Source: Anaerovibrio lipolyticus LB2005 (GTDB taxonomy: Bacteria > Bacillota > Negativicutes > Selenomonadales > Selenomonadaceae). Taken from it: 64,000 nucleotides of DNA. Below the pieces are notes generated by a model, which searched no databases, had not been told where the DNA came from, and saw only the letters and a program-made list of their open reading frames with translations. The translations under genes and the position numbers were made by a program. This document shows, one piece after another, positions 1 to 64,000 of this stretch. The stretch lies in the NCBI RefSeq assembly GCF_000621545.1, contig NZ_JHYA01000003.1, forward strand, positions 1 through 64,000, read 5' to 3'. Position 1 is the stretch's first letter. Every line of letters starts with the position of its first letter.

Positions 1-39
1 TATTAGCGTCGGCGTAATTTAACCACCTACGGGTCGGTC
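1..39. repeat. Left terminal inverted repeat of the IS21 element
   Basis: It aligns with the reverse complement of 2348-2385 with a few mismatches and one single-base gap. Shared blocks include GTCGGC and GGGTCGGTC. A further TCAGTCTAAAAT-like block follows inside, as expected for the multiple end repeats of IS21 elements. Confidence 0.8.
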
Positions 40-138
40 GTCATAGCCATTTCAGAGTCAGTCTAAAATGACCAATACAACAGTCAGCTTTGTTGACCAA
101 TAACCCAGCTTCGGCTGTTAGTTAGCCTTATCTAAACA

Positions 139-930
139 CTATTTATCTTCATTGTTCAGATTGTCAACCTGAACATTTACTACTTTGAGCTTCCGGCCAC
201 GGTAACTTTTTCCCTTAAGGTTAAAGACTATGGCGTTATCAAATATACGGTCCAGTGAGCAGAGAAGAGCATCTTCCTCCTCAAAGCACTCCTTCCACTG
301 GGATGGCTGCTTATTACTTGTAAATACCGTATTGAACATGCCCTCTTTATTATACCGTCTGTCAATTACATCAAAGAATAGCATTGTATTTTCCTTGTCG
401 AATTTACAATGGCCAATCTCATCTATAATTAGACATTGGTATCTAACAAGGGTATTAACACAGCTGGCTGTTGAACCGGATTTTCTTGCTCTGTTGAATT
501 TATCCCTCAGCTCAGTTGCCTTAATAAAATATACTTTTATTCTGCGCTGCGCGCATTCATAACCATATGCTTGGGCAAGATGAGTTTTACCAATACCAGG
601 TGGGCCTACAAATGTAATATTGGAGCCAGAGTAAAGTGTTGCCAAACTGCTTATGCCTTTTATACGCTCCACATCCTGTCCCCTTATACGTGTGAAGTCG
701 AAGTTATCAAAGGTTTTCGGAGCACTTTTAGGCAATCTGCTTTTGTTTAATATATCCTGAACCATGGCTGCATCTTTTTTAGTCGAAAGATACGTGAAAA
801 GATGTGACAAGGCTTCCATTGTTTCTGCTGTATAGTTTCCATCCACGGCAATCTTTGCAAGCTCAGCTCCGCAGAGATCAATCTTGAGGTTTACACAACA
901 GTCATTAATATTTTCAAACATATCAGTCAT
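139..930 (-). CDS. istB: IstB, ATP-binding transposition helper
   Basis: This is the AAA+ ATPase that assembles with IstA and selects target DNA for IS21-type transposition. The 263-residue protein has Walker A GPPGIGKT at about residues 109-116 and a Walker B stretch CLIIDEIG at about 166-173, the normal length and order for the family. I chose the ATG at 930 because ACGGAGG lies 9 bases upstream; the longer reading frame from 951 has no such site. Its start overlaps the istA stop by 8 bases, implying translational coupling. Confidence 0.92.
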   Translation of the reverse strand: MTDMFENINDCCVNLKIDLCGAELAKIAVDGNYTAETMEALSHLFTYLSTKKDAAMVQDILNKSRLPKSAPKTFDNFDFTRIRGQDVERIKGISSLATLYSGSNITFVGPPGIGKTHLAQAYGYECAQRRIKVYFIKATELRDKFNRARKSGSTASCVNTLVRYQCLIIDEIGHCKFDKENTMLFFDVIDRRYNKEGMFNTVFTSNKQPSQWKECFEEEDALLCSLDRIFDNAIVFNLKGKSYRGRKLKVVNVQVDNLNNEDK

Positions 931-2245
931 TCCACATATCCTCCGTATCACCGAAATTGAATTTATCGAATGTTACAGAGCTTTCATGAGGAAGCTGACG
1001 TATAGTGGTTTTTACTTTTGCTGTAGGAAATTCTTCAGGTTGTTCAATATTTTCATACTGTCCAATACAAAATGAATCCTTACGGCTCCATGTAACATCA
1101 TGAGTAGTAAGGTGCTGCTTTAAGTCATCTGAATAGATGTATAGCTTGTCACCCTGCCTCATCACCCTTGCAAGCCTCCTGGTATAGGTATATGGTACAC
1201 CAAAGCGCCTGCTCTCATAGTTTACAAAGCCATCGAAGCTAATCGTTCGAAGCGGTGCTAAATAAAATTTAAGGTTATCGCTGAGCTCCAGTGCATGAAG
1301 AAAGCATGAACATTTTGTTGCATGTATATCAGCAGGTTTGCCCTCAAGAAATGTACGGTAAACGTTATTCTTGTTATCACACCAATTAAGTGCTGCCATA
1401 TTGAGGTCAGTTATGTTCAGAAATTCCCTTCCTGCAAGGAAGTTATCCTTTACGAACCTGACTAGGCGCTCCACACGTCCCTTGGTAAATGGATGTCTGG
1501 GCTTACATAGCTTGGTCTTAAAGCCAACAGTATTCATAAAGTCTTCATAGTCATTGTTCCAGATAGGATGGCCTTCAATATCGCGTTTTAAAACAACACT
1601 TTTCATGTTGTCTGTAAGGATATATTCCGGAACCCCAAGCCGGTCAAATGCCCTTACCAGACCAATGAATAGATTCTCCTGTTTGGCACTGGAGAAAAAC
1701 TCTATATAGGCTGAGCAGCAGTGGTGGCAAACAACGGCAAAGCATGCTACTTGGTATTCTTTGCCCAATGGATCAACAACCTTGGTAAAGCCCCAGTCCA
1801 TCTGGAATGCTTCTCCTGGTTGTGTGTTATACCGTCTACCACGACTGCCTTGAGGGGCCACTAAAATACGTTTAGCAGGAACAAGGTCTTTATTGCTGGA
1901 TATATAGTTTTTTACAATAGTAAGACCGCCAGTGAAACCTTCTTTCTTAAGCTCGGAGAAGATAACAGCTGAGTTTGTTACTCCTTGCTTCAAGTACGTA
2001 TTAATAACTTCTTTAAACGCATCAAGTTTCCCTTTACGCTTAACACATGGTAATTTAGATTTGATACCGTTTTGGAAGCCATTCTTTTTTAGAGTACGCA
2101 GCTTGCTGCGAGATAATCCAGTTAATCTGCCAAGCTCTGCAAGATTTACCTTATCTAAAGGTATATTGTGGCCTGCTTTGGCTTCCATTACTTCTAAGGC
2201 TTGTGCTATAATTGGCACTAAGCCATTACCTTTTATATCATTCAA
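923..2245 (-). CDS. istA: IstA, DDE transposase of IS21 family
   Basis: This is the DNA-cleaving and strand-transfer enzyme of the element. The 440-residue protein has an N-terminal helix-turn-helix (about residues 35-57, LTGLSRSKLRTLKKNGF) followed by an rve-type integrase core. The catalytic triad is visible as D150 (FQMDWGF), D212 (ILTDNMKS) and E259 (KGRVERLVRF). The start codon is TTG, preceded by GGAG at 5 bases. Nothing indicates inactivation. Confidence 0.93.
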   Translation of the reverse strand: MNDIKGNGLVPIIAQALEVMEAKAGHNIPLDKVNLAELGRLTGLSRSKLRTLKKNGFQNGIKSKLPCVKRKGKLDAFKEVINTYLKQGVTNSAVIFSELKKEGFTGGLTIVKNYISSNKDLVPAKRILVAPQGSRGRRYNTQPGEAFQMDWGFTKVVDPLGKEYQVACFAVVCHHCCSAYIEFFSSAKQENLFIGLVRAFDRLGVPEYILTDNMKSVVLKRDIEGHPIWNNDYEDFMNTVGFKTKLCKPRHPFTKGRVERLVRFVKDNFLAGREFLNITDLNMAALNWCDNKNNVYRTFLEGKPADIHATKCSCFLHALELSDNLKFYLAPLRTISFDGFVNYESRRFGVPYTYTRRLARVMRQGDKLYIYSDDLKQHLTTHDVTWSRKDSFCIGQYENIEQPEEFPTAKVKTTIRQLPHESSVTFDKFNFGDTEDMWND

Positions 2246-2347
2246 ATTGTCTCCTTCCAGCTGGGTTAATTGGTCACTATCCAGTTTAGAGGAAACGAAT
2301 GAAAAAAGGAATGGCTATTTATATACCGACTAAAATTGGTGAATTTT

Positions 2348-2385
2348 GACCGACCCTGAGTGGCTAATTTCGGCCGACTCTAACA
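2348..2385. repeat. Right terminal inverted repeat of the IS21 element
   Basis: Read inward on the minus strand it begins TGTTAGAGTCGG and includes GGGTCGGTC, matching the left end. Its outer edge is where the secreted-protein reading frame at 2386-2569 runs out of native sequence. Confidence 0.8.
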
Positions 2386-2569
2386 ATGGCTTTGGCTCCT
2401 TATCTTTAGGCGGTTTTACTTCCTTTTTATCATGGTCAATGTGTTGAGCTTCCGTCGAAATGTGATGTGCCGGTGTATTATCGTGGGGATGTGAAGTAGC
2501 TGCAAAGGCAGGAACCGTACTTAACATCATAATACTCATAATCCCAGCAACGATAGTTTTCTTGTTCAT
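2386..2569 (-). pseudogene. Small secreted His/Lys/Pro-rich protein, 3' end lost to the IS21 insertion
   Basis: The frame opens with a typical signal peptide (MNKKTIVAGIMSIMMLSTVP, then AFAA as likely cleavage site) followed by a hydrophilic segment with many His, Lys and Pro residues. About 61 native codons remain before the IS end; the frame then runs through the terminal repeat to a stop at 2330, adding roughly 17 foreign residues. I do not recognise the family. A His-rich periplasmic or secreted protein could bind metal, but that is a guess. The remainder of the gene would lie beyond base 1, outside the window. Confidence 0.7.
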
Positions 2570-2683
2570 AAAATCCCTTCTTTCTTTTGATGGGTTTATT
2601 ATATGGGGGGAATATAAACAAAATCTAAACTGAATCTAAAAAGAGTATAAAAAGGTGGTACTTGAAGCTAGGTGAATAATAGA

Positions 2684-2712
2684 AAAGCAGAGCCGCTGGG
2701 CTCTGCTTTTTG
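2684..2712 (-). terminator. Rho-independent terminator of the S41-like peptidase gene
   Basis: AAAAGCAGAGCC and GGGCTCTGCTTTT form a perfect stem with a 3-base loop and T-runs on both sides. It lies just beyond the stop at 2740 and may act in both directions. Confidence 0.85.
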
Positions 2713-2739
2713 CTTGCTGACAATTATTTTATTGATAAC

Positions 2740-4443
2740 CTATTTCCATAACAGTTTATTAATATATTTTGTAAGTTGTTTTCTGTCATAGAACTGGTCA
2801 GGAGTTGGTAATACGAAATCTGGTGTCACACCCTGATCTATGTCATAGAAGGAACCATTCTTTGTATAGGCCAGACGATACGGACCGGAAATATTAAACA
2901 CGCAACCGTCAGCGGTGGTCATATTCTGTACTACGCAGGCGCCACCACCGGAGGTCTGTCCAAGAATAGTTACACGATGGGAATTTTTCAGCGCACTTGG
3001 CACCAAATTTCCGCAGGAGAAGCTATTCGGCGAGGTAAGGCAGAACAAATTATAGCCCAGCAAATTATCCCTTTCATCAAATAGTCTGTCCATATTCAGA
3101 TCGGCTTTGAAGTTCTGGCAGACCATGGCCCCCGTCAAAGGATTGGCGATACTGATAGACCCTTCTCCCAAAAACATACTAATAGTGTAAGCAGCAGAAG
3201 GTGCTGTACCGCCCCCGTTATTTGAAAGATCCAGTACTACATTTTTGATTGGGCTGTTTGGCCGTTTGATTTGCCCAAGGGAATAAATCATCAATCCCAT
3301 TGTATCTGACAGATGTTCTTCCGCCTTTTCCTCGTAATAATCTACGCCTTCAATCACAAACTGATCAAAAGTTATATATGCTGTATTGCCAATTTCTTCA
3401 TAACCTGGGGTACCATTTGGATAGCGTATTGCCCGTGCATCAGCATATCTTTGCATATCTGCAATGCTCTGTCTGCATGATGGTCCATATCTGCGGGTTG
3501 GATTTTCCTTCATGCGGTAGGAACGGTTTGCAAAGGAGCTGTGAAGATCATCGAGATACATAAAGGTCAGATCCCATAATGCCTGCCCAGCTTCCTGTGG
3601 GTCTGCACTTAACAGCTGGTATTTTAATCCAGCCTGCTGGAACATGGTATCAAAGTTCTTGATGTTGTGTTGCTCTTTCAGGCCATAGAGGGAATCCAAA
3701 GCAAAACAAAGTTCATTATAGTTAAAATTAGCCAAGGCTTCACTTCTGCTTGATGGAAGCAGATTATTGTAGTAAAGCTCTTCAAATGGCTTTAGATTGC
3801 CACCCAGCAGCAAGAAAACATTTTCGCCATTATACAGTGTATTCATGCCATTTTGGGAGAGGATTATATCGCTGAAGAGCTGGAGTGGTAAATAATATTC
3901 CTCATCCTGATAAAACATATCTATGCCATAATCTCCGGGACGGAATGTAATAGCATTACCGTACAACTGGAAGGAAGTATCTGTTCGTTGAAACAGCTCA
4001 GCCTCACCCTTGTCATTGAAGCCTGACACCGCTACAAGATCCATCAGGGTAGCGTTGGGATTTGAAGTCATAAACGCATCATAATCCCAAAAAGTTATGG
4101 TATCTTCCTTGCAGTCAAAGGTAACAGGGTAATATGTTTCCCGGCTGAGGGTGATCTTTTCTCCCTCTTTTTTCACAGTGAGGTCATAGTTCGGGGCTTC
4201 AAGTTTTCTTACATTGTTGACAAGGATATTCTTGGCGGTTTCCACTGTAATATAAGGAACATCCTTCACCCCATCAACAAAAAACAGGTCTACTTCCCCT
4301 TTGTTCTCCGGCTCCATATCAGTATAATAAATAGGTGTTGTCTGTTTCTCTATTTGATGTGCAGATTCGGCGCAGCAGCATGCTGTAAACAACATCATAC
4401 TTCCTGCCAGTAGCATAGATACGAGTTTTTTTCTTGCTTTCAT
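2740..4443 (-). CDS. S41-like (C-terminal-processing) peptidase, exported lipoprotein
   Basis: The 567-residue protein starts with a signal sequence ending in FTAC, a plausible lipobox, so it is probably membrane-anchored outside the cytoplasm. The C-terminal half carries S41 features: DLSNNGGGTAPSA (the glycine-rich strand), a serine in TSPNSFSCGNL as likely nucleophile, and LGQTSGGGACVV where the second catalytic region sits. No PDZ domain is evident; the N-terminal 250 residues are unassigned. I chose ATG 4443 because AAGGAGG lies 10 bases upstream; the ATG at 4452 directly abuts that site. It appears monocistronic. The substrate is unknown. Confidence 0.75.
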   Translation of the reverse strand: MKARKKLVSMLLAGSMMLFTACCCAESAHQIEKQTTPIYYTDMEPENKGEVDLFFVDGVKDVPYITVETAKNILVNNVRKLEAPNYDLTVKKEGEKITLSRETYYPVTFDCKEDTITFWDYDAFMTSNPNATLMDLVAVSGFNDKGEAELFQRTDTSFQLYGNAITFRPGDYGIDMFYQDEEYYLPLQLFSDIILSQNGMNTLYNGENVFLLLGGNLKPFEELYYNNLLPSSRSEALANFNYNELCFALDSLYGLKEQHNIKNFDTMFQQAGLKYQLLSADPQEAGQALWDLTFMYLDDLHSSFANRSYRMKENPTRRYGPSCRQSIADMQRYADARAIRYPNGTPGYEEIGNTAYITFDQFVIEGVDYYEEKAEEHLSDTMGLMIYSLGQIKRPNSPIKNVVLDLSNNGGGTAPSAAYTISMFLGEGSISIANPLTGAMVCQNFKADLNMDRLFDERDNLLGYNLFCLTSPNSFSCGNLVPSALKNSHRVTILGQTSGGGACVVQNMTTADGCVFNISGPYRLAYTKNGSFYDIDQGVTPDFVLPTPDQFYDRKQLTKYINKLLWK

Positions 4444-4501
4444 GATACGCATTCCTCCTTAAGCATCAAAAATGTCACACAGAAACTATTTAGCCATAAT
4501 T

Positions 4502-4529
4502 TCTATATTCATTATTTATTTTCCTGCAA
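4502..4529 (-). promoter_or_regulatory. Putative sigma-A promoter of the S41-like peptidase gene
   Basis: On the minus strand TTGCAG is followed after 16 bases by TATAGA, about 60 bases upstream of the start. The 300-base gap 4444-4745 otherwise holds only a weak candidate for sbcD (TTTGTT, 16 bases, TATACT near 4650-4677). Confidence 0.4.
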
Positions 4530-4745
4530 AAGCAGATGCTTTTTTGGCCGTAAAAATCTGCTGAAAAACACTGTCTTTTGTTAGCAGGTTTTATTCCCTC
4601 GATAAGTCACCGGATAGGGGTTAAATGGATAAAAAAATGAACAGCACTTTGTTGGAAAAACTCATGTGTTATACTATTATTAACTCAACAGTAAATGAGT
4701 CGCTGGTGTTGCGAAGCTGGCTGCTATTATTTTTGGAGGGTATGT

Positions 4746-5903
4746 ATGAAGATTTTACATTTGGGTGATTTGCATCTGGGCAAATCCTTGTTGGATTTTG
4801 ATTTGATTAAGGACCAGGAATTTATTTTAAATAAAGTTATTGAGATTATTGAAAAGGAATCTGTTAGTGCGGTGTTGATTGCTGGTGATGTTTACGACAA
4901 ATCTGTTCCCAGTGAGGCTGCCACCAGATTGCTTGATTATTTCCTCGGGGAGCTTGCTGCCCGAAGGGTAACAACCATTATGATAAGTGGTAACCATGAT
5001 TCTGATGACAGACTGAATTTTGGCAGCTCTCTTTTTAAGCACAGCCATGTTTTTATTTCAGCCAAGTATAGCGGACAGTTGGACAGATGGGTGGCTGATG
5101 ACGGGAAAACTAAGGTAAATGTGTATGCCCTGCCATTTGTAAAGGCTTCTCAGGTGAAGCATTATTTCCCTGATGCTGGTATAGAAAATTACGAAGATGC
5201 AGTACGGACCATTTTGGAAAATACAGAAATTGATGATACACAGACAAATATATTGGTGGCTCACCAGTTTGTGGCAGGAAAGAGCGGAGATCCTTCTCTG
5301 GGAGGCTCAGAGGGGGCAGGGACTCAAAGCGTTGGTCTGGTGGAAAAGATAGGCTGTGATCTCTTTGATAAGTTTGATTATGTAGCTCTGGGGCATATAC
5401 ACTCTCCGCAGAAAATCGGCAGGGAAACAGTACGTTATGCCGGTTCACCTCTGAAATATTCCTTAAGTGAAGTCAATAACAAGAAAACTGTTCCTATTAT
5501 TTCCGTTAATGGGGTAAAGGATATTGACGTTCAGCTTTTTCCATTAACACCATTGCGGGAAATGAGGCATATAAGGGGCAATATGGCGGAGCTGTTAAAG
5601 GCATCGGCTGATTTTTCCAAGGAAGATTTTGTATATGCTACCTTGACAGATGAGGACATAGTAAATGACGCCATGGGGATTTTTCAGCAGATTTATCCCA
5701 ATACAGTAAAGATTGATTATGATAATTCACGGACAAGGGCCGTGGAACAGGTGGACATTTCCCAAATAGCCCGTAACAAGTCCTTTGGTGAACTGATAAG
5801 CGAGTTTTACAGACTTATGTATAATTGTGAAATAAGTGATGAGGAAATGGATGTTATGCGAATGGCAGCCAGAGAGGCAGGTGTGCTGAATGAAGCCAAT
5901 TAA
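4746..5903 (+). CDS. sbcD: SbcD (Mre11-like) exonuclease subunit
   Basis: This is the metallophosphoesterase subunit of the SbcCD nuclease, which opens DNA hairpins and trims protein-blocked double-strand ends. The 385-residue protein has the phosphoesterase motifs in order: GDLHLG (residues 7-12), GDVYDKS, SGNHDSDD and GHIHSPQ, supplying the Mn-binding His and Asp residues. I start at ATG 4746, 6 bases after GGAGGG, rather than upstream. It overlaps sbcC by 14 bases, so the two subunits are made together. Confidence 0.95.
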   Translation: MKILHLGDLHLGKSLLDFDLIKDQEFILNKVIEIIEKESVSAVLIAGDVYDKSVPSEAATRLLDYFLGELAARRVTTIMISGNHDSDDRLNFGSSLFKHSHVFISAKYSGQLDRWVADDGKTKVNVYALPFVKASQVKHYFPDAGIENYEDAVRTILENTEIDDTQTNILVAHQFVAGKSGDPSLGGSEGAGTQSVGLVEKIGCDLFDKFDYVALGHIHSPQKIGRETVRYAGSPLKYSLSEVNNKKTVPIISVNGVKDIDVQLFPLTPLREMRHIRGNMAELLKASADFSKEDFVYATLTDEDIVNDAMGIFQQIYPNTVKIDYDNSRTRAVEQVDISQIARNKSFGELISEFYRLMYNCEISDEEMDVMRMAAREAGVLNEAN

Positions 5904-8900
5904 GTTAATAATAAGTGCATTTGGACCTTATGCTGCTACCATGCCTGAAATAAATTTTGAGCAGTTCGAGGATAAAGGCTTATTTCTGATTTCCGGTGAT
6001 ACTGGCGCCGGGAAAACCACTATTTTTGATGCTATCAGCTTTGCTTTGTACGGAACCACCAGCGGCAGCTATCGGGATACCCAAAATCTTCGCAGCGAAT
6101 ATGCCAGGGATGACGTGGAAAGCTATGTGGATTTTTATTTTTCCCATCAGGGGAGCAACTACCATATTAAGAGAAATCCTTCATATCAGCGGAAAAAGAT
6201 ACGTGGAGAAGGGTATGCTACCGTGAAGGAGCAAGCTGTTTTGTATAAGGACGGGGAGCCACTTGTGGAGGGACTTACCAGGGTTAATGGCGCTGTCAGG
6301 GAGTTGCTGAAAATTGATGACAAGCAGTTTAAGCAGATAGCCATGATAGCACAGGGCGAGTTTTGGGCCCTGCTTAATGCCAAAACAGACCAGCGCACAG
6401 AAATTCTTCGTACGATTTTTATGACCGATGGATACAAAAATATAGAGTTTAAGCTAAAGGACAGGCTGGATTCTGTCAGGGCAGGTCTCACTGAGGGGAA
6501 AAGGAGTATTCTGCAGCATTTTAATGATGTGGCAGCCCCTGAGGAGGACGAGAATTTTACGGAATTGCAGGAGCTTAAGTCAAGGGCTGAAAAGGCTGAC
6601 AGTGTTTGGAATCTGGATGAGATATTACAGATTATTGACAGAATAATCGACTCTGATAATAATAGGTCGGCAAATATTAAAGAGCAGCTTCAAAAGGCTG
6701 AGGCAGTGCTAAATGGTAATAAGACGGCTTTGGCAACGGCGGAAACCAATAATCAATTTATTAGGAGAGTAGGTCAGCTTGAGCAGGAAAGGGCCAAGTT
6801 GAAGGAGCAGGAGCCACGTATTAACGAGCTGAATGCCTTGCTGGAACGTCAAAAGGCGGCTACTCATGGGGTTTATCCTGCCTATGAAGCCTGGACGAAA
6901 AAGCATAAAGAGGTTACCTACACGGAAGAGCTGATTTCCAATAAAAAGACTGAACAGGAACAGGCGCAGAAGATAGCTGTTCAGGCGGCCAAAAAAATGG
7001 CAGAGGCAGAAAAAAGCAAGCCTGAGATGGAAAAACTCACTATTAGTGCCAATAAACTGAAAGAGGATGAGCCGAAATACAAGAAGCGGGATGAAGTGAA
7101 CTGCCAAAAGACAGTCCTGGAGAAACAGCGGCTTCAGCTTGCTAAGGAAGAGGCTGCTCTTACTGAGTTGGATATTGAGCTGAAAAGGAAAATTGCTACA
7201 TTAAAGGAGACTGTAGCTGACCTGAAGGAAAGCCCTAATGAGCTGCTTAAAATCCAGCAAAAGGGCAAAAAACTGTCTGATTTAGAAAATTCTATTAATG
7301 ATATTTTGGAGAATCAGCTGGGGGAAAGAGCCCGTCGCCAGAAGGATTTGGCAAGCAAGCAGAAGGCCTATACAAAATCCTTTGAGGAATATGAAAAAGC
7401 CAATGCCACCAGAATAGAGGCTGAAAGAATTCTTGATGGCTGTAGGGCTGGTATTTTGGCCAAGGGTCTGGAAGAAGGAAAGAAGTGCCCCGTATGCGGT
7501 TCCACCTACCATCCGGAATTAGCTATTTTGCCAAAGGAATCCGTCAGTGAAGATGAATTTGAGTTACTGCGAAAGAAAGAGGAGGAGCTTCAGTCCAAAA
7601 AGTCCAAGGCAAGTACAGCTGCGGAAACAGCCAAAATTTCCCTTATGGAGTATGAAAACCAGATGAGAGGCGCACTTCTTGCTTGTCTGGAAAATGAGGA
7701 GCTGGGAGGTAAGTCTGACGGCAAGGAGCTGGATGAGCTGATTTCTGACATTCGGGAGGGTTACAGCCACTTAAAGGATGAAATTCAGTTGAATAGCCAG
7801 CAGCAGAAGGCTTTGGTCGAGAAATGTAAACTCTTATCGCAGTCAGAGAAGGATTTGGAAAAAGCTACTGGTCATGATAGTGAAGAGCTGACAGCCAAGC
7901 GGGAAAAAGTATTATCTGATAAACAGGAAACGGAGGCTGGATTGGCCGGAGCCATGGCAACCTTGGCCGGCCTTGAGGAGCTGAGCTTTGCAGATTGGAA
8001 ACTGGCTTCTGTGGAGCTGGATAATACATTGAAGCGTATTAGTGATTTAAATCAATTGCTGGACAGTGTGACCCGTGCAAGGGAAGCAGCCGACAAAGGA
8101 GTGACTGCCATAGCGGCTGAGCTGAAAACACTTTCAGAAAGCCTTGAAAGCCAAAAAGCAGCGGAAAATTCCTTAAAGGAAGCTCTGGATAAAAAAATGG
8201 CAGAGAATAGGTTTAAGGACATTTCCGCTATGAATGAGCTGGTGGTATCAGAGGATGAGCTTTCCAGCAGGGAAAAGGAAATCAATGGATATAAACAGGC
8301 AGTGGCTACCAATGAAACTCAGCTGACTCAGGCCAAAGCCGATGCCAAGGGGAAAGAGCTCGTCGATGTGGCGGCGTTACAGGAGCTTTGTCAGCAACAG
8401 CAGCTTGCGGTTGATTCCATCAGAAAGCAGGAAAATGCTGTTTCAAATCGTTTGGGTACCAATCTTGATAAGAGGGAAAGTATTATTTCCAGAAGGGATG
8501 AGCTGGAAAGAGCCCAAAAGGAGTACGGCATTTGTGACAGGCTGTACAAATTGGTGCGGGGGACTACTGGTAATGGGAAAATTACCCTGGAGCAGTATAT
8601 TCAGGCCGCGGGATTTGATGGAATTATTGCTGCAGCGAATCGGCGTCTGATTCCAATGAGTGATGGTCAGTTCGAATTGTATCGCCAGGAGGATACTCTA
8701 GGAAAGAAAAGCAATAATTTCCTGGATTTGGAGGTGCTGGATAATTCTACTGGGCATCGGCGCCCTGTGGGAAATCTGTCCGGCGGTGAGAGCTTTAAGG
8801 CTTCCATGAGTCTGGCTCTGGGCCTTTCTGATACAGTCTCCTCAAATCTTGGTGGCATTCAGATGGATGCTTTGTTTATTGATGAGGGCTTTGGTACTTT

Positions 8901-9072
8901 GGACCGTAAATCTATAGACAGTGCAATGGACATTTTGGTTAATTTGTCCGGTGCCAATAAGCTGGTGGGTGTTATCAGTCATCGTGAGGAGCTGGTGGAG
9001 AATATTCCACAGCAAATTCATGTTGCCAAAACCAAAGCAGGCAGTGAAATCACTGTAGATACCGGAATTTAA
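5890..9072 (+). CDS. sbcC: SbcC (Rad50-like) ATPase subunit
   Basis: This SMC-like ATPase partners SbcD in double-strand-end processing. The 1060-residue protein has Walker A GDTGAGKT (residues 36-43), long Lys/Glu/Gln-rich coiled coils, a zinc-hook CPVCG near residue 533 at the middle of the coil, a second coil, the ABC signature LSGGESFKASMSL near 963 and Walker B ALFIDEGFGTLD near 995. Length and architecture are normal. Its ATG lies inside the end of sbcD. A strong terminator follows. Confidence 0.95.
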   Translation: MKPIKLIISAFGPYAATMPEINFEQFEDKGLFLISGDTGAGKTTIFDAISFALYGTTSGSYRDTQNLRSEYARDDVESYVDFYFSHQGSNYHIKRNPSYQRKKIRGEGYATVKEQAVLYKDGEPLVEGLTRVNGAVRELLKIDDKQFKQIAMIAQGEFWALLNAKTDQRTEILRTIFMTDGYKNIEFKLKDRLDSVRAGLTEGKRSILQHFNDVAAPEEDENFTELQELKSRAEKADSVWNLDEILQIIDRIIDSDNNRSANIKEQLQKAEAVLNGNKTALATAETNNQFIRRVGQLEQERAKLKEQEPRINELNALLERQKAATHGVYPAYEAWTKKHKEVTYTEELISNKKTEQEQAQKIAVQAAKKMAEAEKSKPEMEKLTISANKLKEDEPKYKKRDEVNCQKTVLEKQRLQLAKEEAALTELDIELKRKIATLKETVADLKESPNELLKIQQKGKKLSDLENSINDILENQLGERARRQKDLASKQKAYTKSFEEYEKANATRIEAERILDGCRAGILAKGLEEGKKCPVCGSTYHPELAILPKESVSEDEFELLRKKEEELQSKKSKASTAAETAKISLMEYENQMRGALLACLENEELGGKSDGKELDELISDIREGYSHLKDEIQLNSQQQKALVEKCKLLSQSEKDLEKATGHDSEELTAKREKVLSDKQETEAGLAGAMATLAGLEELSFADWKLASVELDNTLKRISDLNQLLDSVTRAREAADKGVTAIAAELKTLSESLESQKAAENSLKEALDKKMAENRFKDISAMNELVVSEDELSSREKEINGYKQAVATNETQLTQAKADAKGKELVDVAALQELCQQQQLAVDSIRKQENAVSNRLGTNLDKRESIISRRDELERAQKEYGICDRLYKLVRGTTGNGKITLEQYIQAAGFDGIIAAANRRLIPMSDGQFELYRQEDTLGKKSNNFLDLEVLDNSTGHRRPVGNLSGGESFKASMSLALGLSDTVSSNLGGIQMDALFIDEGFGTLDRKSIDSAMDILVNLSGANKLVGVISHREELVENIPQQIHVAKTKAGSEITVDTGI

Positions 9073-9094
9073 TATTGTTAAAAAACCATTTTAA

Positions 9095-9126
9095 AAACGC
9101 TGGAATCAAATTTGATTCCAGCGTTT
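9095..9126 (+). terminator. Terminator of sbcDC (bidirectional)
   Basis: AAACGCTGGAATCAAA pairs perfectly with its inverse TTTGATTCCAGCGTTT, with A- and T-runs on the sides. It also lies at the 3' end of the converging histidine kinase gene. Confidence 0.85.
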
Positions 9127-9155
9127 CTTAGTTGTGCAAGGTGTGTTAAGCTAAC

Positions 9156-10679
9156 TTATAGTTTTTGTTTGATATCAGTGATATCAGCAATATAGACGAA
9201 GTAAACCAGCCTCTCGCCGTCAAATACCTTATAGCCAATATCTGCCAGGTGGCGAATGGCGCCGTCTTTTCTTATGATGTCATAGTCCACCAAATCAAGA
9301 TTCAGAGAGGAGGACTCCTGCTGCTGATTGATGGCTTTTTGTACCTGCTCAATATCATTGGCATGGACCATTGTTTTAAAGGTACCTCCCACCAGATGCA
9401 TAAAATCTGCTGCATTTTCACAGCCGAAGATTTCTGCTGTACCCTGATCTGCGTATGTGATTTTTTCGTCCCAATCCACGTTGTAAATGAAGAAGCCACA
9501 TTTGCAGCCAAGGTTGGTATATTTTTTCCTGAAGGTTTCCAGACCGTCTGTCTGAATGTAATAATTTTTATGGGCCAGTACATTGAAAATAGTGGCATAG
9601 AGCTTATCCACATCAAATGGCTTTGCCACATGGGCATTCATGCCCACCAAGAGAGTTTCGCGTTTATCTCTATCCGATGCGTTGGCTGTCATGGCAATGA
9701 TAGGGATGGTACTGTGTGCCGGGTTTCTCAATTTACGAATGATTTTTGTGGCCTGATGACCGTTTACATAAGGCATCTCAACATCCATGAGAACAATGTT
9801 ATAATAGCCCGGCTCAGAAGCCTGCATCATATCCACACATTGCTTTCCGTCAGCAGCCCTTTCCACAGTAAAGCCTCTGTCCTCCAAAAGAGCAATAGCG
9901 ATATCAGCATTTAGCTCATTATCCTCAGCCAAAAGAATACGCATATCCTTTGTAATCTGGGTATTTATGCGGTGAGGAATGGTGACGATGAAATTCGTTC
10001 CCTGGCCGTCACGGCTTTTTACATCGATGGTACCATTTAAAATAGTTACCAGCTCTTTTACGATATGCATGCCAAGTCCGGTGCTTAAAACTCCCCCTTG
10101 TGGCGCTGAACTACTAGTGGCGAAAGCATCAAAAATAAATGGCAGAATATCCTGGGGAATGCCTTTACCTGTATCTGAAATGGTGGTCTGATAAAGGGCA
10201 TAATCTGGCTTATCATAGTCCAGTTCCTTTATAGTGACTGTTATTTGCCCTCCCTCAGGAGTGTATTTGTGGGCATTGCTGATAAGGTTTAATAGTATTC
10301 CTTTGACCTTGGTAAAATCCACCATAATATCCGGGTGCTTTACGTCAATATTGGTAGAGAACTGGATATTTTTTTTCTTCATCAACCCTTGGAATTCTTT
10401 TGCCACCGCTTTCATCAGGATATGGACATTGCCGTAGGCCTCTTCCACCATGGCGATACCGCTTTCCAGGCGGGCGGTTTCCAGAATATTGTTGATGAAG
10501 GAATGCATGAACTCGCTGGATTGTTTTATCTTTTTGATGCATTCCCTTGCCTGTTCTTCATCATCAAGATTGTTTTCCAGTAAGTTGGTGAACTCCGTCA
10601 TGGCGTTCAGTGGAGTCAGCATTTTGTGGGCAATGTTGAAGATGAAGGAGGTGTTGGCACTATTCTTTTTCTTGCTCAT
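9156..10679 (-). CDS. Soluble hybrid histidine kinase: HisKA-HATPase-REC-PAS
   Basis: The 507-residue protein starts directly with the dimerisation/phosphoacceptor helix (H18 in NIAHKMLTPLNA), with no sensor or membrane segment before it. The ATPase follows (N-box NLISNAHKYTPEGG, DTGKGIP, GLGMHIVKEL). A receiver domain comes next (ILLAEDNELNADI, phosphoacceptor Asp near 298 in VLMDVEMP, K in AKPFDV). A PAS-like domain closes the protein (about 385-507; CGFFIYN, HANDIEQV, YIADITDIKQ). The sensor is therefore C-terminal to the receiver, an inverted order. Start ATG 10679 follows AGGAG. No partner regulator lies next to it; the signal is unknown. Confidence 0.85.
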   Translation of the reverse strand: MSKKKNSANTSFIFNIAHKMLTPLNAMTEFTNLLENNLDDEEQARECIKKIKQSSEFMHSFINNILETARLESGIAMVEEAYGNVHILMKAVAKEFQGLMKKKNIQFSTNIDVKHPDIMVDFTKVKGILLNLISNAHKYTPEGGQITVTIKELDYDKPDYALYQTTISDTGKGIPQDILPFIFDAFATSSSAPQGGVLSTGLGMHIVKELVTILNGTIDVKSRDGQGTNFIVTIPHRINTQITKDMRILLAEDNELNADIAIALLEDRGFTVERAADGKQCVDMMQASEPGYYNIVLMDVEMPYVNGHQATKIIRKLRNPAHSTIPIIAMTANASDRDKRETLLVGMNAHVAKPFDVDKLYATIFNVLAHKNYYIQTDGLETFRKKYTNLGCKCGFFIYNVDWDEKITYADQGTAEIFGCENAADFMHLVGGTFKTMVHANDIEQVQKAINQQQESSSLNLDLVDYDIIRKDGAIRHLADIGYKVFDGERLVYFVYIADITDIKQKL

Positions 10680-10728
10680 AGTCTTTCTCCTGTGCTATGA
10701 AATTTTAGTCTTATTTAGTTATATTATA

Positions 10729-11211
10729 TCAATAAAACATCCAAGCGCCAGTACTTTGGATATTGCTCATCATAACCTCTGTCAGTGCTGTCTGGAGCTG
10801 CTTGCTCAGGTCCTGGGCAAGCTGTGGATCCATGTTGTAGCTGTATAGCGGGTTGTTGAGCAGATTCAGCTTCAGTACGCCAGTGGTTATGGCCCCCATG
10901 GCTTCCTGGGTGTAGGCCCGTTGGTGGCGCTGAGTGTAGTTTCTCAGATACTTCATGGCATCGGCCTGGTCTGACCAGAAAGCGTCCTGCAAAGAGAGCT
11001 TGTACTGTGCCAAATCTACTTTATCCAAAATGTCCTGAAATTCCTGCTGCTCCTTTTGAATTTTACTCCAAATATCTGCAAAGGATTTGCTTTCTTCTGT
11101 TTCTTCTGTGGAGGTATTTTTTTTACTTTTGGTGATGCTGCCGACCTTGCTGTTGGCTATAAGACTATTTAGCTGCATCATTATGTCCATGCTGTTATCA
11201 ATATAAGCCAT
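10729..11211 (-). CDS. Hypothetical protein, 160 residues, helical
   Basis: I do not recognise this family. It is a cytosolic-looking, mostly helical protein with a polar Ser/Thr/Glu/Lys-rich linker (about residues 25-45), a charged helix with EQQEFQDILDK, and a C-terminal helix LAQDLSKQLQTALTEVMM. There is no signal peptide or membrane segment. AAAGGATGG precedes the ATG at 11211. It lies 49 bases upstream of the hybrid kinase in the same direction with no clear terminator between, so the two may be co-transcribed. Confidence 0.6.
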   Translation of the reverse strand: MAYIDNSMDIMMQLNSLIANSKVGSITKSKKNTSTEETEESKSFADIWSKIQKEQQEFQDILDKVDLAQYKLSLQDAFWSDQADAMKYLRNYTQRHQRAYTQEAMGAITTGVLKLNLLNNPLYSYNMDPQLAQDLSKQLQTALTEVMMSNIQSTGAWMFY

Positions 11212-11401
11212 AGTGCACCATCCTTTCCTACCTTATGTAATTATATCGTCAATAATTTCAGTTGACTTAATGGCTGTATATTATTACATTTAAAAGCCAT
11301 TACAGTGAATTTTGTGGTATAATTAACAGAATATATTAATTATCATTTCCCAATGAGGATGAGTGTGTATAGGGGAGATTAATATCAACAAGGAGTGTAC
11401 T

Positions 11402-12820
11402 ATGGTAATGATACCAGATAAATTATTTGATCTGGCTTTTGAGTTTAAGTCTGCAAAGCCATGGAAGATGCTTCATCCGGCTCAGTTCTTTGCTGTTATT
11501 TTATCCGACGGCAAACCACGTTTTTGTCAGGTCTTTGGTGGGTCTTCCGGAAAGCCCGCGTTATGGATTCATAACAGTGAGCAGAGTGTACAGGCGTATT
11601 TGCGGATGGTACATTCAAAGCAGGTAAATTTTTATAGCAAGGTAGATTATCTGGTGGAGCAGGAGGCTTATATCCTTACCTTTGAAAATAAGGCCGCTAT
11701 GGCACCATCTGAGCTTGAGACCATGCAGAAATATCTGAAAAAGAGGGAGCTGAAGCCAAGCGGCAGTGGCTTTTATCCTGTGTTCCGCGTCACCACGTCC
11801 CGTCATAGGACCTGGATGTATCGAGACAAGGCGGAAGCTGATAATACCTTGGCTTGTCTGGAGATTATTATGAAGCTCTTGGAGCACATAAAGTCCGGAG
11901 AGGAAATAGATAAGTTTGTGCTGGATTTGCGGCTGCATACCCACGATAAGCATTTATCCATTCCTGCTGTATCCTTCAATGGGCAGGAGCTTTCCAACGA
12001 AGTGGTGGACTTTACTGTTGGCAACAAGCCTAAATACTACCAGCCAAGGTGGAATGATTTGCAGGTTGCCCGCATGAAGAAGGCAAAGAAAACTGGTGCT
12101 ATTTGGGTGGCGGATCAGGGGCCGTTACCAGAAGCACTCATTAACGAGGATGCTCAGATGAATGAGTATGGTGAGGCCATAAAGGCTCCGTATTTTCCAG
12201 AGATGATGGCGGTATTTGACGAGGCCAGCGGAGAGCTGCTTTTCATGGAAACTAGTACATCTGATAGGGATATTTATGGGAATATTGCCAAGTGCCTGAT
12301 GAACACCATTATTGATATGGGCTGTCCTATGACCGTCAGAGTTCGTAACGATGCCACAGAGGCTATGTTTAAGGGCCTTTGCAGCAAGTTGCACATAAAG
12401 CTGGACCGTCGAGAGTCAATTCCGGAGCTGGATGATTTCCGCTGTGATATTCATGCCCAGTGGATGGAGGGCCAGGGGTTTACCGAGGAAGAGATAAATC
12501 AGGAGCTGGGCAAGGTCTTTGATGATCCTGATTCTGTACCGTCAAAGCGCAAAAGAGAGAATAATCGGACAGAAATGCTGACTTCCATTGCAGATAGCTT
12601 AGTGGAGGACCAGAGTGCTGCAGAGGAATTTATTAAATATGCGAGCAGCAAGGGCATTATGGACAAGGTGCCGGATATGGTTTTTGATAATCTGGTGGAT
12701 GCGGTACTGCTTTTTGATATTGATCCGGCGCTGGAAAAGCTGGTAAAGGCAGAATTCAGACGTCGCTACTATGAGGACGATTTTGATGATGACTTCGATG
12801 ATGGTGAAGACGAATACTAA
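11402..12820 (+). CDS. DUF7309/DUF6930-like protein, function unknown
   Basis: The 472-residue protein begins LFDLAFEFKSAKPWKML, like the N-terminal DUF7309 region. The central part (PYFPEMMAVFDEASGELLF ... CPMTVRVRNDATEAMF) resembles DUF6930. It ends with an Asp/Glu-rich tail (DDFDDDFDDGEDEY). The family names are from memory and moderately certain; no biochemical role is known to me. I chose ATG 11402 because AAGGAG lies 6 bases upstream, in preference to the GTG at 11363. The 3' end overlaps the next gene, so they form an operon. Confidence 0.65.
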   Translation: MVMIPDKLFDLAFEFKSAKPWKMLHPAQFFAVILSDGKPRFCQVFGGSSGKPALWIHNSEQSVQAYLRMVHSKQVNFYSKVDYLVEQEAYILTFENKAAMAPSELETMQKYLKKRELKPSGSGFYPVFRVTTSRHRTWMYRDKAEADNTLACLEIIMKLLEHIKSGEEIDKFVLDLRLHTHDKHLSIPAVSFNGQELSNEVVDFTVGNKPKYYQPRWNDLQVARMKKAKKTGAIWVADQGPLPEALINEDAQMNEYGEAIKAPYFPEMMAVFDEASGELLFMETSTSDRDIYGNIAKCLMNTIIDMGCPMTVRVRNDATEAMFKGLCSKLHIKLDRRESIPELDDFRCDIHAQWMEGQGFTEEEINQELGKVFDDPDSVPSKRKRENNRTEMLTSIADSLVEDQSAAEEFIKYASSKGIMDKVPDMVFDNLVDAVLLFDIDPALEKLVKAEFRRRYYEDDFDDDFDDGEDEY

Positions 12821-14000
12821 AAGAAAACGTAGGCTTCTGTCATGCATTTGGTTGCTGACTGTGCTTTTTTTGGTGCTGGCACTCACCGGATGTAAGAGCA
12901 ATCAGCCAAGAGATTTTAAGACAATAGCTGCTGACGGCAGTATGACCCAGGCCCAGAAGGTGGAGGAAATACTGTCGGGCATGAGTCTGGAGGAAAAGGT
13001 GGGACAGATGATACTTGCCGGTGTGACTGGCAAGGAGCTGGATCCCACAGCCCAGGGGCTTTTTGACAGGTATCACTTTGGCGGCGTGGTGGAATTTGAT
13101 TTCAATATGGAAACGATTCCTCAGGTGCAGGCCCTCAATGAGCAGCTTCAGAAGGTAGGCGGTGAAAAGCTACCCCTTTTTATTGCTATAGACGAGGAAG
13201 GGGGACAGGTGGCCCGAATGCGACATGCCTTGACGCCACCACCATCACAGTTGTCAATTGCTCAGTCCGGGAAGCCTGAACTGGCCAAGGAATGGGCTAT
13301 GAAGATTTCTCCTAAGCTAAAGGAGCTGGGCTTTAATACTAATTTTGCTCCTGTGGCGGATTTGGGTTCCTTCAAGGACCGCCATTACAGCAATAATCCT
13401 AAAATAGCTGCTGATTTTGTGGAGCAGGCGGCTATGGGGTATGAGGAAAGTGGTATGCTGTATTCATTGAAGCATTTTCCGGGCATTGGCCGTGGAAAGA
13501 CTGATACCCACAAGGATACTGTGGTGGTGGATGCTACACTGGAGCAGCTGAACGACGCGGATGTTGCCCCATTTGTCAGGGTGATAAACAGAAATACCAA
13601 TGATAAGCAGATGATTATGGTTTCCCACGTGGTATATTCGAAGGTCAGTGGTCAGATTCCTGCCAGCTTGTCGCCGGAAATTATGACAAAGCTGTTAAGG
13701 GAGAGGCTGGGCTATAAAGGAATTATTATTACGGATGACATGGGCATGGGAGCAGTTTCCAGACACTACAAGCCGGGTGAGGCGGCAGTGGCCTCTGTAA
13801 TGGCCGGTGCGGACGTGGTGATGTCCTGTCATATATATGAAAATCAGAAGGAAACGGCTGAAGCCTTGTTATCAGCGGTGAGAAGCGGTAAAATATCAGA
13901 GGAGCGGATAAATGAGTCCCTCAGACGGATTATCCGTGCCAAGCTGAATTTGGCGGCTCCTAGAATGGGACTAATTATCAAGAGAAGTTTTGATGAATAA
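12786..14000 (+). CDS. Glycoside hydrolase family 3, NagZ-like beta-N-acetylhexosaminidase lipoprotein
   Basis: The protein carries a basic N-terminus, a hydrophobic segment and lipobox LALTGC, so it is an exported lipoprotein. The GH3 core follows: AIDEEGGQVARM, NFAPVADLG, and the family signature KHFPGIGRGKTDTHKD with its substrate-binding Lys-His. ITDDMGMGAV contains the likely nucleophile Asp. This points to removal of N-acetylglucosamine from cell-wall fragments or glycans. The start is uncertain: ATG 12786, 12798 or 12801 all lie within the preceding gene, and GAGGA at 12774 fits 12786 best. It overlaps the upstream unknown gene. Confidence 0.85.
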   Translation: MMTSMMVKTNTKRKRRLLSCIWLLTVLFLVLALTGCKSNQPRDFKTIAADGSMTQAQKVEEILSGMSLEEKVGQMILAGVTGKELDPTAQGLFDRYHFGGVVEFDFNMETIPQVQALNEQLQKVGGEKLPLFIAIDEEGGQVARMRHALTPPPSQLSIAQSGKPELAKEWAMKISPKLKELGFNTNFAPVADLGSFKDRHYSNNPKIAADFVEQAAMGYEESGMLYSLKHFPGIGRGKTDTHKDTVVVDATLEQLNDADVAPFVRVINRNTNDKQMIMVSHVVYSKVSGQIPASLSPEIMTKLLRERLGYKGIIITDDMGMGAVSRHYKPGEAAVASVMAGADVVMSCHIYENQKETAEALLSAVRSGKISEERINESLRRIIRAKLNLAAPRMGLIIKRSFDE

Positions 14001-14043
14001 AGTGTATAATTAAAGAGTTATTTTTTAGTATGGAGATGATGTT

Positions 14044-14733
14044 ATGTCGAAATTTTGCCCAAATTGTGGAGAGAAAGTGGAGGATACAGCAGTGTTCTGT
14101 CCTGAATGTGGACAGAATTTAAATACTCAGAGCCAGTCTGCAGCTCAGCCACAGCCAGTGGTACAGCCTCAGCAGCCTTTCCAGGCTCAGCCACAACAGC
14201 CTATGCAGCAGAATCCATATCAGCCTGCCCAGCCACAGCAGCCAATGAACGGCTACAATCAGGGACAGCCTAATGGCTACAATCCTTATGGACAGCAGGG
14301 TGGATATCAGCAGCCTGGCTACCAGCCACCTCAGTACGGTGGCTATAATGCTGGTCCAAAGCCAGAGAATATTATTCAGGCCTTTAAGTGGACCACCTAT
14401 ACTGGTCGCTTGAATCGACAGAGATATTTCCTTCGTGGTCTTGCCTTTGGACTTGCAGCCTTTGTTTTGGCAATGATAGGTGCTATGATTGCACTGGCTA
14501 TGGATTTTACCGAGGATGCTGCAGAAGGATTTGGTTATATTGTTTGCTTGCCAGTATTTGTTCTTTCCTATATGAATGCCATGAAGCGTTGTCATGATTT
14601 GGATAAGTCGGGCTGGTTGGCAATTTGTACTTTGATTCCAGTTGTGAATTTAATTGTAGGTATCTATCTGCTGTTCTTCAAGGGTACCGAGGGACCTAAC
14701 CAGTATGGTGACGATCCACTTATGTTCCCGTGA
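14044..14733 (+). CDS. Zinc-ribbon, Gln/Pro-rich linker, DUF805 membrane protein
   Basis: The 229-residue protein has an N-terminal zinc ribbon with two CxxC pairs (FCPNCGEKVEDTAVFCPECG), a long Gln/Pro/Tyr/Gly-rich disordered linker (residues about 28-105), and a DUF805 membrane domain that begins WTTYTGRLNRQRYF and has about four hydrophobic helices. DUF805 proteins are small inner-membrane proteins of unknown function. The start follows GGAGATG. The next gene shares the same N-terminal ribbon, suggesting paralogous or cooperating proteins. Confidence 0.8.
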   Translation: MSKFCPNCGEKVEDTAVFCPECGQNLNTQSQSAAQPQPVVQPQQPFQAQPQQPMQQNPYQPAQPQQPMNGYNQGQPNGYNPYGQQGGYQQPGYQPPQYGGYNAGPKPENIIQAFKWTTYTGRLNRQRYFLRGLAFGLAAFVLAMIGAMIALAMDFTEDAAEGFGYIVCLPVFVLSYMNAMKRCHDLDKSGWLAICTLIPVVNLIVGIYLLFFKGTEGPNQYGDDPLMFP

Positions 14734-14825
14734 TGATATGAGTGGAAATAATTGGTTATTTACGTTATAAGCTGGCTTATAGCGTTATGTGAAATAATAA
14801 TTTATTGAATTATGTGGAGGTAAAC

Positions 14826-15251
14826 ATGTCAAAATTCTGTAAAAACTGTGGACAGACCGTGGAAGATAACAGTGCTTTTTGCCCAAATTGTGGCGCCAGT
14901 GTTCAGGACAATGTTCCATCTACTGATGTGAACAGCTCCAATGATTATCAGCAGAATAATCCTTATCAGCAGGGTGCTCAGTTTGATCAGGGAGATTATC
15001 AGCCTATGGGTAATGCTGGTACCGCCTGGGGACTGGGTGACAACAAGAAGCTGGTAAACAAGGTTGCCTATGGTATTTTGGCAATTCTGTTGGGTGGAAT
15101 TGGTATTCATAAGTTTTATGCAGGTAAAACCTTGTGGGGCATTATTTATATTCTGCTCTGCTGGACTGGTATTCCTTCCATTCTGGCATTGGTAGAGGGC
15201 ATTATTGGCCTTACCACCAAGGATGACGGCCAGGGCAACATTTATGCCTAA
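14826..15251 (+). CDS. Zinc-ribbon plus TM2-domain membrane protein
   Basis: The 141-residue protein opens with a zinc ribbon (FCKNCGQTVEDNSAFCPNCG), then an Asn/Gln/Tyr linker, then a TM2 domain with two hydrophobic helices and the typical LLGGIGIHKFYAGKT turn. I chose ATG 14826 because GTGGAGG precedes it closely. It lies 92 bases after the DUF805 gene and shares its ribbon sequence. Function is unknown. Confidence 0.82.
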   Translation: MSKFCKNCGQTVEDNSAFCPNCGASVQDNVPSTDVNSSNDYQQNNPYQQGAQFDQGDYQPMGNAGTAWGLGDNKKLVNKVAYGILAILLGGIGIHKFYAGKTLWGIIYILLCWTGIPSILALVEGIIGLTTKDDGQGNIYA

Positions 15252-15269
15252 TATATTCTGTTAAAATGT

Positions 15270-15310
15270 AAAGCTCCATCAAGTCATGGAAAGTGATTTG
15301 ATGGAGCTTT
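15270..15310 (+). terminator. Terminator after the TM2 gene
   Basis: AAAGCTCCATCAA pairs perfectly with TTGATGGAGCTTT across a 15-base loop, and T-rich sequence follows. Confidence 0.8.
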
Positions 15311-15409
15311 TATTTGTGTATTAAATAATTGTGTTTTACCCGTGTTTCCTATATAATATACGGGTATATTTTTAATGACGAGATTTTTAAGACAGTGGAG
15401 GAATAGACT

Positions 15410-17023
15410 TTGTCACAGTTGACTGATGAAATAAAGAGACGGCGGACCTTCGCCATAATTTCCCATCCGGATGCAGGTAAAACCACCCTTACAGAGAAGC
15501 TGCTTTTATATGGAGGTGCTATCCATTTGGCTGGCTCTGTAAAGTCCAGAAAGACTGCCCATCATGCAGTATCTGACTGGATGGAAATCGAGAAGCAGCG
15601 TGGTATTTCCGTTACTTCATCCGTATTGCAGTTTAATTATGGCGATTATTGTATCAATATCCTTGATACCCCAGGCCATCAGGACTTTTCCGAGGATACA
15701 TACCGTACTCTTATGGCCGTGGACAGCGCCGTAATGATTATCGACGTGGCAAAGGGTGTAGAGGCACAGACCAAGAAACTCTTTAAGGTCTGCAAGCAGC
15801 GTGGTATTCCAATTTTTACCTTTGTAAACAAGCTGGACCGTTTCGGCAAGGCTCCTATTGATTTGATGGATGAGCTGGAGAACGTGCTGGGCATACGTTC
15901 CTATCCTATGAACTGGCCAATCGGCACTGATGGCAAGTATTTCGGCGTTTATGACCGCCAGAAGAAGCAGATTGAGCTTTTCGAGGACGATACTACCCAC
16001 GGCCAGAATACCCGTGCATCTGTTACCGGTTCACTGGATGATCCTGAGTTTGCCAAGATGCTGGGGGCAGAAGCTCATCAGACTCTCATGGATGATATTG
16101 AGCTTTTGGATATGGCTGGTGAGGATTTCGATTTGGAGAAGGTGGCCCGTGGTGAGCTGACTCCTATGTTCTTCGGCTCTGCCATGACCAACTTTGGCGT
16201 GCAGAATTTCCTTGAGGAGTATTTAAAGCTGGCTCCTGAACCACAGGCAAGACAGTCCTCTGATGGTCTCATTTCCCCTGAGGATGATAAGTTCTCCGCC
16301 TTTGTGTTCAAGATTCAGGCCAATATGAATCCTGCCCATCGTGACCGTTTGGCCTTTATCCGCATTTGCTCCGGCAAATTTGAGCGCGGTATGAGCGTTT
16401 ATCACAAGCGCAGTGGCAAGGCCATTAAATTGGCTCAGCCACAGCAGTTCATGGCTCAGGACCGTCAGATTGTGGAGGAGGCATATCCTGGGGATATTGT
16501 GGGCCTCTTTGACCCGGGCATTTTTGGTATCGGCGATACCCTCTGCGATAACTCCAAGAAGTTTGAGTATGAAGCATTCCCAGTATTCCCACCGGAGAAG
16601 TTTGCCCGTGTAAGCGCCAAGGATACCATGAAGCGCAAGCAGTTTGTAAAGGGTATTGAGCAGCTGACCCAGGAGGGTGCTATTCAGCTTTTCAGACAGG
16701 CCGGAGCCGGCATGGACTCCTTTATTGTGGGGACTGTAGGTACTTTGCAGTTCGAGGTATTGGAATATCGTCTGAAGAACGAGTATGGTGTTGACATTGA
16801 AATGAACATGCAGCCTTATGAGGTGGCCCGCTGGATGACCTACGAGGATGGCCGTGAGGTTACTCCTGCCAGCCTTCGTGGTGCTGACCGTGGTATGTTC
16901 GTATATGACCGCCGTGAAAATCCAGTGCTTCTGGTAAGCAATGAGTGGGCTCTGGGCTGGATCACCGACAACAATCCTGATTTGGAGCTTCATACTGTGC
17001 CTGTTGACAGAAAAGAAGTTTAA
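15410..17023 (+). CDS. prfC: Peptide chain release factor 3 (RF3)
   Basis: This translational GTPase recycles RF1 and RF2 from the ribosome after termination. The 537-residue length is normal. The GTP-binding motifs are clear: SHPDAGKTTL (G1), RGISVTSS (G2 region), DTPGHQDFSEDT (G3) and NKLD (G4); EF-G-like domains 2 and 3 follow. It uses a TTG start 7 bases after GGAGG, and the following NYN gene begins 17 bases downstream, so they are probably one operon. Confidence 0.96.
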   Translation: MSQLTDEIKRRRTFAIISHPDAGKTTLTEKLLLYGGAIHLAGSVKSRKTAHHAVSDWMEIEKQRGISVTSSVLQFNYGDYCINILDTPGHQDFSEDTYRTLMAVDSAVMIIDVAKGVEAQTKKLFKVCKQRGIPIFTFVNKLDRFGKAPIDLMDELENVLGIRSYPMNWPIGTDGKYFGVYDRQKKQIELFEDDTTHGQNTRASVTGSLDDPEFAKMLGAEAHQTLMDDIELLDMAGEDFDLEKVARGELTPMFFGSAMTNFGVQNFLEEYLKLAPEPQARQSSDGLISPEDDKFSAFVFKIQANMNPAHRDRLAFIRICSGKFERGMSVYHKRSGKAIKLAQPQQFMAQDRQIVEEAYPGDIVGLFDPGIFGIGDTLCDNSKKFEYEAFPVFPPEKFARVSAKDTMKRKQFVKGIEQLTQEGAIQLFRQAGAGMDSFIVGTVGTLQFEVLEYRLKNEYGVDIEMNMQPYEVARWMTYEDGREVTPASLRGADRGMFVYDRRENPVLLVSNEWALGWITDNNPDLELHTVPVDRKEV

Positions 17024-17040
17024 CATAGGTAGGTAAGAAC

Positions 17041-18369
17041 GTGGCAAATTTTTATATTGATTATGAAAATGTTCATAATGAAGGACTGAAGGGCGTGGAA
17101 AGACTCACCCCTGATGACACTATGTATCTGTTTTACAGCGACAAGGCAGATACCCTTAAAATTGATGTGGTGCAAAAATTGCTGGCTACTCAGGGCAATA
17201 TCCGTTTTATGAAAATAGAAAACGGTGTGGAAAATGCCTTGGATTTCCAGCTTATTACGGCCCTTATGTGCGATTATTCCGCAGATAACAATTATTACAT
17301 TATTTCCAGGGATAAGGGCTATGATGCAGCCATTAATATGGCGCAGCAGCGTGACCGCAAGGAAATTTTCCGCTGCAAGGACATTAACTGGGCTTTGAAG
17401 CACATGAATAACGAGGCTATTGACGAAAGTGATCCTGAGGTAATTACAGAAATCACTGATGAAATTGAAATTATTCAGACCGTGGAGGAGCTCCTTTCGG
17501 ACAATGATTACGGCGAGAATGTAAATGGTGCGGATGATAATTCCCAAAATGTGGAATCGGCTGAGGAAAATGTGAAGTCCGATGGCGCAACTGCTGAGAT
17601 TCAGCCTGAAATTTCTGCGGAGGAAAAGGATAAGCGCTCTTATCAGTCCATCTGTACGAAGATTTTAAATACCATTAAAATCAACCATAAGGTTCCCCTT
17701 AACTACCATCAGGCGGAGCAGGTTTATAAGGCCTTGAAGCAGACATCTACCAAGATGGAGTTTTATCGCAGACTGAATAGTATCATGGGACGCAAGGAGG
17801 GCAGCGAGCTTTATCAGAAGATAAAGGCCATTTATAAAACTCTCCGTGGCATATACAAGGCATCGGTGGCTGCAGCGGAAATGGCAACGGCAACCCCTGA
17901 GGCCATGGCGGCAGCCATCGAGAAGGAGCCGGCTGTACGTGAGATAAATCTGGAGGGCATTGATTCCCAGCAGACCATGATGGAAATCGTCATGGAGGCA
18001 TTGTCTGAGGAAGCTCTGGCCGGTGAGGATGTGGAGGCAGAGGCGGCTGCTATTGTGTCGGCTGTGATGCTGGCATCCAAGGGACAGCAGAGTCAGTCAG
18101 AAGAACAGGGGACTGAAGCGGCAGATAAATTGGCTGAGCCTTCAGCCAGACCAAAACGGACATATCGTCGCCCACGGTCAACCAGGAATTCTGCGCCAAA
18201 GCGGGAAGTAAAGCCTGCCAGCGAGCAGACTGAGGCACATACAAAAAACGAGGAGAAAACAGTACGTCCGCGCCGCACTTATCAGCGTCGTGGTACCCGT
18301 CGTACAGGTACTACTGCCCGCAGAAAACCGGCTCAGGGTAGTGAAAAAACATCCTCATCTAAAGAGTAA
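17041..18369 (+). CDS. NYN/PIN-like domain protein with basic disordered tail
   Basis: The N-terminal 130 residues form a NYN domain, a PIN-like fold usually with RNase activity: FYIDYENVHNEGL, then ENALDFQL and ISRDKGYDAA supply the conserved Asp residues. A helical domain (about 200-270) follows. The last 80 residues are rich in Arg, Thr and Lys (RPKRTYRRPRST, RPRRTYQRRGTRR), an RNA-binding-like tail. The start is GTG 17041. Its position right after prfC fits a role in RNA metabolism, but the substrate is unknown. Confidence 0.78.
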   Translation: MANFYIDYENVHNEGLKGVERLTPDDTMYLFYSDKADTLKIDVVQKLLATQGNIRFMKIENGVENALDFQLITALMCDYSADNNYYIISRDKGYDAAINMAQQRDRKEIFRCKDINWALKHMNNEAIDESDPEVITEITDEIEIIQTVEELLSDNDYGENVNGADDNSQNVESAEENVKSDGATAEIQPEISAEEKDKRSYQSICTKILNTIKINHKVPLNYHQAEQVYKALKQTSTKMEFYRRLNSIMGRKEGSELYQKIKAIYKTLRGIYKASVAAAEMATATPEAMAAAIEKEPAVREINLEGIDSQQTMMEIVMEALSEEALAGEDVEAEAAAIVSAVMLASKGQQSQSEEQGTEAADKLAEPSARPKRTYRRPRSTRNSAPKREVKPASEQTEAHTKNEEKTVRPRRTYQRRGTRRTGTTARRKPAQGSEKTSSSKE

Positions 18370-18397
18370 TATTTTTTGCAGGTAATATTGCAAAAAT

Positions 18398-18539
18398 ATA
18401 ACGAGCTTTAAGATGTCCCCTTCCTCTTTAGGTGGGGGAAAACAAACTACAACAGCTGGTGAGCATATCTCCCAGCTCGTTGAAACGCTAATTGGAAGAT
18501 TTTTCTTCTAAAGAAGAAAAATTTGAACAATGGCGTTAT
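18398..18539 (+). ncRNA. Putative structured RNA, four-helix architecture, unassigned class
   Basis: The ends pair (ATAACG 18398-18403 with CGTTAT 18534-18539). Inside are three local hairpins: TCCCC/GGGGA (18416-18420, 18435-18439), AGCTGG/CCAGCT (18454-18459, 18472-18477) and a perfect 11-bp ATTTTTCTTCT/AGAAGAAAAAT (18499-18509, 18512-18522). A terminator lies 20 bases downstream. This is a multibranched fold within the otherwise geneless stretch 18370-18674. It could be a small RNA or a riboswitch for the downstream dehydrogenase. I could not match it to a known class. Confidence 0.5.
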
Positions 18540-18558
18540 CAAAAAACAAAAAATGGGG

Positions 18559-18582
18559 CCCGATGGAGGGAAATCTGTCGGG
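18559..18582 (+). terminator. Terminator after the structured RNA
   Basis: CCCGA and TCGGG close a stem, followed by TTTTATTTTTC. It sits between the RNA and the dehydrogenase start at 18675, consistent with either an independent small RNA or a regulated leader. Confidence 0.65.
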
Positions 18583-18674
18583 TTTTATTTTTCTTTAATA
18601 AAATGCAGGAATAATAGGTCTTTATAGAGAATTCAAAATTGTATTTATTTTTTGCAAGATTGGGGGACCTAAAT

Positions 18675-19544
18675 ATGGAAATTAATAAAATTAGCTTTAT
18701 TGGTACCGGGGTAATGGGCAGCTCTATGGCCCGTCATCTGAAAAATGCCGGTTTTGATGTTTCAGTGTATAACAGAACCAAGGCAAAGGCCCAGCCTCTT
18801 ATTGATGAAGGCATGAAATGGTGTGATACACCGGCAGAGGCCGCAAAAAATGCTGATGTGGTTATTTCCATAGTTGGCTACCCAAAGGATGTGGAAGAAG
18901 TATTCCTTGGGGATAAGGGTATTCTTTCCACAAAGGAGGGAGGCATTGTCATTGATATGACTACCTCCAGTCCTGCACTGGCCAAGAAAATATATGAAGC
19001 CGCCAAGGCCAAGGGGGTCAGCTCCCTTGATGCACCTGTATCAGGCGGTGATTTGGGGGCTAAGAATGGTACCCTTGCCATTATGGTTGGTGGCGATGAG
19101 GAGGCATTTAATACTGCCAAGCCTGTATTTGAGGCTATGGGAAAGACCATTAATTTCTTTGGCCCCGCTGGCTCCGGTCAGTATACCAAAATGGCCAATC
19201 AGATAGCTATTGCTTCTGGTATGCTGGGTGTGGCTGAGGCACTTTTCTATGCAAAGAAAATGGGCCTGGATCCACAGAAGGTACTGGAAACTATTGAAAC
19301 TGGGGCCGCTGGTTCCTGGTCTTTGTCCAATCTCGGCCGTCGTATGCTTAAGGAGGATTACGCTCCGGGATTTTATATCAAGCATTTTATTAAAGATATG
19401 CGTATTGCCATTGAGTCGGCTGAGGAGGCTGGACTTGAGCTGCCGGGACTTTTGAAGACCAAGGAGCTTTATGATATTCTTTCCCAAAAGGGGATGGATG
19501 ATAACGGCACTCAGGCGATTATCAAATGGTACCTTAATCAATAA
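18675..19544 (+). CDS. Beta-hydroxyacid dehydrogenase (GarR / 3-hydroxyisobutyrate dehydrogenase family)
   Basis: This NAD(P)-dependent enzyme oxidises or reduces a short beta-hydroxy acid, for example tartronate semialdehyde to glycerate. The 289-residue protein has the Rossmann motif IGTGVMGSSMA, the substrate-binding DAPVSGGDLGAKNGTL and the catalytic Lys in GSGQYTKMANQ, all family signatures. The exact substrate cannot be told. ATG 18675 follows GGGGGA. It is followed after 21 bases by the EAL gene. Confidence 0.88.
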   Translation: MEINKISFIGTGVMGSSMARHLKNAGFDVSVYNRTKAKAQPLIDEGMKWCDTPAEAAKNADVVISIVGYPKDVEEVFLGDKGILSTKEGGIVIDMTTSSPALAKKIYEAAKAKGVSSLDAPVSGGDLGAKNGTLAIMVGGDEEAFNTAKPVFEAMGKTINFFGPAGSGQYTKMANQIAIASGMLGVAEALFYAKKMGLDPQKVLETIETGAAGSWSLSNLGRRMLKEDYAPGFYIKHFIKDMRIAIESAEEAGLELPGLLKTKELYDILSQKGMDDNGTQAIIKWYLNQ

Positions 19545-19565
19545 CTGGGAGGGAACCTAAACACA

Positions 19566-21443
19566 TTGAATGTAGAAATTCAAATATGCAGTCTTATTGT
19601 TGTATTGCTGCTGTCTACACTTTACTTCAAGAATAGACGGCTGCAGCTGTATAAGGGACAGCTGTTTGTGGGCGTGCTGCTGATTTCCATCATAAATCTG
19701 TCATTGGATATTATTTCTCTGCTATCTATACATTTCAGGGATTATTTTACTTTGCCTGTCACGGAGCTGGTATGTAAAGCATATCTTGTGGTGCTTATGC
19801 TGGAAACCTGGATGGCTATGTGCTACACCACCTGTGATTTGATGACGGAGAGACAGCACAGGAGATTTTGCCGCAGACTTTTTGCTGCAACTCTGGTTTT
19901 TGGGGCAGTAGCTATGCTTCAGAATATTGGGATTTATGATGAACAGGGTGTGGTATATACCTATGGACCTGCGGTGTATGTGACGTATTTTTATGCCCTC
20001 ATTATGCTGCCGGCAATTATACTCTGTACATTTATTTATAAAAAGAGGATGAACCGGAATCGCTGTACCGGGCTACGATATTGGATTACGGCCCTGGTGG
20101 TGGCGGCCATTATTCAGTTTGTCTATAACGATCTGCTGTTGGTGGGGTTTGCCACATCTTTGGGCATAATTGTATTGTTCGTGAGCCTGGAAAATCCAGA
20201 GCTGCAGCTGGACCGCCAGTACGGATGCTTTAATGGAACTGCCTTGTCTGAGTATTTGAACCAGCTTCTTGAGCGGGGAGAACAATTTGTTATTTGTGAT
20301 ATTTCTCTGGATAATGTAAGCATTCTGAAAAATAAAAGCGCAGATATTGCAAAAATCCGCAGGCTGGGCAATAAGGTTCTGGCGAAGAACCCTGATGTGC
20401 TGGTGTTTAATAATCTGGATATGAATATTATTCTTATTGCAAAGGATATTAATGCGATAAGAAGGCTTTTAAAGGATTATGTCAAATATTTCTCCGGCAT
20501 GTCCCCTGGGGGCATGGAATCCATGATTAGTATTATGCCAAGGGGCAATCAGATTAATTCTGTGGATGACCTGTTAAAGCTCTTTAGCTATTGCCGCAAC
20601 CAGAAGAGTATGTCTATCAGCAATAATGTACTTTTTGTCACGGAAAAGGACGTAAAGGAGTTTCATCTTATTGATGGAATGAAATCCGAGATTACTACGG
20701 CTTTGGTTGAGGACCGGGTGGAGATTTTCCTTCAGCCCATTTATGATATTAAGACTGGTAAATATTCGGCGGCTGAGGTCCTGGTGCGCATCAGAAAGCA
20801 AAATGGTGAATACCTTATGCCAAGCGCGTTTATACCGGTTGCTGAGGCCAACGGCATGATTATTGAGCTGGGAAAACGGGTGGTGGATAAGACCTGCTCC
20901 TTCCTGGCAGATGGCAAGGCAGTGGCCCTGGGCTTGGAAACTGTTGAGATTAACCTTTCCATTTTGCAGTGTGAACAGCCTGATTTGCTGGAGGATGTGC
21001 TGGCAGTCATTGCCCGCCACGGCATTGAGCCTAATTACCTTTGTATGGAGGTTACGGAAACAGCCTCTATCCGTTCCAAGAAGCTGATTCTCAGCAATAT
21101 GGAGAGCTTTAAGAATATTGGTATTCGATTTGCATTGGATGATTTTGGCAGTGGCCAGTCAAACTTCACGTATTTGGCCGATATGCCATTTGATATTTTA
21201 AAGCTGGATATGAACCTTATTAAGTCATATCAGGTAAGTGAACGGGCTCGCCATGTTATACAGGCTGTGGAGCGTATGGCTCATGAAATGGGGCTTAGTG
21301 TTGTGGCAGAGGGCGTAGAAACCAAGGAAGAATTTGACAACATGCGTAAGTGTGGTGTAGACTCCATTCAGGGCTTCTATTTTTCCAAGCCGTTGCCTGT
21401 TTATGAATTTATGGACTTTATTCGGAGGCACAATAGCCCATAA
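19566..21443 (+). CDS. Membrane c-di-GMP phosphodiesterase: 7TM-like, degenerate GGDEF, EAL
   Basis: The N-terminal 220 residues contain about six or seven hydrophobic helices. A GGDEF-fold region without a GGDEF signature follows (about 225-370). The C-terminal EAL domain keeps its catalytic residues: AEVLVR (E), EINLSIL (N), EVTET, DDFGSGQS, KLDMNLIK and VAEGVET, plus SIQGFYFSKPL. It should therefore hydrolyse c-di-GMP at the membrane. The start is TTG 19566 with GGAGGG about 12 bases upstream. It is probably co-transcribed with the dehydrogenase gene. Confidence 0.87.
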   Translation: MNVEIQICSLIVVLLLSTLYFKNRRLQLYKGQLFVGVLLISIINLSLDIISLLSIHFRDYFTLPVTELVCKAYLVVLMLETWMAMCYTTCDLMTERQHRRFCRRLFAATLVFGAVAMLQNIGIYDEQGVVYTYGPAVYVTYFYALIMLPAIILCTFIYKKRMNRNRCTGLRYWITALVVAAIIQFVYNDLLLVGFATSLGIIVLFVSLENPELQLDRQYGCFNGTALSEYLNQLLERGEQFVICDISLDNVSILKNKSADIAKIRRLGNKVLAKNPDVLVFNNLDMNIILIAKDINAIRRLLKDYVKYFSGMSPGGMESMISIMPRGNQINSVDDLLKLFSYCRNQKSMSISNNVLFVTEKDVKEFHLIDGMKSEITTALVEDRVEIFLQPIYDIKTGKYSAAEVLVRIRKQNGEYLMPSAFIPVAEANGMIIELGKRVVDKTCSFLADGKAVALGLETVEINLSILQCEQPDLLEDVLAVIARHGIEPNYLCMEVTETASIRSKKLILSNMESFKNIGIRFALDDFGSGQSNFTYLADMPFDILKLDMNLIKSYQVSERARHVIQAVERMAHEMGLSVVAEGVETKEEFDNMRKCGVDSIQGFYFSKPLPVYEFMDFIRRHNSP

Positions 21444-21516
21444 TTCCGTATCAGAAGTGGGATAGTACCATAAATGGACATTTTTTCCCATTTTTTTGAT
21501 AAATATTTAGTCTTAA

Positions 21517-21546
21517 TTGGACAAAACATCTTCACTATGCTATTAT
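21517..21546 (+). promoter_or_regulatory. Putative promoter of the HU gene
   Basis: TTGGAC is followed after 18 bases by TATTAT, 30 bases upstream of the HU start, in an AT-rich region. TATACT partly overlaps as an alternative -10. Confidence 0.55.
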
Positions 21547-21575
21547 ACTAGCAGTGTAAGTAACTGAGAGGAGAA

Positions 21576-21860
21576 ATGAACACTATGACAAAAGCAGAAT
21601 TAGTTGCAAAGATTGCAGAAAAGGCAGAGTTAACTCAGAAGGATGCAGGCGCTGCATTAAAGGCTACCATGGAAGCTATCCAGGAAGCTCTCGTTGCTGG
21701 CGACGCTGTACAGATGGTAGGCTTTGGTACCTTCAAGGTAAATGAGCGTGCTGCTCGTACCGGCCGCAATCCTCAGACTGGTGAGGAAATCAAGATTGCT
21801 GCCGCAAAGGTTCCTGCTTTCAAGGCTGGTAAGGCTCTGAAGGACGCAGTTAACAAGTAA
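21576..21860 (+). CDS. hup: HU-family nucleoid protein
   Basis: This DNA-bending protein packages the chromosome. The sequence [21 protein letters not shown] through the DNA-binding arm [17 protein letters not shown] to [12 protein letters not shown] matches HU end to end, about 90 residues. The start may be ATG 21576 or ATG 21585: the ribosome site GAGAGGAG fits neither spacing ideally, and family comparison favours 21585. It is a single-gene unit between a promoter and a terminator. Confidence 0.95.
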
Positions 21861-21898
21861 TTTCTTTACTACACTGTAAACATGGCATTTGCCGTGAA

Positions 21899-21920
21899 AC
21901 CCCTGATTAATATCAGGGGT
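21899..21920 (+). terminator. Terminator of the HU gene
   Basis: ACCCCTGAT pairs with ATCAGGGGT over a 4-base loop, followed by TTTTTGTTTT. Confidence 0.9.
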
Positions 21921-21997
21921 TTTTGTTTTGCTTTTTTGCAGGACTTTCCTACCTGTTGTCGAATTGTATTACGAGAGAATAATGTTCTTTAAGGACG

Positions 21998-23269
21998 GTG
22001 GTACCTGTGCAGGACACAGCTGAATATAAACATACTCTGTTAGTAGTGGAGGACAATGTTGTAAATAGGGAAATCCTCTGTAATATTTTGGAGGAGAACT
22101 TTAATATAATCACGGCTTCCAATGGTTTGGACGGTCTTAATTTTATGCGGGAGCATTACAAGGAAATTTCCGTCGTTATTCTGGATATTAATATGCCAGT
22201 TATGAACGGTTATGAGTTCATTGAGGTAGTGAAGGAGGATATTAAGCTATCCAAGATACCTATTGTGGTTACGACGGTACATAGCTCAATAAATGAGGAA
22301 ATACGTTGCCTCGATATGGGAGTTTTTGATTTTATTGCCAAGCCATATATTCCAAAGCTGATTCTTACCCGTATCAACAATATTATTCGTCTTTTGGAAA
22401 GCGAAAAGTCCATAGTGGATTCTACCACTGATGCTCTTACAGGTGTGAAAAACCGAAAGGGTTATTACGAAGATCTTGAGCGCTTTGCTGCTTTGCCGGA
22501 TGCCGCCAACAGGACTGTTGGCATTGTGTATATGGATATTAATGGGCTCAAGGAGGTAAATGACGAGGAGGACCACACTGCTGGTGATCTGCTCATTAAG
22601 AATGTGGTGGAAACCGCTAAACAGGTTTTTTATGATGCAGAGCTTTATCGTATGGGTGGAGATGAATTTATCATACTCTCCTTTGATGAAAGTGAAAGCT
22701 CTCTTGGGAAAAAGGTGATGAAATTAAAGACCTGCTGGACAGAGAACGTTTCCGCCTCATTGGGCATGGTGTTGACCAAGGGCATGGAAAATATTGAAGC
22801 TGGTGTGGCTGCTGCTGACAGGAATATGTACGAGGAAAAGACCAAATACTATGAGGAACGGGCAGACCATAATAAATTCTTCAGAAAAATCCTCAACAGT
22901 GATATGCTGCGGCTGGCAGGAGCCATGACGGAATTTCTGCCTGGCGGTTTTTTGGCCTTCCGTCTGGATACCGGCGAATTGATTCACTATAACAAGGATA
23001 TAGTGAATATGCTGGGCTACAAGTCTTCAAAGGAAATGCGTCAGATGGTGAACAACAATATTAAGAATGTGGTTCATCCAGATGATTATAATCTCCTTAG
23101 AGCCGGGGTCAATGTGGTAAAGCACAGGGCCAGCGGGATAAATACTGTGGAGCTTAGGCTTACTATGAAGAATGGTAATCTTAGGCTGATAACAATGGGC
23201 ATTAAGGCTGTAACCACCGTCACCTTTGGTGAAATGGCCTATGTTTTTATCATTACGGATAAGTATTAA
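21998..23269 (+). CDS. Response regulator diguanylate cyclase: REC-GGDEF-PAS
   Basis: The receiver domain (about 10-130) has LLVVEDNVVNRE, the phosphoacceptor in VILDINMPVMNGYEF and K in IAKPYI. The GGDEF domain has a metal-binding Asp in VYMDINGLKEVND and an intact YRMGGDEFI, so it should make c-di-GMP. No RxxD inhibitory site precedes the motif. A PAS-like domain (about 300-423) ends the protein, echoing the REC-then-PAS order of the kinase at 9156-10679. The start may be GTG 21998 or GTG 22007. The EAL protein upstream would oppose its activity. Confidence 0.87.
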   Translation: MVPVQDTAEYKHTLLVVEDNVVNREILCNILEENFNIITASNGLDGLNFMREHYKEISVVILDINMPVMNGYEFIEVVKEDIKLSKIPIVVTTVHSSINEEIRCLDMGVFDFIAKPYIPKLILTRINNIIRLLESEKSIVDSTTDALTGVKNRKGYYEDLERFAALPDAANRTVGIVYMDINGLKEVNDEEDHTAGDLLIKNVVETAKQVFYDAELYRMGGDEFIILSFDESESSLGKKVMKLKTCWTENVSASLGMVLTKGMENIEAGVAAADRNMYEEKTKYYEERADHNKFFRKILNSDMLRLAGAMTEFLPGGFLAFRLDTGELIHYNKDIVNMLGYKSSKEMRQMVNNNIKNVVHPDDYNLLRAGVNVVKHRASGINTVELRLTMKNGNLRLITMGIKAVTTVTFGEMAYVFIITDKY

Positions 23270-23284
23270 AGGAGGTGCATGAAG

Positions 23285-23761
23285 GTGGAAATCGGTGGAA
23301 TTAACGGATATATGTCTAACCCTTATGCTGCCCAGGGGCCTCAGGCGACTGATGGAAAGGGCGTTGGTCCTGAACACCAGATAAAGCCTGGCAAGAAGTC
23401 ATCTCCGGCAGAGTGTCAGACCTGTAAAAATCGCAAATATACTGATGGCTCCGATGAAATGGTGTCCTTTAAGGCACCTGGTCACATTGATCCCAACAAT
23501 GCGGCAGCGGTGGTGCTGGGCCATGAGCAGGAGCATGTTTCCAATGCCTATAATAAGGCCAGAAATAACAATGGCCATGTGGAAAGGGCTACGGTTCGCC
23601 TGAAGACGGATATTTGTCCGGAATGTGGCCGCTCCTATATTTCCGGTGGGGAGACCAATACCCAGATTAAGTATTACAATGAGGATAATCCTTATCAAAA
23701 GGATTTAAAGCAAACCGATGCCGTGAAGTATCGGGGAGCAAATGTGGATATTGCCGCATAA
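23285..23761 (+). CDS. Putative metalloprotease, SprA-like (CJM1_0395-type) family
   Basis: The 158-residue protein contains HEQEH in VVLGHEQEHVSNA, an HExxH zinc-protease motif, plus two Cys pairs (ECQTCKNRKY, ICPECGRSY) that suggest a structural zinc. The N-terminus is Gly/Pro-rich without a signal peptide. It resembles the SprA-related family annotated as putative metalloproteases; activity is not established. GTG 23285, 9 bases after GGAGG, is a better start than ATG 23279, which is only 3 bases away. It follows the diguanylate cyclase by 15 bases. Confidence 0.72.
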   Translation: MEIGGINGYMSNPYAAQGPQATDGKGVGPEHQIKPGKKSSPAECQTCKNRKYTDGSDEMVSFKAPGHIDPNNAAAVVLGHEQEHVSNAYNKARNNNGHVERATVRLKTDICPECGRSYISGGETNTQIKYYNEDNPYQKDLKQTDAVKYRGANVDIAA

Positions 23762-23784
23762 TTATTTTAAATTTTTCACAAATT

Positions 23785-23837
23785 AAAAGAACAGCAATCT
23801 CAAGTGGTGGTATACCAGTCGGGATTCTGTTCTTTTT
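23785..23837 (+). terminator. Terminator, member of a dispersed hairpin family
   Basis: AAAAGAACAG pairs with CTGTTCTTTT, with AATC/GATT extending the stem. The leading segment AATTAAAAGRACRGCAATCTCAA is shared with hairpins at 27997 and 34233. Confidence 0.8.
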
Positions 23838-23854
23838 TATATTTTGATATGTTG

Positions 23855-24412
23855 CTAATCCACATGGAAAAATATGGAATCCAGTAGAGATACAGGCAGC
23901 TTTGGCAGCAGCAGGAAGATAGCCTTGCCGTTATCCTTTAGCCATTGACGATGCAATTTGTATTCAGGATCGTATTGGGCAACCAGCTTCCAAAAAGCGG
24001 AGGAGTGGTTCATTTCCTTTAAATGTGCCAGCTCATGGATAAGAAGATAATCTATCACCTCATCCGGTGCCATAATAATGCGCCAGTTAAAATTAAGATT
24101 TCTAAGTGACGAGCAGCTTCCCCAGCGGGAATCCTGGTCCTTGATAAAAATTTTATTGAAGGATAACCCCATTTCCTCAGACCAGTAGGCAGTGCGGCTT
24201 ATGATGTAATGTTGCGCCCTGCGGCGATACCATTTCACCAAAGGCACCTGTACAGGCACTTCAGGATGTTCCCTATAAAAATTAACTGTAAGTTTGTCCC
24301 CATCTATTTTTACTTGTGGCTTGTCCAGTGTTTTCCTTATTTCCAGGGAATAGGTTACTCCCCGATATGGCATGGGGTGACCAGCGGCAAGATTGCGTAT
24401 TGCTTTTCTCAT
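23855..24412 (-). CDS. YgjP-type (DUF45/WLM) metallopeptidase-like protein
   Basis: The 185-residue protein has the DUF45 signature: DQDSRWGSCSSLRNLNFNWR followed by the zinc motif LLIHELAHLKEMNHS and FWKLVAQYDPEY. DUF45/YgjP proteins are predicted zinc peptidases of uncertain physiology. The start ATGA overlaps the stop of the MarR gene upstream by 4 bases, so it is translationally coupled to it and belongs to the rubrerythrin-ohrR operon. Confidence 0.85.
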   Translation of the reverse strand: MRKAIRNLAAGHPMPYRGVTYSLEIRKTLDKPQVKIDGDKLTVNFYREHPEVPVQVPLVKWYRRRAQHYIISRTAYWSEEMGLSFNKIFIKDQDSRWGSCSSLRNLNFNWRIIMAPDEVIDYLLIHELAHLKEMNHSSAFWKLVAQYDPEYKLHRQWLKDNGKAIFLLLPKLPVSLLDSIFFHVD

Positions 24413-24843
24413 TTTATTGAGGTGTCCATGAATTTATGGAGAAGTCTGTGAAGGGTCTGCAAATCTTCTAAATCCATGTCGATGCATTTTCCTATAGCCT
24501 CTGGAATATGAGCAGCCCTGTCCTGCAAGTCACTTCCCTCCGGGGTGAGGGAAATAATCAGACTGCGCTCATCATCCTTGGAACGCTGGCGTTCTACGAA
24601 GCCCTTTTTTTCCAGAGTCTTCAGCACAGGGGTCAGGGTACCGGAATCCAAATAGAGGATATTGCCCAGCTCCTTGGCAGAAAGCTGCTGGTGCTCCCAC
24701 ATGGCCATCATTGTAATGTATTGGGTATAGGTAAGGTCCAGTTCATCCAAAAGGGGCTTGTATTTGCGTACAACCTCTTTGGAACATACATATAATGGGA
24801 AGCATAGCTGATTGCGTAATCTAAGCTGTTCGTAGTTTGCCAC
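24409..24843 (-). CDS. ohrR: OhrR-like MarR-family redox repressor
   Basis: The 144-residue protein follows OhrR closely: LRNQLCFPLYVCSKEVVRKY contains the conserved peroxide-sensing Cys, and the winged helix includes QLSAKELGNILYLDSGTLTP and DERSLIISLTPEG. OhrR-type proteins release DNA when the Cys is oxidised by organic hydroperoxide. It lies 38 bases after a rubrerythrin-like gene whose promoter carries two matching operator sites (25325-25338, 25393-25406), so it probably represses its own operon. It overlaps the peptidase-like gene. Confidence 0.88.
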   Translation of the reverse strand: MANYEQLRLRNQLCFPLYVCSKEVVRKYKPLLDELDLTYTQYITMMAMWEHQQLSAKELGNILYLDSGTLTPVLKTLEKKGFVERQRSKDDERSLIISLTPEGSDLQDRAAHIPEAIGKCIDMDLEDLQTLHRLLHKFMDTSIK

Positions 24844-24881
24844 GTTATTATCTCCTTAGGGTGATTGATATTCCTAAAATT

Positions 24882-25298
24882 TTATTTGCAAAGTTCAGGA
24901 GCATGCTCTGCCAAAAGCTCCGCCAGAATCTTGCCGTGATTCATTTCCTGAGCCATGAAGGTATCCAGCTCATCAGCAGCTTCATTAACTCCCAGCTTGC
25001 GGAGACCCTCAATCATTTCAGGCATCTTCTCATCGGCAGAGGCTTCCAGCTTCTGGATTTCTGCCACCAATGGCCAGAAATTCTGGTCATATTTTCCGTT
25101 TAATGCAGAGAAGAAACCGGAATGAATGGACTCCTGCATAGCAATATTGTAAAACTTTTTTGCTACTTCAGGCAAGCCCTGTTCTCTGGCCATACGGGCA
25201 AGGAACTGATACATCATTGCACCATCGCTCTCAGCCTTTGCCATATACTCAATAACCTGCTCCATCCCAGTACCCTTAGTTTTTCCGAAAATACTCAT
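24882..25298 (-). CDS. Rubrerythrin-like ferritin-fold protein without rubredoxin domain
   Basis: The 138-residue protein is a four-helix diiron-type protein: EYMAKAESDGAMMYQFLARM, NIAMQESIHSGFF, and MAQEMNHGKILAEL give Glu/His residues placed as in rubrerythrins, but the C-terminal rubredoxin Cys domain is absent. It may reduce peroxide or store iron. ATG 25298 lies 9 bases after AAGGAG; the upstream ATG at 25307 abuts that site. It is the first gene of an operon with ohrR and the YgjP-like gene. Confidence 0.78.
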   Translation of the reverse strand: MSIFGKTKGTGMEQVIEYMAKAESDGAMMYQFLARMAREQGLPEVAKKFYNIAMQESIHSGFFSALNGKYDQNFWPLVAEIQKLEASADEKMPEMIEGLRKLGVNEAADELDTFMAQEMNHGKILAELLAEHAPELCK

Positions 25299-25324
25299 AA
25301 TATACATCTCCTTGATTTAAATTT

Positions 25325-25338
25325 AATTGTGTACAATT
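25325..25338. promoter_or_regulatory. OhrR-type operator 1 (downstream of the -10)
   Basis: AATTGTGTACAATT contains ATTGT-2-ACAAT, the same core as the known Bacillus OhrR box (TACAATT...AATTGTA). It lies between the -10 and the ribosome site of the rubrerythrin-like gene. Confidence 0.7.
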
Positions 25339-25352
25339 TATCTGATGGGTTA

Positions 25353-25381
25353 ATAATAACCGAAGGGGAAAATAATGTCAA
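25353..25381 (-). promoter_or_regulatory. Consensus sigma-A promoter of rubrerythrin-ohrR operon
   Basis: On the minus strand a perfect TTGACA is followed after exactly 17 bases by TATTAT. OhrR-like operators bracket it on both sides, which fits repression by DNA looping or steric block. Confidence 0.85.
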
Positions 25382-25392
25382 GTATAAAATTT

Positions 25393-25406
25393 AATTTTGT
25401 ACAATT
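25393..25406. promoter_or_regulatory. OhrR-type operator 2 (upstream of the -35)
   Basis: AATTTTGTACAATT matches operator 1 at 12 of 14 positions, and the flanks (AAATTT before, TTAT after) are also shared. The two sites are 68 bases apart. Confidence 0.65.
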
Positions 25407-25410
25407 TATT

Positions 25411-27279
25411 TTAAGAGTATTCGTATTTTCGGTCATAAAGCAGAGCTGCCAGTAGTACCACAAAGCAGGAACCAGCATTATGGACGAGGGCTCCGGTAGT
25501 TGGGTTTAATATACCAAGTACAGATAGTGTAACAGCAACGAAGTTTATGCACATGGAAAGGGTAATTGCGGTTTTTATAGTTTTGATGGTTGTATTGCTT
25601 AGCCACTTTAAATATGGTAGCTTGGAGGTGTTGTCATCCATTAGAGCCACATCAGCAGCATCTACTGCAATGTCACTGCCCATTGCTCCCATGGCAACAC
25701 CCACATCGGCAATTTTGAGAGCCGGAGCGTCGTTTACGCCGTCTCCAATCATGCAAATTTTTCCATTACCCTTGAGAAGTGTAATATTTTCCACCTTTTC
25801 CTCTGGGAGGAGATCTGCCCTTATCTCGGTAATGCCAACCTGTGAAGCCAGGTATTCAGCAGCCTTCTGATTATCTCCCGTAAGTAGAACGGCATTTGTA
25901 TTCATAGCACGGAGCTGTTTAATCATTTTCGCTGCTTCGGGGCGAATGGTATCTGACAAGGCAATAATTCCTATTATTTTTTTATCGCGGGCAGCAAGAA
26001 CGGCTGCCTTTCCTTCACCTCTAAGCCGCTCCAAAATGTCCGCGGTGCTGCTATCAGCTTTTATACCAATTTCATTTATGTATTTTTCGTTTCCAAAGAA
26101 ATATTCCATTCCCTTAATGCGGGTAGAGATACCTTTTCCGGGAACCATTTTGAATTTTTCAACTTCCTCAAGGGTTATTTCGGCAGAGGATGCTTTTTCT
26201 GTAATCGCCTTTCCAAGAGGGTGTTCACTTCTGCTTTCGGCAGATGCCGTCAGGGTCAGCAGCTCCTTTTCGGATAATTCGGACAATGGAATGATGTCAC
26301 TTACCTGCAGCTTGCCATAGGTAAGGGTACCCGTCTTATCAAAGGCAATGGTATCCACTTTTCCCATCTTTTCCAGAGCTTCGCCGGATTTGATAATAAC
26401 ACCATGCTTTGTGGCCTGTCCGATTGCTGCCATAATGGCCGTCGGCGTGGCAAGGACGAGAGCACAAGGGCAGAAAACAACCATCACTGTTACGGCTCTG
26501 ATAATATCATTTGTAACGATATACGCAATGATGGCAATAAGCAGCGCAAAAGGAACCAGCCAGCTTGCCCACTTGTCTGCAATACGCTGGGTCGGTGCCT
26601 GATTTTTTTCCGCATCCTCTACTATACGTATCAACCTCTGTAGGGAACTGTCTTCTCCGACTTTTGTGGCTTCAATGTCAATAGAGCCGAATCGGTTAAT
26701 TGTGCCGCTAAAGACTACATCTCCCACCGATTTGTCCACTGGCAGGCTTTCGCCGGTCATAGCAGACTGATCAATAGAAGTTTCTCCGGAAATAATCACA
26801 CCATCAACTGGAAGGGTTTCTCCAGGAAGGATGCGAAGGATATCGTGTTTCTTGATTTCGGATACGGGAATAACAGCTTCCACACTGTTTCTGATGATTC
26901 TTCCTGTATCAGGAGCAAGAGATATCAGCTTTTTTAGACCTTGCTTCGCCCGGTTAGTGGTCATATCCTCAAGCAGGGCACCAATTTCCATGATAAATGC
27001 AACTTCTCCTGCTGCAAAGAGATCGCCGATGCAAATTGCGGCAATCATTGCCATTGAAATTAAAAGAGCGGAAGAAATCTTGCTTATGCCTTTGTTGTAT
27101 ATGATTCGCCAAATGGCCAGGTAAAGCAGTGGAATGCCACAAATTATTACACAGACCCACGCCAGATTTTCTCCCCATGGCTGACCGCTTCTCGGCAGAA
27201 TGAAGGATGCCAGCAGAAACACACCACCAACGATAGTCATAGGCCATCCGGCAAGAAAGTCATTGATTTTCTTAATCAT
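25411..27279 (-). CDS. P1B-type heavy-metal-translocating ATPase
   Basis: This membrane pump exports a transition metal using ATP. The 622-residue protein has no N-terminal metal-binding HMA domain. It shows the A-domain TGES, the metal-site motif CPC in VVFCPCALVLATP, phosphorylation site DKTGTLTYG, the HP motif SEHPLGKA and GDGVNDAPAL. The last helices read NFVAVTLSVLGIL and ALVHNAGSCFVV, which match neither the copper nor the DxG zinc/cadmium signatures, so the metal is open. ATG 27279 follows AGGAGG. It is divergent from a TetR gene and shares its operator region. Confidence 0.88.
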   Translation of the reverse strand: MIKKINDFLAGWPMTIVGGVFLLASFILPRSGQPWGENLAWVCVIICGIPLLYLAIWRIIYNKGISKISSALLISMAMIAAICIGDLFAAGEVAFIMEIGALLEDMTTNRAKQGLKKLISLAPDTGRIIRNSVEAVIPVSEIKKHDILRILPGETLPVDGVIISGETSIDQSAMTGESLPVDKSVGDVVFSGTINRFGSIDIEATKVGEDSSLQRLIRIVEDAEKNQAPTQRIADKWASWLVPFALLIAIIAYIVTNDIIRAVTVMVVFCPCALVLATPTAIMAAIGQATKHGVIIKSGEALEKMGKVDTIAFDKTGTLTYGKLQVSDIIPLSELSEKELLTLTASAESRSEHPLGKAITEKASSAEITLEEVEKFKMVPGKGISTRIKGMEYFFGNEKYINEIGIKADSSTADILERLRGEGKAAVLAARDKKIIGIIALSDTIRPEAAKMIKQLRAMNTNAVLLTGDNQKAAEYLASQVGITEIRADLLPEEKVENITLLKGNGKICMIGDGVNDAPALKIADVGVAMGAMGSDIAVDAADVALMDDNTSKLPYLKWLSNTTIKTIKTAITLSMCINFVAVTLSVLGILNPTTGALVHNAGSCFVVLLAALLYDRKYEYS

Positions 27280-27332
27280 AAAACGCCTCCTATTGATATG
27301 CACTTTTTAAAAGTGTATAATCTATATGATAA

Positions 27333-27347
27333 TGAACAAAGTGTTCA
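27333..27347. promoter_or_regulatory. Palindromic operator, probable TetR-type regulator site
   Basis: TGAACA-3-TGTTCA is a perfect inverted repeat located just downstream of the -10 of the ATPase promoter, inside the divergent intergenic region. Confidence 0.65.
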
Positions 27348-27353
27348 GTTATG

Positions 27354-27381
27354 ATTATACTGTTTTGTAATCCTAAGACAA
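27354..27381 (-). promoter_or_regulatory. Putative promoter of the metal ATPase gene
   Basis: On the minus strand TTGTCT is followed after 16 bases by TATAAT. The TGAACA palindrome covers the expected transcription start. Confidence 0.65.
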
Positions 27382-27410
27382 TAATCAGTTATGTTTAAAT
27401 GTCCATTATC

Positions 27411-27433
27411 GAACAAGAAATTGTTGTTTGTTC
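27411..27433. promoter_or_regulatory. Second GAACAA inverted repeat, next to the tetR ribosome site
   Basis: GAACAA and TTGTTC lie 11 bases apart, ending 2 bases before AGGAGG of the regulator gene. The half-sites resemble the palindrome at 27333, suggesting autoregulation. Confidence 0.45.
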
Positions 27434-27445
27434 AGGAGGCTTGAC

Positions 27446-27991
27446 ATGGATAGACGCCAGCAGAAAACAAGACAGGCTGTGTTTGATGCCTTTGCCAGAT
27501 TACTTGAAAGAAAGAACTATACCAATATTACGGTGCAGGATATTATTGATGAGGCCAATATAGGTCGCAGTACATTTTACGCTCACTTTGAAACAAAGGA
27601 CGAGCTGCTGAAGACTCTTTGTTCTGAGATATTTGACCACGTCTTTGCGGAAGAAATATATAGGGAAAAGACACACGACTTTTCAAAAAATGGCCATAAT
27701 ATAAAGGCTGAAATAACGCATATACTTTATCATCTTCAGGAAAGCAGCCGATATATAAAGCGCATTCTTTCCTGTGAAAGCGGTGAAATGTTTATGCGAT
27801 ATTTCAAGGAACGCATGACACTGGTTTTTGATGGAGAATTGGAAAAGCAGAAATCTGACATTCCAAAGGAATACATGCTGAATCACATGGTGTGCGATTT
27901 TGCAGAAACCGTTCGCTGGTGGATGAAAAACGATTATTATTCACCTGAAGAAATCAGCAGATTTTTCTTCAGCACTACACCCTTTGCATAA
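27446..27991 (+). CDS. TetR/AcrR-family transcriptional regulator
   Basis: The 181-residue protein has a TetR helix-turn-helix at the N-terminus (TVQDIIDEANIGRSTFYAHFETKDELL) and a variable helical ligand domain with two cysteines (LKTLCSEIF, RILSCESGEM). ATG 27446 sits 7 bases after AGGAGG. It is divergent from the metal ATPase, and the shared intergenic region carries palindromes, so it likely controls that pump and itself. The inducer may be the exported metal or a stress signal. Confidence 0.87.
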   Translation: MDRRQQKTRQAVFDAFARLLERKNYTNITVQDIIDEANIGRSTFYAHFETKDELLKTLCSEIFDHVFAEEIYREKTHDFSKNGHNIKAEITHILYHLQESSRYIKRILSCESGEMFMRYFKERMTLVFDGELEKQKSDIPKEYMLNHMVCDFAETVRWWMKNDYYSPEEISRFFFSTTPFA

Positions 27992-27996
27992 ATTAA

Positions 27997-28032
27997 AAGG
28001 ACGGCAATCTCAAAATTGAGACGGCTGTCCTT
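27997..28032 (+). terminator. Terminator, dispersed hairpin family copy 2
   Basis: AAGGACGGC and GCTGTCCTT form the outer stem and TCTCAA/TTGAGA the inner one, followed by TTGTTTTATTT. It is nearly identical to 34233-34268. Confidence 0.88.
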
Positions 28033-28142
28033 GTTTTATTTGCGTAAAATTAACGTCATAATTCGCAGGATAACGGAGATGAGCGACGAATATATACAGC
28101 AGTATAGAAAGGCATAGGAATGTGTGTAAGGAGGGTTTTCCT

Positions 28143-28862
28143 ATGAAAAGTAAGATTGCCGAGGCCATTAAGCTAAAAAATCATCCTGTGGCGGTGATTC
28201 GTACAGACGAAAAGCCAGATGGGGCGTTAATGTTTAAGGAAGGTAGATGGGGTTGTGTAGTGGCCATGATTAATGCCGCGTCCAAAGGAAAGACAGTAGC
28301 CCTGAGCAATGCAACGGTTGTGTGTCAGGGAGGACACGCCGGCTGTGGCTTTGGGCCTTATGAAGAAGGCTTCGTGGACAAGTTTTTGGCAGATGGTGAA
28401 GGACTAAAGGTGGAAGGGGAGCGTTATAAGGCCTCCCAGGAGCTGGCACTGAAGTTTATGCGCTGGCAGGTGGTGCCTAAGGACCAAAAGGAATTTGTGG
28501 TAATGAAGCCACTTTCTGAGGTTACAGAAGCTGATAGCCCTGAAGCCGTAATATTTTTGGTAAATGCGGACAGACTATCGGGGCTTGCTACTCTGGCAAA
28601 TTTTGATACGGAAAATCAGGACAACGTAAAGCATTATTTTGGCGCTGGCTGCGGCCAGTCCATAGGCAATGTGCTGGCTGCTTCGGAGCGTGGCAGCAGG
28701 GAGTGCTTTATCGGCATGACAGATCCGTCAGCCAGAAAGGTATTGCCGGCTGATATTATGTCCTTTAGTATTCCGTTTAAACGCTTTTTGGAAATGGAGG
28801 AGAATGCTGATAAGAGCTTCTTCCATACTGGTACTTGGCAAACCATTTGCAAGCGGCTGTAG
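28143..28862 (+). CDS. DUF169 family protein
   Basis: The 239-residue protein matches the DUF169 family: PVAVIRTDEKPDGAL, EGRWGCVVAMINAASKGKTV, the Cys/Gly motif VVCQGGHAGCGFG, and GAGCGQSIGNVLA. Several conserved Cys residues suggest a metal or redox role, but the function is unknown. ATG 28143 is 8 bases after AAGGAGG; the upstream ATG at 28122 precedes that site. It is transcribed alone and converges with the VOC gene. Confidence 0.85.
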   Translation: MKSKIAEAIKLKNHPVAVIRTDEKPDGALMFKEGRWGCVVAMINAASKGKTVALSNATVVCQGGHAGCGFGPYEEGFVDKFLADGEGLKVEGERYKASQELALKFMRWQVVPKDQKEFVVMKPLSEVTEADSPEAVIFLVNADRLSGLATLANFDTENQDNVKHYFGAGCGQSIGNVLAASERGSRECFIGMTDPSARKVLPADIMSFSIPFKRFLEMEENADKSFFHTGTWQTICKRL

Positions 28863-28875
28863 TAGCAAATCTAGT

Positions 28876-29259
28876 TTATTTCACTTCAATAGACAATACT
28901 TCCTCAATGGCTCCTGGTTTTTCCTGGAAAAGCTCCAATACCAGCCCGTCTGGCAGCTGTATCCATTTTTCCGGCTTTCCTTCAATGTGGGTAACGCCAT
29001 CATAGGTGAGCATTTCCTGTATGGTTGCCTTAAAATCCTGTACCACGATGCCTAAATGATGGCCCTGACCTGCTTTAGGGTTTTCCGGAGACGCAACCAG
29101 CTGCAAGCCGCCTTTTAGCCATATTTGTTGCAGCTTTCCGTCCTTTTCCTTGCGTCTGGTTTCTGTCATTCCCAGAACATTTTTAAAAAATTCGATGCTC
29201 CAGTCAATATCTGCCACTGTTACAGCGGCATGCTCCAGATAAGATTGCTTAGTTCCCAT
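28876..29259 (-). CDS. VOC (glyoxalase/dioxygenase fold) family protein
   Basis: The 127-residue single-domain protein starts LEHAAVTVADIDWSIEFFKNVLGM, the first beta-alpha unit of the vicinal oxygen chelate fold. GHHLGIVVQDF begins the second module with a likely metal His, and LPDGLVLELFQEKP supplies the terminal Glu. The substrate is unknown. It lies 27 bases downstream of the YwnA-type regulator in the same direction, so they form one operon, consistent with a response to reactive electrophiles. Confidence 0.82.
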   Translation of the reverse strand: MGTKQSYLEHAAVTVADIDWSIEFFKNVLGMTETRRKEKDGKLQQIWLKGGLQLVASPENPKAGQGHHLGIVVQDFKATIQEMLTYDGVTHIEGKPEKWIQLPDGLVLELFQEKPGAIEEVLSIEVK

Positions 29260-29286
29260 AATGTTCTCCTTTCTGTTGGTGGTGAT

Positions 29287-29721
29287 TTACTGCCTGTTTT
29301 GTTCGGCAGTATTTATATCGTTAAGTAAATCGGCCAATGTTATCTTGGCAAAATCATTCAGCATGTGATTTTTGACTACGGATAATTTATTGCCCAGCAC
29401 CTGCTGTATATTTCTTCCTACAGGGCATTGAGGATTAGGATTCTCCTGAATATGAAATAAGTCTTCATCTTCTTCCACAGCATTAAATATTTCCTGTAGT
29501 GTAATCTCACATGGCTCTTTTACAAGCCTTGCACCGCCTACACCAGCAGCAACTTCAACTAGTCCGGCAGCCTTTAGTTGGCCAAGGGTTTTGCGGATAA
29601 TAACCGGATTAATATTTACGCTGGAAGCCAGAAAGGTAGAGGTGGTTTTGAAGACACCATCAAATTTGGCGATACACAACAATATTTGTACTGCTACTGG
29701 CATGCGAAATGAAAACTGCAT
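29287..29721 (-). CDS. Rrf2-family regulator, YwnA type
   Basis: The 144-residue protein has the Rrf2 winged helix (MPVAVQILLCIAKF, INPVIIRKTLGQLKAAGLV) and the region ENPNPQCPVGRNIQ that is characteristic of Bacillus YwnA-like members, instead of the three-Cys Fe-S cluster of IscR or NsrR. Single Cys residues could sense thiol stress. ATG 29721 follows AAGGAG; the longer frame lacks a site. Its promoter contains the motif TTGTAA-9-TTACAA, which recurs twice at the cupin promoter, indicating autoregulation and control of both units. Confidence 0.87.
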   Translation of the reverse strand: MQFSFRMPVAVQILLCIAKFDGVFKTTSTFLASSVNINPVIIRKTLGQLKAAGLVEVAAGVGGARLVKEPCEITLQEIFNAVEEDEDLFHIQENPNPQCPVGRNIQQVLGNKLSVVKNHMLNDFAKITLADLLNDINTAEQNRQ

Positions 29722-29740
29722 AATAATTCTCCTTAAAACA

Positions 29741-29779
29741 AAAGACTCATTGTAAATCATGTTATTACAATGAGTCTTT
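29741..29779. promoter_or_regulatory. 15-bp perfect inverted repeat: regulator operator and cupin-gene terminator
   Basis: AAAGACTCATTGTAA and its exact inverse flank a 9-base spacer. The inner part is TTGTAA-9-TTACAA. It overlaps the -10 of the ywnA-type promoter, and on the minus strand it is followed by TTTTGTTTT, so it can also end cupin transcription. Confidence 0.75.
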
Positions 29780-29787
29780 ATTGTCAA
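29759..29787 (-). promoter_or_regulatory. Promoter of the YwnA-type regulator gene
   Basis: On the minus strand TTGACA is followed after 17 bases by TAACAT. The operator palindrome spans the spacer and the -10. Confidence 0.75.
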
Positions 29788-29793
29788 TTGAGC

Positions 29794-30150
29794 TTATTTT
29801 TCAATAGCAGCATCATCAGCGGTATATTCCTCCAAGGAATTCTCCCTAACCTGAATGCAAACATAGCTGATACCTTCATCAGCAGCCGCAAAAAACTGAC
29901 GGCGGGCAGCAGGGGAGATACGAAGCCAGTCACCGGCTGTCAGTTCAACAGCTTCACCGTCTATTACGGCCTTACCCTTGCCGTTGGTGATAAAGTAGAT
30001 TTCTTCATTCTTTTTGTGATAGTGAACAAAAGGAACGCTGGCCCCGGCTGGAAGGTTATTTACGCTGATTTCAGCACCGGTAAGCTGTAAAGTGTCGTGT
30101 AATTCGGTTCTTGCATCATTTGCTACATTAGTTTTGTTGAAATTTCTCAT
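29794..30150 (-). CDS. Single-domain cupin protein
   Basis: The 118-residue beta-barrel protein contains cupin motif 1 (PFVHYHKKNEEIYFITNGKG, with His-His-Glu metal ligands) and motif 2 (LRISPAARRQFFAAAD, where the usual His is missing). It may bind a small ligand or act on a reactive metabolite. The start lies after AGGAGG. Its promoter (30204-30232) is flanked by two YwnA-type operators, so it is part of the same stress regulon as the VOC protein. Confidence 0.83.
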   Translation of the reverse strand: MRNFNKTNVANDARTELHDTLQLTGAEISVNNLPAGASVPFVHYHKKNEEIYFITNGKGKAVIDGEAVELTAGDWLRISPAARRQFFAAADEGISYVCIQVRENSLEEYTADDAAIEK

Positions 30151-30178
30151 TTTGTTTTCCTCCTAAAATGCTTTTATG

Positions 30179-30199
30179 TTGTAACTAACTTGATTACAA
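30179..30199. promoter_or_regulatory. YwnA-type operator at the cupin transcription start
   Basis: TTGTAA-9-TTACAA is a perfect copy of the motif in the regulator's own promoter. It lies just downstream of the cupin -10. Confidence 0.75.
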
Positions 30200-30203
30200 T
30201 GAG

Positions 30204-30232
30204 ATAGTAACATTAATTTGCTGTAACGTCAA
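30204..30232 (-). promoter_or_regulatory. Promoter of the cupin gene
   Basis: On the minus strand TTGACG is followed after 17 bases by TACTAT, and the -35 lies inside the upstream operator. Confidence 0.7.
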
Positions 30233-30241
30233 TAGTTACAA
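30221..30241. promoter_or_regulatory. YwnA-type operator overlapping the cupin -35
   Basis: CTGTAA-9-TTACAA differs by one base from the other copies. It starts exactly 42 bases from the site at 30179, about four helical turns, so regulators would sit on the same DNA face. Confidence 0.7.
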
Positions 30242-30373
30242 CAAAAAATTTTTGCAGGACAATGGGGAAGTAAAAACGTTTAGGCCATAGTAATCTTAGT
30301 AAATAAGCAATATAATATTTCTGTATATATTAGTATAAAGATATCTATATGGGCAGAGAGGATAATAATTACA

Positions 30374-31036
30374 ATGGTAATTGAAGGAAAGCATATATAC
30401 ATATATGGAGAAAAATCGGATTCAAAGACCTTGGTTATTATAAACACCTTTCAGGGGGATGGCAGCGGAATCTATTCGGCTCTAAAAGGTATGACAGATA
30501 GGGAAATATATCTGGGGGTTGTCAGTGATATAAATTGGGCTGATGAAATGTCTCCATGGGCATGTCCGCCTGTTGGCAAGGGGGAAGCACCATGCACAGG
30601 TGGAGCAGATAAGTATCTAAGCGCACTGACCAAGAGTATTGTACCGGCTATAAAGTGTAAAATATCCAGTGAACCTGAAGAAATAGTGATTGGTGGATAT
30701 TCTTTGGCTGGGCTGTTTGCTGTCTATAGCCTGTACAAGACCGATATGTTTAGCAGGGCAATAAGTGCATCGGGTTCCATGTGGTTTCCGGGCTTCAAGG
30801 AATATACAGATACACATCTGTTTTGCAAAAAGCCAGATAGGGTATATTTTTCCCTTGGTGATAAGGAGGCAAAAACAAAAAATCCTATGTTAGGAACCGT
30901 CGAGGACAGGACACGGGAAATGGTGGAAAGCTATAGAGGCTTTGGTGTAGATACAGTGTTTGAAATGAATCCGGGAAATCATTTTAAAGATCCTGATATA
31001 CGCCTTGCCAAGGGTATTTTGCGTTGTGTTACCTAA
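30374..31036 (+). CDS. Alpha/beta hydrolase, esterase (IroE/Fes-like) fold
   Basis: The 220-residue cytosolic protein has the nucleophile elbow GGYSLAGLFAVY (Ser in GxSxxG), an acid candidate in FSLGDKEAK and a C-terminal catalytic His in NPGNHFKDPD. This layout is that of siderophore-type and related serine esterases. There is no signal peptide. It precedes the riboswitch-controlled B12-type importer but is separated from it by about 390 bases, so a link is only suggestive. Confidence 0.75.
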   Translation: MVIEGKHIYIYGEKSDSKTLVIINTFQGDGSGIYSALKGMTDREIYLGVVSDINWADEMSPWACPPVGKGEAPCTGGADKYLSALTKSIVPAIKCKISSEPEEIVIGGYSLAGLFAVYSLYKTDMFSRAISASGSMWFPGFKEYTDTHLFCKKPDRVYFSLGDKEAKTKNPMLGTVEDRTREMVESYRGFGVDTVFEMNPGNHFKDPDIRLAKGILRCVT

Positions 31037-31151
31037 TTTTTATTTAGAGGAGATATGATAATCGAGTTAATTTTTTATATACTAACAATTTGAAGTGTAG
31101 TATAATTATATAAAATATTTTAACGATAAGTTTATACATAAAATAATACAT

Positions 31152-31314
31152 AAAATCAGGTGTCGTTAGACTTGATAGAGAAGCCGGAAAAAAACCGGCG
31201 CGGTCCCGCCACTGTATTGGGGAGCTAATTTGCAATTATGTCACTGAAGGGGGAAAAGCCTCTTTGGGAAGGCGCAATGCAGCTATGAACCAGAGCCAGG
31301 AGAACTGCCTGATT
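31152..31314 (+). ncRNA. Cobalamin riboswitch 1
   Basis: The B12 box AGCCAGGAGAACTGCC (about 31293-31308) and the upstream conserved CCGCCACTGTA are clear. The outer stem AAATCAGG (31152-31159) pairs with CCTGATTT (31307-31314). An intrinsic terminator follows at 31379, so the switch most likely stops transcription of the btu-like importer when B12 is bound. Confidence 0.95.
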
Positions 31315-31378
31315 TATAATCACCGTTAGACCTACGAGAGATGGGGAGGGGATTTTCGCTTTGACAGGATAATTCTGC

Positions 31379-31416
31379 GCTCTTGATCTACGTGGTCAAG
31401 AGCTTTTATTTTTTTT
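31379..31416 (+). terminator. Riboswitch-controlled terminator of the btu-like operon
   Basis: GCTCTTGA pairs with TCAAGAGC over a 9-base loop and is followed by TTTTATTTTTTTT, ending just before the ribosome site of the permease gene. Confidence 0.9.
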
Positions 31417-31429
31417 ATGGAGGTGCATT

Positions 31430-32431
31430 TTGCGGAAATCTGTTTTTGGTATAGCTGCCATATTGTTGGTTTTATTATGCATCACATTGCTTTTATCCTT
31501 GGGGGCTGGTTCTGTCATGATTCCATCTGATGTGGTTTGGCAGCAGGTGGTGAATGGATTTGAAGGCGAGAATGCCCAAGTGTCACGGATTTTATTTGAT
31601 ATCCGATTGCCACGGAGTTTGTTTGCTGCTATGGCTGGGGCGTCACTAGGATTGACGGGATTATTGATGCAGACCATATCCCAAAATGACTTGGCAGATC
31701 CATATATTTTGGGTGTTTCTTCAGGTGCCGGTGCCGGTGCTGTAATTTGTATAGTGACTGGTTTATCGACAATGCTACTGGGATATGGAGTTTATATTGG
31801 AGCCTTTGTGGGGGCGGCTTTAGCCACGGCTTCGGTGTTGTTGCTTTCTGGAAGAAATGATAATCCGCTACGTTTGGTACTTATGGGTATCGGTGTGTCA
31901 GCTATTTTTTCGGCATTGACCATGTTTGCTATATATGCGGCAAAGGACGAGGCCCAGGTCCGTAGCGCCATGTTTTGGTTGTTAGGTAGTTTGACAGGGA
32001 TTCAATGGAAGGTTGTTCCTGTAATGATGATATCCCTGGCGGTTTTAATGCTTTTTTGCTGGCTTTACCGCCATGAGTTGGATATTATGCTTTTGGGAAG
32101 TGAGGAAGCTCGATCTCTGGGAATGTCGTATCAGCGGTTGCAGCGTATGTCGGTTATTATGGCCTCTGTATCCGCTGCTGTAGTGACATCTATTGCAGGC
32201 GTTATCGGATTTGTTGGTCTCATAGTACCCCACATGGCGCGGCGTATTGGGCGTCCGGACCATGCCTCCATGCTTTGGGTCACTGTTTTGTTGGGAGCAC
32301 TGGTGATGGTAGTGGCAGACGCATTAGCGCGGAGCCTTTTCCGTCCGGAGGAATTACCTATAGGTATTCTCACCTCTTTTTTGGGAGCACCGGTTTTCTT
32401 GTGGATTATATGGAGGCAGTATGCACGATAA
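31430..32431 (+). CDS. btuC: FecCD-family ABC permease, B12-type importer
   Basis: The 333-residue polytopic protein has FecCD hallmarks: RLPRSLFAAMAGASLGLTGLLMQ, DPYILGVSSGAGAGA, GIGVSAIFSALT, and the ATPase-coupling region GVIGFVGLIVPHMARRIGRPDH. It forms the channel of the importer with the two genes downstream. The start is TTG 31430, 6 bases after GGAGG. The cobalamin riboswitch upstream indicates corrinoid uptake. It overlaps the ATPase gene by 11 bases. Confidence 0.93.
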   Translation: MRKSVFGIAAILLVLLCITLLLSLGAGSVMIPSDVVWQQVVNGFEGENAQVSRILFDIRLPRSLFAAMAGASLGLTGLLMQTISQNDLADPYILGVSSGAGAGAVICIVTGLSTMLLGYGVYIGAFVGAALATASVLLLSGRNDNPLRLVLMGIGVSAIFSALTMFAIYAAKDEAQVRSAMFWLLGSLTGIQWKVVPVMMISLAVLMLFCWLYRHELDIMLLGSEEARSLGMSYQRLQRMSVIMASVSAAVVTSIAGVIGFVGLIVPHMARRIGRPDHASMLWVTVLLGALVMVVADALARSLFRPEELPIGILTSFLGAPVFLWIIWRQYAR

Positions 32432-33200
32432 AGATATGTTGCTTGAGACAAGGAATTTGTCCCTTAATATCGGGGGTAAAAATGTATTATGTGAGGTTTC
32501 AGCCCATTTTGCTGAAAACCAGATTACTGCCATTATTGGTCCGAATGGTTCCGGCAAGAGTACCCTGCTGTCCTTTCTCACCAGAAAGCGTGTGGTGGGG
32601 GAGACCGGGGGTACCGCTGGTGAGGTGCTTTTTCGGGGAAATCCCTTGGCAGATATGAGCTCCCAAAGCTTTGCCAGGCTGGCGGCTGTGCTGCCACAAT
32701 TTCACCACACCATTTTGGATTTTTATGTTGAAGATATTGTGCTGATGGGGCGTTTTCCCTTTAAGGAAAAATTTCAGGATTATACAAATGAAGATCGTGA
32801 AAAGGTTCGTATTGCCATGGAAAAGGCGGGGGTATCCCATCTGGCCCTACGCAAGGCAGGGGGCCTTTCAGGTGGGGAGCTGCAGCGTGTCATGATTGCC
32901 AGAACACTGGCTCAGGACACAGATCTGTTGTTTCTTGATGAGCCTACAAATCATCTTGATGTAAAGCATAAGCTGGCCTTGATGCACCTTTTACGGGGGT
33001 GTGACAAGACAGTTGTAGCTGTGCTTCATGATTTATCATTGGTGGCACAGTATACGGATTATGTTGTCGCTATGAAAGACGGTAAAGTCTATGCCAAAGG
33101 CAAAACAGAGGAGGTTTTAAAGCCAGACATTTTGGAAGAAATATTTGAAGTGCCGTTTTTACGTTTTGAGCAGGATGGAAAAATTTATTTGAATTACTGA
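32421..33200 (+). CDS. btuD: ABC ATPase, B12-type importer
   Basis: The 259-residue cytosolic ATPase energises the importer. It has Walker A GPNGSGKST (about residues 40-48), Q-loop LPQFHHT, signature LSGGELQRVMIA, Walker B DLLFLDEPTNHLD and switch His in VLHDLS. The ATG overlaps the permease gene end and the binding-protein gene follows after 14 bases. Confidence 0.93.
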   Translation: MHDKDMLLETRNLSLNIGGKNVLCEVSAHFAENQITAIIGPNGSGKSTLLSFLTRKRVVGETGGTAGEVLFRGNPLADMSSQSFARLAAVLPQFHHTILDFYVEDIVLMGRFPFKEKFQDYTNEDREKVRIAMEKAGVSHLALRKAGGLSGGELQRVMIARTLAQDTDLLFLDEPTNHLDVKHKLALMHLLRGCDKTVVAVLHDLSLVAQYTDYVVAMKDGKVYAKGKTEEVLKPDILEEIFEVPFLRFEQDGKIYLNY

Positions 33201-33214
33201 AGGGAGCGATTGAT

Positions 33215-34210
33215 TTGAAGATGAAGCATTGGCTGAAAAAAGGTGCGGTTGCTGGTATGCTGATGGCTGCATTGTTGAGTGTGGCCGGATGTGGCAATCA
33301 AAAAAATGAACAGGCGGCATCCTCCTCAGGATATCCTGTATCCTGGACAGAAACCTTGAATGGACAGGAGACCAAGGTGTCTGTTGACAAGGCACCGGCC
33401 CGTGTTATTTCCATGTCTCAGGCCACCAGCGAAATGCTGTTGACATTGGGGTTGGAGGACCGCATGGTTGGTACAGCCATGAAGGAGGAAGAAGTATTTG
33501 GTCCTGTAGCAGATGCCTATGGCAAAGTGAAGGTTTTGTCGGAAAAATGGCCTTCCTATGAGACATTTATGGCAGAGAAACCAGATTTTGCAACTGGCTG
33601 GGAGGTTGCTTTTACAAAGCGCGGCATTCCGTCAGATTCCATTACTTCCCAGGGAGTACCAATTTATATCCCTTCCTCCATGCAGAAAACGGATGCAGAT
33701 CTGGAAACAGTTTTTACAGATATGCTGAAATTGGGCGACATTTTTGGCGTTCAGGATAAGGCTAAAGCATGGGTGGATTCCCAGAAGAAGGAATTGGAGC
33801 AGGTTCAGAAGGACTTGGGCAAGCAGCCGAAAAAACGTGTATTTGTATATGACGCTTCTGATGGCAAGCCATTTACAGCCTACAAGGGCTACACTACCAA
33901 TATCCTGAAACTGATTGGCGCAGAAAATATTATGGAAAACGCAGGCGTTGACAAGACCTGGGCCGCAGCCAGCTGGGAATCTGTTGTAGCAGGTGATCCG
34001 GAATACATTATTATCTGCGATTACAGTAGTGGTGTTCGCAATGAGGATGATTTCAAGGAGAAGGTCGCAACAATCCGCAATAATCCACAGCTGAAGGATG
34101 TTAAGGCAGTTAAGGAAAATAAATTTATCAAGGTTCGCCTGTCTGAAATTACACCAGGCGTGCGTACAGTAGATGCATTGAAACGTCTTGCTGCTGAAAT
34201 GAACAAATAA
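33215..34210 (+). CDS. btuF: Corrinoid-type substrate-binding lipoprotein
   Basis: The 331-residue lipoprotein has signal peptide and lipobox SVAGC, then a two-lobed periplasmic-binding fold joined by a long helix (DTLFT...KAKAWVDSQKKELEQV region). It captures the ligand outside the membrane for the BtuCD-like complex. The start is TTG 33215, 8 bases after AGGGAG; ATG 33221 is an alternative. The substrate is inferred from the riboswitch; the sequence alone would also fit a siderophore or haem. Confidence 0.88.
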   Translation: MKMKHWLKKGAVAGMLMAALLSVAGCGNQKNEQAASSSGYPVSWTETLNGQETKVSVDKAPARVISMSQATSEMLLTLGLEDRMVGTAMKEEEVFGPVADAYGKVKVLSEKWPSYETFMAEKPDFATGWEVAFTKRGIPSDSITSQGVPIYIPSSMQKTDADLETVFTDMLKLGDIFGVQDKAKAWVDSQKKELEQVQKDLGKQPKKRVFVYDASDGKPFTAYKGYTTNILKLIGAENIMENAGVDKTWAAASWESVVAGDPEYIIICDYSSGVRNEDDFKEKVATIRNNPQLKDVKAVKENKFIKVRLSEITPGVRTVDALKRLAAEMNK

Positions 34211-34232
34211 AAATTTTTAATATGAAATTAAA

Positions 34233-34268
34233 AAGGACAGCAATCTCAAATTTGAGACGGCTGTCCTT
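34233..34268. terminator. Bidirectional terminator, dispersed hairpin family copy 3
   Basis: AAGGACAGC/GCTGTCCTT and TCTCAAA/TTTGAGA stems are followed by TTGTTTTT. It lies between converging btuF and hcp and is nearly identical to 27997-28032. Confidence 0.88.
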
Positions 34269-34272
34269 GTTT

Positions 34273-35871
34273 TTATTTACCTAGCAGCTCTGCCAAATCC
34301 TGTTCAGGAGTGGTAATTGGTGCAATACCATAATTTTCTACTAAGAAATTAAGAATATTAGGGGAAACAAAGGCTGGAAGGGATGGCCCCAGTTTAATAT
34401 TCTTGATGCCAAGGTGGAGCAGGGTGAGGAGAATGCACACAGCCTTCTGCTCGTACCAGGAGAGTACGAAGGAGAGAGGAAGCTCGTTTACACTGCAGTT
34501 AAAGGCTTTTGCAAGGGCAACAGCCACCTGAATGGCTCCGTAGGCATCGTTGCACTGGCCCATATCCATAAGGCGTGGAAGTCCTCCAATTTCACCGAGG
34601 TTAAGATCATTGAAGCGATATTTGCCACAGGCCAAGGTAAGTACAATGCTGTCCTTTGGAGTCTGCTTAACAAATTCCGTATAGTAATTTCTGCCAGGCT
34701 TGGCACCATCGCAGCCAGCCACAAGGAAGAAATGCTTAAGGACGCCGGATTTTACGGCCTCTACCACAGTGCTTGCATGTGAAAGAATTGCAGCATGGCC
34801 AAAGCCGGTGGTTACCTCTTTTCCACCATTAATACCAGTGAACTCAGTATCTTTTGTAAAGCCTCCAAGTGCCAGGGACTTTTCAATTACAGGGGTGAAA
34901 TTCTTGTTGTCATCAATATGAACTGCCCCAGGGAATGCAACCACCTCAGTGGTAAATACCCTGTCTTCATAGCTCTTTCTAGGCGGCATGAGGCAGTTGG
35001 TGGTGTAAAGAATAGGTGCAGGGAGGTTATCAAATTCCTTCTGCTGGTTCTGCCATGCAGTACCGAAGTTGCCCTTGAGATGAGGGAACTTCTTAAGCTG
35101 AGGATAGGCGTGGGCTGGCAGCATTTCACCGTGGGTGTAAATATTGATGCCCTTGCCCTCAGTCTGCTCCAATAAAAGCTGCAGATCCTTTAAATCATGG
35201 CCTGTAACTACGATGAAAGGCCCCTTTTCCACTGTAAGGGAAACAGTGGTAGGCTCTGGTGAACCATAGGTTTCAGTGTTGGCCTTATCGAGAAGGGCCA
35301 TACACTTAAGATTGATTTCACCAACCTTTAAAACAACTGGCAGCAGAGTATCCTGATCTTCGCCGTAGCCAATCATAAAGAGAGCCTCACAGAAGAACTT
35401 ATTTACTTCTTCATCAGTGTATCCCAGCACATTGGCATGATAAGCGTAGGCTGCCATGCCACGGATACCAAATAAAATCAGGGACTTCAGAGAGCGGATA
35501 TCTTCATTGGCTGTCCACAGATCATCCATGTTGAATTCACTGTTCTTGCCGCATGGTGATGCACAGCTGCCACAATCTGGGGCGAGAGCCTGCTCAAGCT
35601 TGCGAACCTTGGCAATCATTTTTTCAAGTGATTCGTTGTCGAAGCTCACATTTGTAATTGTGGTAAAAAGTCCCTCAATTATAGTATTGTAAACTTCTTT
35701 GGTTGCTTCACCATTGCTGTCAACGGCTCTGGCCAAGCCAATCAGGGCACCCGTCAGCTCATCCTGCAGCTTTGCTGTATCGGATTTTTTGCCGCATACA
35801 CCAGCCTTGCCGGTACATCCTGTACAGCCTGCAGTCTGCTCACACTGGAAACAAAACATTTCATTGCTCAT
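34273..35871 (-). CDS. hcp: Hybrid-cluster protein (hydroxylamine reductase)
   Basis: This cytosolic Fe-S/Fe-S-O protein reduces hydroxylamine or nitric oxide in anaerobes facing nitrosative stress. The 532-residue protein has the N-terminal cluster region FCFQCEQTAGCTGCTGKAGVCG and the hybrid-cluster ligands further on, including THGEMLPAHAYPQL, YTTNCLMPP and VAGCDGAKPGRNYYTEF. Start ATG 35871 follows AAGGGGG. Its upstream region contains an 18-bp palindrome shared with the CGGC gene at 50058, indicating common control. No hcr partner is adjacent. Confidence 0.95.
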   Translation of the reverse strand: MSNEMFCFQCEQTAGCTGCTGKAGVCGKKSDTAKLQDELTGALIGLARAVDSNGEATKEVYNTIIEGLFTTITNVSFDNESLEKMIAKVRKLEQALAPDCGSCASPCGKNSEFNMDDLWTANEDIRSLKSLILFGIRGMAAYAYHANVLGYTDEEVNKFFCEALFMIGYGEDQDTLLPVVLKVGEINLKCMALLDKANTETYGSPEPTTVSLTVEKGPFIVVTGHDLKDLQLLLEQTEGKGINIYTHGEMLPAHAYPQLKKFPHLKGNFGTAWQNQQKEFDNLPAPILYTTNCLMPPRKSYEDRVFTTEVVAFPGAVHIDDNKNFTPVIEKSLALGGFTKDTEFTGINGGKEVTTGFGHAAILSHASTVVEAVKSGVLKHFFLVAGCDGAKPGRNYYTEFVKQTPKDSIVLTLACGKYRFNDLNLGEIGGLPRLMDMGQCNDAYGAIQVAVALAKAFNCSVNELPLSFVLSWYEQKAVCILLTLLHLGIKNIKLGPSLPAFVSPNILNFLVENYGIAPITTPEQDLAELLGK

Positions 35872-35965
35872 AATTAAAATCCCCCTTGTAATACACACAT
35901 TAAGAGTTTTCCTATTGTTTGATTTGCTTTTGCAAGTTTAATATAATACAATAAATCAAACTTGT

Positions 35966-35983
35966 ATGTTGTAATTACAACAT
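35966..35983. promoter_or_regulatory. Palindromic operator upstream of hcp
   Basis: ATGTTGTAATTACAACAT is an 18-base perfect palindrome. A 32-base block containing it (35951-35982) matches 50115-50146 at 30 positions. Its centre lies roughly 41 bases before the likely start downstream of a TATATT box, as expected for an activator of the Crp/Fnr class. Confidence 0.6.
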
Positions 35984-35996
35984 TTATAGAAAAGAA

Positions 35997-36045
35997 AAAC
36001 CACAGAGAAGATTGGCGGTGTTATGACCAATCTTCTCTGTGGTTT
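35997..36045. terminator. Bidirectional terminator between flagellin and hcp
   Basis: AAACCACAGAGAAGATTGG pairs perfectly over 19 bases with its inverse, with an 11-base loop. It ends flagellin transcription on the minus strand. Confidence 0.85.
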
Positions 36046-36088
36046 GGATAATTTTGAATGTGTGTACGCCAATTAGTCACTTTACAAA

Positions 36089-36952
36089 TTAACTAAGCAA
36101 ATTGTAGGCAGCGTTAGGGTTATGCGTGTACAGCTCACCCAGGGAACCTACTTCTTTACTGAGGGCCTGCATACCCTGCTTTACGGCCCATAGGGCAACC
36201 TGACTTTGGGCATTGGCACTGGCATTGTTTACGGACTCAGCAGCAATATCAGTATCATCAATGGTAGATACTGCCTCATAGAGATTTTCCTCCATGGTGG
36301 TGTAGTTGGCAGATTGATATTCCAGACCCTTTTGGGCGGTACCAATGCTGGTAGCCTGGTCAAGGGCAGTGTTTAAAGCAGTGTCAACTGTATCAATTGC
36401 GGTGCCTAAATCAGACAAATCCCCCAGTGTGATGGTGCTGTTACCTTCACTGTCTGTAAGCCCAAGGCCGGCGGTACTCATATCCCCAAGATTAATGGTT
36501 TCATAGCCATTGTCACTTGCCACCTGAATGGATTGACTGCCGTCTAGAAGACTTTGCCCGTTATAGGTAATCTGGGCGTTGGAATCAATCTGGGAAAGGG
36601 TTTGATTTACTGATTCCTGCAGGGCGGCAACATCGGAGTTGCTGTTGGTTCCATTGGCGGCGCTTATCAGGGTCTGCTTTAGTGTGGAAAGGGAATTTAT
36701 AGTGTTGCTTACGGCCCCGGCAGCCACATTCAGCATGGCATTGGTTGTCTGGGTATTGCTGTTGGACTGTGTTACACTGCCAATATTGTTATACATCCTC
36801 TGAACAATGGCATATTCTGAAGCACCATTGGAGGGACTATAATATTTTGTTCCTGTTGCAATTCGTTTTATGCTTTCTGCCTGTGAGCTTTGGGCCCGGT
36901 TTAAATCATTTAAAGAGGAATTGATTACACTCATTACACTGCCAATACTCAT
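36089..36952 (-). CDS. Flagellin, short, with atypical C-terminus
   Basis: The 287-residue protein has a flagellin-like N-terminal D0/D1 region (SIKRIATGTKYYSPSNGASEYAIVQRM, QTTNAMLNVAAGA) and C-terminal D1 (ALDQATSIGTAQKGLEYQSANY, STIDDTDIAAESVNNASANAQ). Instead of the usual QANQ...LL ending it continues to KEVGSLGELYTHNPNAAYNLLS. The central variable domain is short. It stands alone, far from any flagellar operon here, so it may be a minor or accessory filament protein. Confidence 0.82.
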   Translation of the reverse strand: MSIGSVMSVINSSLNDLNRAQSSQAESIKRIATGTKYYSPSNGASEYAIVQRMYNNIGSVTQSNSNTQTTNAMLNVAAGAVSNTINSLSTLKQTLISAANGTNSNSDVAALQESVNQTLSQIDSNAQITYNGQSLLDGSQSIQVASDNGYETINLGDMSTAGLGLTDSEGNSTITLGDLSDLGTAIDTVDTALNTALDQATSIGTAQKGLEYQSANYTTMEENLYEAVSTIDDTDIAAESVNNASANAQSQVALWAVKQGMQALSKEVGSLGELYTHNPNAAYNLLS

Positions 36953-37262
36953 ATTTTTGCTCCCATCTTTTTCTAATCTAAATTTACTACGAAATCTTAG
37001 TGAATCGAATTTGAAAGATGAAGATGAACTTTAGATTTCGTGTAAGGGCTGATGAAAGCCCGTATGCTTTCATCTTGCTTAATGGGCTCATTATATTGGC
37101 CAAATATAAATTTTTTATAAACTGGAAATTAAGAAATGATAAATAGTTGATATTGATATTCTTCATTTTAAGAAAAGTTTAGCATTATGCCTTCTTTGTT
37201 TAATGTATATTTAGATTTATGCTCTATTATGTGTTCATGAAATTCAAAGGAGGCATATTATT
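36953..37262. promoter_or_regulatory. Divergent intergenic region, flagellin and beta-helix protein
   Basis: This 310-base AT-rich stretch holds the ribosome sites of both genes and a perfect 9-bp hairpin, GATGAAAGC/GCTTTCATC (37051-37059, 37066-37074), about 100 bases upstream of flagellin. An overlapping alternative stem GGGCT/AGCCC (from 37046) could compete with it. I found no convincing sigma-28 promoter. Confidence 0.4.
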
Positions 37263-38720
37263 ATGAAGAAATCTAAAATATTGGCCTGTATGTTGGCCAC
37301 CTCGATAGCTATTGGCAGTTACGGTGCTATTAATTCTGCTTATGCAGCAGATACAGATAATACTCAAGTTATAATGTCTTCAGATCAGGACAGACCGGCT
37401 GGTCCGCCACCTGATGGGAAACCACCTATGGGGCCGCCACCTACTGGCTCTGCACATCATGGGGCACCACCAAATGGTATGCCGGGAGGCTTTGGCGGAC
37501 ATGGGAGCATGTCAGAAGTGAAGTATTCAGCTTCTACGGAGATAAACTCTGCCTCTAGTCAAAACGATAAAGCGTATGCCAGTGATACAGCGGAAAAGAG
37601 TGCTTTAATTATAAGCACTGCAGATAATGTAAATATTACTAATCCTACAATAACAAAAGCCGGTGATTCCGATGGACGGGATAACTGTAATTTTTATGGA
37701 CAGAATGCCACTGTACTGGTAAAGGGCGGCTCTACCACAACCATTATCGGTGGCACCATAACCTCTGATGCTTCTGGCGCCAATGGGGTATTTTCCTATG
37801 GAGGTAACGGCGGACAGAATGGTGCAGAGGGTGACGGTACCAAGGTTATTATCAGGGATACAAAAATCACCACCTCCGGCAGCGGTTCAGGTGGTATTAT
37901 GACCACAGGTGGCGGTATTACTGAGGCCTATAACCTTGATATTACAACAAATGGCCAGTCCTCAGCCCCAATCAGAAGTGATAGAGGCGGCGGAAAGGTT
38001 ATAGTAGATGGTGGTACCTATGTATCCCATGGTTTGGGTTCACCTACTATTTATTCCACTGCGGATATCACCGTGTCCAATGCAACTTTGGAGTCCACTA
38101 TGTCGGAGGGAGTGTGTATTGAGGGGTTAAATTCCATCACTTTGAATAATTGTGATATGACTGCCAACAATAGGGGCTGCAATGCCAATGCAACCTTTAA
38201 TGATATGATCATGATCTATCAGTCATTTTCCGGGGATGCGGACAGCGGCACATCATTCTTTAATGTAAATGGTGGCAGTCTGACCAATAAAAATGGTCAT
38301 GTATTCCATGTGACCAATACCAATGCGGTTATAAATCTTGATGGAGTTAAAATTGTAAATCAGGATGCAAATAATGTCCTTATGTCCGTATGCGATGATG
38401 GATGGAATGGAGGCTCAAATGTTGCAACTGTAAATGCAGCCCATCAGGTGATGGAAGGAAATATTTTGGTAGGTGAAAATTCCAAGCTGATCTTAAATAT
38501 TAAGGATAATTCAACCTTTACTGGCTCTATCTGTGGCAATATTACCAATGTAAAGGGAGAAACTGTTTCCACTAATGTGGGAAATGTGTCAGTTTCCCTT
38601 GATAACACCAGTAAATGGATTTTGATGGATGATACCCATATTTCCAGCTTTACAGGGAATATCAGTCAGATAACCGCTAACGGACATAGCCTTTATGTAG
38701 ATGGAGTCAAAGTTCTTTAA
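37263..38720 (+). CDS. Secreted right-handed beta-helix protein
   Basis: The 485-residue protein has a Sec signal peptide (cleavage near SAYAAD), a Pro/Gly-rich segment with PPPDGKPPMGPPPTG (about 45-80), and a long region of short Gly/Asn/Thr-rich repeats (VLVKGGSTTTIIGGTIT, VIIRDTKITTSGSG, VIVDGGTYVSHG, ITLNNCDMTANN) typical of parallel beta-helix surface proteins. It has no LPXTG or SLH anchor. It may be an adhesin or polysaccharide-binding protein. GGAGG precedes the ATG. No neighbour clarifies its role. Confidence 0.75.
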   Translation: MKKSKILACMLATSIAIGSYGAINSAYAADTDNTQVIMSSDQDRPAGPPPDGKPPMGPPPTGSAHHGAPPNGMPGGFGGHGSMSEVKYSASTEINSASSQNDKAYASDTAEKSALIISTADNVNITNPTITKAGDSDGRDNCNFYGQNATVLVKGGSTTTIIGGTITSDASGANGVFSYGGNGGQNGAEGDGTKVIIRDTKITTSGSGSGGIMTTGGGITEAYNLDITTNGQSSAPIRSDRGGGKVIVDGGTYVSHGLGSPTIYSTADITVSNATLESTMSEGVCIEGLNSITLNNCDMTANNRGCNANATFNDMIMIYQSFSGDADSGTSFFNVNGGSLTNKNGHVFHVTNTNAVINLDGVKIVNQDANNVLMSVCDDGWNGGSNVATVNAAHQVMEGNILVGENSKLILNIKDNSTFTGSICGNITNVKGETVSTNVGNVSVSLDNTSKWILMDDTHISSFTGNISQITANGHSLYVDGVKVL

Positions 38721-38773
38721 ATAGCCCCAAATGTAAGATTTATTCTGTTAAATGGAATGATGTGTAAAAAATA

Positions 38774-38803
38774 TTGGTAAGAAATGATTCATCATGGTAT
38801 AAT
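38774..38803 (+). promoter_or_regulatory. Promoter of the putative antitoxin RNA
   Basis: TTGGTA is followed after 18 bases by a perfect TATAAT on the plus strand; no reading frame follows, only about 95 bases to a terminator. Confidence 0.65.
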
Positions 38804-38809
38804 GAGCAT

Positions 38810-38905
38810 AAGAAAAGAGGCAGTTGACGTTTGCTCCGCCAGCTTCCTTGAAGTTGATTCAACCCAAAGTATAGCCGACCATTGCAGTGGTCGGCTGTAG
38901 TTTTA
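38810..38905 (+). ncRNA. Putative antisense antitoxin RNA of a type I toxin-antitoxin locus
   Basis: A consensus promoter (38774-38803) and a strong terminator (38873-38896) delimit a noncoding transcript of about 90 bases. It converges on the toxin mRNA and would overlap its 3' untranslated end, as in the Bacillus txpA/RatA and bsrE-type pairs. The boundaries are predicted. Confidence 0.6.
38873..38896. terminator. Shared terminator of antitoxin RNA and toxin mRNA
   Basis: AGCCGACC pairs perfectly with GGTCGGCT over an 8-base loop; TAGTTTTAT follows on the plus strand. The minus-strand T-run is weak. Confidence 0.75.
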
Positions 38906-38916
38906 TATAAGAGGAG

Positions 38917-38994
38917 TTATCTCTTAATACTATATATGGTAACGGCAAGAGTTAAAAGGGCTATCAACAAGGATAGCTGCTCGTAAAGACTCAT
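38917..38994 (-). CDS. Small holin-like type I toxin, 25 residues
   Basis: The peptide begins MSLYEQLSLLIALLTLAVTI and ends YSIKR: one hydrophobic transmembrane helix and a basic tail, like the putative holin-like toxins of Bacillota. AGGAGGTGAT, a near-perfect Shine-Dalgarno, precedes the ATG by 5 bases. TCCTC-acattc-GAGGA immediately upstream can fold and hide that site, a common safeguard of type I toxins. A convergent RNA (38810-38905) is the probable antitoxin. Overproduction would damage the membrane. It is too short for standard gene calling. Confidence 0.75.
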   Translation of the reverse strand: MSLYEQLSLLIALLTLAVTIYSIKR

Positions 38995-39050
38995 AGGCCA
39001 TCACCTCCTCGAATGTGAGGAAGCCGACACATCAATGCCTCTCGCAGTAC

Positions 39051-39079
39051 ATTATACCAAAAATATGTTCCCAACTCAA
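39051..39079 (-). promoter_or_regulatory. Promoter of the holin-like toxin gene
   Basis: On the minus strand TTGAGT is followed after 17 bases by a perfect TATAAT, about 55 bases upstream of the toxin start. Confidence 0.75.
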
Positions 39080-39138
39080 ACGAAAGAGGAGTGCCAATCA
39101 GGGCAATCGAGGAATTTAAAGACTTCTTTCAAGTGTAT

Positions 39139-39483
39139 TTACAAATTACCCTCGCCCCATTTTTTCAATTCCAGAAGAATGGGGATGAGGGTTTTTGTTT
39201 TTTCTGTAAGGTTATATTCAACCCTTACAGGCATTTCATCGTACTGCTTTCTTTCCACTAAGCCGTCTGCTTCCAGCTCTTTCAGGGAATTGGCAAGCAT
39301 GGTGTTGGTAATGCCGTGAATGGAGCGTCTGAGCTCCCCATAGCGCACGATTTCATTTCGGTCAATAACGCAAAGTATCATTATTTTCCATTTGCCCCCC
39401 ACGGTGTCAATAACCCGCTTCAGACCGCAATCCTTTCCTGCAATATCGTCACATAATGGTTCTCTGTTTTCGTTTTTCTTCAT
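39139..39483 (-). CDS. HxlR-family transcriptional regulator
   Basis: The 114-residue winged-helix protein has the family core: CGLKRVIDTVGGKWKIMIL, then RYGELRRSIHGITNTMLANSLKELEADGLVERKQYD. A conserved Cys lies shortly before the first helix, and such regulators often sense electrophiles or thiol stress. It is divergent from thioredoxin, separated by 164 bases, so it may control the thioredoxin pair; no clear palindrome identifies its site. Confidence 0.88.
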   Translation of the reverse strand: MKKNENREPLCDDIAGKDCGLKRVIDTVGGKWKIMILCVIDRNEIVRYGELRRSIHGITNTMLANSLKELEADGLVERKQYDEMPVRVEYNLTEKTKTLIPILLELKKWGEGNL

Positions 39484-39647
39484 GGTATCATTTTCCTTAC
39501 TAGATAAATAAAAACTGCGTACTTGATATATTTTTTATACCACATATAATATAACTATCAGCTGATAAATGCAACATAATCAGAGTTAAAGATAACTAAT
39601 AATTTATTATGATGAAAGGCATCCAGCAGGATGAAGTGGTGAATATT

Positions 39648-39965
39648 ATGGAATACAAGTTTACTAAGGATAACTTTGACGCAGAGGTATTGAACAGCGA
39701 TGTACCAGTGCTTATTGATTTTTATGCAGATTGGTGCGGCCCTTGTCAGATGATGGGACCGGTGGTGAAGGAGCTGGCCTCAGAGTATGACGGCAAGGTA
39801 AAGATTGGCAAGGTCAATGTGGATCAGCAGCCGGAGCTTGCCAGCAAGTACGGCGTAAGGAGTATTCCTTATTTTGCATTTATTAAAGAAGGCAATCTCT
39901 GTGATGATATAACGGGTTCAGTTCCAAAATCCAGACTTGTCAGCAAGTTAGAGGCAATGGTATAA
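39648..39965 (+). CDS. trxA: Thioredoxin
   Basis: This small disulfide reductase has the WCGPC active site (C30, C33 counted from MEYKF) in FYADWCGPCQMMGPVV, followed by the cis-Pro loop SIPYFAFI. About 105 residues is the usual length. I take ATG 39648 because homology begins there; ATG 39609 extends the frame by 13 residues but neither start has a strong ribosome site. It is followed after 71 bases by an unusual thioredoxin reductase, likely its partner. Confidence 0.93.
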   Translation: MEYKFTKDNFDAEVLNSDVPVLIDFYADWCGPCQMMGPVVKELASEYDGKVKIGKVNVDQQPELASKYGVRSIPYFAFIKEGNLCDDITGSVPKSRLVSKLEAMV

Positions 39966-40036
39966 CTGAAAGTAAAGAATGTAAAAAGCAATAGAAGAAA
40001 TTGAGGAATTTGCGCTTTAAAGGAGGTCCGGGAGAT

Positions 40037-40912
40037 ATGATATATGATGCAGCAATCGTTGGAAGCGGGCCGGCGGGGTTGTCGGCGGCTACTGTGCTAA
40101 AGGCAAGAGGAAAGAATATAATATGGTTTGGCCCTGAAGAAATGAGCTCCAAAATTGAAAAGGCTGAGAAAATCTCCAATTATCCCGGACTGGGTATTAT
40201 CACCGGGCATGAGCTAAATGAGCATTTTCGTAAGCATATCAAGGAGCTGGATCTTGAGATTACCAATAAATTCGTTTCCAAGATTTCAGATTTTGGCGGT
40301 AAGTTTACCTTGTTGGCAGACAATGAGATGTTCGAGGCAAAGACTGTTCTGCTGACCACCGGAATAGCCGTTGCCAAGGGCTATGATGGGGAAAAGGAGC
40401 ATCTGGGGAGAGGTGTAAGTTACTGCGCCACCTGTGACGGTATGTTTTACAAGGGAAAGACTTTGGCAGTGTATTGTGGTGACAAAAGCTTTATTCCCGA
40501 GGTTTCTTACCTTGCTAATATAGCTGAAAAGGTGTATCTGTTTTCCACTGATGGCAAATTGACAGTGCTGGAGAATAATGTGGAGCTGGTCGACGGCAGA
40601 CTGGTGAAAATACTGGGTGAGCAAAGAGTGGAGGCCATAGAGCTAAGTAATGGGGACAAAATTGCCGTTGATGGTGTATTTATTTTGCGTAACGCCATTC
40701 CACCAGAGGAGCTTCTGCCAGGGCTGGAGCTTAATGGTCCCCATGTGACTGTTGACCGCCAGCTTCACACCAATATAGAAGGCTGCTTTGCTGCTGGGGA
40801 CAACACAGGAAGACCGTACCAGATAGCCAAGGCCATAGGTGAGGGCAATGTGGCTGCCCATGAAATATTGGAGTATCTGGCAATTAGCTGTACATCTCGT
40901 GACAGGTGTTAA
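40037..40912 (+). CDS. Thioredoxin reductase-like flavoprotein lacking NADPH motifs (FFTR-like)
   Basis: The 291-residue protein has the FAD motif GSGPAGLSAA (9-18), the redox pair CATC (C130, C133) and a C-terminal FAD segment CFAAGDNTGRPYQIAKAIGEG. The NADPH-binding glycine motif and the following His-Arg-Arg of classical TrxB are replaced by VYCGDKSFIPEVSY and LFSTDGKL. Enzymes of this type in clostridia take electrons from ferredoxin (FFTR). ATG 40037 follows AGGAGG at 10 bases. It likely reduces the thioredoxin upstream. The 3' end overlaps the converging LysR gene by 29 bases. Confidence 0.85.
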   Translation: MIYDAAIVGSGPAGLSAATVLKARGKNIIWFGPEEMSSKIEKAEKISNYPGLGIITGHELNEHFRKHIKELDLEITNKFVSKISDFGGKFTLLADNEMFEAKTVLLTTGIAVAKGYDGEKEHLGRGVSYCATCDGMFYKGKTLAVYCGDKSFIPEVSYLANIAEKVYLFSTDGKLTVLENNVELVDGRLVKILGEQRVEAIELSNGDKIAVDGVFILRNAIPPEELLPGLELNGPHVTVDRQLHTNIEGCFAAGDNTGRPYQIAKAIGEGNVAAHEILEYLAISCTSRDRC

Positions 40913-41750
40913 TAAAAAGCTCCAAAGTAGATGTAATATATTTATTTACATGATGGACAATACGGAAATTTCGGCGAAAATTAATATGGGGGACGGATAT
41001 TTCAATAAGAGATCCGTCAATTATTTCCTTTTCCACAATTTTTTTGGAAAGAACGGTTATACCAAGACCAGCCATAACTGCTTGCTTGATGGTGGAAGAA
41101 TTGTTATAAACACCGGAGATACGCGGGGTTATATTATGTTCTCTCATAATCTGTTCAAAAAGATTGCGGGTACCGCTGCCCTCCTCCCGTACAATAAAGG
41201 AGCATTTCGCTATTTCTTTCTTGGACATAGTTTGCTTGCTGTCAGGTGAAGCTACGAATACCAGCTCATCTTCCATGAAGGGGATTTCACGCAGGTATTC
41301 TGATTCAAGGGTTCCCTCAACCAGCGCAATATCCAGTTCATCTTGAAGTAGGTATTGCTCCAAAGTGGTGGTATTGTGAATACGGGAAAAAATCACCTGC
41401 TCCGGCAGTTTTGCTTTAAAATGGCACAGCAGGGGAACGAAAACACTTTCGCCAACTGACAAGGTGGCACCAATGCGGAGCGGGGAGTGACTGGAAAAAC
41501 CGCGTAGTGTTGATTCTGCCTTATTAGTCAGACTAAGTACATGGCGGGCATAGTGCATAAGCTCCTGTCCGGCTGGAGTAATAAACAATCTTTTTCCCAG
41601 TCTTTCAAACAATTTAACTTGGTAATGTTCCTCAAGTTCTTTGATGGCCTGGCTCACAGAAGGTTGTGAAATATGTAGCTTTTCAGCAGCTTTGGTCATT
41701 CCTTCCTCATCACAAACATTTAGAAATATAAGAAAATGTCTAAGCGTCAT
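40884..41750 (-). CDS. LysR-family regulator, CysL/YeiE-like
   Basis: The 288-residue protein has the LysR helix-turn-helix (EEGMTKAAEKLHISQPSVSQAIKELEEHYQVKLFERLGK) and a periplasmic-binding-like effector domain (IALVEGTLESEYL, FIVREEGSGTR, VMAGLGITVLSK). The effector-domain pattern resembles CysL/YeiE proteins, which often neighbour YeiH exporters; a YeiH homologue lies at 44910, beyond the second riboswitch operon. ATG 41750 is 8 bases after GGAGG, better than the ATG at 41765. Confidence 0.8.
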   Translation of the reverse strand: MTLRHFLIFLNVCDEEGMTKAAEKLHISQPSVSQAIKELEEHYQVKLFERLGKRLFITPAGQELMHYARHVLSLTNKAESTLRGFSSHSPLRIGATLSVGESVFVPLLCHFKAKLPEQVIFSRIHNTTTLEQYLLQDELDIALVEGTLESEYLREIPFMEDELVFVASPDSKQTMSKKEIAKCSFIVREEGSGTRNLFEQIMREHNITPRISGVYNNSSTIKQAVMAGLGITVLSKKIVEKEIIDGSLIEISVPHINFRRNFRIVHHVNKYITSTLELFINTCHEMYS

Positions 41751-41866
41751 GGAAAAATCCTCCATCTATAGGTATATGCCTATGAAATCATTAAATAATA
41801 GTATTTTACATTTTTTAATTTAGTGATTAGAATTTTGGTTGTCAATCAAAAATACAATTACATATG

Positions 41867-42022
41867 TTTTTGGGTGCTCGCGAGAGCCTAACAGAGAAAA
41901 CGGTGAAAAGCCGTTGCGATCCCGTCACTGTAATGTGGAGTTCCTTTCATGATGTCACTGGCTATTGGTAGCTGGGAAGGCGAATCGAACGATGAAACAG
42001 AGCCAGGAGAACTGCCCAAAAA
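41867..42022 (+). ncRNA. Cobalamin riboswitch 2
   Basis: The B12 box AGCCAGGAGAACTGCC (42001-42016) and GATCCCGTCACTGTAA upstream are clear. TTTTTGGG (41867-41874) pairs with CCCAAAAA (42015-42022) to close the aptamer. A terminator follows at 42086. It controls a second, now damaged, importer operon. The region 41751-42207 contains nothing else recognisable. Confidence 0.94.
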
Positions 42023-42085
42023 TGGATTTTACTTGCATCTTGCGAGCGACAGGAGAGCAGGCGACTACAATGCGTTGTTTTTGTG

Positions 42086-42115
42086 CCGTTTCGTATATTG
42101 CGAAGCGGTTTTTTT
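42086..42115 (+). terminator. Riboswitch-controlled terminator of the second operon
   Basis: CCGTTTCG pairs with CGAAGCGG (one G-T pair) over a 7-base loop and is followed by TTTTTTT. Confidence 0.88.
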
Positions 42116-42207
42116 ATTGCCAAGGTTTTCGGTTTGTGGGGAGATGATGGATAGCAGCCTAAAGTAAAGAATTTTAGATGTATGATTGTTGAAAGGATGG
42201 AACGATT

Positions 42208-43329
42208 ATGAAGCAACGAAGTTTGTTTGTGGTATTATTGGTGCTATGTATGGCTTGCTTTACATTGTTAACGGGTTGTGGAAGTGAGAAAAATAATGCA
42301 GCCAAAGATGATAATGGAAAGATAACTATAGAAGATGTAAAGGGCAATGTTGTCGAGGTCCCAAAGGATATTAAGAAAATTGCCGTGGTACCATTGCCTT
42401 GGGCTTCAGTGGTTACCGCACTGGATGGCAATTCTGAGCGTATTGTTGCAATTCATCCGGGTGCTATGTCTGCGTATAAAGGCCATTTTTTGGCAACCAA
42501 GGATAGCCATTTTGGAACCCTGAATACTGAGCTTATCGGTCAGGATTTTTCCGTAAATGTTGAAGGAATGCTGCAACAGGGGGGTGAAGCTGCAATTATT
42601 TGGCAGCATCAGGAGGACGATGCCGCCAAGTTGAAGCAGGTTGGCATTGTTCCTATTATGATTAACAATACTACTGTTGAGGAGTTGCAGAAAAGCTTCC
42701 TTATTGTGGGCAAGCTGCTGGGCAAGGAGGATCGTGCTAAAAAGATAAATGACTACTATCAGAAGACTTATGACCAGATAAAGAGTAAGTCCAATGATGT
42801 GGCTAAGGCAGACAAGCCAAAGATTCTCTTCCTGCGTACCCAGAAGCTGCGTCTTCAGGGCAATGATAATTTCATGCGTGAAGCTATTGAGATTGCCGGC
42901 GGAGATAACCCTACGGAAAAAACTGATTTGAAGAGCAATCAGAACCAGAATCAGACCATTACTATGGAAGAGGTATTGAAGATTGATCCGGATATTATTT
43001 TGCTCAGCAACTTTGACAAATTTGTTCCGGATGATCTGTATGAGAACCGTATACCTGGACAGGACTGGAGTACTGTTAAGGCTGTTAGGGAACATAGGGT
43101 TTATAAGGTACCTCTCGGTATTTATCGTTGGGATGCCCCAGGCGTAGAAACTCCTTTGATGATGCGTTGGCTGGCCCATCTTTTACAGCCGGGGATTTTC
43201 AAGGATATCAATATTCGTCAGGATACAAGAGATTTCATGAAAGATTTTATGAATTATGATTTAAGTGATGAGGATTTGGCGGTTATATTTGCGGATGAGG
43301 CAAATAAAAACAGCGTAAAGGTGCAGTAA
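42208..43329 (+). CDS. ABC substrate-binding lipoprotein, second B12-riboswitch operon
   Basis: The 373-residue protein has a signal peptide with lipobox LLTGC, then DDNGKITIEDVKGNVVEVP and a two-lobed binding fold with RTQKLRLQGNDNFMREAIEIAGG, the usual layout of iron/corrinoid binding proteins of the FecB/BtuF class. AAGGATGG precedes the ATG. The stop codon overlaps the permease start by one base. Expression should fall when cobalamin is present, so a corrinoid, cobalt complex or cofactor precursor is the plausible ligand. Its permease partner is truncated, so it may no longer support uptake. Confidence 0.85.
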   Translation: MKQRSLFVVLLVLCMACFTLLTGCGSEKNNAAKDDNGKITIEDVKGNVVEVPKDIKKIAVVPLPWASVVTALDGNSERIVAIHPGAMSAYKGHFLATKDSHFGTLNTELIGQDFSVNVEGMLQQGGEAAIIWQHQEDDAAKLKQVGIVPIMINNTTVEELQKSFLIVGKLLGKEDRAKKINDYYQKTYDQIKSKSNDVAKADKPKILFLRTQKLRLQGNDNFMREAIEIAGGDNPTEKTDLKSNQNQNQTITMEEVLKIDPDIILLSNFDKFVPDDLYENRIPGQDWSTVKAVREHRVYKVPLGIYRWDAPGVETPLMMRWLAHLLQPGIFKDINIRQDTRDFMKDFMNYDLSDEDLAVIFADEANKNSVKVQ

Positions 43330-44135
43330 TGAAGGTGCTGAAGCAATTTACAGCAGGGGGATATGCAGCTATAATGCTGCTATTCCTTTTTCTGCTGGCT
43401 GCCATGACGGTTTTTAGCATAGGTTCGGGGCGGTTTGATATTGGTCCGGGCGATGTAGTAAAGATATTGTGTCACTCACTTTTGGGGATTGAGAGAACTT
43501 GGAGCGAGCAGGCAGAGAATGTAATTTTTTCTCTTCGCCTGCCCCGGGTTTTGGCTGCTGTTATGATTGGTGCTGCGCTGTCTCTTTCCGGCGCAGCCTA
43601 TCAGAGTGTGTTCAAAAATCCTTTGGTGGCCCCGGATATGCTTGGGGTGTCATCAGGAGCCTGTGTGGGTGCATCTGTATGCATATTGCTTGGTTTGTCC
43701 CAACTTGGAATTCAGGTTGGGGCTTTTTGTGGTGGTTTACTGGCTGTATCTGTGGCGGTAATGATTCCCCGTATAGTTGGTAGAAATACAGTAGTCATGC
43801 TGGTTCTAGCCGGCATTATAGTAGGGGGCTTTATGAGCTCATTACTGGGCATCATAAAGTATGTTGCTGATACAGAGACGGAATTACCACTTATTACATA
43901 TTGGCAGCTTGGTTCCCTGACAAGCGTTATGTGGGGAAATCTATTGTATAATGGTCTGCCGATAATTGCCTGTGCAATGATAATGCTTTTTTTGCGCTGG
44001 CGCATGAATATCTTGATGTTGAGTGACGAAGAGGCTCATATGCTGGGACATAATGCTGTCCGAATTCGTTACGCAGTTATATTCTGTGCAACTGTACTTA
44101 CGGTCAGTTCGGTATGTATGGAATCGAGCATATAG
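43329..44135 (+). pseudogene. FecCD-type permease, C-terminally truncated by deletion
   Basis: The first 260 residues are a normal FecCD permease (LRLPRVLAAVMIGAALSLSGAAYQ, VAPDMLGVSSGACVGASV, LAGIIVGGFMSSLLG). The frame ends abruptly at VLTVSSVCMESSI, where homologues continue into the GxIGFVGLxxPHxxR coupling segment that the first operon's permease keeps. About 65-75 residues are missing, including the ATPase contact. The break coincides with the start of a foreign frame at about 44114, so a deletion removed the permease end and probably the ATPase gene. Confidence 0.82.
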
Positions 44136-44824
44136 AATGGGATGGATACGGAGCCATGTTCCCGAAAGACAACCTCTTAAACAGTTGGGGCAATTTAAAC
44201 AGTGTAAAAATGAATTGGGTGGTTTCTGCCCAGGGAGTCTTTTTGGCACAAAAAATTCAGGAAACGCAAGGAATTCCTTATATTGCCGCTATTCCTGTAG
44301 GCGCCCGTTCCATGAAATTGTGGCTGAATAAGATCAATGGATATATGAACAGCAATAAAGCATTGGCGGAAGTGCCGGAAAAGACTTCTCTTCGCCGTGA
44401 AGAGAAGGTGCTGCTTTTAGGAGATCCGGTGCTCACTCTTGGAATATATCGTTTCCTACGGGAAATGCTGGGTTTTCACCAGATTGAACTTGCTTTATAT
44501 GCGCCTTTCCACTCATTACGGGAATGGTACAACCAGGCTGTGCCGTTGATTATGGCCAATGGACTTGGAGATTGTCAGAGGCCGGAGATACATTTATTTT
44601 CTGACCGTGAACAGTGGCTGGAATTAGCATCGGGGTGTGACATCATTATCGGTGACAGCACATTTAATATTTCCGGAGCACTGTCAGATAAAATTTGGAT
44701 AAATATTACTGATCCTTCGCTGTATGCCGGTGAAAAGGAAATGAATGACAAATATTTGTTTTTCGGCAAGAAGGGTGCTGCCTGGCTGGAAACAAAATAC
44801 ATAGGCAAAAACCTATATAAATAA
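44114..44824 (+). pseudogene. Nitrogenase component 1-like protein, N-terminal part deleted
   Basis: The fragment of up to 236 residues resembles the C-terminal half of NifD/NifK-like oxidoreductases: MNWVVSAQGVFLAQKIQE, GIPYIAAIPVGARSM, then EEKVLLLGDPVLTLGIYRFLREMLG and CDIIIGDSTFNISGAL. Full-length homologues have about 200 more N-terminal residues with cluster ligands. No ribosome site precedes the ATG at 44114, and the frame is offset from the truncated permease, so this is a deletion remnant. Nothing here points to nitrogen fixation; a cofactor-related or reductase role linked to B12 is conceivable. Confidence 0.75.
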
Positions 44825-44909
44825 TAAGACAATAGTATTTTCCATATAATGCCCTTAATGATAATATATTTCTTGTCAATTAAGAATTTATTCTGTGGAG
44901 GATAGTTGC

Positions 44910-45893
44910 ATGAAACAAGAACACATTAAGGGTATTTTATTTGCGTTGATTTTCGCTATACCAGCTTGGTTTTTGGGGCAGGTGTTTCCCATAGTGGGGG
45001 GACCGGTGTTTGGAATACTATTGGGAATGATGTTTGCATCATTAAGGCGGCCTAAATCGATGGAAGTGGGCATAGCCTTTACCGGGAAGAAAATCCTTCA
45101 ATATTCCATAATACTTCTTGGCTTTGAAATGAATCTTTTTCATGTACTTAATGTGGGCTCCAGGTCTTTATCTGTTATGATTTTTACACTGCTTACCGCC
45201 TTTGTTGTGGCTTGGGGGGCAGGAAAAATGCTGAAGCTGGAGAAAAATACCACTACCCTTATTGGTGCCGGTACAGCTATTTGCGGGGGATCAGCTATTG
45301 CAGCGGTGGCCCCGGTCATTGGTGCCAAGGATAAGGATATTGCTTTTTCTATTTCTACAATTTTTCTTTTCAATGTTTTGGCAGTATTCATTTTTCCATT
45401 TTTGGGTCATGTTATGAATATGTCGGATTTTGGTTTTGGAATGTGGGCCGGAACGGCAGTTAATGATACTTCTTCTGTGGTGGCGGCTGGGTATTCCTAT
45501 AGTGAAGAGGCGGGGGCATTTGCCACTATCGTTAAACTCACAAGAGCATTAATGATAGTACCGGTGTGCCTCATTTTTGCGTGGCTCACTGCCCGTGAAA
45601 GAAACAGTCAGGGACAAGGATTTAAATTGGCTAAAATTTTTCCTTTTTTCATTATGTGGTTTGTGGTTGCTTCCATAGTGAATACCACCGGCATATTGCC
45701 CGAAGTTCTCTCCCACGCCTTGGGGACTGTGGGAAAATTCTGTATTGTGCTGGCTATGTGTGCCATAGGCCTCAATACAAAAATAATGGAACTTTTGCGT
45801 AACGGCGTGCGTCCAATTTTCCTAGGATTTTGCTGCTGGGTGGCTGTGGCCTGTATGTCTCTTGCCGTCCAATATGTGGTGGGGATCTTGTAA
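44910..45893 (+). CDS. yeiH: YeiH-family membrane transporter (putative sulfate exporter)
   Basis: The 327-residue protein has about nine or ten hydrophobic helices and YeiH family motifs: QVFPIVGGPVFGILLGM, GAGTAICGGSAIAAVAPVI, and GMWAGTAVNDTSSVVAAGYS. The family is annotated as putative sulfate exporter; substrates are not firmly established. ATG 44910 is 8 bases after GGAGG. YeiH is often encoded near a CysL/YeiE-type LysR regulator, which is found here at 40884, separated by the damaged riboswitch operon. Confidence 0.87.
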   Translation: MKQEHIKGILFALIFAIPAWFLGQVFPIVGGPVFGILLGMMFASLRRPKSMEVGIAFTGKKILQYSIILLGFEMNLFHVLNVGSRSLSVMIFTLLTAFVVAWGAGKMLKLEKNTTTLIGAGTAICGGSAIAAVAPVIGAKDKDIAFSISTIFLFNVLAVFIFPFLGHVMNMSDFGFGMWAGTAVNDTSSVVAAGYSYSEEAGAFATIVKLTRALMIVPVCLIFAWLTARERNSQGQGFKLAKIFPFFIMWFVVASIVNTTGILPEVLSHALGTVGKFCIVLAMCAIGLNTKIMELLRNGVRPIFLGFCCWVAVACMSLAVQYVVGIL

Positions 45894-45928
45894 TCCGTTT
45901 GTTGATTTTAAAAAGTTAGACAAATAAA

Positions 45929-45970
45929 AATAACACCTACCATCATATAAGTTTGATGATAGGTGTTATT
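45929..45970. terminator. Bidirectional terminator between yeiH and znuA
   Basis: AATAACACCTA and TAGGTGTTATT plus ATCA/TGAT form an interrupted stem with A- and T-runs outside, between converging genes. Confidence 0.82.
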
Positions 45971-45994
45971 TTAATGTTTTAATAATACTAAATA

Positions 45995-46909
45995 TTACTG
46001 AAGGGCTTCCTTCAAGGTGTTCATGTTTTTGCGCATGGTTACCAGATAAGCGTCCATGGCATCTGCATTGGCCTCGCCAGTTACCACTGGGTCAAGGGCG
46101 TAAATTTTGGCTCCGGTTTCACGGGCAATGGTCTGGGCTGCATTAGGAGAATACTGTGGCTCTGTGAATAAAACCTTTGTGGAAAGAGGCTTTATCTGTT
46201 TGATTACCTCCTGCAGCTCGCTTGGTGTTGGTTCGCTGCCTGGTTCACGCTCCACAACGGCAATAATATTCAGACCAAATTCCTTGGCAAAGTAAGGGAA
46301 TGCCTCATGGAAGGTGACAATATCCTTGTGTGGAACCTTATCAAGGGTATCGTGCATTTCCTTTTTCAGGGCCTCTAGCTTCTGAATATAAGCATCTGCA
46401 TTGGCCTGATAAGCATCGGCATGCTTAGGATCAGCTTTTTTCAGCTGATCAGTGATGTTTTTCACCTGCTGAATGTCGGCAGTGACACTAAGCCAAAGAT
46501 GTGGATTCTTTTCACCGTCAGTTTCCAACAGCTCCATGTCCTTGGACGCATCAATTACGGTGAGCTTTTTCTGCTCTTTGATAACCTTGTCCAAAAAGCT
46601 CTCCATACCGGCACCGTTGGCGATTAGAATATCAGCCTTTTCCAGAGTCTTCATGTCTTCAGTAGTCAGCTGATAGTCGTGAAGACAACCGGTTTGAGGC
46701 TTGGTCATGTTAGTTACAGTGACGCCATCTATTCCCTTGGCAATGTTGATAGCATCTATGTACATAGGATAAAAGGTGGTTACAATGCGTACAGAGCCAT
46801 CCTTGTTATCGGATTTATCTGATGAGGTGTTGGCAGAGTTGGAACCACAGCCTGTAGCAATGAGGCACAAGACTGCGATCAGACATAATAAGAGCGATTT
46901 GATGTTCAA
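45995..46909 (-). CDS. znuA: ZnuA-like zinc-binding lipoprotein
   Basis: This cluster A-I binding protein captures zinc (or Mn) outside the membrane. The 304-residue protein has lipobox IATGC and metal ligands H77 (CLHDYQL), H137 (NPHLWL) and H201 (TFHEAFPY), plus an acidic fourth ligand near YALDPV. It has no His-rich loop. A perfect 24-base Zur-type palindrome overlies its promoter start region, so zinc represses it. The permease and ATPase genes are not adjacent; they must be encoded elsewhere. Confidence 0.92.
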   Translation of the reverse strand: MNIKSLLLCLIAVLCLIATGCGSNSANTSSDKSDNKDGSVRIVTTFYPMYIDAINIAKGIDGVTVTNMTKPQTGCLHDYQLTTEDMKTLEKADILIANGAGMESFLDKVIKEQKKLTVIDASKDMELLETDGEKNPHLWLSVTADIQQVKNITDQLKKADPKHADAYQANADAYIQKLEALKKEMHDTLDKVPHKDIVTFHEAFPYFAKEFGLNIIAVVEREPGSEPTPSELQEVIKQIKPLSTKVLFTEPQYSPNAAQTIARETGAKIYALDPVVTGEANADAMDAYLVTMRKNMNTLKEALQ

Positions 46910-46936
46910 TATGATTACCTCCTATAAAGAAAATGT

Positions 46937-46960
46937 GTAAATAGTAATATTACTATTTAC
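46937..46960. promoter_or_regulatory. Zur box upstream of znuA
   Basis: GTAAATAGTAAT and its exact inverse ATTACTATTTAC form a 24-base perfect palindrome close to the Firmicutes Zur box (AAATCGTAAT-N-ATTACGATTT). It lies just after the -10. Confidence 0.88.
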
Positions 46961-46961
46961 G

Positions 46962-46989
46962 ATTATACCACGATAAAGAAAAAAGACAA
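46962..46989 (-). promoter_or_regulatory. Promoter of znuA
   Basis: On the minus strand TTGTCT is followed after 16 bases by TATAAT, immediately upstream of the Zur box. Confidence 0.75.
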
Positions 46990-47035
46990 GAGTGAGTAAT
47001 ACAATAATTATTATCACATTTGTCTCTTATGGGTA

Positions 47036-47473
47036 TTATTTTTTGGATTTTTTCTTTTGGCATTCGCTGCACAGTCCATACAGCTCGAAAACATGGCCAG
47101 TAATTTTAAAGCCCTTTTTATCTGCTTCCTGTTGATATGAATTGATCATGGGACATATGTCGATACATTCTGTGTGACCGCATTCCGTACATACTAGATG
47201 ATGGTGATGGTGATCGGCGTCCACCAGCTCATAGACATTGCCTGAGCTGCGGAATATTTCGTGTACTATATCCAATTCTGTCAGCAGGGCAAGGTTTCTG
47301 TATACGGTGTCCAGAGATACATCAGGCTGCTGCTTTTGCACTTCATCACGAATTTGCTGTGCCGTGGTGAAGGGGGGGCAGACTGCTAATGCCTGTAGAA
47401 CAGCGCGCCGTTGTGGTGTTATTTTGTAGCCCTTGGCCTTGAGCCGGTCCAGCGGCAGTTGCTTTGGTGTCAT
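47036..47473 (-). CDS. zur: Fur-family regulator, probably Zur
   Basis: The 145-residue protein has a winged helix (KITPQRRAVLQALA, VSLDTVYRNLALLTEL) and the metal region VDADHHHHHLVCTECGHTECIDI with a second Cys pair LCSECQ, forming the structural zinc site. It resembles Zur/PerR proteins. The znuA gene follows 126 bases downstream with a Zur-type palindrome between them, which makes zinc sensing the best assignment. Its stop is followed by no clear terminator. Confidence 0.85.
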   Translation of the reverse strand: MTPKQLPLDRLKAKGYKITPQRRAVLQALAVCPPFTTAQQIRDEVQKQQPDVSLDTVYRNLALLTELDIVHEIFRSSGNVYELVDADHHHHHLVCTECGHTECIDICPMINSYQQEADKKGFKITGHVFELYGLCSECQKKKSKK

Positions 47474-47567
47474 AGATAAATCACCTCGTAGAAACCGAAA
47501 ACTTTTAAATCATCGTAAGTTATACTATTACAATAAATTTTCAATGTCAATGATGATATGATTTCGT

Positions 47568-48449
47568 TTATTTTCTTGCAAGCAAAAATACAGTCCCGAT
47601 AATAAGTGCGGTGCCAATCATATCAATCAGACCAAAACTGGTATTTAGGAACAATATGGACAGAATTATAGCGGATAGTGGCTCGATGGAGCCTAATATA
47701 CTGGCCTCTGATGGCTGGATGTGCTTTATGCTGCCCAGGTAGCAGCCAAAGGCCAGCACTGTGCCAAAAATAATAATATAAGCGTAGATGAGCCCGGCAA
47801 TAATGTTCCATGTCCCCACAAACTGCCATGGGGGATTAATTGGCATTAGTACAATACCACCAATAAGCATGCCCCAGCCAATTATAAGGGTAGCCCGCCA
47901 TTTTCGGATAAGCCTTTTGGGCTGTACTGTATAAAAAGCGGCAGCAACTGCCGATAGCAGACCCCAAACCAGAGCGGTAGGGGAAATTGACAAGTAGTCC
48001 AGTCTGCCGTGAGTCACCAGCAGAAAGGTTCCTGCCACAGCCATGATTACACAGATGATTTCTATTAATCTGGGGAGCTTTCGGGTGCTCAAGGTTATAT
48101 ACACAATGATAAATACAGGCATTAAGTATTGCAGCACAGTGGCCGCTGCCGCGTTACCATATTTTATACAGGCGAAATAAGTATATTGCACCGCCAGCAT
48201 ACCAAATGCAGCAAATAACAGTACCTCCAAAGCGTCTTTTTTGTCATGCCAGATGGAAAGGATGCTTTCTTTATACATAATTCTATCTGCCAAAAGGAGT
48301 ATTAATCCTGCTAAAATCATGCGGGATACCACCAACCATTCCGTGGAAAATCCGCAGTCCTGCAGCAGATACTGTCCGGCTACACCGCTACCACCCCACA
48401 TGGAGGCACCAAAGCTCACCATGAGCAGCCCTTTGTTTCTGTTTGTCAT
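47568..48449 (-). CDS. EamA/DMT-family transporter
   Basis: The roughly 293-residue protein has ten hydrophobic helices in two EamA repeats (SFGASMWGGSGVAGQYLL; ALVWGLLSAVAAAFYTVQPKRL; SIKHIQPSEASILGSIEPLSA). Family members export metabolites or amino acids; the substrate here is unknown. I favour ATG 48449, preceded by GGGTGG, over the GTG at 48458. The start overlaps, as ATGA, the stop of a short HxlR-like remnant, so it may be translationally coupled to it. Confidence 0.85.
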   Translation of the reverse strand: MTNRNKGLLMVSFGASMWGGSGVAGQYLLQDCGFSTEWLVVSRMILAGLILLLADRIMYKESILSIWHDKKDALEVLLFAAFGMLAVQYTYFACIKYGNAAAATVLQYLMPVFIIVYITLSTRKLPRLIEIICVIMAVAGTFLLVTHGRLDYLSISPTALVWGLLSAVAAAFYTVQPKRLIRKWRATLIIGWGMLIGGIVLMPINPPWQFVGTWNIIAGLIYAYIIIFGTVLAFGCYLGSIKHIQPSEASILGSIEPLSAIILSILFLNTSFGLIDMIGTALIIGTVFLLARK

Positions 48450-48526
48450 ATCCACCACCCGCCAAACACTTTAAGACCAAATTCAAGGGGACAGCGAATT
48501 TCTTCTTCAATCTTTTTTACATACAT
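48446..48526 (-). pseudogene. Truncated HxlR-type regulator (26-residue remnant) or leader peptide
   Basis: The short frame encodes MYVKKIEEEIRCPLEFGLKV followed by FGGWWI and a stop. Its segment RCPLEFGLKVFGGxW matches the start of HxlR-family regulators (CPLEYGLEVFGGKWK), including the redox Cys, and then ends where the winged helix should follow. AAGGAG lies 6 bases upstream. A deletion most likely fused this N-terminus to the leader of the transporter gene. A functional short leader peptide is the alternative. Confidence 0.55.
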
Positions 48527-48768
48527 AAAAAACTCCTTATACTTGCTCTAAGGTTATTTCATAAAAATTAATATAACACGCAGCTAACAAAAAGAATAGT
48601 ACTGTATTCAAAACAATTTTTGCTTTGTCATGGCTCCTGTTTTGTTCTATTTGCTTTGTTTATTCCTTTACTTATACGGATAATGGGGCGTATAATTAAA
48701 CATGTTGCCAAAGCAATAATATTTAACATATTAATAGTGTATTATAAATATTTAGGGGGATTATCTAT

Positions 48769-49605
48769 ATGTCAGAATCATGTAATCACGACTGCAGCTC
48801 CTGTGGTACAACCTGTGGGGAGGATACCCGTAAATCCGGGGATATGTTTGAAAAGCCAAATGACCTGAGCAATATCCGTCATACCATCGCTGTAGTCAGC
48901 GGCAAGGGGGGCGTTGGCAAATCCATGGTAACTGGTCTGCTTTCAGTAGCAATGGCCAGAAAAGGCCGTCATGTTGGTATCATGGATGCAGATATTACCG
49001 GCCCGTCCATTCCTAAAATGTTTGGGGTTACAGGTGAGGTTCGTGGCAGTCAGGCCGGAGCATTTCCAGTGGCTTCTGCCGGGGGAATTGATGTGGTCAG
49101 CATGAACCTTTTTCTCGAAAGCACTACAGATCCTGTAGTATGGCGTGGCCCGGTTATCAGCGGCGTTGTAAAGCAGTTCTGGTCTGATATTATCTGGAAT
49201 GACGTGGATTTTCTCTTTATTGACATGCCACCGGGAACCGGTGATGTGCCATTGACAGTAATGCAGTCTATAAAGCTGGATGGTATTATTATTGTCACCA
49301 GTCCTCAGGAGCTGGTTTCCATGATCGTTGCCAAGGCTGTAAAGATGGCCTCCACCATGAAAGTGCCTATTTTGGGTCTGGTGGAGAATATGAGCTATTT
49401 TGAATGTCCTGATTGTGGTAAGCATCACCATATTTTTGGCGAAAGTCATCTGGATAACATTGCCAAGGAGTACAACCTTGATATTTTAGGCCGTATTCCA
49501 ATGAAGCCTGAGCTGGCCGCAAAATGCGATGCTGGACAGATTGAAACAGTAGAAGATATATATTTACATGATGCTGCAGAAAAACTGCTGGCTTTGGAAA
49601 AATAA
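48769..49605 (+). CDS. Mrp/NBP35-family P-loop ATPase (Fe-S carrier type)
   Basis: The 278-residue protein has an N-terminal Cys-rich segment (CNHDCSSCGTTCG), the deviant Walker A VVSGKGGVGKSMVTG, MDADITGPSIPKMFG, DMPPGTGDVPLTVMQS and a C-terminal CxxC in FECPDCGKHHH. These proteins bind and transfer Fe-S clusters. It stands alone with a terminator after it, next to a CGGC protein on the opposite strand. GGGGG precedes the start. Confidence 0.92.
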   Translation: MSESCNHDCSSCGTTCGEDTRKSGDMFEKPNDLSNIRHTIAVVSGKGGVGKSMVTGLLSVAMARKGRHVGIMDADITGPSIPKMFGVTGEVRGSQAGAFPVASAGGIDVVSMNLFLESTTDPVVWRGPVISGVVKQFWSDIIWNDVDFLFIDMPPGTGDVPLTVMQSIKLDGIIIVTSPQELVSMIVAKAVKMASTMKVPILGLVENMSYFECPDCGKHHHIFGESHLDNIAKEYNLDILGRIPMKPELAAKCDAGQIETVEDIYLHDAAEKLLALEK

Positions 49606-49615
49606 ATCATTAAAA

Positions 49616-49654
49616 AAACACCTATTAGGGACAAGAAATCCTTAATAGGTGTTT
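49616..49654. terminator. Bidirectional terminator between mrp and the CGGC gene
   Basis: AAACACCTATTA pairs with TAATAGGTGTTT, with AGG/CCT-like extension and a T-run. Confidence 0.85.
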
Positions 49655-49668
49655 TTGGTTGCATAAAT

Positions 49669-50058
49669 TTAGTCAAAGGTAATAATTTCACCGGTGGCAT
49701 TGGAGCCATGGGTGCCGTCTGCCACCTTTACCCCTTGAGCATTGAGCTTTTTACAGATATTAATAATGGTAGGGCAGCGCACCGGAATGCCATCATCATT
49801 TTTCTTGGCAGTGCAATGGGAAATGTGTACTGCATCAACTCCCTTGTCTGCCATACGGGCAATCTTCTTTTCAATGCCTTCCTGATTTTCCAGCATACTT
49901 TTTCCGCAGCCGTTGCAGGTCCACATACCGATTAGCTGAATATCCTCACCCTCATATTTTCTGAAGCCTTCACTTTTTTCATTGAAGGCCCGAAGACATC
50001 CTGTACCTGCACAGGCGGCAGAGGTTTTAAGACAGCGCAAAATAGCAATTTTCTTCAT
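49669..50058 (-). CDS. CGGC-domain protein
   Basis: The 129-residue protein matches the CGGC domain: ILRCLKTSAACAGTGCLRAF, then WTCNGCGKSMLENQ, with further conserved Cys and His (ISHCTAKK, RCPTI). The eight or so cysteines suggest metal or Fe-S binding; function is not established. Its upstream region carries almost the same 32-base control element as hcp, so it probably belongs to the nitrosative/anaerobic stress response. Confidence 0.87.
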   Translation of the reverse strand: MKKIAILRCLKTSAACAGTGCLRAFNEKSEGFRKYEGEDIQLIGMWTCNGCGKSMLENQEGIEKKIARMADKGVDAVHISHCTAKKNDDGIPVRCPTIINICKKLNAQGVKVADGTHGSNATGEIITFD

Positions 50059-50130
50059 AATATTAGCTTCTCCTAAATTTTAAATATATTAATCTTAGTT
50101 AATTTTATAAAATAATAAATCAAATTTGTA

Positions 50131-50146
50131 TGTTGTATTTACAACA
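50131..50146. promoter_or_regulatory. Palindromic operator upstream of the CGGC gene
   Basis: TGTTGTATTTACAACA matches the hcp palindrome with one change, and the adjacent ATAAATCAAATTTGTA block is also conserved (30 of 32 positions identical overall). Confidence 0.6.
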
Positions 50147-50161
50147 AAGACACGCAATAAT

Positions 50162-51310
50162 TTATTTTGCCTCCTTAAGGAAGAAGGTGGTAAGCAGTCC
50201 TGTAAGGGCAAATAGAGGCAGGATATAGAAGACATATTCTAATCCATGAGTATCTGCTACCCAGCCAAGCATTGGGGCAATGACACCGCCGGCACTGAAG
50301 CCTATGCCCAGTGTTACTCCTGAGGCCATACCAATATTTTTCTTTAGGTAGGTCTGACCCAATACCACCATTGGCCCCACACAGGCGTAAAGGGCAAAGC
50401 CGGCGCAGCCAACAATAATATAGAGCAGGGCCAGATTTTGGTTGAAATTGAAGGCCAACAGTGCCAGCCCCATAACGAGCATGCCGATTCTCAGCACAAA
50501 GCTATTGCCCCATTTGTCTGCGGCATAGCCTCCCATCCAGTTTGTAAAGATTCCAACCATGGCCAGAACAGTAATGGTAACACTGCCCACCGCTTCACTT
50601 TGGTTAAGAATGTTAACACAATACAGCGGCAAAAAAGTGGTAAGGGAGGTGTAAAGGGCAGCTCTTACAATAACAAAAACTGTAAGGCGGCTAAAGGCGT
50701 TCCAGTCATTTTCTTTATTTTCAGCGTCATCATTGGCTTGTTTTTTGGCAATATGCTTTACCATGCGTCTCATTTTTGGCATCAGAAAAGCTATTAATGA
50801 GCTCATAATGATACAGAAGCCACCGAAGAAAATAAGGGCATCCATTCCCCAAATGGTTGCCAAAGAGGCACCCAATATAGGTCCGATACAAAAGCCCGCA
50901 CTGCCTCCAGTGGAGAAAATACTCATACTGAGGGCTTTATTTCCCTCTGATAGGCCGTTTACCATTCTGGCCGCTTCAGGGTGGAATATGGCATTGCCTA
51001 TTCCCATAAGGGTTACGGCCACAAAAATAAGGGTATAGTCATGGATAAAAGCCACGGAACCCAGGGACAGACCACTGAGGAGAATTCCCAGGGGCATAAG
51101 ATAGGCATAGGATTTTTTGTCAGAAATGTAGCCTATAAGCGGTTGAATTATGGAAGACAGGAAGCTGGAGGCGAACATAAGGCCAGCGGCCAGCTTGTAG
51201 TCCATGCCATATAATGTAACGAAAAATGGCAATAGCCCCGGCAGGGCACCTGTATTTATGTCACAGCTGAAGTGACCAGCTGATAAAACATAAAGATATT
51301 TTTTATTCAT
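50162..51310 (-). CDS. MFS transporter, fosmidomycin-resistance (Fsr) type
   Basis: The 382-residue protein has twelve predicted membrane helices and starts with the Fsr-like motif AGHFSCDINTGALPGLLPFF; HPEAARMVNGLSEGNKALSMSIFSTGGSAGF is another family signature. Such proteins export drugs such as fosmidomycin or unknown metabolites. A polar central loop with KKQANDDAENKEN separates the two halves. It is transcribed away from the flavoprotein gene and directly behind the CGGC promoter region, facing the same way as that gene. Confidence 0.87.
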   Translation of the reverse strand: MNKKYLYVLSAGHFSCDINTGALPGLLPFFVTLYGMDYKLAAGLMFASSFLSSIIQPLIGYISDKKSYAYLMPLGILLSGLSLGSVAFIHDYTLIFVAVTLMGIGNAIFHPEAARMVNGLSEGNKALSMSIFSTGGSAGFCIGPILGASLATIWGMDALIFFGGFCIIMSSLIAFLMPKMRRMVKHIAKKQANDDAENKENDWNAFSRLTVFVIVRAALYTSLTTFLPLYCVNILNQSEAVGSVTITVLAMVGIFTNWMGGYAADKWGNSFVLRIGMLVMGLALLAFNFNQNLALLYIIVGCAGFALYACVGPMVVLGQTYLKKNIGMASGVTLGIGFSAGGVIAPMLGWVADTHGLEYVFYILPLFALTGLLTTFFLKEAK

Positions 51311-51501
51311 GAACGAGTCTTTCCTTTCATGTAACAGTATACTTTAAAGCATACGTCAATAATAATGTTATTTATATCAGATGTCAAAATAAGTGCTTGA
51401 AAGATAAAAAGCAGGAATAAGAATATTTGCTGTTGAATAATATGAATTATCCAACAACAAATATTTAAAAATGAAATTAAAACAATTAAGGGGTGTTTTT
51501 G

Positions 51502-52995
51502 ATGGATAAGTCTATGAAGTTTAAAATATCAAGGCGAAATTTTTTAAAAATGGCTGGTGTTGCTACCACTGGCATTATGCTTTCTAATATACCTAATAAA
51601 AGTATTGCCCATGCCAAGGCAGTTGCAAAGGGCTCCTGTTCCTATGGTGGGCGGGATATTCCATTGCTTTATGAAGCTGATGTCTGTGTACTGGGAGGCG
51701 GGTCATCCGGTATGGCAGCTGCTGTAAGTGCCGGGAAAAAAGGCGCAGAGGTTTTGCTGGTGGAAAAGGGAATAACCTTGGGGGGACTTCAGACCATGGG
51801 CAATGTTATACCTTGTATGACCACCTGGGCCCCGAACAGTGATACCTCTTTTGTGACAGATTTGAAAAAGCATTTGGAAAAGTATGGCATAGATTATGAT
51901 GACCATAACGAAAAAAGTGAAGTAGGAATATGGACCAATCCTGAGGCCCTTAGCTACATTTACGATGAAATGTGTCTGGAAGCTAATGTGGAGGTGCTGT
52001 ATAACACCACTTTTGTTGATGTTTTAAAGAAAGGCTCTAGTATAACCCATTTAGTTGTTCAGACCATAGACGGCTTGAAGGCCATAAAAGCCAAAACCTT
52101 TATTGATTGCTCCGGGGATGCCATTTTGGCTCGTACTGCCGGTGTCCCAAGTGAGCATGGCTTTGAAAAAACCGGGAAAAATCAGCCTATGAGTTTTCGC
52201 TTTGAAATGGGCGGCATAGATTTGGAAAAAGTTTATCAGCATGTAACGGTGGAGCTGGGGGATGATTTCTGTCCTACCAAGCCACCTCATTATGAATTTG
52301 CAGAAGCCCGTCATCGTACCAGACAATTTGTGCTGGAAAAATTCATGGTGGACGGCATAGCCTCTGGGGAACTTACCGAGGAGGATGCAGAGTATATGCA
52401 GGCCTTTGCTATTGTGGGAAAGCCTGGTACTATATCCATGAACTGTCCTGAGCTGCCTTTGCAGTACAGTGCATCAGATCCCTTATCCTACAGTCGCGGC
52501 GTAATTGCAGGACGGCAGATGATACATCGTATTAGCCAGTATTTCATTAAACACATGCCAGGATTTGAAAAGGCTTATCTGGCCAAGGAGGCATCCATGC
52601 TGGGAGCAAGGGAATCCTGGAGAATTAAGGGGAAATATTATCTGGTAGAGGATGATTACCACAATCAGAGCCGATTTAAGGATGCGGTGGCTAGAACGGC
52701 GTGGTTTATTGATGCCCATGGGGAGAAGGTAAGTGAGAAGCTGCCAAAGGGGGCTTATTATGAAATCCCTTATCGGTCCCTTGTAGCTGATGAAATTTCC
52801 AACCTTATCGTGGCCGGTCGTTGTATAAGTGCCAGCTTTATATTACAGGCCTCAATGAGGATACAGCTTACCTGCATGAGCATTGGCGAAGCTGCCGGTA
52901 TTGCAGCTGCTTGGGGTATACAGAACAATATAGCTGCCAATGACATAAAATGGGATGAAATACCAGCCAGCCTCCGCAGCTATGTAAGTAAATAA
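51502..52995 (+). CDS. Tat-exported FAD-dependent oxidoreductase
   Basis: The 497-residue protein has a twin-arginine signal (SRRNFLKMAGVATTGIML), so it is folded and loaded with FAD before export. The dinucleotide motif DVCVLGGGSSGMAAAVSAGKK and VLLVEKGITLGG place it in the FAD_oxidored (GidA/FumC-like succinate dehydrogenase-related) group. The C-terminus has VAGRCISASFILQASMRIQ and GEAAGIAAAWG for FAD contacts. The substrate is unknown. ATG 51502 lies 8 bases after AAGGGG. It is monocistronic and followed by a terminator. Confidence 0.85.
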   Translation: MDKSMKFKISRRNFLKMAGVATTGIMLSNIPNKSIAHAKAVAKGSCSYGGRDIPLLYEADVCVLGGGSSGMAAAVSAGKKGAEVLLVEKGITLGGLQTMGNVIPCMTTWAPNSDTSFVTDLKKHLEKYGIDYDDHNEKSEVGIWTNPEALSYIYDEMCLEANVEVLYNTTFVDVLKKGSSITHLVVQTIDGLKAIKAKTFIDCSGDAILARTAGVPSEHGFEKTGKNQPMSFRFEMGGIDLEKVYQHVTVELGDDFCPTKPPHYEFAEARHRTRQFVLEKFMVDGIASGELTEEDAEYMQAFAIVGKPGTISMNCPELPLQYSASDPLSYSRGVIAGRQMIHRISQYFIKHMPGFEKAYLAKEASMLGARESWRIKGKYYLVEDDYHNQSRFKDAVARTAWFIDAHGEKVSEKLPKGAYYEIPYRSLVADEISNLIVAGRCISASFILQASMRIQLTCMSIGEAAGIAAAWGIQNNIAANDIKWDEIPASLRSYVSK

Positions 52996-53016
52996 ATCGT
53001 ATGTTTACGGTCTAAC

Positions 53017-53034
53017 GGCGTGCCGCGGCACGCC
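53017..53034 (+). terminator. Terminator after the flavoprotein gene
   Basis: GGCGTGCC and GGCACGCC form a GC-rich stem with a minimal loop, followed by TTTT. Confidence 0.85.
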
Positions 53035-53067
53035 TTTTCGTATGCATATAATAGCAGAACGGACAAA

Positions 53068-53457
53068 CTAAATGTCTTTTAATGACCAGTGTTCAAGCCA
53101 TCTTGAAAAATCTTTTTCTATCCATTCTCCACTAGCCAGTGAATATACAGCCAATACAGCTTCCGCTTCTGGGGCATTGAGCTCATAGCCATTTAACCGT
53201 AAAAAAATGTAGGCCAACAAAAAGCCAGTGCGTTTGTTGCCATCGATAAAGGGATGATTTTTTATAATCCCGTAAGCGTATGCTGCCGCCAAATCAAATA
53301 TATTAGGTTTTGGATTACCATAAGCCTCTATATTCTGTGGCCGCGCCAGGGCTGATTCAAGGAGTCCCTGATCCCGCACCCCACTGGTACCACCATGTTC
53401 AGCAAGCTGTTCTTCGTGAACAACATATACAAGACGAGGAATAATCCATTTTATCAT
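53068..53457 (-). CDS. doc: Doc/Fic-type toxin (death-on-curing family)
   Basis: The 129-residue Fic-fold toxin contains the catalytic loop KNHPFIDGNKRTGF (H68) and the preceding SALARPQN helix typical of Doc proteins. Such toxins modify translation or other targets by phosphorylation or AMPylation; the IDGNKRTG loop is the general Fic form, so the exact activity is open. It overlaps the antitoxin gene by 4 bases and is second in the operon. Confidence 0.9.
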   Translation of the reverse strand: MIKWIIPRLVYVVHEEQLAEHGGTSGVRDQGLLESALARPQNIEAYGNPKPNIFDLAAAYAYGIIKNHPFIDGNKRTGFLLAYIFLRLNGYELNAPEAEAVLAVYSLASGEWIEKDFSRWLEHWSLKDI

Positions 53458-53675
53458 TTTGCCAGCTCCCGCAAGGTATTTTTGTATTTTGACATGCCCT
53501 CAGCAGCAACTGCCAACTGTTCTTCAAAATCAGGTGAATATGCAGAAATCATAATGCCAGTTGGGGTTTCTGTTACAAATACTTCATCTCCGGCCTTTAC
53601 CTTTAGTCGTTGTAAAATTTCTTTGGAAAAAATAACACCAGTTGAATTACCAACCTGTCTTACCTTTAATTTCAT
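53454..53675 (-). CDS. AbrB/MazE-fold antitoxin paired with Doc
   Basis: The 73-residue protein has a swapped-hairpin DNA-binding domain (KLKVRQVGNSTGVIFSKEIL, LKVKAGDEVFVTETPTGI) and a C-terminal toxin-binding tail. ATG 53675 follows GGGAG at 8 bases. A perfect palindrome (53699-53722) in front of it is the likely autoregulatory site. The pairing of an AbrB-type antitoxin with a Doc toxin is a known combination. Confidence 0.87.
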   Translation of the reverse strand: MKLKVRQVGNSTGVIFSKEILQRLKVKAGDEVFVTETPTGIMISAYSPDFEEQLAVAAEGMSKYKNTLRELAK

Positions 53676-53698
53676 GTCCACATCTCCCTTCATTTTTC

Positions 53699-53722
53699 CT
53701 GTTATAACTAAAGTTATAACAG
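53699..53722. promoter_or_regulatory. Operator of the Doc toxin-antitoxin operon
   Basis: CTGTTATAACT and AGTTATAACAG form an 11-base perfect inverted repeat with a 2-base spacer. It overlaps a possible -10, with TTGACA about 15 bases further upstream on the minus strand. Confidence 0.8.
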
Positions 53723-53810
53723 TTTGTTCCGTATGTCAACATCTTACCTACAGAAGGTGCAGAAAAAATTGGATTATTACATGATTGCTGGTTGTGGGGA
53801 ATTGTCCTGA

Positions 53811-53839
53811 TTGACATCAATTTCCTGACAATATACAAT
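53811..53839 (+). promoter_or_regulatory. Promoter of the mazEF-like operon
   Basis: A perfect TTGACA is followed after 17 bases by TACAAT, 24 bases before the mazE start. ATTGTC/GACAAT flank it as a spaced inverted repeat. Confidence 0.78.
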
Positions 53840-53863
53840 GAATATCAAAAAGGAGGCGATGTT

Positions 53864-54127
53864 ATGGAGGTTGTACTTAACAAATGGGGCAATAGTTTAG
53901 GCCTTAGGATTCCCCGTGAGTTGGTGGAAAACTTTAAATTTCAGCCAGGGTCACGTGTTACTATTACTTCCGACGAGTCAAAAATCGTTATAAAACCGGC
54001 TAAAAGTATAGAAACTCTTTTCGAATCACATTATGGAAAACCAATGACTTCTATATGCCGTGAAGAGGTTGGCACCTATAATGAAGAAGCTTGGGGCTCT
54101 GATATTGGAGGAGAAATAATAGAATGA
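53864..54127 (+). CDS. mazE: MazE-type antitoxin
   Basis: The 87-residue AbrB-fold protein has VVLNKWGNSLGLRIPRELV and PGSRVTITSDESKIVIKP, then an acidic tail that binds the toxin. ATG 53864 lies 7 bases after AAGGAGG; the longer frame upstream runs through the promoter. It overlaps the toxin gene by 4 bases. It probably represses its own promoter. Confidence 0.92.
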   Translation: MEVVLNKWGNSLGLRIPRELVENFKFQPGSRVTITSDESKIVIKPAKSIETLFESHYGKPMTSICREEVGTYNEEAWGSDIGGEIIE

Positions 54128-54447
54128 GGCAAGGAGATATTATTTTAGTTAATTTAAATCCGACTAAAGGGCATGAACAGGGAAATTATCGTCCAGCTAT
54201 GATTATCGATCGCGATGATGTCCCTTTACCAAGCAATCTGCATATTGTGGTTCCTATAACTTCTAAAAATAAAGGCTATCCACTGGAGCTTCCGTTGCCT
54301 TCTGGGCTGAAAACTATTGGTTATGCTTTGCCGTTTCAGCTTAGGGTTTTGGATGTAAACTATCGAAATGCAAAGCTGGTAGAGCATGCACCACAAGAGT
54401 TTGTCGATCAATGTTGTGATATCGCTGTTCAGCTTATTAAAGCATAA
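54124..54447 (+). CDS. mazF: MazF/PemK-type mRNA interferase toxin
   Basis: The 107-residue protein has the MazF signature RQGDIILVNLNPTKGHEQGNYRPAMII, VVPITSKNK and the C-terminal QLRVLDVNYRN helix region. MazF cuts single-stranded RNA at short motifs. Full length and in-frame, it should be active and held by the MazE antitoxin. This pair is back to back with the Doc pair, 188 bases apart. Confidence 0.93.
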   Translation: MRQGDIILVNLNPTKGHEQGNYRPAMIIDRDDVPLPSNLHIVVPITSKNKGYPLELPLPSGLKTIGYALPFQLRVLDVNYRNAKLVEHAPQEFVDQCCDIAVQLIKA

Positions 54448-54473
54448 TATTCACACATAATGGAGGAATAGGA

Positions 54474-54560
54474 ATGAATCTTCCCTTTAGTGTAACTCAA
54501 TCGGAGCTGTTTGAATTGCTCCTAAATCTTGCGCCAAGCCGTCAAAAGAAACTACGCTAG
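54474..54560 (+). pseudogene. N-terminal remnant of a MoxR-type AAA ATPase
   Basis: With a good site (GGAGGAATAGG) the frame encodes 28 residues, MNLPFSVTQSELFELLLNLA then PSRQKKLR and stop. The first 20 residues match the start of ATPases that continue with a Walker A segment and usually precede a DUF2201/VWA gene. Here the sequence passes directly into the end of such a VWA gene in another frame, so an internal deletion removed most of both genes. Confidence 0.6.
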
Positions 54561-55032
54561 GCCAAGTCGTAGGCAGGGAAGTACACCAGATATTCCAAGA
54601 CCACGCTATGTCATTGTAGAAATGTTGGAACACGACCGGACTTTCGGCGTAGTGGTCGATACCTCAGGTTCAATGGACACAAAAATGCTTGGGTATGCCT
54701 TAGGGGCCATTGCCAGTTATTCTGCAGCCCGTGAAGTTCCTTATGCCAGAGTTGTTTTTTGCGATGCTAATGCCTATGACGCAGGATATATGGCACCTGA
54801 GGATATTGCAGGACGAGTTGCTGTTAAGGGGAGAGGCGGAACAATCCTTCAGCCTGGTGTAGATCTCCTGCTTGCTGCCAAGGATTTTCCAAAGGATGCC
54901 CCGATTTTGCTCATTACAGATGGTTATATTGAAAGTCAGATGAGGATTCCGCGGGAACACGCATTTTTAATACCAAAGGGGCATAGACTTCCTTTCAGGG
55001 CGAAAGGCAAAATGTTTTATTTTTCGGTTTAG
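54529..55032 (+). pseudogene. C-terminal VWA domain of a DUF2201-type protein, N-terminal part deleted
   Basis: The frame encodes NYARPSRRQGSTPDIPRPRY, then a von Willebrand A domain with MIDAS residues DTSGSM and TDGY, and GRGGTILQPGVDLL. DUF2201 proteins normally have a metallopeptidase-like N-terminal domain before this VWA, and act with a MoxR ATPase. The remaining 160 residues have no ribosome site of their own and overlap the ATPase remnant in another frame. It is most likely not functional. Confidence 0.7.
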
Positions 55033-55069
55033 AAATGATTTGGAGTTTGAATGTAATAGGTATAAAAAA

Positions 55070-55095
55070 GGTCGACAGAACAATCGCTGTCGACC
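55070..55095 (-). terminator. Terminator of the Panacea-domain gene
   Basis: GGTCGACAG pairs with CTGTCGACC over an 8-base loop, followed on the minus strand by a run of T. Confidence 0.85.
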
Positions 55096-55172
55096 AAAGA
55101 AATTTTATATTTTTTTACTGTCCTCTTTACGGGTAGCCTTGCGTTTGCAAGGTGCTGTTTCCTTCAAGTTGA

Positions 55173-55571
55173 TTAATTTACAAAGTATTCCTTCATGGAT
55201 TCCAATGTGATTTCGGATTGGTATTTTTCATTAGCCTGCTTCCAAGGATCCTGTCTGGTAATAATATCTCGTAACTGAGCCAAGGACTTCCTGTTGCACT
55301 GCTTTACAACTTCATCGATCAGGGAACTATCACCAATGTCAGGAATCTCCTCTCCATCATGTGGGATAAGTCCGCCTTCATATTCTTTATATTCATTGTA
55401 GACATCTGTAACTATTACGCCGGAGCTTGCAATCTCCATGGTCTGTTCAAAGCACGGCTTGTTGAGCTCCAATAAGTATTTCGCTTGTATGAAATACAAA
55501 ACATTTTGCAGTTTATTGTTATTAATATAGTATTTATTTACAATGTAGTCCGCGACTTTCCTTGCGTCCAT
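55173..55571 (-). CDS. Panacea (SocA/DUF4065) domain protein, orphan antitoxin-like
   Basis: The 132-residue protein matches the Panacea domain: ARKVADYIVNKYY, KLQNVLYFIQAKYLLELNKP, VYNEYKEYEGG and LAQLRDIITRQDPWKQA. Panacea proteins neutralise many unrelated toxins or tether them to proteolysis, and are also found on mobile elements. No toxin gene is adjacent here: downstream lies only a terminator, and upstream 250 bases without a convincing gene. It closes the accessory island of toxin-antitoxin genes. Confidence 0.85.
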   Translation of the reverse strand: MDARKVADYIVNKYYINNNKLQNVLYFIQAKYLLELNKPCFEQTMEIASSGVIVTDVYNEYKEYEGGLIPHDGEEIPDIGDSSLIDEVVKQCNRKSLAQLRDIITRQDPWKQANEKYQSEITLESMKEYFVN

Positions 55572-55818
55572 TGGAGAAAACCAATCCTTTCATTAATCAC
55601 TGTCATTATTTAATTTCTATAATTGATGTTAATTATATCAAAAAATGCTTCATTTACAAGTTTTTGATAATTTGCAGAAAATATATTATAAAAATATTTG
55701 TCTGCTGTCAAGGGGATTGGCCCTATAGAATGCAACAATACTTAATAAATGATTTTTCAAAAAATGTGTTGAATTATTCAATTTAATATTGTATAATACA
55801 TCTTGTTTGATTTCCTAT

Positions 55819-55894
55819 GGGGGCGTAGCTCAGCTGGGAGAGCACATGCCTGGCAGGCATGGGGTCAGGGGTTCAAGCCCCCTCGTCTCCACCA
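55819..55894 (+). tRNA. tRNA-Ala (anticodon GGC)
   Basis: The 76-base cloverleaf is complete: acceptor GGGGGCG with CGTCTCC, D-arm GCTC...GAGC, anticodon loop CTGGCAG with GGC, T-arm with GTTCAAG, and an encoded CCA end. It reads GCC and GCU codons. Confidence 0.96.
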
Positions 55895-55904
55895 TAAGAA
55901 AAAT

Positions 55905-55940
55905 AACCTCGAAACCTTTAGTGATAAGGGCTTCGAGGTT
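55905..55940 (+). terminator. Terminator of tRNA-Ala
   Basis: AACCTCGAA pairs with TTCGAGGTT, followed by TTTTTTG. Confidence 0.82.
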
Positions 55941-55968
55941 TTTTGTTTTACTGACGGGCTTGATATCC

Positions 55969-56931
55969 TTATTCTTCTCCCAGCTCAAGCATCATTCTGG
56001 TAACCATAGCCTCGCTGGTGAGCATACCACCGGAAACTACGCCGTGTTTTAGGGCAGTGATGCCTACCTCATAGCGGTCCATGTGAACGCCATCGTTTAT
56101 ACATTGGGTGGCACCGATGATTTTTACTCCCTTGGAGATGGCATAATCAATGGCTGGCAGAAGATTGCCAGGGGATTTTTCTCCTGGGATTCCACCAGAA
56201 CCAAAGAGATTTAACACTATACCACGACAGCCCGCGTCCACAAGGGCCTTGAGATACTCCTGCTTGTAGCCGGGAACCAGGTCTACAATGACAACTCTGG
56301 TATCCATTTTATCCCGGACCTTTAATGCTTCCCCCGTAGCCGGGTGTGGATTATCTGTCAAATATTTGTCATACTCAGGATTAAATTCCAATTTTCCATT
56401 TTTTAGAACTGCAACTTCAGGGGCATTTATGCTCTTAAAGGCGTAGAACTCCTCTGTATGAAGTTTTTTTGCAGTGTTTCCCTGTATAAGTCTGCCGTAA
56501 AATGCCAAATATACACCAGGACGTCCCTGGGCGGCAGCAGTAAAAGCAGTAATGAGATTATCGGGGGCATCGGAGCCTTCCTCAGTCAGTGACAACTGTG
56601 AGCCGGTTATTATGACCGGCTTTTTTAAATTCTCCAGCATATAGTAGAGGGCTGAAGATGTAAAGGCCATGGTGTCAGTTCCGTGACTGATAACAAAGCC
56701 ATCGTATTTATCGTATTGGGATTCCACTGTGCGGGCCATGCTTTTCCAATGCTCTGGCTGGATGTTGGTGCTGTCCAGCTGCATCAGCTCCATGGTATCA
56801 ATTTCACAGATTTCTTTAAGGGCTGGTACCCGCTCAATAAGACCTTTTCCATCAAGTCCTGGCATCATGCCATCTGCAGTTTGTACGGAAGCAATGGTAC
56901 CACCGGTTGCAATAAGTAAAATCTTCTTCAT
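55969..56931 (-). CDS. ansA: L-asparaginase, type I
   Basis: This cytosolic enzyme hydrolyses asparagine to aspartate and ammonia. The 320-residue protein has the nucleophile Thr in ATGGTIAS (T12), the second catalytic site ISHGTDTMAF (T85, D86) and GNTAKKLH, and it has no signal peptide. It is a single gene facing away from the chemotaxis operon. The ribosome site AGGAGG precedes the ATG. Confidence 0.94.
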   Translation of the reverse strand: MKKILLIATGGTIASVQTADGMMPGLDGKGLIERVPALKEICEIDTMELMQLDSTNIQPEHWKSMARTVESQYDKYDGFVISHGTDTMAFTSSALYYMLENLKKPVIITGSQLSLTEEGSDAPDNLITAFTAAAQGRPGVYLAFYGRLIQGNTAKKLHTEEFYAFKSINAPEVAVLKNGKLEFNPEYDKYLTDNPHPATGEALKVRDKMDTRVVIVDLVPGYKQEYLKALVDAGCRGIVLNLFGSGGIPGEKSPGNLLPAIDYAISKGVKIIGATQCINDGVHMDRYEVGITALKHGVVSGGMLTSEAMVTRMMLELGEE

Positions 56932-57137
56932 AGGGCAAAATATCCTCCTTCTCCATCTGGGGTATTCATTCCAATGAAAATTATACAGCTATTGTCCAAA
57001 TTTTCCAAAAAATATATCTATAGGCAGGAATTATAGGTGTTCGTAGTGAATAATAGAAACATGCTGAGAGTGTGTCCCGTTTGAGTTTATCTACGTAATA
57101 TATTAACTGCAATAATCTATAGATAGGAGTGATGTGT

Positions 57138-59300
57138 ATGGCAGAACCTATGGTTGAGGTCTTCATATTTGAGACCAGGCAGTTCCTGGAACAGCTGGAA
57201 CAAATTGCTCTTGGCAGTGAAGAGCAGGGCGGTTTCAGCGAGGAAGACGTCAACGAAATCTTCCGTGCCATGCATACTATTAAAGGCTCAGCGGCCATGA
57301 TGATGTTCGATCAGGTATCGACACTGGCCCATTCCGTAGAGGATATTTTCTTTTACATAAGAGAGCTTAAGCCGGCGAAAGTGGATGCAACTGCCATTAC
57401 CGACATTGTGCTCAATGCCGTTGATTTTATGCGCATTGAAATGGAAAAGCTGGATGCTGGCGGCACCCCTGACATGAGCTCTGAGGAGCTGCGTAATTAT
57501 ACCAAGGATTTTCTCAGGAATATGAAGCTGGATAACGGTCATGATCCTGATATTGATTTGCGTAAGGCGAAGAATGCCAAGAAAGCCAGTGAAGCAGGGG
57601 GAGATGCTGCAGCACCTGCGACCGAGCCGGAAAAAAAGCAATACTACATCGGTGCAGCAAAGCCTGCGACACCTGCGCCAGCGGCTACGGGAGCCACCAG
57701 CGGCGGACAGCATATATTTGAGGCAACAGTTTTCTTTCAGCAGGGATGTGAAATGGAAGAGGTTCGTGCCTTTGGCGTTGTAAACAGCTTGAAGGAAAAG
57801 GTTAAGGAGCTTCACTATCTGCCAGAAAAGATTTTGGAGGATGAATCCGCAACGGATACCATTCGTAATATGGGCTTTCGCCTTTTCTTTACAACGGATA
57901 TGAATTTTGATGAGGCCAAGGCAGAGCTGGACCAGACCATATTCCTTGATCGTTTGGAGATAAAGGAAGTGGCCAATGTAGCTGAATTGGAGTATTGGCC
58001 TTCCCAGGAAACTATTGCTATCACAGCACTGGAAAATTCCGAGCCTATAAAGCCTGCTATGCCACCAGTACAGCGGGATCTGACACCTGCTGCCAGAAAG
58101 CCGGCTCCTGCTAAGGGCGGTGATGGGGCTCAGATGATTACAGTTCGTGTTGATAAGCTGGATAAGCTGATGGATCTGGTGGGGGAAATGGTCATAGCCG
58201 AAGCCATGGTTACCCAGAATCCGGATTTAAAGGGCATGGAGCTGGACAATTTCGCCAAGGCTGCCCGTCAGCTTCATAAGATTAACGGAGAGCTTCAGGA
58301 CAGTGTAATGGCCCTGCGGATGGTTCCTTTGGAGGGTACCTTCAAGAAGATGAACCGTATTGTCCGTGATATGACCAAGAAGCTGGGGAAGAAGGCCCGT
58401 CTGGTGCTGGTGGGAGAGTCCACCGAGGTGGACAAGAACATCAACGAGCATATTTCCGATCCCCTTATGCATATAGTCAGAAACTCTGTCGACCACGGTA
58501 TTGAGATGCCAGAGGTGAGAGTGGAGGCGGGGAAGGAAGAAACGGGGACAGTTATCCTTTCCGCAGAAAATGCCGGTGGTGAGGTAGTTATTAAGATCAA
58601 GGACGACGGTGGCGGCCTTAACAAGGAGAAAATTCTTGAGAGAGCCCGCAAAAACGGCATTCTTACAAAGCCGGAGTCAGAGCTTACAGATAGAGAAATT
58701 TATTCCTTTATATTCGCGCCGGGATTTTCCACCAAGGAAGCGGTTACAGAGTTTTCTGGCCGTGGTGTAGGTATGGACGTAGTGGTTTCCAACATAAAAT
58801 CATTGGGTGGCAAGGTTATAGTGGACAGTGAGCCGGGACTTGGCAGCACCACCACAATTAAAATTCCGTTAACACTTGCTATTATTGAGGGTATGTCGGT
58901 TTCTGTTGGCGGTTCCCGTTTTACGATTCCAATAAATTATATCAGTCGATCCTTCCGTCCGGATGAGGGGGCCATTTTCAGGGATCCGGATGGTTCCGAA
59001 ATGATAATGGTGCAGGGCACATGCTGCCCTGTGATAAGACTGTATGATATGTATGATATCCCTGATGCAATTCACGAGCCAACAGAGGGTATATTACTGC
59101 TTCTGGAGGCTGGTGATGCCCGGTTCGGGGTGCTGGCAGATGAGCTGCTTGGGGTGCAGGAGATCGTGGTTAAGCCTGTTCCAAAGTACATCAGTCGCAT
59201 GATGAAAACTACCGGCATCAGTGGATGTACCTTGCTGGGTGATGGCAGTATCAGCCTGATTATTGATCCGCAGCAGGTGCATAATATTATTTTTGACTAA
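57138..59300 (+). CDS. cheA: CheA chemotaxis histidine kinase
   Basis: This kinase links chemoreceptors to the flagellar motor. The 720-residue protein has an Hpt P1 domain (H46 in FRAMHTIKGSAAMM), an Ala/Pro linker, a P2-like domain (about 190-290), dimerisation domain (VRVDKLDKLMDLVGEMVIAE), ATPase (HIVRNSVDHGIE, DDGGGLNKEKI, GRGVGMDVV) and CheW-like P5 (MSVSVGGSRFTIPINY). ATG 57138 is 8 bases after AGGAG. The 205-base upstream gap shows no certain promoter. It heads an operon that continues to the window end. Confidence 0.96.
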   Translation: MAEPMVEVFIFETRQFLEQLEQIALGSEEQGGFSEEDVNEIFRAMHTIKGSAAMMMFDQVSTLAHSVEDIFFYIRELKPAKVDATAITDIVLNAVDFMRIEMEKLDAGGTPDMSSEELRNYTKDFLRNMKLDNGHDPDIDLRKAKNAKKASEAGGDAAAPATEPEKKQYYIGAAKPATPAPAATGATSGGQHIFEATVFFQQGCEMEEVRAFGVVNSLKEKVKELHYLPEKILEDESATDTIRNMGFRLFFTTDMNFDEAKAELDQTIFLDRLEIKEVANVAELEYWPSQETIAITALENSEPIKPAMPPVQRDLTPAARKPAPAKGGDGAQMITVRVDKLDKLMDLVGEMVIAEAMVTQNPDLKGMELDNFAKAARQLHKINGELQDSVMALRMVPLEGTFKKMNRIVRDMTKKLGKKARLVLVGESTEVDKNINEHISDPLMHIVRNSVDHGIEMPEVRVEAGKEETGTVILSAENAGGEVVIKIKDDGGGLNKEKILERARKNGILTKPESELTDREIYSFIFAPGFSTKEAVTEFSGRGVGMDVVVSNIKSLGGKVIVDSEPGLGSTTTIKIPLTLAIIEGMSVSVGGSRFTIPINYISRSFRPDEGAIFRDPDGSEMIMVQGTCCPVIRLYDMYDIPDAIHEPTEGILLLLEAGDARFGVLADELLGVQEIVVKPVPKYISRMMKTTGISGCTLLGDGSISLIIDPQQVHNIIFD

Positions 59301-59315
59301 CCGGGAGGGATAATC

Positions 59316-59828
59316 GTGGAAGATGATAAGCTGTTAATGGAAGACGAGGATACCCAAAAGGATAAATACCTCACTTTTACTCTGGGAAATGAAGTTTATG
59401 GCATCGATATAAAGGTAGTTATTGAGATTATTGGTATTCAGAAGATTACCGTGGTGCCAGAAGTGCCGGAATACGTTAAGGGCATCATAAATCTCAGAGG
59501 AAAGATTATCCCGGTGGTGGATATGCATCTTAGATTTAAACGGCCGGGGAAGGAATATAGCGACAGAACCTGTGTTATTGTCATTGACGTTAATGATGTG
59601 TTGATTGGCCTTATTGTGGATGGAGTTTCCGAGGTGCTCACAATTCCTGAAAAGAATGTGGTACCGCCTCCTGAGCTGAAGGCATCCCAGAACAAGTATA
59701 TCCGCAGCATTGGCAAAATCGGTGAGGGCGTTGTGCTGCTCCTTGACTGGATGAAGCTCTTTAGTGAGGATGATCAGAGTCTGTTCGATGATATGAGTGC
59801 AGAGGAAGCAAGCGAGGAGGCAACTTGA
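59316..59828 (+). CDS. cheW: CheW adaptor protein
   Basis: CheW couples receptors to CheA. The 170-residue protein is a single CheW beta-barrel: [56 protein letters not shown] and [17 protein letters not shown], plus an acidic tail. It uses GTG 59316 after GGGAGGG and follows cheA by 15 bases. Confidence 0.95.
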
Positions 59829-59829
59829 T

Positions 59830-61575
59830 ATGATGTTTTTCAAAAATCTCACAATAGGTGCTAAACTAATAACGTTGGTGGTTGTCCTTGAACTGATGAT
59901 CGTTGCTGTATCCTGGCATGGTATTTCCAATACTGTGAGTACAGCTGAACAGTATAACAACGTGATTAAGATGGATTCCAAGGCGGCAGTATGTGCAAAT
60001 TCTTTGGGAATGCATCTGAATGCTGCCCGTATTAATTATCTTATTACATTGGGTAAAACGGACAATAGCGCAATAGAGGCTTCCTATGCTACAATGAAAC
60101 AGGCCCTTGCTGACTGTGACAAGGACATGGTTGAGTTGAGTGCCATGGCCGAAAGTCCTGAGGGAAAACAGAAAATGGCTGCCGTTCAGAAGGATTATGA
60201 TGACTATAAGAATGTAACGGCTGCCATTATAAAGAAAAAGCTGGATAATTCAGCAACCATTGACGAAGAAGCCATGAACAGCGACATGATCAAGCAGTCA
60301 AAGCTTGCGGAGAAGCTGTATGCTGATATAAAGGCTATTGCTGATATGGGTGAAGGAACTGCAGATCGGGAAGTGGCGCGAATTGCCGATGAGAACAGAA
60401 GTGGTATTGTTGCCAATATTGTGGTGGCTGCTATTTTGATAATTATTTCTCTGGCAGCAGGTGTTTATTTTTCCAGGGATTTGTCAGCTCGCCTGAAGGA
60501 GCTGGGGGCTGCCGCAGCACGTATTGCCGATGGTGACCTCGTTACTGAGGTGAAGACAAGTACCGGTGATGAGCTGGGGGATGCAGCGGCCAGCTTCGAG
60601 ATTATGCGTCAGCGGGTTCATGAATCCGTTTCGGATATCCATAATGTGGCAGATCAGGTGGCTGCAGGGGCCAAAAATGTATCTGATGCCAGCATGGGAC
60701 TTTCCCAGGGGGCTACTGAACAGGCGGCTTCTGTGGAGGAATTGTCTGCCTCCATCAGTGAGATTGCTTCCCAGACAGCCAGCAATGCTGAGAATGCTGA
60801 GCGGGCCAATTCTCTTACCCACAATTGCCGCAGTCATGCTGAGCAGGGTAATGAGGACATGAAGGCCATGCTGGATGCCATGGAGGAAATCAATAATTCT
60901 TCCAACAACATTTCCAAGATTATTAAGGTTATTGATGAAATAGCCTTCCAGACTAATATTTTGGCCCTTAACGCTGCCGTTGAAGCTGCCCGGGCAGGTC
61001 AGCACGGCAAGGGATTTGCAGTGGTGGCTGAGGAGGTTCGCAATTTGGCTGCTCGCAGTGCCAAGGCTGCCAAGGAAACCACTGATATGATTGAGGGCTC
61101 TATTGAAAAGGTTAATGTGGGCCGCTCCATTGCCAACAAGACAGCTGAGGTTCTTGGTGCCATTGTAGGCAATGTGGCTGATGTGGCTGATATTGTTGAA
61201 GGCATTGCCAAAGCCTCCAACGAGCAAAAACTGGCAATAGACCAGATAAATCAAGGTGTTAATCAGGTTTCCCAGGTGGTTCAGTCCAATTCTGCCACTT
61301 CTGAGGAAGCTGCATCTGCCAGTCAGCAGCTCAGTGCCCAGGCTGACCGTATGAGAGAGAGGGTAAGACACTTCAAGCTCAGCTCATCTGTGGTAAATTT
61401 CAGGACTACAGATATGCCAAAGGCTGTTCCTGTATACCCTGATAAACCGGCTGAGACGGAGGTACAGAGCAGTGCCCAGAAGGCTGAAGTAAGGCCAATG
61501 GTTAAGCCGGCGGCTCCTGGCGTAAAGCCAAAGACTATTGCTCTTACAGATGATGAAGGCTTCGGAAAATACTAA
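59830..61575 (+). CDS. mcp: Methyl-accepting chemotaxis protein
   Basis: The 581-residue receptor has an N-terminal membrane helix, a four-helix-bundle ligand domain (about 30-185), a second membrane helix ([19 protein letters not shown]), a HAMP domain and the signalling domain with hairpin tip [23 protein letters not shown] 59830 is 9 bases after GAGGAGG, within the end of cheW. Its ligand is unknown, and no C-terminal CheR-docking pentapeptide is seen. Encoded inside the operon, it may be the main cognate receptor. Confidence 0.94.
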
Positions 61576-61605
61576 CTCATAGGATAATTTGGAGAAGACC
61601 ACGAT

Positions 61606-62433
61606 ATGAACCAGTCCTTGTTTCAGCAGTTTGCGGCTTTGGTGACACAGAATTTTGGTATTCAGCTGCCACCGGAGAAAAAGGCCCTTTTGGAGAGCCG
61701 ATTATTTAAACTGAAAAATGATAACATGGGCAGACCGGAGCTGGCCAGTGATGAGGCCTTTCTGAAGTATATAAGGGAGGATAAAACCGGCAAGGGGCTG
61801 GCCATGCTGGCAGAGGCTATCACCACCCATCATACATTCTTCATGCGGGAGGCAGACCATTTCTCTTTCTACGAGAAGGAGGTCCTGCCATATCTGGAGA
61901 AGTCTATTCGTGATGGGGATGTGAGGACTTGGTGTGCCGCTTCTTCCACAGGAGAGGAGGCTTATACTCTGGCTATGATGCTGGAGGACTATTTCGGCTC
62001 CATGCCGGGCTGGGAGACTACCTTGTTGGCTACTGATTTATCAAAGGACGTGCTGGAAATCGGCAAAAATGGTGTTTATTCTGCCGAATCTGTGAAGACA
62101 CTGCCCGCTTTATGGCAGAACAGTTACTTCCACCGCACTATTGATGGCAAATATCAGGTGGTGGACACGCTGCGCCAAAAGGTACTGTTTCGTCGGTTTA
62201 ATCTTATGACGCCTGTTTTTCCTTTTAAAAGGCCTTTTCATGTAATTTTTTGCAGAAATGTTATGATATATTTTGATACTCCGACAAGGGATAATCTGGT
62301 AAGGAAATTCGCTGAATTTTTGGAACCAGGGGGTTATCTCTTTATTGGTCATTCCGAAGTTATTGACAGACATAAAAGTGATTTTGATTATGTTATGCCA
62401 TCCATTTATAGAAAGAAGGGAGCGTTCACATGA
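61606..62433 (+). CDS. cheR: CheR receptor methyltransferase
   Basis: CheR methylates glutamates of chemoreceptors with S-adenosylmethionine. The 275-residue protein has the N-terminal helical domain, then THHTFFMREADHF, the SAM-binding CAASSTGEEAYTLAMML, TDLSKDVLEIG and IIFCRNVMIYFDTPTR-like segment (VIFCRNVMIYFD). Length is typical. It overlaps cheB by 4 bases. Confidence 0.95.
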   Translation: MNQSLFQQFAALVTQNFGIQLPPEKKALLESRLFKLKNDNMGRPELASDEAFLKYIREDKTGKGLAMLAEAITTHHTFFMREADHFSFYEKEVLPYLEKSIRDGDVRTWCAASSTGEEAYTLAMMLEDYFGSMPGWETTLLATDLSKDVLEIGKNGVYSAESVKTLPALWQNSYFHRTIDGKYQVVDTLRQKVLFRRFNLMTPVFPFKRPFHVIFCRNVMIYFDTPTRDNLVRKFAEFLEPGGYLFIGHSEVIDRHKSDFDYVMPSIYRKKGAFT

Positions 62434-63722
62434 GTGACTTAAAAATTCTGATTGTGGATGATTCCCTGTTTTTTAGGGAAGCACTGGCAAGGGGCCTGGC
62501 ATCAAATATTTCAGGCACCATTGAGGTGGAAAAAGCTGAAAATCCATTTGAGGCAAGGGACAAGATTTTGTCATTTGACCCGGATGTTATGATACTTGAT
62601 GTGGAAATGCCAAAGATGAACGGCATTGAATTTCTGCGGCGTCTTATTGTGCAGTACGCACTGCCTACGGTGGTGTTGAGCTCAAGGCCGGCTTATAAGA
62701 ACCTTGCTCTGGAGGCGGGAGCCTTTTCCTTTATCGAAAAGCCTTCCATGACCCTGGGTAGCGGTGATTTTATGAAAAAGGTGGCTGAGGAGGTTTGTCG
62801 GGCCAAAGCCCATGGGGATAAGCTAATCGCGGAAAGCCAGGAGGTTGCTTCTACATCACCGGAGCCACCAAGACAATCAGTTCAGCCAACTACTGTTGCT
62901 GCTCCGCCTCCACCAAAGCCACAGCCAGCGCAGCAATTTACTGCTGCTTCGCCTTCAACGGCGCAGTCTGGTTCTCAGCAAGTGTCTGCATTCAAAAGCT
63001 ATGGCAGTCACGAACAGGTTTCACAGCACCTTAGTAGGGTTGTATCCAATATGAACGCCATGAAGGCAATTGCCCAGCAAATGAAAAGTGACAAGCCGGA
63101 GCCTCAATCGGTGCCACTTAGCTCACTGAAGACACCTGTGCCCCCAAGGAAGGTGGAGCTTATTGCCATAGGCGCTTCTACTGGTGGAACTGAGGCATTG
63201 TCCAAGATATTAAGAGATTTAAAGCCACCGCTTCCGCCTATAGTCATTGTACAGCACATCCCACCGATGTTTTCCAAGCTCTTTTCTGACCGACTGGATA
63301 AAGAGTGTGTTATTCATGTAAAGGAAGCAGAGGATGGGGACAGACTGGAGCCTAATTCCGCTTATGTTGCCCCTGGCAACAAGCAGATGCGGGTAAAAAA
63401 TGTGGGGGGCTTGATGTCTTTGGATGTCAATCCGGGGCCAAAATATGGTGGACATTGCCCTGCAGTTAATGTTCTGTTCAAGTCCGTGGCCGAAAATGTT
63501 GGTGATAGGGCCATGGGAGTTATTCTCACCGGTATGGGTGAGGATGGTGCCGAATATATGGTTAAAATGCGTGAGGCAGGCTGTGTGACACTGGGGCAGG
63601 ACGAGGCCAGCAGTGTGGTTTACGGAATGCCAAGGGTTGCCTTTGAAAAGGGTGCTGTTATGCAGCAGGTGCCATTAAACGGCATGGCCATGATGATAAC
63701 AGCTGTAGCTAATTATAAGTAA
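62430..63722 (+). CDS. cheB: CheB receptor methylesterase
   Basis: CheB removes receptor methyl groups when phosphorylated by CheA. The 430-residue protein has a receiver domain (D10/D11, phosphoacceptor D57 in MILDVEMPKMNG), an unusually long Pro/Gln/Ser-rich linker (about 145-235), and the methylesterase domain with Ser in IGASTGGTEAL, His in VQHIPPMF and Asp in GMGEDGAEYM. The linker makes it longer than the usual 350 residues. Confidence 0.95.
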   Translation: MSDLKILIVDDSLFFREALARGLASNISGTIEVEKAENPFEARDKILSFDPDVMILDVEMPKMNGIEFLRRLIVQYALPTVVLSSRPAYKNLALEAGAFSFIEKPSMTLGSGDFMKKVAEEVCRAKAHGDKLIAESQEVASTSPEPPRQSVQPTTVAAPPPPKPQPAQQFTAASPSTAQSGSQQVSAFKSYGSHEQVSQHLSRVVSNMNAMKAIAQQMKSDKPEPQSVPLSSLKTPVPPRKVELIAIGASTGGTEALSKILRDLKPPLPPIVIVQHIPPMFSKLFSDRLDKECVIHVKEAEDGDRLEPNSAYVAPGNKQMRVKNVGGLMSLDVNPGPKYGGHCPAVNVLFKSVAENVGDRAMGVILTGMGEDGAEYMVKMREAGCVTLGQDEASSVVYGMPRVAFEKGAVMQQVPLNGMAMMITAVANYK

Positions 63723-63736
63723 GGGGGGAGACCATT

Positions 63737-64000
63737 ATGGAAAAATCAGATATGGTAATCGATTATGGCTCTCTCCAAAATTTGCTTGGTGGTCTTGGTG
63801 ACAGTGTGATTATGACTGATGTAAAGGGTATGATCATATTTATGAACAAGGCCGCAGAGGAGCTTTTTGAATACAGCTATAACAGCGATGAGCCTGTCAG
63901 TGTCAGCGATGTTATGAGACTGGAAAATGTCGACACAAGGGAAAAAATTATAAGCCCTGTTATTAGGGCCATGCGCTCTAAAAAGACCATGGGCCTTTCC
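63737..64000 (+). CDS. PAS-domain protein, cut by the window end
   Basis: The visible 88 residues start MEKSDMVIDYGSLQNLLGGL and contain the beginning of a PAS domain (GDSVIMTDVKGMIIFMNKAA then EELFEY). AAGGGGGGAG precedes the ATG 5 bases upstream. It follows cheB by 14 bases and is in the same operon, so it may be a sensor kinase or other signalling protein. The rest lies outside the window. Confidence 0.8.
   Translation, partial: MEKSDMVIDYGSLQNLLGGLGDSVIMTDVKGMIIFMNKAAEELFEYSYNSDEPVSVSDVMRLENVDTREKIISPVIRAMRSKKTMGLS

Follow-up and report, generated by a model that had tools for sequence, protein, structure and literature searches.

The window, a stretch of 64,000 nucleotides from the rumen-type bacterium Anaerovibrio lipolyticus LB2005 (genome G000), carries a short gene cluster under a cobalamin riboswitch, in which a binding lipoprotein gene is intact and a permease gene and a nitrogenase-like gene survive as fragments (Table 1). 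The aptamer scores above the curated RF00174 gathering threshold of 31.5 bits. Between it and the first gene lies a terminator-like hairpin, predicted from sequence and probably serving as the expression platform of an OFF switch; the scanned stretch holds 7 terminator-like sites against 3.1 expected, and folding the leader returns the same hairpin, the total energy being unexceptional (z -0.3). Since 10 promoter-like sites occur between 41700 and 45000 where 8.5 are expected, it is position rather than the consensus match that speaks for a function of the one preceding the riboswitch. The binding protein is predicted to fold like 4ovk, with TM scores of 0.82/0.93.

Table 1. Features of the riboswitch-controlled locus and its surroundings, in positions of the window.
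Feature	Position	Strand	Remarks
Second cobalamin riboswitch (31141-31326), intact FecCD permease, ATPase, binding protein	31141..34210	+	Separate importer, same window
LysR-type regulator beside the operon	40884..41765	-	Judged outside the operon
Promoter-like site TTTACA-17-TAGAAT, 5' of the riboswitch	41805..41833	+	Consensus scan only
Cobalamin riboswitch aptamer (RF00174)	41855..42033	+	109.1 bits, E 2e-26, full model 1-189
Terminator-like hairpin with a T run, past the aptamer and ahead of the first gene	42085..42109	+	11-pair stem, T tail
Periplasmic binding lipoprotein (Peripla_BP_2), intact	42208..43329	+	373 aa; PF01497 E 6e-19; predicted fold nearest 4ovk
FecCD permease, truncated	43329..44135	+	268 aa, out of frame past the junction; intact form 343 aa
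C-terminal fragment of single-chain nitrogenase component-1-like protein	44114..44824	+	From about residue 337 of 571
Deletion junction	44118..44119	none	2,073 bp of G014/G006 missing; two-base microhomology
YeiH-like transporter beside the operon	44895..45893	+	PF03601 E 6e-81; retained in G008; judged outside the operon

The truncated permease matches Pfam FecCD over profile positions 1-237 of 311 (E 3e-52), and its reading frame overlaps by 22 bases, in a different frame, that of the nitrogenase-like fragment. The latter matches Oxidored_nitro (PF00148) over positions 179-350 of 399 (E 4e-5), its 23.0 bits lying below the gathering score of 28.6, and is 96% identical to the protein of Anaerovibrio sp. 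RM50 (G014) over residues 338-565. Against this genome and an Anaerovibrio MAG (G006), the window lacks 2,073 bp at 44118-44119: both relatives align on either side of the gap, the left flank to window position 44119 and the right flank from 44118, with the same 2,073-base shift in offset. The original prediction of a deletion scar joining a FecCD permease to a nitrogenase component-1-like protein is borne out by these alignments. Compared with the intact operon, the window is missing the end of the permease, the whole ATPase and, from the nitrogenase-like protein, about the first 335 residues; importer and enzyme function have gone with them. The permease had further been said to stop before its ATPase-coupling segment; it is indeed truncated, the last 80 or so residues being lost, but loss of the coupling segment itself is doubtful, as LSDEEAHMLG, a putative EAA-like cytoplasmic loop, is still there. 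An assembly error at the junction, the operon being intact in the cell, would suit a remnant still standing at about 99% identity to G014, but is very improbable: just two bases are common to both sides of the join, so there is no repeat to collapse there, and the operon decays within the genus, as is shown by a stop codon in G006 and by a deletion that arose independently in G008.

In Anaerovibrio sp. RM50 the operon is whole, with the cobalamin riboswitch followed by genes for the binding protein, a permease of 343 aa, an ATPase of 264 aa and a nitrogenase-like protein of 571 aa, which is the ancestral arrangement guessed from the window. The accompanying guess of one or more nitrogenase-like proteins was right as to kind but not as to a plural, the single gene being a fusion of parts from two subunits. 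The orthologous riboswitches of G014 and G006 score 108.8 bits each. In G006 the stop codon falls inside the nitrogenase-like gene, and in G008 another and more extensive deletion has struck the operon, leaving the riboswitch (174 of 179 aptamer bases identical to the window's, counted from the alignment) and the last codons of the nitrogenase-like gene. Searches of three Anaerovibrio genomes (G000, G006 and G014) turned up no NifH, so the reductase could hardly work there even where its gene is intact. The operon is eroding stepwise within Anaerovibrio, a genus that seems to be without the iron protein; the three near-identical copies are counted as one lineage. Identity between the window and G014 reaches about 99% over a block from about 41000 to 45900, the flanking 250-base steps standing at 84-94% and one 112-base stretch at 97%, which suggests recent exchange within the genus. 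Silent and changing substitutions between G000 and G014 number 6/1 in the binding protein, 1/6 in the permease, 3/5 in the fragment and 2/6 in the YeiH-like gene, and between G006 and G014 1/8 in the nitrogenase-like protein, 1/3 in the permease and 2/2 in the ATPase, too few among the Anaerovibrio copies to show any relaxed selection. That G014 retains an open 571-aa frame despite the missing NifH would accord with a protein that has no redox role and acts, without NifH, as a carrier or store for an imported cofactor. We hold this to be improbable in view of the decay just described and of the wider distribution, a NifH gene being adjacent in 8 of 22 loci and present elsewhere in the genome for 9 more.

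The combination of riboswitch, FecBCD-type importer and nitrogenase-like protein is conserved in other genera, joined in Clostridia by a NifH-like iron protein, so that the guessed operon recurs there with one gene more. All three importer genes are present in each of the seven Clostridia loci, a NifH-like gene adjoins in six, and a cobalamin riboswitch lies directly upstream in five (G620, 59.7 bits; G560, 72.0; G514, 78.2; G1151, 68.3; G1065, 65.1), a count that chance would give with a probability of about 2e-14 at a generous rate and with the loci treated as independent. The remaining two, G380 and G381, have no riboswitch over the operon, nor have 12 Negativicutes loci outside Anaerovibrio. 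The contrast set for the riboswitch comprised 16 scanned loci of other nitrogenase-like branches, and neither its 10 Clostridia loci, from a related two-subunit branch, nor its six from Negativicutes, which carry nitrogenase-like genes of other kinds (L016, L018, L021, L074, L075, L076), showed one. Among H-D-K relatives, G092 and G168 have a cobalamin riboswitch and the same importer, and are counted as one because they are 97-99% identical. Gene adjacency was counted by tblastn, simple ORF calls picking opposite-strand frames in GC-rich Selenomonas loci. A search for the single-chain homologue on plasmids gave none at 1e-5. The LysR-type gene was rejected as a conserved operon partner: many relatives also have one adjacent, but with identity of only 21-35% over 69-295 residues, and in G008 it stays beside the YeiH-like gene although the operon has gone. 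A LysR gene common to six of the seven Clostridia loci, at pairwise identities of 42-71%, may be a second regulator there.

The nitrogenase-like protein is one chain in which a D-type N-terminal cluster domain is joined to a whole K-type subunit (D'-K); the match of the D part to a D subunit extends over no more than about 100-165 residues. A D-K fusion is not as such unique to this branch, another having frames of ~794-866 aa seemingly with whole D and K, among them L137 (854 aa) and L147 (812 aa), each of which matches both; what sets the single-chain branch apart is the loss of most of D. Full-length proteins exceed the PF00148 gathering score (G014, 36.3; G023, 52.6; G380, 78.0 bits), whereas of the split halves of G130 one is without a listed match and the other, at 25.4 bits, remains below it. 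Inspection of full-length homologues for cluster ligands, as had been proposed, brought out three cysteines invariant in all 11 single-chain sequences aligned, two in the D part, which map to NifE cysteines, and one in the K part, with no conserved candidate for a fourth ligand. The fold is nearest to subunit B of the protochlorophyllide reductase DPOR (2ynm_D, Z 29.1), followed by NifEN (26.0) and Mar (25.8), in a comparison table from which absence of a family excludes none. The NifH-like partners belong to the NifH/BchL/CfbC family (PF00142) and retain the P-loop and the two cluster cysteines in all 10 sequences aligned; the three scanned all score best against CfbC (325.8, 282.5 and 283.3 bits). 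A corrinoid-binding protein gene occurs in one of the 22 loci, that of G380, where protein P0006 is a stand-alone CFeSP-type corrinoid-binding domain (E 3e-18; by PF03599, 43.9 against 24.8 bits).

The best explanation, to which as a whole we give slightly less than an even chance, is that the window holds what is left of a cobalamin-repressed operon for uptake and reduction, in which a B12-repressed importer was coupled to an ATP-driven reductase of a tetrapyrrole, probably a corrinoid, and which is now dead. When B12 is scarce, the leader would be read through and the importer would take up a corrinoid or close tetrapyrrole. The NifH-like protein, driven by ATP, would send low-potential electrons to the bound substrate through a [4Fe-4S] cluster held by the three cysteines of the D'-K chain, along a path analogous to those of DPOR and CfbCD acting on their tetrapyrroles. 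The likely step would be either a Co(II)-to-Co(I) reduction of a corrinoid or the stripping of its upper ligand, which would open the way to a usable cofactor. The narrower claim, that the one-chain nitrogenase-family enzyme and its NifH-like protein form an ATP-driven reductase of an imported corrinoid under a cobalamin riboswitch, is plausible but rather doubtful; the enzyme would then be of a new architecture and represent a branch of the nitrogenase superfamily that reduces corrinoids. The earlier suggestion of a tetrapyrrole, corrinoid or metal cofactor as substrate fits the DPOR-like fold and the corrinoid-binding domain in G380, the ligand itself being a prediction.

Counting against a corrinoid are a binding protein and a receptor that resemble those for metal chelates, the riboswitch-free loci and the rarity of a corrinoid-binding protein. 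In predicted fold the binding protein ranks the metal-chelate proteins HI1472, YiuA and CeuE above heme binders, BtuF not being among the best 50 matches listed; by profile it is closest to CeuE (3e-25), then IsdE (5e-18) and BtuF (6e-15). For the outer-membrane receptor at one Selenomonas locus (G023), the nearest matches are BauA and FemA, both receptors for ferric siderophores, with BtuB not listed at 1e-5. These likenesses, including that to H. pylori CeuE with Ni-His, favour an importer of a cobalt or nickel metallophore whose chelate would feed B12 synthesis, the nitrogenase-like pair releasing or inserting the metal reductively; the riboswitches over the operon would also be accommodated, acting because B12 is the end product. 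We nevertheless consider a metallophore unlikely, given the corrinoid-binding domain in G380 and the DPOR/CfbC-like redox parts, which have precedents on tetrapyrroles and no known one on open chelates; chelated Co(III) or Fe(III) can be reduced without an ATP-driven donor. The 12 Negativicutes and two Clostridia loci lacking a riboswitch would suit heme or another porphyrin, imported and then reduced or dismantled, with B12 control secondary and restricted to some lineages, as would the binding protein's IsdE-like scores, each of them under cut-off, and a ChaN-like heme-binding gene adjoining the H-D-K genes of G085. Such a substrate is quite unlikely, however, in the face of cobalamin riboswitches in five Clostridia loci, in Anaerovibrio and over the H-D-K operon of G092/G168, and again of the G380 domain.

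Many nitrogenase-like proteins are without a known job; here the cobalamin riboswitch names the pathway of the branch, so that its substrate can be tested by ordinary binding or reduction assays. Were a corrinoid the substrate, B12 use would join the making of ammonia, chlorophyll and F430 among the tasks of the family, and the smaller two-into-one scaffold would tell which parts of component 1 electron transfer needs. The window is, besides, a clear example of stepwise operon death inside a single genus.

A nitrogenase paralog was reportedly described by Meheust et al. in 2020. Among titles and abstracts, mostly from outside the subscription literature, no description of a cobalamin riboswitch joined to a nitrogenase-like operon was found; the word 'nitrogenase' is absent from the main text of PMC4285132, and passages of PMC7160235, PMC9012536, PMC10418091 and PMC11257099 do not treat the operon. 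Close counterparts, in passages of Dos Santos et al. (2012, PMC3464626), are nitrogenase-like NifHEN proteins, some co-located with ABC transporters, and the 2+1 cysteine pattern is reported there for Dhaf_1539/1540 and Mlab_1040/1039; both traits are shared here, but those passages have a nifH-nifE fusion and mention no riboswitch or D-K fusion, in contrast to D'-K under B12 control. BtuFCD likewise joins a FecCD/BtuC family permease to a cobalamin riboswitch, but the operon's importer proteins stay under the equivalog cut-offs, the G014 permease under both for BtuC (194.7 of 461; 180.5 of 334) and the binding protein under that for BtuF (21.3 of 234). Corrinoid activating enzymes of the RACo type perform the chemistry proposed here, ATP-driven corrinoid reduction, and are not known to be nitrogenase-like. 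ATP-driven reduction of protein-bound corrinoid is described for activating enzymes (PMC6739815), and likewise that of F430, the complex responsible having clusters that resemble the nitrogenase cofactor (PMC12176620). P0006 of G380 carries the corrinoid domain of CFeSP, but covers just the C-terminal ~120 residues of the large subunit and scores 92.2 against the 306 of its NCBIfam equivalog. Agreement with NifDK is slight, the G092 K subunit reaching 34.1 of the 653.55 for the nifD equivalog and P0001 having no listed match. DPOR (BchL, BchN-BchB) shares the fold of the K part, sequence-profile matches (BchB, E 3e-6; BchN, E 0.005) and the ATP-driven iron-protein partner, but has two subunits in place of the single chain, and neither the B12 riboswitch nor the importer. 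The DPOR cluster is held by three cysteines of N and one aspartate of B, whereas the single-chain protein has two cysteines in its D part, no third D-side cysteine, and one in its K part, presumably at the place of BchB's aspartate. Single-chain P0001 matches no NCBIfam family at 1e-3 and P0007 none at 1e-10, and the G092 K subunit attains 54.7 of the 490.35 for the DPOR equivalog. CfbCD, of coenzyme F430 biosynthesis, is the system whose iron protein CfbC the NifH-like partners match best; they fall short of its cut-off of 402, and the operon differs in being tied to an importer and in occurring in Clostridia and Negativicutes.

Downstream of a cobalamin riboswitch, the window carries a broken-off FecCD permease and a nitrogenase component-1-like protein reduced to its C-terminal part, two open reading frames that differ in frame and overlap by 22 bases. 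The original prediction had read this as a deletion scar; its coordinates are correct, and the ancestor it reconstructed is right, the intact operon being found in relatives. With the fragment as query and a limit of E 0.001, 11 of 100 own and related genomes gave a match; two of these belong to the same genus and have near-identical copies: Anaerovibrio sp. RM50 (G014), which has the intact operon, and an uncultured Anaerovibrio MAG (G006). Relative to both, 2,073 bases are absent from the window. The loss takes some 80 C-terminal residues from the permease (intact length 343 aa), the entire ATPase (264 aa) and, from the 571-aa nitrogenase-like protein, roughly residues 1 to 335. Just two bases are common to both sides of the join, which, judged from sequence, speaks against a collapsed repeat there. 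The window copy is a dead remnant in which an importer-reductase scheme is unable to work, and the cell keeps another FecCD-type importer because a second riboswitch-importer set is intact. Identity to G014 is about 99% inside 41000-45900 and mostly 84-94% in the flanks, an apparent sign that this block was recently exchanged between Anaerovibrio species. At 37263-38720 the window also encodes a 485-aa protein, probably secreted, with a Pro/Gly-rich start and, by eye, repeat-like sequence.

Features located on the window and on locus L080
Feature	Position	Remark
Second cobalamin riboswitch and intact FecCD importer	31141-34210	
Cobalamin riboswitch	41855-42033	109.1 bits
Terminator-like hairpin	42085-42109	3' of riboswitch
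Binding lipoprotein, intact	42208-43329	
FecCD permease, broken off	43329-44135	
Nitrogenase component-1-like protein, C-terminal part	44114-44824	frame differs from permease
Stand-alone CFeSP-type corrinoid-binding domain with WCSGK motif	L080:7212-7910	inside nitrogenase-like operon

Three of the four Anaerovibrio copies or traces are broken. In G006, the nitrogenase-like gene is interrupted by a TAG codon at position 392 of its frame. G008, another Anaerovibrio genome, retains a LysR gene, the riboswitch with 174 of 179 bases conserved (counted on the alignment) and, of the nitrogenase-like gene, roughly the final 20 codons, everything between being gone. Binding protein-permease DNA finds some match in five of 16 genomes of the genus, a long one only in the window's genome (G000), G014 and G006. 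The G008 cobalamin riboswitch, which looks complete, lies upstream of a YeiH-like gene without its operon (L230:7205-8501), and this orphan switch may have captured a new gene. Even the intact Anaerovibrio copy seems to be without its expected electron donor; a PF00142 profile search of G000, G006 and G014 found no NifH-type protein, the best matches being weak (E 3e-12, 1e-10 and 4e-15, respectively) for a profile that is non-discriminating at E 0.001, where 14 of 14 control genomes match, and that gives 1e-75 or better for NifH-type proteins of other genomes.

The relatives are a distinct single-chain variant of nitrogenase-like reductases, controlled in part by B12, of which a literature search found no description. 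It comprises 22 loci: three in Anaerovibrio, eight of Selenomonas type, seven in Clostridia, and those of genomes G149, G130, G132 and G332. Within the class, the 571-aa protein matched 47 of 380 genomes, many partially, as expected for ordinary D or K subunits, with 11 neighbourhoods taken ahead of this search and 15 afterwards; a named-genome scan confirmed 10 of 30 candidate stretches (two Anaerovibrio, two Lachnospiraceae, five oral Selenomonas and one Veillonellaceae MAG). Among Lachnospiraceae, 86 of 397 genomes matched at 0.001, four of them (including the query's own) strongly and starting in the N-terminal domain, and 20 neighbourhoods were taken, three new strong ones included. With the N-terminal domain as query, 36 of 391 Clostridia genomes matched, three strongly (one the query's own); the two other strong loci and one weaker locus were taken.

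In each of the 17 full-length single chains, similarity of the N-terminal part to the 416-aa D subunit of G092, a genome with separate D and K genes, is confined to residues 23-205 of that subunit, mostly 50-170, and the remainder matches the 399-aa K subunit of G092 from residue 4-8 to 354-399; the single chain therefore consists of the D cluster domain plus all of K (D'-K), the rest of D being lost. The other branch seems to have fusions of entire D and K subunits, so fusion by itself is not new. An alignment of 11 of these proteins shows three invariant cysteines (46, 104 and 198 of P0007, one of the single chains), two in the D part, aligned with NifE cysteines, and one in the K part. Dos Santos et al. 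(2012, PMC3464626) report the identical 2+1 pattern in other nitrogenase-like pairs. For a predicted model (pLDDT 74.5, pTM 0.79), DPOR subunit B is the nearest fold, with Foldseek E 6e-13, Z 29.1 and rmsd 3.7 over 372; NifEN (Z 26.0) and methylthio-alkane reductase (Z 25.8) rank below it. In a quick, unrooted K-part tree of 37 hand-chosen rows, 12 of odd composition, a branch with SH-aLRT 97 separates the 17 single-chain proteins from the K subunits of G092, G168 and G085, which form their own group. The single-chain gene is split in two at two of the 22 loci (G130, G132), and the G514 protein ends after 317 aa. Both the splits (L063, L064) and this end (L136) fall inside the K part, and the 277-317-aa cluster-domain piece, perhaps the smallest working unit, adjoins NifH.

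A tblastn count finds the complete set of three importer genes at 20 of the 22 loci, the exceptions being the window (binding protein and partial permease) and G332 (none on its 14.6-kb stretch); NifH occurs at eight loci (six Clostridia, G130, G132), a TonB-dependent receptor at nine (seven of the eight Selenomonas-type, G130, G132) and a corrinoid-domain protein at one. The eight Selenomonas-type genomes and G149 encode one NifH-type protein elsewhere, and a genome-wide search found none in the 75% complete G332. A cobalamin riboswitch lies directly upstream at five of seven Clostridia loci and occurs at all three Anaerovibrio loci as near-identical copies, that of G006 on a separate contig end; the RNA scan found none directly upstream at the 12 other Negativicutes loci, L062, L064, L079 and L080 being scanned at a lax threshold as well, and in G173 (Selenomonas) a nearby riboswitch points away from the operon. 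The order is riboswitch, NifH, fusion, binding protein, permease, ATPase in G620, G1151 and G1065, and riboswitch, binding protein, permease, ATPase, NifH, fusion in G560 and G514, G380 being alike without the riboswitch. Six of the seven Clostridia loci (L079, L134, L135, L136, L184, L185) share a LysR-type regulator beside the operon (42-71% pairwise identity), and a second signal may therefore control them.

Among relatives with separate NifH-like, D and K genes, G092 and G168, which at 97-99% identity count as one case, have a row of riboswitch, outer-membrane protein, NifH, D, K and the same importer type; G085, the third of this kind, has neither riboswitch nor importer of this type on its 8.1-kb contig. 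In the other such branch, none of ten scanned Clostridia loci (L137-L142, L148, L150, L152, L187) has a cobalamin riboswitch, six nonetheless having all three importer genes, nor was one found at six loci of Negativicutes that carry nitrogenase-like genes (L016, L018, L021, L074-L076); the RNA scans left out L019, L022, L023 and eight further Lachnospiraceae-search loci. Across 5 Mb of G092, the cobalamin riboswitch is matched 31 times, with many of the hits at about 696-786 kb. NifH-D-K sets, often two, at L018, L137, L138, L145, L146, L147 and other loci in Negativicutes and Lachnospiraceae cluster with hydrogenase maturation proteins (HypD, HypE, HypF, HydF, radical SAM), as assigned by Pfam for some genes of L018, L138 and L142 and by eye for the rest. 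For Coprococcus catus, Dos Santos et al. (2012, PMC3464626) report NifHEN with hydrogenase maturation genes.

The cobalamin riboswitch and the DPOR- and CfbC-like redox parts point to a corrinoid substrate, as does a protein inside the G380 operon, P0006. Its C-terminal 120 residues match the CFeSP corrinoid domain (PDB 9fzy_F, E 3e-18), and its WCSGK motif is reminiscent of HgcA. Relatives of P0006 occur in 27 of 391 Clostridia genomes, the stronger matches lying in 441-475-aa frames, a CFeSP-like length. The N-terminal part of the L080 protein is similar to stand-alone frames of ~210 aa that lie near CFeSP-like genes in G642 and G957. By fold, the binding protein comes closest to Veillonella protein 4ovk (ligand unstated), followed by molybdate-, iron- and nickel-chelate proteins, with heme binders further down and BtuF absent from the best 50 fold matches, and at one Selenomonas locus the receptor most resembles the siderophore receptors BauA and FemA; these likenesses are against a corrinoid or neutral. 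On balance, a corrinoid is the best guess for the reduced substrate, and the whole corrinoid import-and-reduction mechanism has less than an even chance of being right.

Under that mechanism, RNA polymerase would pass the leader terminator at low B12 and the importer, judging by its family, would bring the ligand in. By the example of DPOR and CfbCD, a NifH-like dimer would dock, hydrolyse ATP and deliver electrons to the cluster on the fused D'-K chain, which would reduce a tetrapyrrole. Reductions driven by ATP are described for other systems, of a corrinoid in PMC6739815 and of F430 in PMC12176620.
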